From the NCBI GenBank assembly GCA_025356505.1, contig JANXSV010000186.1, forward strand, positions 1 through 10,614: 10,614 bases of DNA. The letters run 5' to 3'. This DNA is from Methylovirgula sp. (GTDB lineage Bacteria > Pseudomonadota > Alphaproteobacteria > Rhizobiales > Beijerinckiaceae). Shown here piece by piece: positions 1 through 10,614 of the stretch (positions are counted from its first letter, which is position 1; the number at the start of each line of letters is the position of its first letter). The notes below the pieces were generated by a model. The model was given only the letters and a program-made list of their open reading frames with translations, searched no databases and was not told the origin of the DNA. Position numbers and translations under genes: made by a program.

Positions 1-283
1 CATTGCCGGGCAGCGCATTGAAGGCGGCAGCCGACGCGTAGGCGGGCCAGTGCGGCGGGCCCATACGTTGCACCCTCCCGCCTTCCTGATCGATAAGCAC
101 AGGCGCATCTGTCCTGCCGGTTGCCGTCCTGAATGCCGCCGTGAGCGCCTTTACTTGCGCAGGAGACTCGACGTTCCGCTTGAACAGAATCAAACCCCAA
201 GGTTGCATTTCTGCAAAAAAGGCGACCTCTTCGCCGGTGAGTTCCAGCCCGACGCAACCTGAAATAAATGCTCGTATCGTCAT
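1..283 (-). CDS. nagZ: NagZ-type beta-N-acetylhexosaminidase, N-terminal part (runs off the window)
   Basis: Glycoside hydrolase family 3 beta-N-acetylglucosaminidase, which in Gram-negative bacteria trims GlcNAc from cell-wall muropeptides in the cytoplasm during peptidoglycan recycling. The minus strand is open from the window edge up to ATG at 283-281, giving 94 codons. Visible marks are an opening MTIRAFISGCVGLELTGEEV, then QPWGLILFKRNV, then the family hallmark LIDQEGGRVQRMGPPHWPAY near residues 65-84. Those segments match the first (beta/alpha) barrel strands of alphaproteobacterial NagZ; the catalytic His/Asp loop lies outside the window. An in-frame stop at 313-311 limits upstream starts, and ATG 283 gives the usual family N-terminus. 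The gene is clearly richer in G+C (148 of the first 240 bases) than what lies beyond the tRNA. It is divergent from the tRNA and probably belongs to the native chromosome. Confidence 0.88.
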   Translation of the reverse strand, partial: MTIRAFISGCVGLELTGEEVAFFAEMQPWGLILFKRNVESPAQVKALTAAFRTATGRTDAPVLIDQEGGRVQRMGPPHWPAYASAAAFNALPGN

Positions 284-392
284 CACTATCCCGAATCGGC
301 AAGAATAAAGCTATTGCTCTGCGCTTATATCCGTCTTGCGGCGCGCATGCTGGCAAAACCGCGGCATTTTCGTCAATCTGTCACCAAAGCAG

Positions 393-421
393 TTGCGGGA
401 CGCCAAGACGCACACTATAGC
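393..421 (+). promoter_or_regulatory. Putative sigma70-type promoter of the tRNA-Gln
   Basis: A TTGCGG box at 393-398 and a TATAGC box at 416-421 are separated by exactly 17 bases, with the tRNA starting 20 bases after the -10 box. The -10 is good and the -35 is a partial match. Position and spacing make this the best candidate for tRNA transcription; it is a prediction from sequence alone. Confidence 0.5.
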
Positions 422-441
422 TTGAGCGCTTTTAAGCACAT

Positions 442-516
442 TGGGGCGTCGCCAAGCGGTAAGGCACCGGATTTTGATTCCGGTATGCGGAGGTTCGAAT
501 CCTCCCGCCCCAGCCA
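442..516 (+). tRNA. tRNA-Gln (anticodon TTG), CCA encoded
   Basis: The full cloverleaf can be folded by eye. The acceptor stem TGGGGCG (442-448) pairs with CGCCCCA (506-512), the anticodon stem CCGGA/TCCGG flanks a seven-base loop TTTTGAT with anticodon TTG at 474-476, and the T arm is GGAGG-TTCGAAT-CCTCC. The discriminator G and CCA follow at 513-516. Anticodon TTG reads CAA (Gln). The gene is intact although an integrase follows it directly, as expected when an integrating element restores the 3' end of the tRNA it uses as its target. No T-rich terminator hairpin is visible immediately downstream. Confidence 0.96.
489..516 (+). other. Likely attachment site (attL) within the 3' part of tRNA-Gln
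   Basis: Tyrosine integrases of islands and phages commonly recombine in the T arm/acceptor end of a tRNA gene, and the integrase downstream is oriented outward from this tRNA. The element boundary should therefore lie somewhere in the T arm to the CCA. I found no second copy of this 3' end inside the window, so the partner site (attR) would be beyond it. Exact limits are inferred. Confidence 0.4.
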
Positions 517-570
517 GTTTTATCTAAGACATTGATATTGCTGACGTATTCCTCCTGACTGGGAATCAAA

Positions 571-601
571 ATGTACTAGTGTACATCGGATTGTACCAGT
601 G
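571..601 (+). repeat. Paired repeats upstream of the integrase (possible operator or integrase-binding sites)
   Basis: A six-base inverted repeat ATGTAC-TAGT-GTACAT occupies 571-586. Overlapping it, TGTACTAGTG (572-581) recurs as TGTACCAGTG (592-601), nine of ten bases identical with a 20-base period, which is about two helical turns. They lie between the tRNA and the integrase start, where both arm-type integrase sites and autoregulatory operators are usual. Binding is an inference. Confidence 0.45.
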
Positions 602-657
602 AGTGTGCAGAGGAGTTGTTGGCGCTGCGCGCAACCCAAATTGATGGGGGTTGTAAG

Positions 658-2784
658 TTGCCAATTTGTTCCCATTTTTATCGTCGTGGTGCCATCTATT
701 GGTGGCGCAAATCGGTCTCATGCTCGGTAACCAAGCAACGAATCGTTGTGGCGATGAGCTTAGGGACAAAGGAGCCGAAAGCCGCCAAGTATCTGGCGGC
801 TCATATGGGTGTGTTTGCGTTAGAGTTGGAGCACGATATGAGTGTCAGTGTGGAAAGAGCAGAAGTGGTTAAACAGCGTTTTCAAGAAAAACTTGAAACG
901 TATCGCAAAAGTTACAAGCAGCTGGATATTATACGGCTATACCAAGATCTCACTTTGCCTCTTCCTAGCCGTTTTAGTTCACACAAACACATGTTTAAAC
1001 ACCGTGCTGGCGAGTTTCGCATTTTTGGCGCGCTCTATGAATTGGCCGAAAGATATGGCTCTGACTGCGCCTATACCACTGAAATTGACTTAGAACTGCG
1101 GAACAAGAACTTAACCGATTTCGAACGCGATAAGGTCAAGCATCGCATGGGACACGGCATCATTAAGCGCTTTTTGACACCAAATTTTGACGGCGTTGAC
1201 ATGATTAAATTTCCGATTGTCCAGCAATGGGTGCTCGATCGAAACAACGGTAAGCCGATGAAAAATCCTGAGGGACTATTGCGGTTATTTGCAGGTGAAC
1301 GAAGCGTTTTTGTGAAATATATGGCCGCCAATTATGAGGCGGCAGTAGACAATGATGCTCGGGTGCTATGTGACATTGCACCAGTTGCGCGTGAGATGGC
1401 TGGGAAATATGCGATCGATGAGCGCCTCCCTGAATTTGTCTTTTCCGATGTTTTTGGGAGCGGGCACATACGACCTTTGTCAGGTCGCGATGATCTAAAG
1501 CCGCACAATCAAAATTCTGAAATTCCAGAAGCAAAAGCAACGAATGAACAAACTCAATCTTCACCGATAGAAACGGTTGAACCGGAATGTGCGATCACCA
1601 ATGGTACAATGCTAAAAAACGAAGATGACTTGCCAAATTTTGTCAATTCGGCCCCACCACCAGCAAATCCTTCTTCAAATTCCGTGACTTTGCCACAAGG
1701 CAATTCACAACCGCAAAATGGTTCTTGCGGCATTAAAGAGCTTGGAAAATCTCTTGAAAGCAAGCGACAAAAAGAAAGGAGTTGGGACAACAAATCCTGC
1801 CGTCAGGCGGCCAGCTCATTTGGGCTGTTTGATAAATTTCTGACAGAAGAATGCAAAATTAGCTCTGTTAGCCAGATAGGTCAGAAACACCTGGCGCAAT
1901 TTGTCAATTTTCTGCAATTTGAGATTTATACGCATTACGGCAAAAGTGCGAGTGATCACGATAAAAGCATAGCGGTATTGCGCAAGATTGCTCAAGGCAA
2001 GGATAAGTCTCAACGCGGAATTCAAGCAGCTACGCTTAATCGTCACCTGACGTTCTTAAACCAGCTCATCAAATATATTCCCAGCCAGGGCTCTAAATTT
2101 TCAGAGCCACTTTTGACCGGAGAACTTCGCGCAAGAAACACAACTCACACTCGCCCTCGTGATCAGCGCGCCAAAGCGACACCGGATCTGATGAGACAGG
2201 TGTTTCAGACGCCGCCTTTTACCGGCTGCGAATCTTGGCAAAAGCCGAGTAATGCAGGCAAAGTCGTTTATCATAGAGCATTGTACTTTGCTGTCCTGCT
2301 CCTGAATTATAGTGGCGCACGCCGCGAAGAAATATGCGGACTGCATGTGGATGACTTGATCCAGGAGAGTGGCAAGCAGCCATATCTGAGTTTGGATTTT
2401 AGTGACATTCGCCGTCTGAAAAACCCGCAGTCAGTTAGAATAATGCCGATCCATTCGGAATTGATCAGATTGGGGTTTCTCGAATATTGCAATCGAATCA
2501 AAGAATTGGGATATGAACGCATTTTCCCTGATCTTCATTCGGGAACAAGTCAATCGCCTGCAGGCGATCGGCTGTACGACGAATTTGCCCCCCTTCTCAA
2601 GGGGTTGGATAGAGGTAAAAAGAACCTAGTTATTCACTCACTTAGGCATGGATTTGCCTCAAGCTTAAAACACAATCTGGTCGACAAAGAGGTTCGAGCT
2701 GATTTGTTAGGCCATGGCGGTGAATCGGAGACAGACGAACGTTACAGTGAAGCCTACGCTTGGAAGAAGCTCTGCAATTTATAA
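658..2784 (+). CDS. Large tyrosine site-specific recombinase (island integrase), C-terminal tail frameshifted
   Basis: Site-specific DNA recombinase of the tyrosine integrase family, presumed to integrate/excise the element at the adjacent tRNA-Gln. TTG at 658 is chosen because GGGGG lies seven bases upstream and the product opens MPICSHFYRRGAIYWWRKSV, the short N-terminal domain typical of this integrase type; an open frame continues back to TTG at 616. With this start (708 aa) there is an N-terminal region to about residue 290, a Pro/Asn/Ser/Gln-rich linker to about 375, a SAM-like core-binding domain at roughly 376-480, and the catalytic domain at about 515-700. The catalytic set is visible: R555 (SGARREEI), K588, H660 and R663 (HSLRH), H686 (LLGHGG) and Y696 (ERYSE). 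The last seven residues, from W702, appear out of frame: the next frame restores a 58-residue tail (see separate entry). G+C is lower than in nagZ. Confidence 0.88.
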   Translation: MPICSHFYRRGAIYWWRKSVSCSVTKQRIVVAMSLGTKEPKAAKYLAAHMGVFALELEHDMSVSVERAEVVKQRFQEKLETYRKSYKQLDIIRLYQDLTLPLPSRFSSHKHMFKHRAGEFRIFGALYELAERYGSDCAYTTEIDLELRNKNLTDFERDKVKHRMGHGIIKRFLTPNFDGVDMIKFPIVQQWVLDRNNGKPMKNPEGLLRLFAGERSVFVKYMAANYEAAVDNDARVLCDIAPVAREMAGKYAIDERLPEFVFSDVFGSGHIRPLSGRDDLKPHNQNSEIPEAKATNEQTQSSPIETVEPECAITNGTMLKNEDDLPNFVNSAPPPANPSSNSVTLPQGNSQPQNGSCGIKELGKSLESKRQKERSWDNKSCRQAASSFGLFDKFLTEECKISSVSQIGQKHLAQFVNFLQFEIYTHYGKSASDHDKSIAVLRKIAQGKDKSQRGIQAATLNRHLTFLNQLIKYIPSQGSKFSEPLLTGELRARNTTHTRPRDQRAKATPDLMRQVFQTPPFTGCESWQKPSNAGKVVYHRALYFAVLLLNYSGARREEICGLHVDDLIQESGKQPYLSLDFSDIRRLKNPQSVRIMPIHSELIRLGFLEYCNRIKELGYERIFPDLHSGTSQSPAGDRLYDEFAPLLKGLDRGKKNLVIHSLRHGFASSLKHNLVDKEVRADLLGHGGESETDERYSEAYAWKKLCNL

Positions 2785-2939
2785 ATAAATTGCCCAATGT
2801 TACCGATCATCTTGAGAAACAGCCACTGAAGCTCCTGCCATGGGTGGAAAAAAAGCAACAACCGCCGTTTTCCCAACCCAAGCGATCCGGCAAAACAAGA
2901 ACTTGGAAGACAAAGGATGAGCTGCAACACCATCATTGA
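2763..2939 (+). pseudogene. Displaced C-terminal tail of the integrase (-1 frameshift remnant)
   Basis: Shifted from the integrase frame, 2763-2939 reads 58 codons to a TGA at 2937 and begins EEALQFINKLPNVTDHLEKQ, then PLKLLPWVEKKQQPPFSQPK. A helix followed by an 'LP.VT.HL....L.LLPWVE' segment after the catalytic tyrosine is, as I recall, the normal tail of such integrases, so this looks like coding sequence separated by loss of one base (probably a T before TGG at 2761, which would restore ...SEAYALEEALQ...). The catalytic tyrosine is upstream of the break and unaffected. A sequencing error is the alternative explanation. Confidence 0.6.
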
Positions 2940-3244
2940 AACTTATCTTGGCCTTCCATGCTTACAAGGAGCACAGTCCAATTTGGGCAAAAGCGATTGA
3001 TATGGATCGTGTCGTCGATGGAACGCTTGGTAATTGTCGGTTGAGGTATTTGGCCTGTGGTGGGTAGAAAACAGTCACAGACCAAATTGAAGCGCACCGA
3101 TTCGTAAGCAATTTCGATACCCCGTTCGTGCAGCAAATCCTCGACATTGCGCAAGGACAATGGGTATCGGACATACATCATCACTGCCGGACGGATGATC
3201 TCAGGCGAAGTTTTGGCATAACGAAATATGCGGGGTTCAGCCAT
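2933..3244 (-). pseudogene. Truncated IS6-family transposase
   Basis: Fragment of a DDE transposase. From ATG at 3244-3242 the product starts MAEPRIFRYAKTSPEIIRPA and continues through YVRYPLSLRNVEDLLHERGI to YESVRF (ending near base 3089). This is the N-terminal helix-turn-helix region of IS6-family (IS26-like) transposases, about 50 residues. After that the frame stays open to 2933 but family similarity stops. The whole catalytic DDE domain (normally ending near 230-240 aa) is missing, so the element cannot encode its own transposition. An in-frame GTG at 3250 is an alternative start. The ATG lies 59 bases inside the terminal repeat at 3303, a normal leader length for IS6 elements. Confidence 0.75.
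2940..3085. other. Unassigned junction segment between integrase remnant and IS6 remnant
   Basis: No intact gene and no convincing RNA or repeat is seen here. On the minus strand the transposase frame stays open through it (to 2933), but the encoded residues no longer resemble an IS6 transposase. The other frames carry stops or lack recognisable motifs. It is probably debris from earlier insertions or deletions. Confidence 0.35.
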
Positions 3245-3303
3245 GGCCACGATCTTATCGCCATGCCATCAGCCAGGCAGCCTGATTTTCCTCTAACAGT
3301 GCC
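3086..3303 (-). mobile_element. IS6-family insertion sequence remnant (left end only)
   Basis: The segment carries one terminal repeat at 3290-3303, the leader and the first ~50 codons of an IS6-type transposase, then loses recognisable IS sequence. No second terminal repeat (GGCACTG...) is visible on the integrase side, so the element is a one-ended remnant, likely produced by a later deletion. Its intact edge abuts and invades the 3' end of idi. Its position between the integrase and the photosystem marks this as a rearrangement point. Confidence 0.65.
3290..3303 (-). repeat. IS6-type terminal inverted repeat
   Basis: Read on the minus strand from 3303 the sequence is GGCACTGTTAGAGG. Its first nine bases match the start of the IS26 terminal repeat (GGCACTGTTGCAAA, from memory). 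It sits 59 bases before the transposase ATG, and the idi stop codon falls inside it at 3295-3293. A perfect 8-bp target duplication cannot be tested because the other IS end is missing. Confidence 0.6.
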
Positions 3304-4330
3304 TATCGATGAGCAGCGGGGCCTGTCTGAGCTGATCTAGATTTTGAGATCCGGTGCAAAAAGCAGTAACCCGTAATTCTTCAATGATAGCCTCAAATTG
3401 AACCTGTAAACCCAGCCGTCCTTGTAGGGTTTGCTCCAAAATTGACCCGGCAAATCCGACCATATTTGCACCGAGCCTCAAAGCCTTCGCGGCGTCCAAG
3501 CCGTTGCGCATCCCGCCCGAAGCAATCAAGGATATATGTGGTAGGGCGGCGCGCGCGTCTCTTATGGCTTGAGCAGTGGGTATGCCCCAGTCCCGGAACG
3601 TTTCCGCGATGTTACGGGATTTTTGAGGTGATGCACTTTCAGCCACCACTGCAGCCCAACTCGTGCCGCCAGCGCCGGCAATATCGATGATATTGACGCC
3701 CACCGCGTTCAATTTGACAGCCACGGCAGCGGATATGCCGCAACCTATTTCTTTGACAACAATGGGGCAAGGAAGGGCTGTTACCGCCTCTTCTATGCGG
3801 TTAAGGACACCTTTCCAATTTCGGTCGCCATTGTCTTGAAGAACTTCCTGCAGAGGGTTCAAGTGAATTATCAGGGCATCAGCCTCTATCATGTCTATGG
3901 CGCGATTGAGATACTCTACGCCCTTCCAGTCATGCAACTGCGCGGCCCCGATATTTGCAAGAATAGGGACGTCAGGAGCTCGCCGCCTCAGGTCTTTGCT
4001 AAATCCAGACGCATTTGCTGTCTCTAAAGCAATGCGTTGGGAACCCACCGCGAAGGCGAGGCCAAGTGATTGGGCGACCTCGGCCAACGTCGTGTTTATA
4101 GCCTCGGCTCGGCTTGGCCCCCCGGTCATAGAACTGATCAATAAGGGCGCGCGGCATTTGCGCCCAAGAAACGTGCAACTCAAGTCGATGGCGGCAAAGT
4201 CCACTTCGGGCAGGGCGTTGTGTGCGAACCTGATCGTTTCGAAGCCGGTGCTGGTGTAACGCGTAGCCACGTCACGGCGGAGCACTGTCTCGAGCTGATC
4301 TAGTTTTGCTTGGGCGCGATCATCATCCAT
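3293..4330 (-). CDS. fni: Type-2 isopentenyl-diphosphate isomerase (IDI-2), 3' end fused to IS
   Basis: FMN-dependent isomerase interconverting IPP and DMAPP; here it balances the C5 units for carotenoid synthesis. The 345-aa product is a complete TIM barrel of IDI-2 type: LLISSMTGGP (63-72, flavin binding), GSQRIALE (96-103), NIGAAQL (126-132), IHLNPLQE (155-162) with Q161/E162 matching the conserved catalytic/Mg-binding pair, VVKEIGCGIS (191-200), IDIAGAGGTSW (215-225), and GMRNGLDAAKAL / GFAGSIL for the FMN phosphate. ATG at 4330 overlaps the end of blh by 8 nt. The final residues (R-H-C) and the TAG stop are encoded at or inside the IS6 terminal repeat, so the native last few codons are lost; the barrel itself appears whole. 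It is the last gene of the operon and has no visible terminator of its own. The class is also called idi2. Confidence 0.92.
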   Translation of the reverse strand: MDDDRAQAKLDQLETVLRRDVATRYTSTGFETIRFAHNALPEVDFAAIDLSCTFLGRKCRAPLLISSMTGGPSRAEAINTTLAEVAQSLGLAFAVGSQRIALETANASGFSKDLRRRAPDVPILANIGAAQLHDWKGVEYLNRAIDMIEADALIIHLNPLQEVLQDNGDRNWKGVLNRIEEAVTALPCPIVVKEIGCGISAAVAVKLNAVGVNIIDIAGAGGTSWAAVVAESASPQKSRNIAETFRDWGIPTAQAIRDARAALPHISLIASGGMRNGLDAAKALRLGANMVGFAGSILEQTLQGRLGLQVQFEAIIEELRVTAFCTGSQNLDQLRQAPLLIDRHC

Positions 4331-5210
4331 GAATTTCTGCCTTCATCCAGCCTGAAACCCTAGCCTGTTCCACTAGCGCCATATGCGGCACAGTCAGAGC
4401 GGCGAGTCCTACAAAGATGAATTGTACAATTCGACTGTCGATGGAAGATTCGGGAAAGTATCTCCAAGATATGAGGGAGAGGGCCAAAACACCAGCCATG
4501 GGCACGGTGGCCGCCAATGATAAAAACGTTGGCGATGCATTGCCTGCCAATTTTAGTGTTCGCATCACATGGCGGGCACTGTGCATGGTGCAAAAGAAGA
4601 CCGTAAACGCAATCAGGGGGGGGGCAGCTACGGCTAAAAGAGTAAGCGCAGCCAGTTCGAAAGCGGTGAATTTATCAATTTTAAGTTCGGCTGCAATGGA
4701 GACGCAGCATGCGAACAACCAGGGCCATGACAATAATTTAAGACCGAAAGTCACGGAATGGGCGGCAGAGCTGCCGCCCAGAAGTGTAAAAAGTTGCGAA
4801 ACCTCCTCTGAATGCAGCGTCAGGGGTAGAATCAGAATTGCGCCTCCATAGACGACTTGCACTGGCCACGGTGTTCCTCCCGCAAGATCGCCGGAAAAGT
4901 GAGCCATCGATATCAGCAAAAATCCGCACAGAAAAACAAAAGGTGAAAGCAGCCAAATGCCGACTACGACTAAGGCAAGGCAAAGATAGACGATTGAAAA
5001 CACCGTCCACTGCAATGGGGTACGGGTATTGTAAATTTGTTTTGCAAAAATGGTGTCGAGTGCCCCGTGCGGGACGCCAAGTGTAACGATGAGCACTGCT
5101 AAGATAATCAACTCTGTTTGGGGGCTCAGCCGAGCGAACAGCAATGATGATAAAGCTGTGCCAAGCGCCAAGATGCTGAAAAGTACGCCTTGGATACGGA
5201 ATGCATTCAT
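4323..5210 (-). CDS. blh: Blh/Brp-like beta-carotene 15,15'-dioxygenase
   Basis: Integral membrane enzyme that cleaves beta-carotene centrally into two retinals, the chromophore for the rhodopsin at the head of the cluster. The 295-aa product is strongly hydrophobic throughout, with multiple predicted membrane helices. The histidines expected to hold the active-site iron are present: H48 (GVPHGALD), H104 (MAHFSGDL), H210 and H214 (TMHSARH); H276 (TVPHMAL) is also conserved-looking. Spacing matches Blh proteins of marine proteorhodopsin clusters. The ATG at 5210 overlaps the crtY stop as ATGA, and the 3' end overlaps idi by 8 nt, so it is translationally coupled on both sides. A nine-C run on the coding strand lies in the A-A-P-P-L segment (residues 196-199). 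Confidence 0.93.
   Translation of the reverse strand: MNAFRIQGVLFSILALGTALSSLLFARLSPQTELIILAVLIVTLGVPHGALDTIFAKQIYNTRTPLQWTVFSIVYLCLALVVVGIWLLSPFVFLCGFLLISMAHFSGDLAGGTPWPVQVVYGGAILILPLTLHSEEVSQLFTLLGGSSAAHSVTFGLKLLSWPWLFACCVSIAAELKIDKFTAFELAALTLLAVAAPPLIAFTVFFCTMHSARHVMRTLKLAGNASPTFLSLAATVPMAGVLALSLISWRYFPESSIDSRIVQFIFVGLAALTVPHMALVEQARVSGWMKAEIHG
4616..4624. repeat. Nine-base G/C homopolymer inside blh
   Basis: Nine consecutive G on the plus strand (nine C on the coding strand) within the codons for Ala-Ala-Pro-Pro-Leu of blh. Frame is maintained with nine bases. Tracts of this length are prone to slippage; a change of one base would truncate the retinal-forming enzyme. Confidence 0.9.
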
Positions 5211-6403
5211 CGCGTCGACCGTTCAACACTGATTGAGAAAACACTCAAAACTTTCCTCCGCAATTCGCTGAGGAATGGCCGCGCAGGCAAGGCCAGCACG
5301 ATGGAAAGGCAATCCAAAAACGACGGGTTGTCGCTCATGAACCGGATGAGCCGCTTTGGTTTCGTGTTTTTAAACACACTGTAAAATAAATCCGGCGCAA
5401 GCGCCGGGTGCCGCGCTAATACCGACAGAAAAAGATTATCCATCCAGCTCAAAAAGACAGGATCCCGTGGGTGCATGGTTGGCAGACCACCCTCAGCGAG
5501 TTGCGCGGCACACGAAGCGGCCCATCGCTGAATTCTTTGAAAGGCATACCCGGTACTGGGACGTGCAGCCCCTGCGTGAAGTCCTACGCGCACATAGGTA
5601 CCGCTTTTTTCGCAAATGGGTTCCGAAGCACTCATAGGAAGTATGCCGTGTTCAGAGCGTATTATTTGAAAACCTCGGCCTGCTACGCGGCTTTTGACTG
5701 CTTTGTCGCAATCGGCCTTGAGACTATCCCGGCTTTTTGGGCTGGTTGAAAACACGGTATGTTCCACCAGCGCCCGTCGGCTTGAAGAGGGCAGGACATA
5801 TGTAAATCGTATCGTATCAGTCAAATATGCAGTAAAATCCATCAAAGTTGCGACAGTTGGGTCGAAAATATCTGAATCGCATTCGATTTCTTGGCCGTAA
5901 AATGACTGCCACATTCGACTATCACGCTCTCGCAGGTCAGTGGATGGCCGGGAGTCAACAACCATGCACGCCTGAAAATCTCCTCGATCCGTCTTAAGGT
6001 GCCAGGAACCCTCGATGCGCCGTGGCTGATCTAAAACTGAAACAGATTTGAGGAGCCGAATTTGCGGACAGGCAGCGATCGATGCCTCGGCAGCTGTGTA
6101 GAATGCAGACGATGGCATAAGTTGATAGGGCGCATCACGGCAGTCCATCGTCGTTGCAGCGGTTAAAGACTTAACTTGAACTTTGTTCCATTGACTTTCA
6201 ACCATATGGTCAAATTTCAGCTTCTCATCCCGCCAAAAACACCAAGTTCGGTCGTTTTCATATTCAGTACGGCTTTCGAGCACCAAAACCGAAAGTTGGA
6301 GCGACTGCCTAGCGGCCAACTGCGTCGCCAGAGAAAGTCCGGCGCAACCACCGCCGATAATAATTAGGTCTACCTTTGTGGACGTGGGGAGTGAACTATC
6401 CAT
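5207..6403 (-). CDS. crtY: Lycopene beta-cyclase (CrtY type)
   Basis: Cyclises both ends of lycopene to give beta-carotene. The product (398 aa from ATG 6403) opens with a dinucleotide-binding fold, LIIIGGGCAGLSLATQLAAR, with GGGCAG at 17-22. Then come TWCFWRDE (53-60), the family segment FTYVLPSSSRRALVEHTVFS, HGILPMS, and VRVGLHAGAARPSTGYAF near the C-terminal third, all typical of FAD-containing CrtY cyclases. The frame is open a further 27 codons upstream (to 6484), but that would lie inside crtB; ATG 6403 gives a normal N-terminus and an 8-nt overlap with the crtB stop, the same size as the blh-idi overlap. The TGA overlaps the blh ATG. No strong ribosome-binding site is visible, consistent with coupled translation. 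Confidence 0.92.
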   Translation of the reverse strand: MDSSLPTSTKVDLIIIGGGCAGLSLATQLAARQSLQLSVLVLESRTEYENDRTWCFWRDEKLKFDHMVESQWNKVQVKSLTAATTMDCRDAPYQLMPSSAFYTAAEASIAACPQIRLLKSVSVLDQPRRIEGSWHLKTDRGDFQACMVVDSRPSTDLRERDSRMWQSFYGQEIECDSDIFDPTVATLMDFTAYLTDTIRFTYVLPSSSRRALVEHTVFSTSPKSRDSLKADCDKAVKSRVAGRGFQIIRSEHGILPMSASEPICEKSGTYVRVGLHAGAARPSTGYAFQRIQRWAASCAAQLAEGGLPTMHPRDPVFLSWMDNLFLSVLARHPALAPDLFYSVFKNTKPKRLIRFMSDNPSFLDCLSIVLALPARPFLSELRRKVLSVFSISVERSTR

Positions 6404-7355
6404 GCGATCCAATTTCCACGACATGCGCACATGGAAGACCTGCGAGATCCCGATGGAGTTTTGCATCGTGTTCTGCTTGAACATGCCAGAAAGACGGCGT
6501 GCAGACAGACATGGCGAGCGAACGCGCCGTAATCATCGCCTTTGACCGCGAGGATACGGTTGTGCGTGCCTTCCAGTAGGCAAAATGATTTGCTTTTAAC
6601 TGGACGCCAATCTGCCGATATATCTGCGATGCAACGACAATTCCGCTGCGTGCCCCTAGCGGCAGAAAAGCCAAACCCGCCATGCCACTCGAATAGTAAT
6701 TTTCCGCCATTTCCAACAGCCTCGCCAAAGCCGCTTCGATTCTGGGAGTTCCTTGCGGTGCGGGTGACCTTAACGCACTTGGGTCTACATCTCCCACCAA
6801 GCTGGCCGGCAAATACCTTCGCCCCAGATTTGCATCCTCCTTCACATCCCGGCAAATGTTGGTGAGTTGCATGGCTATCCCAAGATCAATCGCGTGAGGC
6901 ATGGCAACTGGATCTCGGACATCGAGGACGGCGCACATCATGATACCGACCGTCCCCGCTACTCGAAAGCAGTATCTGAGCAACTCTGGCTCATCGGCAA
7001 TTCGCACTGTCTCAAGATCAGATGCTACGCCACGAATGAGCTCAAGTATCGCCTCTCTATAAATGTGACATTCATCAATCAACTGAAGGGCATCATTTAC
7101 AATTGCGTCTTCGGATCGTCGCGTAATGACGGCTGTTTCCACGCTTTTTAAAGCGGTTTTAGCGGCATCGGGTGAGGTCGCCTCGTCAACCAGGTCGTCC
7201 AAATATCGGCAAAAACGATAGAGGCGGGTTGCGCGCCTCGCATGGATATCGCTGAGCAAATGGCTAGCCCAATAAAAACTCTTACCTTTCGCCGCTAGAA
7301 TAGTTTTTGCTTGCTGGAAATCTGTTTCAGAAGACGTGGTGATGGCATCGCTCAT
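6396..7355 (-). CDS. crtB: Phytoene synthase
   Basis: Condenses two GGPP head-to-head into phytoene, the first committed C40 step. The 319-aa protein has both aspartate-rich Mg-binding motifs of the squalene/phytoene synthase family: RFCRYLDDLVDEA (residues 47-59, D53/D54/D57) and LTNICRDVKEDANLGRRYLP (164-183, D170/D174). Length is normal. The ATG at 7355 forms an ATGA overlap with the crtI stop, and its own stop overlaps crtY by 8 nt, which places it firmly in the operon. The last ~40 residues are less conserved in character than the core but remain in frame. Confidence 0.95.
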   Translation of the reverse strand: MSDAITTSSETDFQQAKTILAAKGKSFYWASHLLSDIHARRATRLYRFCRYLDDLVDEATSPDAAKTALKSVETAVITRRSEDAIVNDALQLIDECHIYREAILELIRGVASDLETVRIADEPELLRYCFRVAGTVGIMMCAVLDVRDPVAMPHAIDLGIAMQLTNICRDVKEDANLGRRYLPASLVGDVDPSALRSPAPQGTPRIEAALARLLEMAENYYSSGMAGLAFLPLGARSGIVVASQIYRQIGVQLKANHFAYWKARTTVSSRSKAMITARSLAMSVCTPSFWHVQAEHDAKLHRDLAGLPCAHVVEIGSHG

Positions 7356-8839
7356 AGCTGTGCCGCCGACGGAATAAGAGCATCAACCACTTTCGCAGAG
7401 CACAAAACGCCAGGCAGACCGCCGCCTGGATGAGTGCCTGCGCCAGTGAGATAGAGGTTTTTTATTCCTTCAGCCCGATTGTGAAACCGAAACCAGGCGG
7501 ATTGCCGAAAGAGTGGCGCAATGGAAAAGCCCGCGCCGTTGACACTTAGATAGTCGTTCCGGAAGTTTTCAGGCGTCATGTAAAAGTCAGATGTTATTGA
7601 AGATTTTAGGCCCGGCAAGATCGTTTCGTCCAGCGCCGAAATGATACGATCTTGAAGCCGCGGGCCTTGTACGTCCCAATCGATATGGCCAAGCAGATTT
7701 GGAACCGGACACAAGACATAGAAACTGTCACAACCCTCTGGCGCAAAGCTTGCGTCCGTTGCGGTAGGGCGATGGAGGTATAGCGAAAAATCTTTGGCCA
7801 ATATTTTTTGATTGAATATATCCTCGAGCAACTCTCGATAGCGGCCTCCCATCCATATCGTGTGGTGAGCAACCTTTGGATATGTGCGCGTAGTTCCGAA
7901 GAAAATGACGAACAGACCCATAGAATAGTGCGCTGCGCCCAGCTTTAGCTTTACAGCAGCAGACTGCTGTTTTTTCTCAACCATATTCTTGTAAACGTGA
8001 GCAGGGTCAGCATTGGAGATGATGAGATCAGCGGTTAGAAGTGTGCCGTCTTCGAGAGTTACCCCTGTCGCTGAACCGTCTTCTATGATGATCCGTGACA
8101 CCGTTGTCCCGAATTGTAGGCGGATGCCCTGCCTCAGCATGAGAGATTTTAAAGCCTGGGTAATTGCTCCGGTGCCCCCCATAGCGAAGTGAACTCCATA
8201 GGCACGTTCCAGATAGTGAATCAGGCCATATATGCTTGTTGTGTCAAACGGATTTCCACCTACAAGCAGAGGTTGGATAGAAAATGCCTGCCGCAGTTTC
8301 GGATTTTTCAGATATTTCGAAACCAACTGCCAGACCGTTTTGTAGCTCTGAAGCCGTACCAAGCTGGGTATCTGCTGCAGCATCGTCACAAAGCGGTCGA
8401 ACGGACGCGCTGAAAGCTGCGTGAATGCCACATCAAAAATGCGCTTCGAGTGGTCAAGGAGGGCCAGATAACCCTCTTTGTCGCCGGGCTCTATGCGCTC
8501 AATCTCTGCCAAAGTTTGCTCGATCGTGCCTCCATAGTCGAACGTATCGCCGTCTGCAAAGCGAAAGCGGTACCAAGGCGTAAGAGGCACGAGCGAAATG
8601 TGATCTGATAGCTTCTCGTTGAACAGCGCAAAAAGCTCATCCAGTAAAAAAGGCGCGGTAATGACTGTGGGCCCCGCGTCGTGGCGAAAGCCATTGCGCT
8701 CAAAAACTTGGGCGCGGCCCCCCACGTCCGCGCAGCGGTCTATGACTGTGACAGCATAACCTTTGGCGCGCAGTCTTAACGCTGCTGCCATGCCGCCGAA
8801 CCCTGCACCAATAACCAAAGCAGACTTAGTGTTACGCAT
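7352..8839 (-). CDS. crtI: Phytoene desaturase (CrtI type)
   Basis: FAD-dependent desaturase that converts phytoene to lycopene by successive dehydrogenations. The 495-aa protein starts with ALVIGAGFGGMAAALRLRAK (GAGFGG at 11-16), then VIDRCADVGGRA and FRHDAGPTVI, and ends with LYLTGAGTHPGGGLPGVLCS (about 462-481), the hallmark C-terminal flavin segment of bacterial CrtI. Size matches the family (about 490-510 aa). The number of desaturation steps cannot be read from sequence, but the crtY and blh partners imply lycopene as product. ATG 8839 lies two bases after the crtE stop; its TGA overlaps crtB as ATGA. Confidence 0.96.
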   Translation of the reverse strand: MRNTKSALVIGAGFGGMAAALRLRAKGYAVTVIDRCADVGGRAQVFERNGFRHDAGPTVITAPFLLDELFALFNEKLSDHISLVPLTPWYRFRFADGDTFDYGGTIEQTLAEIERIEPGDKEGYLALLDHSKRIFDVAFTQLSARPFDRFVTMLQQIPSLVRLQSYKTVWQLVSKYLKNPKLRQAFSIQPLLVGGNPFDTTSIYGLIHYLERAYGVHFAMGGTGAITQALKSLMLRQGIRLQFGTTVSRIIIEDGSATGVTLEDGTLLTADLIISNADPAHVYKNMVEKKQQSAAVKLKLGAAHYSMGLFVIFFGTTRTYPKVAHHTIWMGGRYRELLEDIFNQKILAKDFSLYLHRPTATDASFAPEGCDSFYVLCPVPNLLGHIDWDVQGPRLQDRIISALDETILPGLKSSITSDFYMTPENFRNDYLSVNGAGFSIAPLFRQSAWFRFHNRAEGIKNLYLTGAGTHPGGGLPGVLCSAKVVDALIPSAAQL

Positions 8840-8841
8840 AT

Positions 8842-9768
8842 TTAAGTTCGGCTGGCTAATTGGAGCGCCATGCTTTTCAAAAGGAAGCCCGAAGCCTTTG
8901 GAAGCGAAGCTGCTATCGTGGCAGCTGATTTAAGATGTTCCATGGCGGCTTCAAGCGCCACTTGCTCGGCGCTGTCGCTGTCACCAATTGCGCGCAGGAC
9001 GAGCACCGCATTTGCGCAATTGGCTGCTTTGCCGCGATTGCTGTCACTATCAACGTCTGCGAGATCGTCGAGTATCTGATACCCGACCGCGAAAGCATTT
9101 GCAGCTGCGACCGCTGGCTCAACGCTGTCCGCTCGATCTGCTGCAGTAAAAACAAGTTCGAAAGGTAATCTCAGCAGTGCGCCAGACTTTGCTGAGGCAA
9201 CTGCTTTGTAATCATCAAAACTAGGGATAATCGCTGTAGCGCTATGTTCAGAACACTGCCCATGAACTAGCGTCGAGACGCAAGTATGTACCAAGGTTAG
9301 GAGTTTAGGCAGTTTGGTAACATCGCTCATCGAAGTCAGAGCCGCGTAACCTGCAGACAACAAGAGGTCACCAGCGCAAATGGCAACGTTGTGACCATAC
9401 AAAGCCCACACAGATTTTTGGCCTCTGCGCTCAATGGCTTTATCATGGATGTCATCATGCACAAGTGATGCATTATGAATGAGCTCTACCACCGAGGCTA
9501 TGGCGACCGCATCGTGAGCAGACAGTTTCATAGAGAGCGCTACATGAAGCGCGAGGCGAGCCCTTATCCTTTGGCCTCCCGAAGCGATGTGATAATTCGC
9601 TGCTTCGTGAGCTGTTGACGGGTTAAGTCCGGCACTGAAGGCGAGAAGGTCTGCCATGGTATTTTCGACTTCGGGCAAAAGTGGGTCCGAGGTCGAGATG
9701 CCAGAAGAGACAGTCGGTTCGTGTCTGGAAAGCTCTGACACCTTCTCTGTTGCCGCTTGTGCGTGCAT
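8842..9768 (-). CDS. crtE: Geranylgeranyl diphosphate synthase (CrtE)
   Basis: Trans-prenyltransferase extending FPP/DMAPP with IPP to GGPP for phytoene synthesis. From ATG 9768 (GGTGGGGGA just upstream as ribosome-binding site) the product is 308 aa. Both Asp-rich motifs are present: LVHDDIHDKAIERRG (DDIHD at 105-109) and GYQILDDLADVDSD (QILDD, D234-D238). The usual GGKRIRP motif reads GGQRIRA (about 64-70), so the IPP-phosphate-binding Lys is replaced by Gln and Pro by Ala. The frame is open upstream to 9882, but that stretch (Lys/Gly/Ser-rich, overlapping the intergenic hairpin) is not typical and the ATG has the better start context. It is the first biosynthetic gene after the rhodopsin, 118 nt downstream of its stop. 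Confidence 0.93.
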   Translation of the reverse strand: MHAQAATEKVSELSRHEPTVSSGISTSDPLLPEVENTMADLLAFSAGLNPSTAHEAANYHIASGGQRIRARLALHVALSMKLSAHDAVAIASVVELIHNASLVHDDIHDKAIERRGQKSVWALYGHNVAICAGDLLLSAGYAALTSMSDVTKLPKLLTLVHTCVSTLVHGQCSEHSATAIIPSFDDYKAVASAKSGALLRLPFELVFTAADRADSVEPAVAAANAFAVGYQILDDLADVDSDSNRGKAANCANAVLVLRAIGDSDSAEQVALEAAMEHLKSAATIAASLPKASGFLLKSMALQLASRT

Positions 9769-9796
9769 TGTTCCCCCACCGACTTTGTCCTTCTTT

Positions 9797-9825
9797 TTGA
9801 CAGAACGCCAAACGAGGACTTTAAC
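9797..9825 (+). promoter_or_regulatory. Candidate antisense promoter between rhodopsin and crtE
   Basis: On the plus strand TTGACA (9797-9802, perfect -35) and TTTAAC (9820-9825, 4 of 6 to TATAAT) are exactly 17 bases apart. Transcription would start near 9832 and run through the hairpin at 9843-9874 to T6 at 9883-9888, antisense to the end of the rhodopsin message. This is a pattern match only and may be chance. Confidence 0.25.
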
Positions 9826-9842
9826 CTTTCCGGTATTTTTTG

Positions 9843-9874
9843 AAGTGCACCCGGGCGAAGTGCCGGGTGCACTT
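9843..9874. terminator. Intergenic hairpin after the rhodopsin gene
   Basis: A perfect 12-bp inverted repeat, AAGTGCACCCGG / CCGGGTGCACTT, with an 8-base loop, begins 13 bases after the rhodopsin stop (9889-9887). On the rhodopsin-coding strand it is followed by C and A6, not a U tract, so it is not a classic intrinsic terminator in that direction; a mRNA-stabilising or attenuating role is likely. On the plus strand a T6 tract follows after eight bases. Either way it separates rhodopsin expression from the crt genes. Confidence 0.6.
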
Positions 9875-9886
9875 GATCTCACTTTT

Positions 9887-10614
9887 TTACTTTACGGCCG
9901 CGTTGTCAGTCTCACTAACCGCAACGCTCCAGATGATTACGCCAAAGGCAATCTTATTCAAAACGTCAGCAAGATTGTAAATGACGTTCAAAGCTTTCAT
10001 GCTGTCTGCGGGATTTGCACCCGTGAGATACCCGAAAAAGTAGCCAATAGGATAAATTGCCCAGCCGAAAGTCACAATCAAACGCATCAAACGGAAGGCC
10101 GCCTGTACGGATGCTGGTGCTTTTTCTGCATTGATTTTGCCAGCTTCGCCGGCAAAGATTTCATACAGAATAAAGGCCCAACCGATCATGCCAACAATAA
10201 ACGCTGGCCAAACGCCGACATAACCGGCCTCACCAACATAACCGCCGATGAGCATAACGAGTGTACCAATCATCAGGCGCCAAAACACACCGCCTGGAAC
10301 TTTGGTGATTGCTGACAAGATCAGATAAAACTCGATCATCAGCAGTGGTACAGTGATGAGCCAGTCAATATAGCGGAAAACGGTTGGTGTTGAACCCGTC
10401 GTAACCCAGACGTCACGCATATAGAAGTAGTGTACTGCTGCGACCAGTGTCACAAGTCCCGACACTGTAAGAGAAGTTTTCCATTTTCCAGAAACGCGTT
10501 GTGTTTCAAGGAAGAAAAACGCTGTCGATGCGACCAATGCCATCGATATAAACCAAAACGATATGCCTACAAAGTCTTTCGGATCTAATGTAGCTCCGGC
10601 TGCAAATGCAGGGC
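9887..10614 (-). CDS. Proteorhodopsin, green-type light-driven proton pump (5' end outside window)
   Basis: Seven-helix retinal protein that pumps protons outward in light. The frame is open to the window edge, so the start and most of the signal peptide are missing; 241 codons are visible beginning PAFAAGATLDPKDF, which looks like the signal-peptide end. ATG 10543 is an internal Met in helix A. Key residues by comparison with the SAR86 EBAC31A08 protein: counter-ion His (H75 equivalent) in AAVHYFYMRDVW; RYIDWLITVPLLMIEFYL gives the proton acceptor Asp (D97 equivalent, codon 10366-10364), Leu at tuning position 105 (10342-10340) and proton donor Glu (E108, 10333-10331); retinal Lys (K231 equivalent, 9955-9953) in LADVLNKIAFG. 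DTE-type motif plus Leu predicts a green-absorbing proton pump. It heads the crt-blh-idi operon, separated from crtE by 118 nt with a hairpin. Confidence 0.95.
   Translation of the reverse strand, partial: PAFAAGATLDPKDFVGISFWFISMALVASTAFFFLETQRVSGKWKTSLTVSGLVTLVAAVHYFYMRDVWVTTGSTPTVFRYIDWLITVPLLMIEFYLILSAITKVPGGVFWRLMIGTLVMLIGGYVGEAGYVGVWPAFIVGMIGWAFILYEIFAGEAGKINAEKAPASVQAAFRLMRLIVTFGWAIYPIGYFFGYLTGANPADSMKALNVIYNLADVLNKIAFGVIIWSVAVSETDNAAVK

Follow-up and report, generated by a model that had tools for sequence, protein, structure and literature searches.

A proteorhodopsin-retinal operon in an uncultured alphaproteobacterium is probably the cargo of an integrase-type genomic island located in the 3' end of a tRNA-Gln gene. 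The window, that is, the whole stretch of DNA that was analyzed, is the entire 10,614-base contig C28 of a fragmented draft genome (2.57 Mb, estimated contamination 1.6%). The original prediction described a tRNA-Gln followed by an outward-reading integrase, an IS6 remnant, and a rhodopsin-crtEIBY-blh-idi cluster, and this layout was confirmed by ARAGORN, Pfam, and NCBIfam, with idi-blh-crtY-crtB-crtI-crtE-rhodopsin on the minus strand (Table 1). The cassette had also been called complete, which is not quite the case, because the window is the whole of contig C28 and the rhodopsin therefore lacks its 5' end.

Table 1. Features of the window (contig C28)
Feature	Position	Strand	Basis
tRNA-Gln(ttg), intact, putative integration target	442-516	+	ARAGORN
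attL core, last 23 nt of tRNA-Gln	494-516	+	Exact repeat at C371:7469-7491 (minus strand)
Tyrosine integrase, 722-aa frame; start uncertain, 616 to 724	616-2784	+	Pfam; homologues
Spacer, integrase to IS remnant	2785-3089	.	No listed frame >60 aa with a family match
IS6-family remnant without inner part; outer end within idi 3' end	about 3090-3303	-	NCBIfam
idi, type 2 isopentenyl-diphosphate isomerase; stop codon from IS end	3293-4330	-	Pfam and NCBIfam
blh, beta-carotene 15,15'-dioxygenase (retinal formation)	4323-5210	-	Pfam and NCBIfam
crtY, lycopene cyclase	5207-6484	-	Pfam above cut-off; NCBIfam below cut-off
crtB, phytoene synthase	6396-7355	-	Pfam
crtI, phytoene desaturase	7352-8839	-	Pfam and NCBIfam
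crtE, polyprenyl (GGPP) synthase	8842-9882	-	Pfam
Proteorhodopsin, 5' end truncated at contig end	9887-10612	-	Pfam

All six enzyme frames, the rhodopsin, and the integrase passed the curated Pfam cut-offs, and idi, blh, and crtI were also above the NCBIfam cut-offs. The truncated rhodopsin gene and crtE, crtI, crtB, crtY, and blh lie on one strand in the order of a proteorhodopsin-retinal operon. Inspection of the rhodopsin translation by eye revealed RYIDW...TVPLL...E, which we take to be the residues typical of green proton pumps, and the protein is a predicted pump. The integrase adjoins the tRNA-Gln and reads away from it. The integrase frame matched Phage_integrase (PF00589) above the cut-off and, weakly and below the cut-off, DUF6538 at its N-terminus; R569, K602, H674, R677, H700, and Y710, presumably the catalytic residues, were all found in the 722-aa frame.

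An island at this tRNA should have a second copy of the tRNA 3' end, and such a copy was found: an exact 23-bp repeat, the single other one in the same genome, lies on contig C371, oriented as an attR, where no tRNA surrounds it. With up to one mismatch, the 17-bp core occurs in the genome at two places only, attL and the C371 copy. By simple arithmetic, about 7e-8 occurrences of a second exact 23-mer are expected by chance in 2.57 Mb on both strands, and as a control, of the 33 other genomes that have the 23-bp pattern when up to one mismatch is allowed, 32 contain it a single time. A repeat between the integrase and idi, named in the original prediction as contrary evidence, was looked for and was absent. 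The attL and attR copies are on separate contigs, and a search of the contig ends for a bridge or overlap between C28 and C371 found none; we infer that they represent opposite ends of a single element. Both edges of the island appear to be visible, with its middle missing from the assembly. With 10.1 kb on C28 and 1.45 kb on C371, the island would measure no less than about 11.5 kb; two related elements measure about 56 and 22 kb.

The GC content of C371 changes at the repeat. The best split fell at position 1457 when the contig was read in reverse, within the repeat (1451-1473), with GC rising from 0.462-0.463 on the island side to 0.558-0.559 on the chromosomal side. The host baseline comprised 22 contigs (GC 0.536, per-contig SD 0.026), 5 of which had been chosen for carrying the IS and may lower it. 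The island end of C371 fell in the lowest 1.7% of 537 host windows, and the integrase region (0.459) was below all 446 host windows of equal size. The GC of the nagZ side was 0.567. In the window, the GC split was not at attL (best split, 149 of 2784). The operon had a GC of 0.515, and equal or lower values were found in 16.9% of 65 host windows. Cassette GC was rejected as a sign of foreign origin, as it was low against 8 contigs and ordinary against 22.

Among 396 other genomes of the order, seven integrase homologues were found (E<=1e-30). Four of the seven adjoin an intact tRNA-Gln and one a tRNA-Gln 3'-end copy, placing the integrase lineage at this tRNA in further families of the order (G562, G527, G500, G553, and G596). 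In two of these five, the last 17 nt of tRNA-Gln recur on the same strand at distances of 56 and 22 kb; in G562 and G527, a second repeat was not seen within the short island stretch available. The G501 integrase had no tRNA-Gln nearby, and the G496 locus is cut by the contig start. The five tRNA-Gln elements resemble that of the window in their homologous integrase (35-46% across the C-terminal half) but differ in having no rhodopsin-operon gene in the stretches read. The proposal that the phototrophy module is one island at tRNA-Gln was upheld in part: the attR copy at a GC boundary, the integrase lineage at tRNA-Gln, and the absence of a repeat between the integrase and idi speak for it, whereas the ordinary cassette GC and the IS6 remnant, which permits later joining of the operon to the element, do not.

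In the proposed mechanism, the integrase would recombine the terminal bases of tRNA-Gln with an identical sequence on the incoming element, within a core of at most 23 bp and probably about the last 17. The tRNA would be rebuilt at the left end (attL), and a 23-bp copy would be left at the right end (attR, C371). The operon would lie inside the island beside the integrase, with which it shares a contig together with attL, and would supply proteorhodopsin, five genes leading from GGPP to retinal, and idi feeding the precursor. It is possible, if doubtful, that this is a still-excisable element with a complete light-energy cargo, carried by an integrase lineage that occupies tRNA-Gln in several families within the order; if so, a single tRNA-Gln recombination event would turn a heterotroph into a photoheterotroph.

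The assignment of the IS remnant to IS6 in the original prediction agrees with a match to positions 1-45 of the 202 in the NCBIfam profile for IS6 transposases (E 8.3e-10), which is below the whole-protein cut-off. The remnant ends at 3303, at the same end as the other genomic copies, which occur in at least five contigs. The idi frame enters the IS by two codons and then stops, so that its last two residues and its stop codon come from the IS. The remnant may mark a later joining of operon and integrase: the island would be real, but an IS6-type event (insertion at the idi end, followed by deletion or cointegrate formation) would have added the operon, which would now be cargo despite having arrived separately from the element. 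We consider this rather unlikely, although the position of the IS end exactly at the idi 3' end, the further IS copies, an operon GC nearer to that of the host than the integrase GC is, and the lack of such an operon beside the integrase's other relatives in the stretches read all favor it. The sole other close operon within the family (L077, genome G120) also has idi last, indicating that the operon includes idi and did not capture it here, and because the IS remnant lacks part of its length, it does not reveal in which order the events took place.

An arrangement of merely fortuitous neighbors, in which an old chromosomal operon was moved beside an island remnant by IS-mediated deletion or inversion and lies outside attL-attR, seems improbable. 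The IS6 remnant at the junction, the ordinary operon GC, and the fragmented assembly are compatible with it, but a plain deletion from island to chromosome should remove attR, and exactly one attR-like copy remains, with a low-GC island side; an inversion or translocation would therefore also be needed. The absence of an att copy between the integrase and idi likewise argues against it. We regard as very improbable an assembly or binning artifact, whether a contig misjoining two organisms or a C371 derived from another organism whose tRNA-Gln is similar. Lake metagenomes commonly contain related rhodopsin genes, the contig ends inside the rhodopsin, and many relatives have the identical tRNA-Gln end; however, the junction IS recurs in the same genome, the chromosomal GC of C371 and the nagZ-side GC fit the host sample, the estimated contamination is 1.6%, and the operon is no near-copy of any listed relative. 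The island with the operon as its cargo remains our preferred explanation.

Related rhodopsins, 77-88% identical, were found at 80 loci (L077 included), and these freshwater proteorhodopsin-crtEIBY-blh operons share the gene order of the window in 46 of the 80. They differ in that terminal idi was present only in L077 and an integrase homologue in none of the 80, and the vehicle was therefore not seen with the operon elsewhere. Among the listed relatives, the best rhodopsin was 88% identical and crtE 32-47%. A close rhodopsin was present in just 1 of 297 other family genomes, at a different locus. The L077 genome was rejected as a close relative, since nagZ is 49% identical (G322) and the operon is at a different locus. 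A rhodopsin tree (86 rows, quick method) gave no clear placement of the window rhodopsin and was not used to argue for transfer.

No same-genus genome was present among the relatives examined. Neither the tRNA-Gln neighborhoods of 20 family members, read over up to about 8 kb on each side except where a contig end cut them short, nor the loci in six relatives of the MFS gene that C371 carries had any neighbors in common with C28 or C371, and these relatives are therefore uninformative on the empty site.

The view that proteorhodopsin spreads by horizontal transfer draws mostly on gene trees. An identifiable vehicle carrying att sites would offer a testable mechanism, through a circular form, an empty site, and the occurrence of this element in further lake bacteria. 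A close precedent is the locus of Tardiphaga glacier isolates and MAGs, a xanthorhodopsin operon at tRNA-Lys/tRNA-Glu with a tyrosine integrase; a MAG that lacks the operon supports transfer (PMC7701988). Both hosts are alphaproteobacteria, and in both cases a rhodopsin operon that includes crtEIBY and a retinal gene lies close to a tRNA and is accompanied by a tyrosine-type integrase, by repeats, and by IS elements; the Tardiphaga locus differs in its xanthorhodopsin, its tRNAs, and what its authors describe as an XR transposon that has repeats close to the integrase (PMC7701988). The window has proteorhodopsin, tRNA-Gln, a repeat that is the tRNA 3' end, and idi in the operon, and no empty site was seen. 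It adds a proteorhodopsin case in which integrase relatives support the site choice. The Great Lakes Nitrosospira proteorhodopsin module is likewise freshwater, horizontally acquired, and in a variable region, but differs in that the available part of its report gives no att sites or integrase (PMC9239080).

A pattern search for the integrase in viral contigs gave zero matches. Integrase matches were found in two phage records (E<=1e-10) and six plasmid records (E<=1e-20), the best of which reached 33.5% across 48% of the query, and rhodopsins in eight plasmid records, every one below 60% identity. The island end of C371 carries transposase-like fragments with weak IS1/IS6-type matches, which fit a mobile region.

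The contigs of the draft genome (2.57 Mb, 453 contigs, 97.2% complete, 1.6% contamination) were searched with window positions 442–3000 for further copies of the tRNA end. The single extra match was an exact 23-bp copy at 7469–7491 (minus strand) of another contig, C371, corresponding to tRNA-Gln positions 53–75. The second 3'-end copy sought by the original prediction is present, albeit on a separate contig. No tRNA was found on C371 (8,941 b). In the tRNA orientation, 1,450 bases with transposase-like fragments (weak IS1/IS6-type matches) lie ahead of the copy, and an MFS sugar-transporter gene follows it. This order, read as putative island, core, and chromosome, is the layout expected of attR. 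Across the whole genome, a 17-bp core with at most one mismatch occurred only at the C371 site and at that of C28 (10,614 b), the contig that makes up the window. As a control, the 23-bp pattern (at most one mismatch) was found in 33 of 59 other genomes, in single copy in 32 of them. The sole multicopy control genome (G027) had one whole tRNA-Gln and one partial copy without a tRNA, the latter apparently marking a separately acquired island at a site of this type. In this family member, the whole tRNA-Gln lies at C33:16122–16196 (L233/L283) and the partial 3' part at C56:161719–161741 (L234).

Features of the window
Feature	Position or length	Strand	Basis
nagZ (original label)	window start; contig begins within gene	minus	Glyco_hydro_3, weak
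tRNA-Gln(ttg)	442–516		ARAGORN
Integrase frame	616–2784		
Unassigned DNA between integrase and IS remnant	about 300 bases		
IS6-type remnant	about 214 bases, end at 3303; integrase-side cut at about 3090		
idi, blh, crtY, crtB, crtI, crtE, rhodopsin (seven genes)		minus	family matches

Across 396 further genomes of the order, 7 had an integrase homologue (E ≤ 1e-30), four of these homologues adjoining an intact tRNA-Gln: G562 (46% identity), G527, G500, and G553 (tRNA-Gln(ctg)). In G500 and G553, the exact last 17 nt of tRNA-Gln recurred down-island of the integrase on the same strand, at distances from the tRNA of approximately 56 kb and 22 kb; in G562 and G527, only the tRNA itself was matched and no repeat was found on island sides that end with the contig after approximately 6.8 and 3.0 kb. 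The G596 homologue adjoined a 23-bp tRNA-Gln(ctg) 3'-end copy without the remainder of the tRNA, possibly reflecting tandem islands; this copy is at C24:72765–72787 (L262), and the whole tRNA-Gln(ctg) is on C54 (L263). The G496 match begins near a contig start, and no tRNA was found in the 1.5-kb flanks of the G501 homologue. Among 26 weaker integrase loci, the 14 run through ARAGORN gave tRNA-Gln in 2, tRNA-Met/Ala/Glu/Ser/Gly in 8, and none in 4. Since the seven close homologues were mostly at tRNA-Gln, compared with 2 of 14 weaker loci, the preference for tRNA-Gln is a trait of the nearer integrase lineage.

When each sequence was divided once by GC, the best division of C371 (reversed contig) was at position 1457, within the repeat (1451–1473), with GC changing from 0.462 to 0.559; for window 1–2784, it was at 149 and not at attL, the last 23 nt of tRNA-Gln. 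Host GC was sampled from 22 readable contigs (136,690 b, mean 0.536), five of which had been picked for their IS copies. The integrase region (0.459) was lower than all 446 host windows of equal size, and the C371 island end (0.463) was in the lowest 1.7% of 537 host windows. The operon (0.515) was not unusual, with 16.9% of 65 host windows equally low or lower. For the photosystem island proposed at tRNA-Gln, the second repeat and the integrase kin are favorable, but the ordinary GC of the operon is not. The island reading now has more support than sequence alone first allowed, with the C28–C371 link being putative.

All six junctions from idi to rhodopsin overlap or are at most 4 bases apart (longest frames taken), suggesting that the seven genes form a single operon transcribed from rhodopsin towards idi. 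The cassette had been called complete; all seven genes are present, but rhodopsin runs off the contig, leaving its first residues outside C28. The Glyco_hydro_3 match of the neighboring gene labelled nagZ is below the cut-off; of 297 other genomes of the family, 284 gave a match to this gene.

The operon was compared with the best 80 of 518 candidate loci, whose rhodopsins were 77–88% identical to that of the window and which were labelled Betaproteobacteria, Alphaproteobacteria, Verrucomicrobia, and others (bin titles are unreliable as names). Among these best 80, rhodopsin-crtE-crtI-crtB-crtY-blh occurred in order in 46, the other five genes were unmatched in the available sequence in 17, idi occurred at L077 alone, and no homologue of the window's integrase was found in any. 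Alphaproteobacteria-labelled loci without crtEIBY or blh matches in the available sequence were L078 (proteobacterium), L079, L080, L083–L085, L087, L092, L095, L117, L135, and L141, some of them short, with rhodopsins approximately 79–83% identical to the window's. A tRNA gene lay within 1 kb upstream of rhodopsin in 4 of 66 eligible loci (L125, L135, L144, and L147) versus approximately 1.2 expected (20 tRNAs in 1.098 Mb), a weak excess because L144 and L147 are near relatives.

L077 belongs to G120, a genome of the window's own family. Rhodopsin was detected (E ≤ 1e-10) in 9 of 297 other family genomes, and only that of G120 was close (89%; the rest, 26–36%). Its operon is surrounded by transporter- and oxidoreductase-like frames (labelled by reading translations), with no tRNA found within the 40 kb read. 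A tree of 86 rhodopsins put the window, L077, L082, Alphaproteobacteria, and Verrucomicrobia together in one unresolved group. The trait is thus patchy in the family, but no specific transfer is proved by the tree alone.

The IS6 remnant predicted between integrase and cluster is present. The alignment of idi with its L077 homologue reached residue 340, where the latter stops; the window's idi extends 5 residues further, and its last two residues and stop codon are IS sequence, so the native stop is gone. At least five further copies of this IS6-type sequence (C413, C113, C272, C161, and C358; L199–L203), 75–87% alike over 52–214 bases, show that the small genome bears an old IS burden. The juxtaposition of integrase and cluster could instead have been made by an IS-driven deletion from the island into the chromosome. 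However, such a deletion should have taken attR away, and the putative attR is there, so any such deletion would have occurred within the island or been accompanied by another rearrangement. The operon may also have entered the island at a later time. An integrative island at tRNA-Gln with the phototrophy operon as cargo is the favored reading.

As a putative island, this is a vehicle of a well-known type whose cargo is attractive. The one close precedent found in open-licence full texts is the Tardiphaga xanthorhodopsin operon (PMC7701988), which is located at tRNA-Lys or tRNA-Glu and is accompanied by a tyrosine integrase, repeats, and IS elements. Excerpts of other reports describe a horizontally acquired Vibrio campbellii proteorhodopsin cluster flanked by transposases (PMC3380642), a Great Lakes Nitrosospira proteorhodopsin module in a variable region, most similar to Polynucleobacter (PMC9239080), and inferred transfer of Octadecabacter xanthorhodopsin (PMC3646047); PMC3478194 mentions proteorhodopsin solely in its reference list. 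The searches of open-licence full texts brought up no proteorhodopsin operon described as having tRNA-Gln attachment repeats at its ends, which does not prove absence.

Immediately past the putative attR on its chromosome side, C371 (L003) positions 732–5979 carry genes for an MFS transporter, a DUF3833 protein, and a FAD-dependent amine oxidoreductase-like protein. Photolyase FAD-binding domains occur in two further genes of this stretch, one of which has a photolyase N-terminal domain as well; these genes are light-related yet outside the island.
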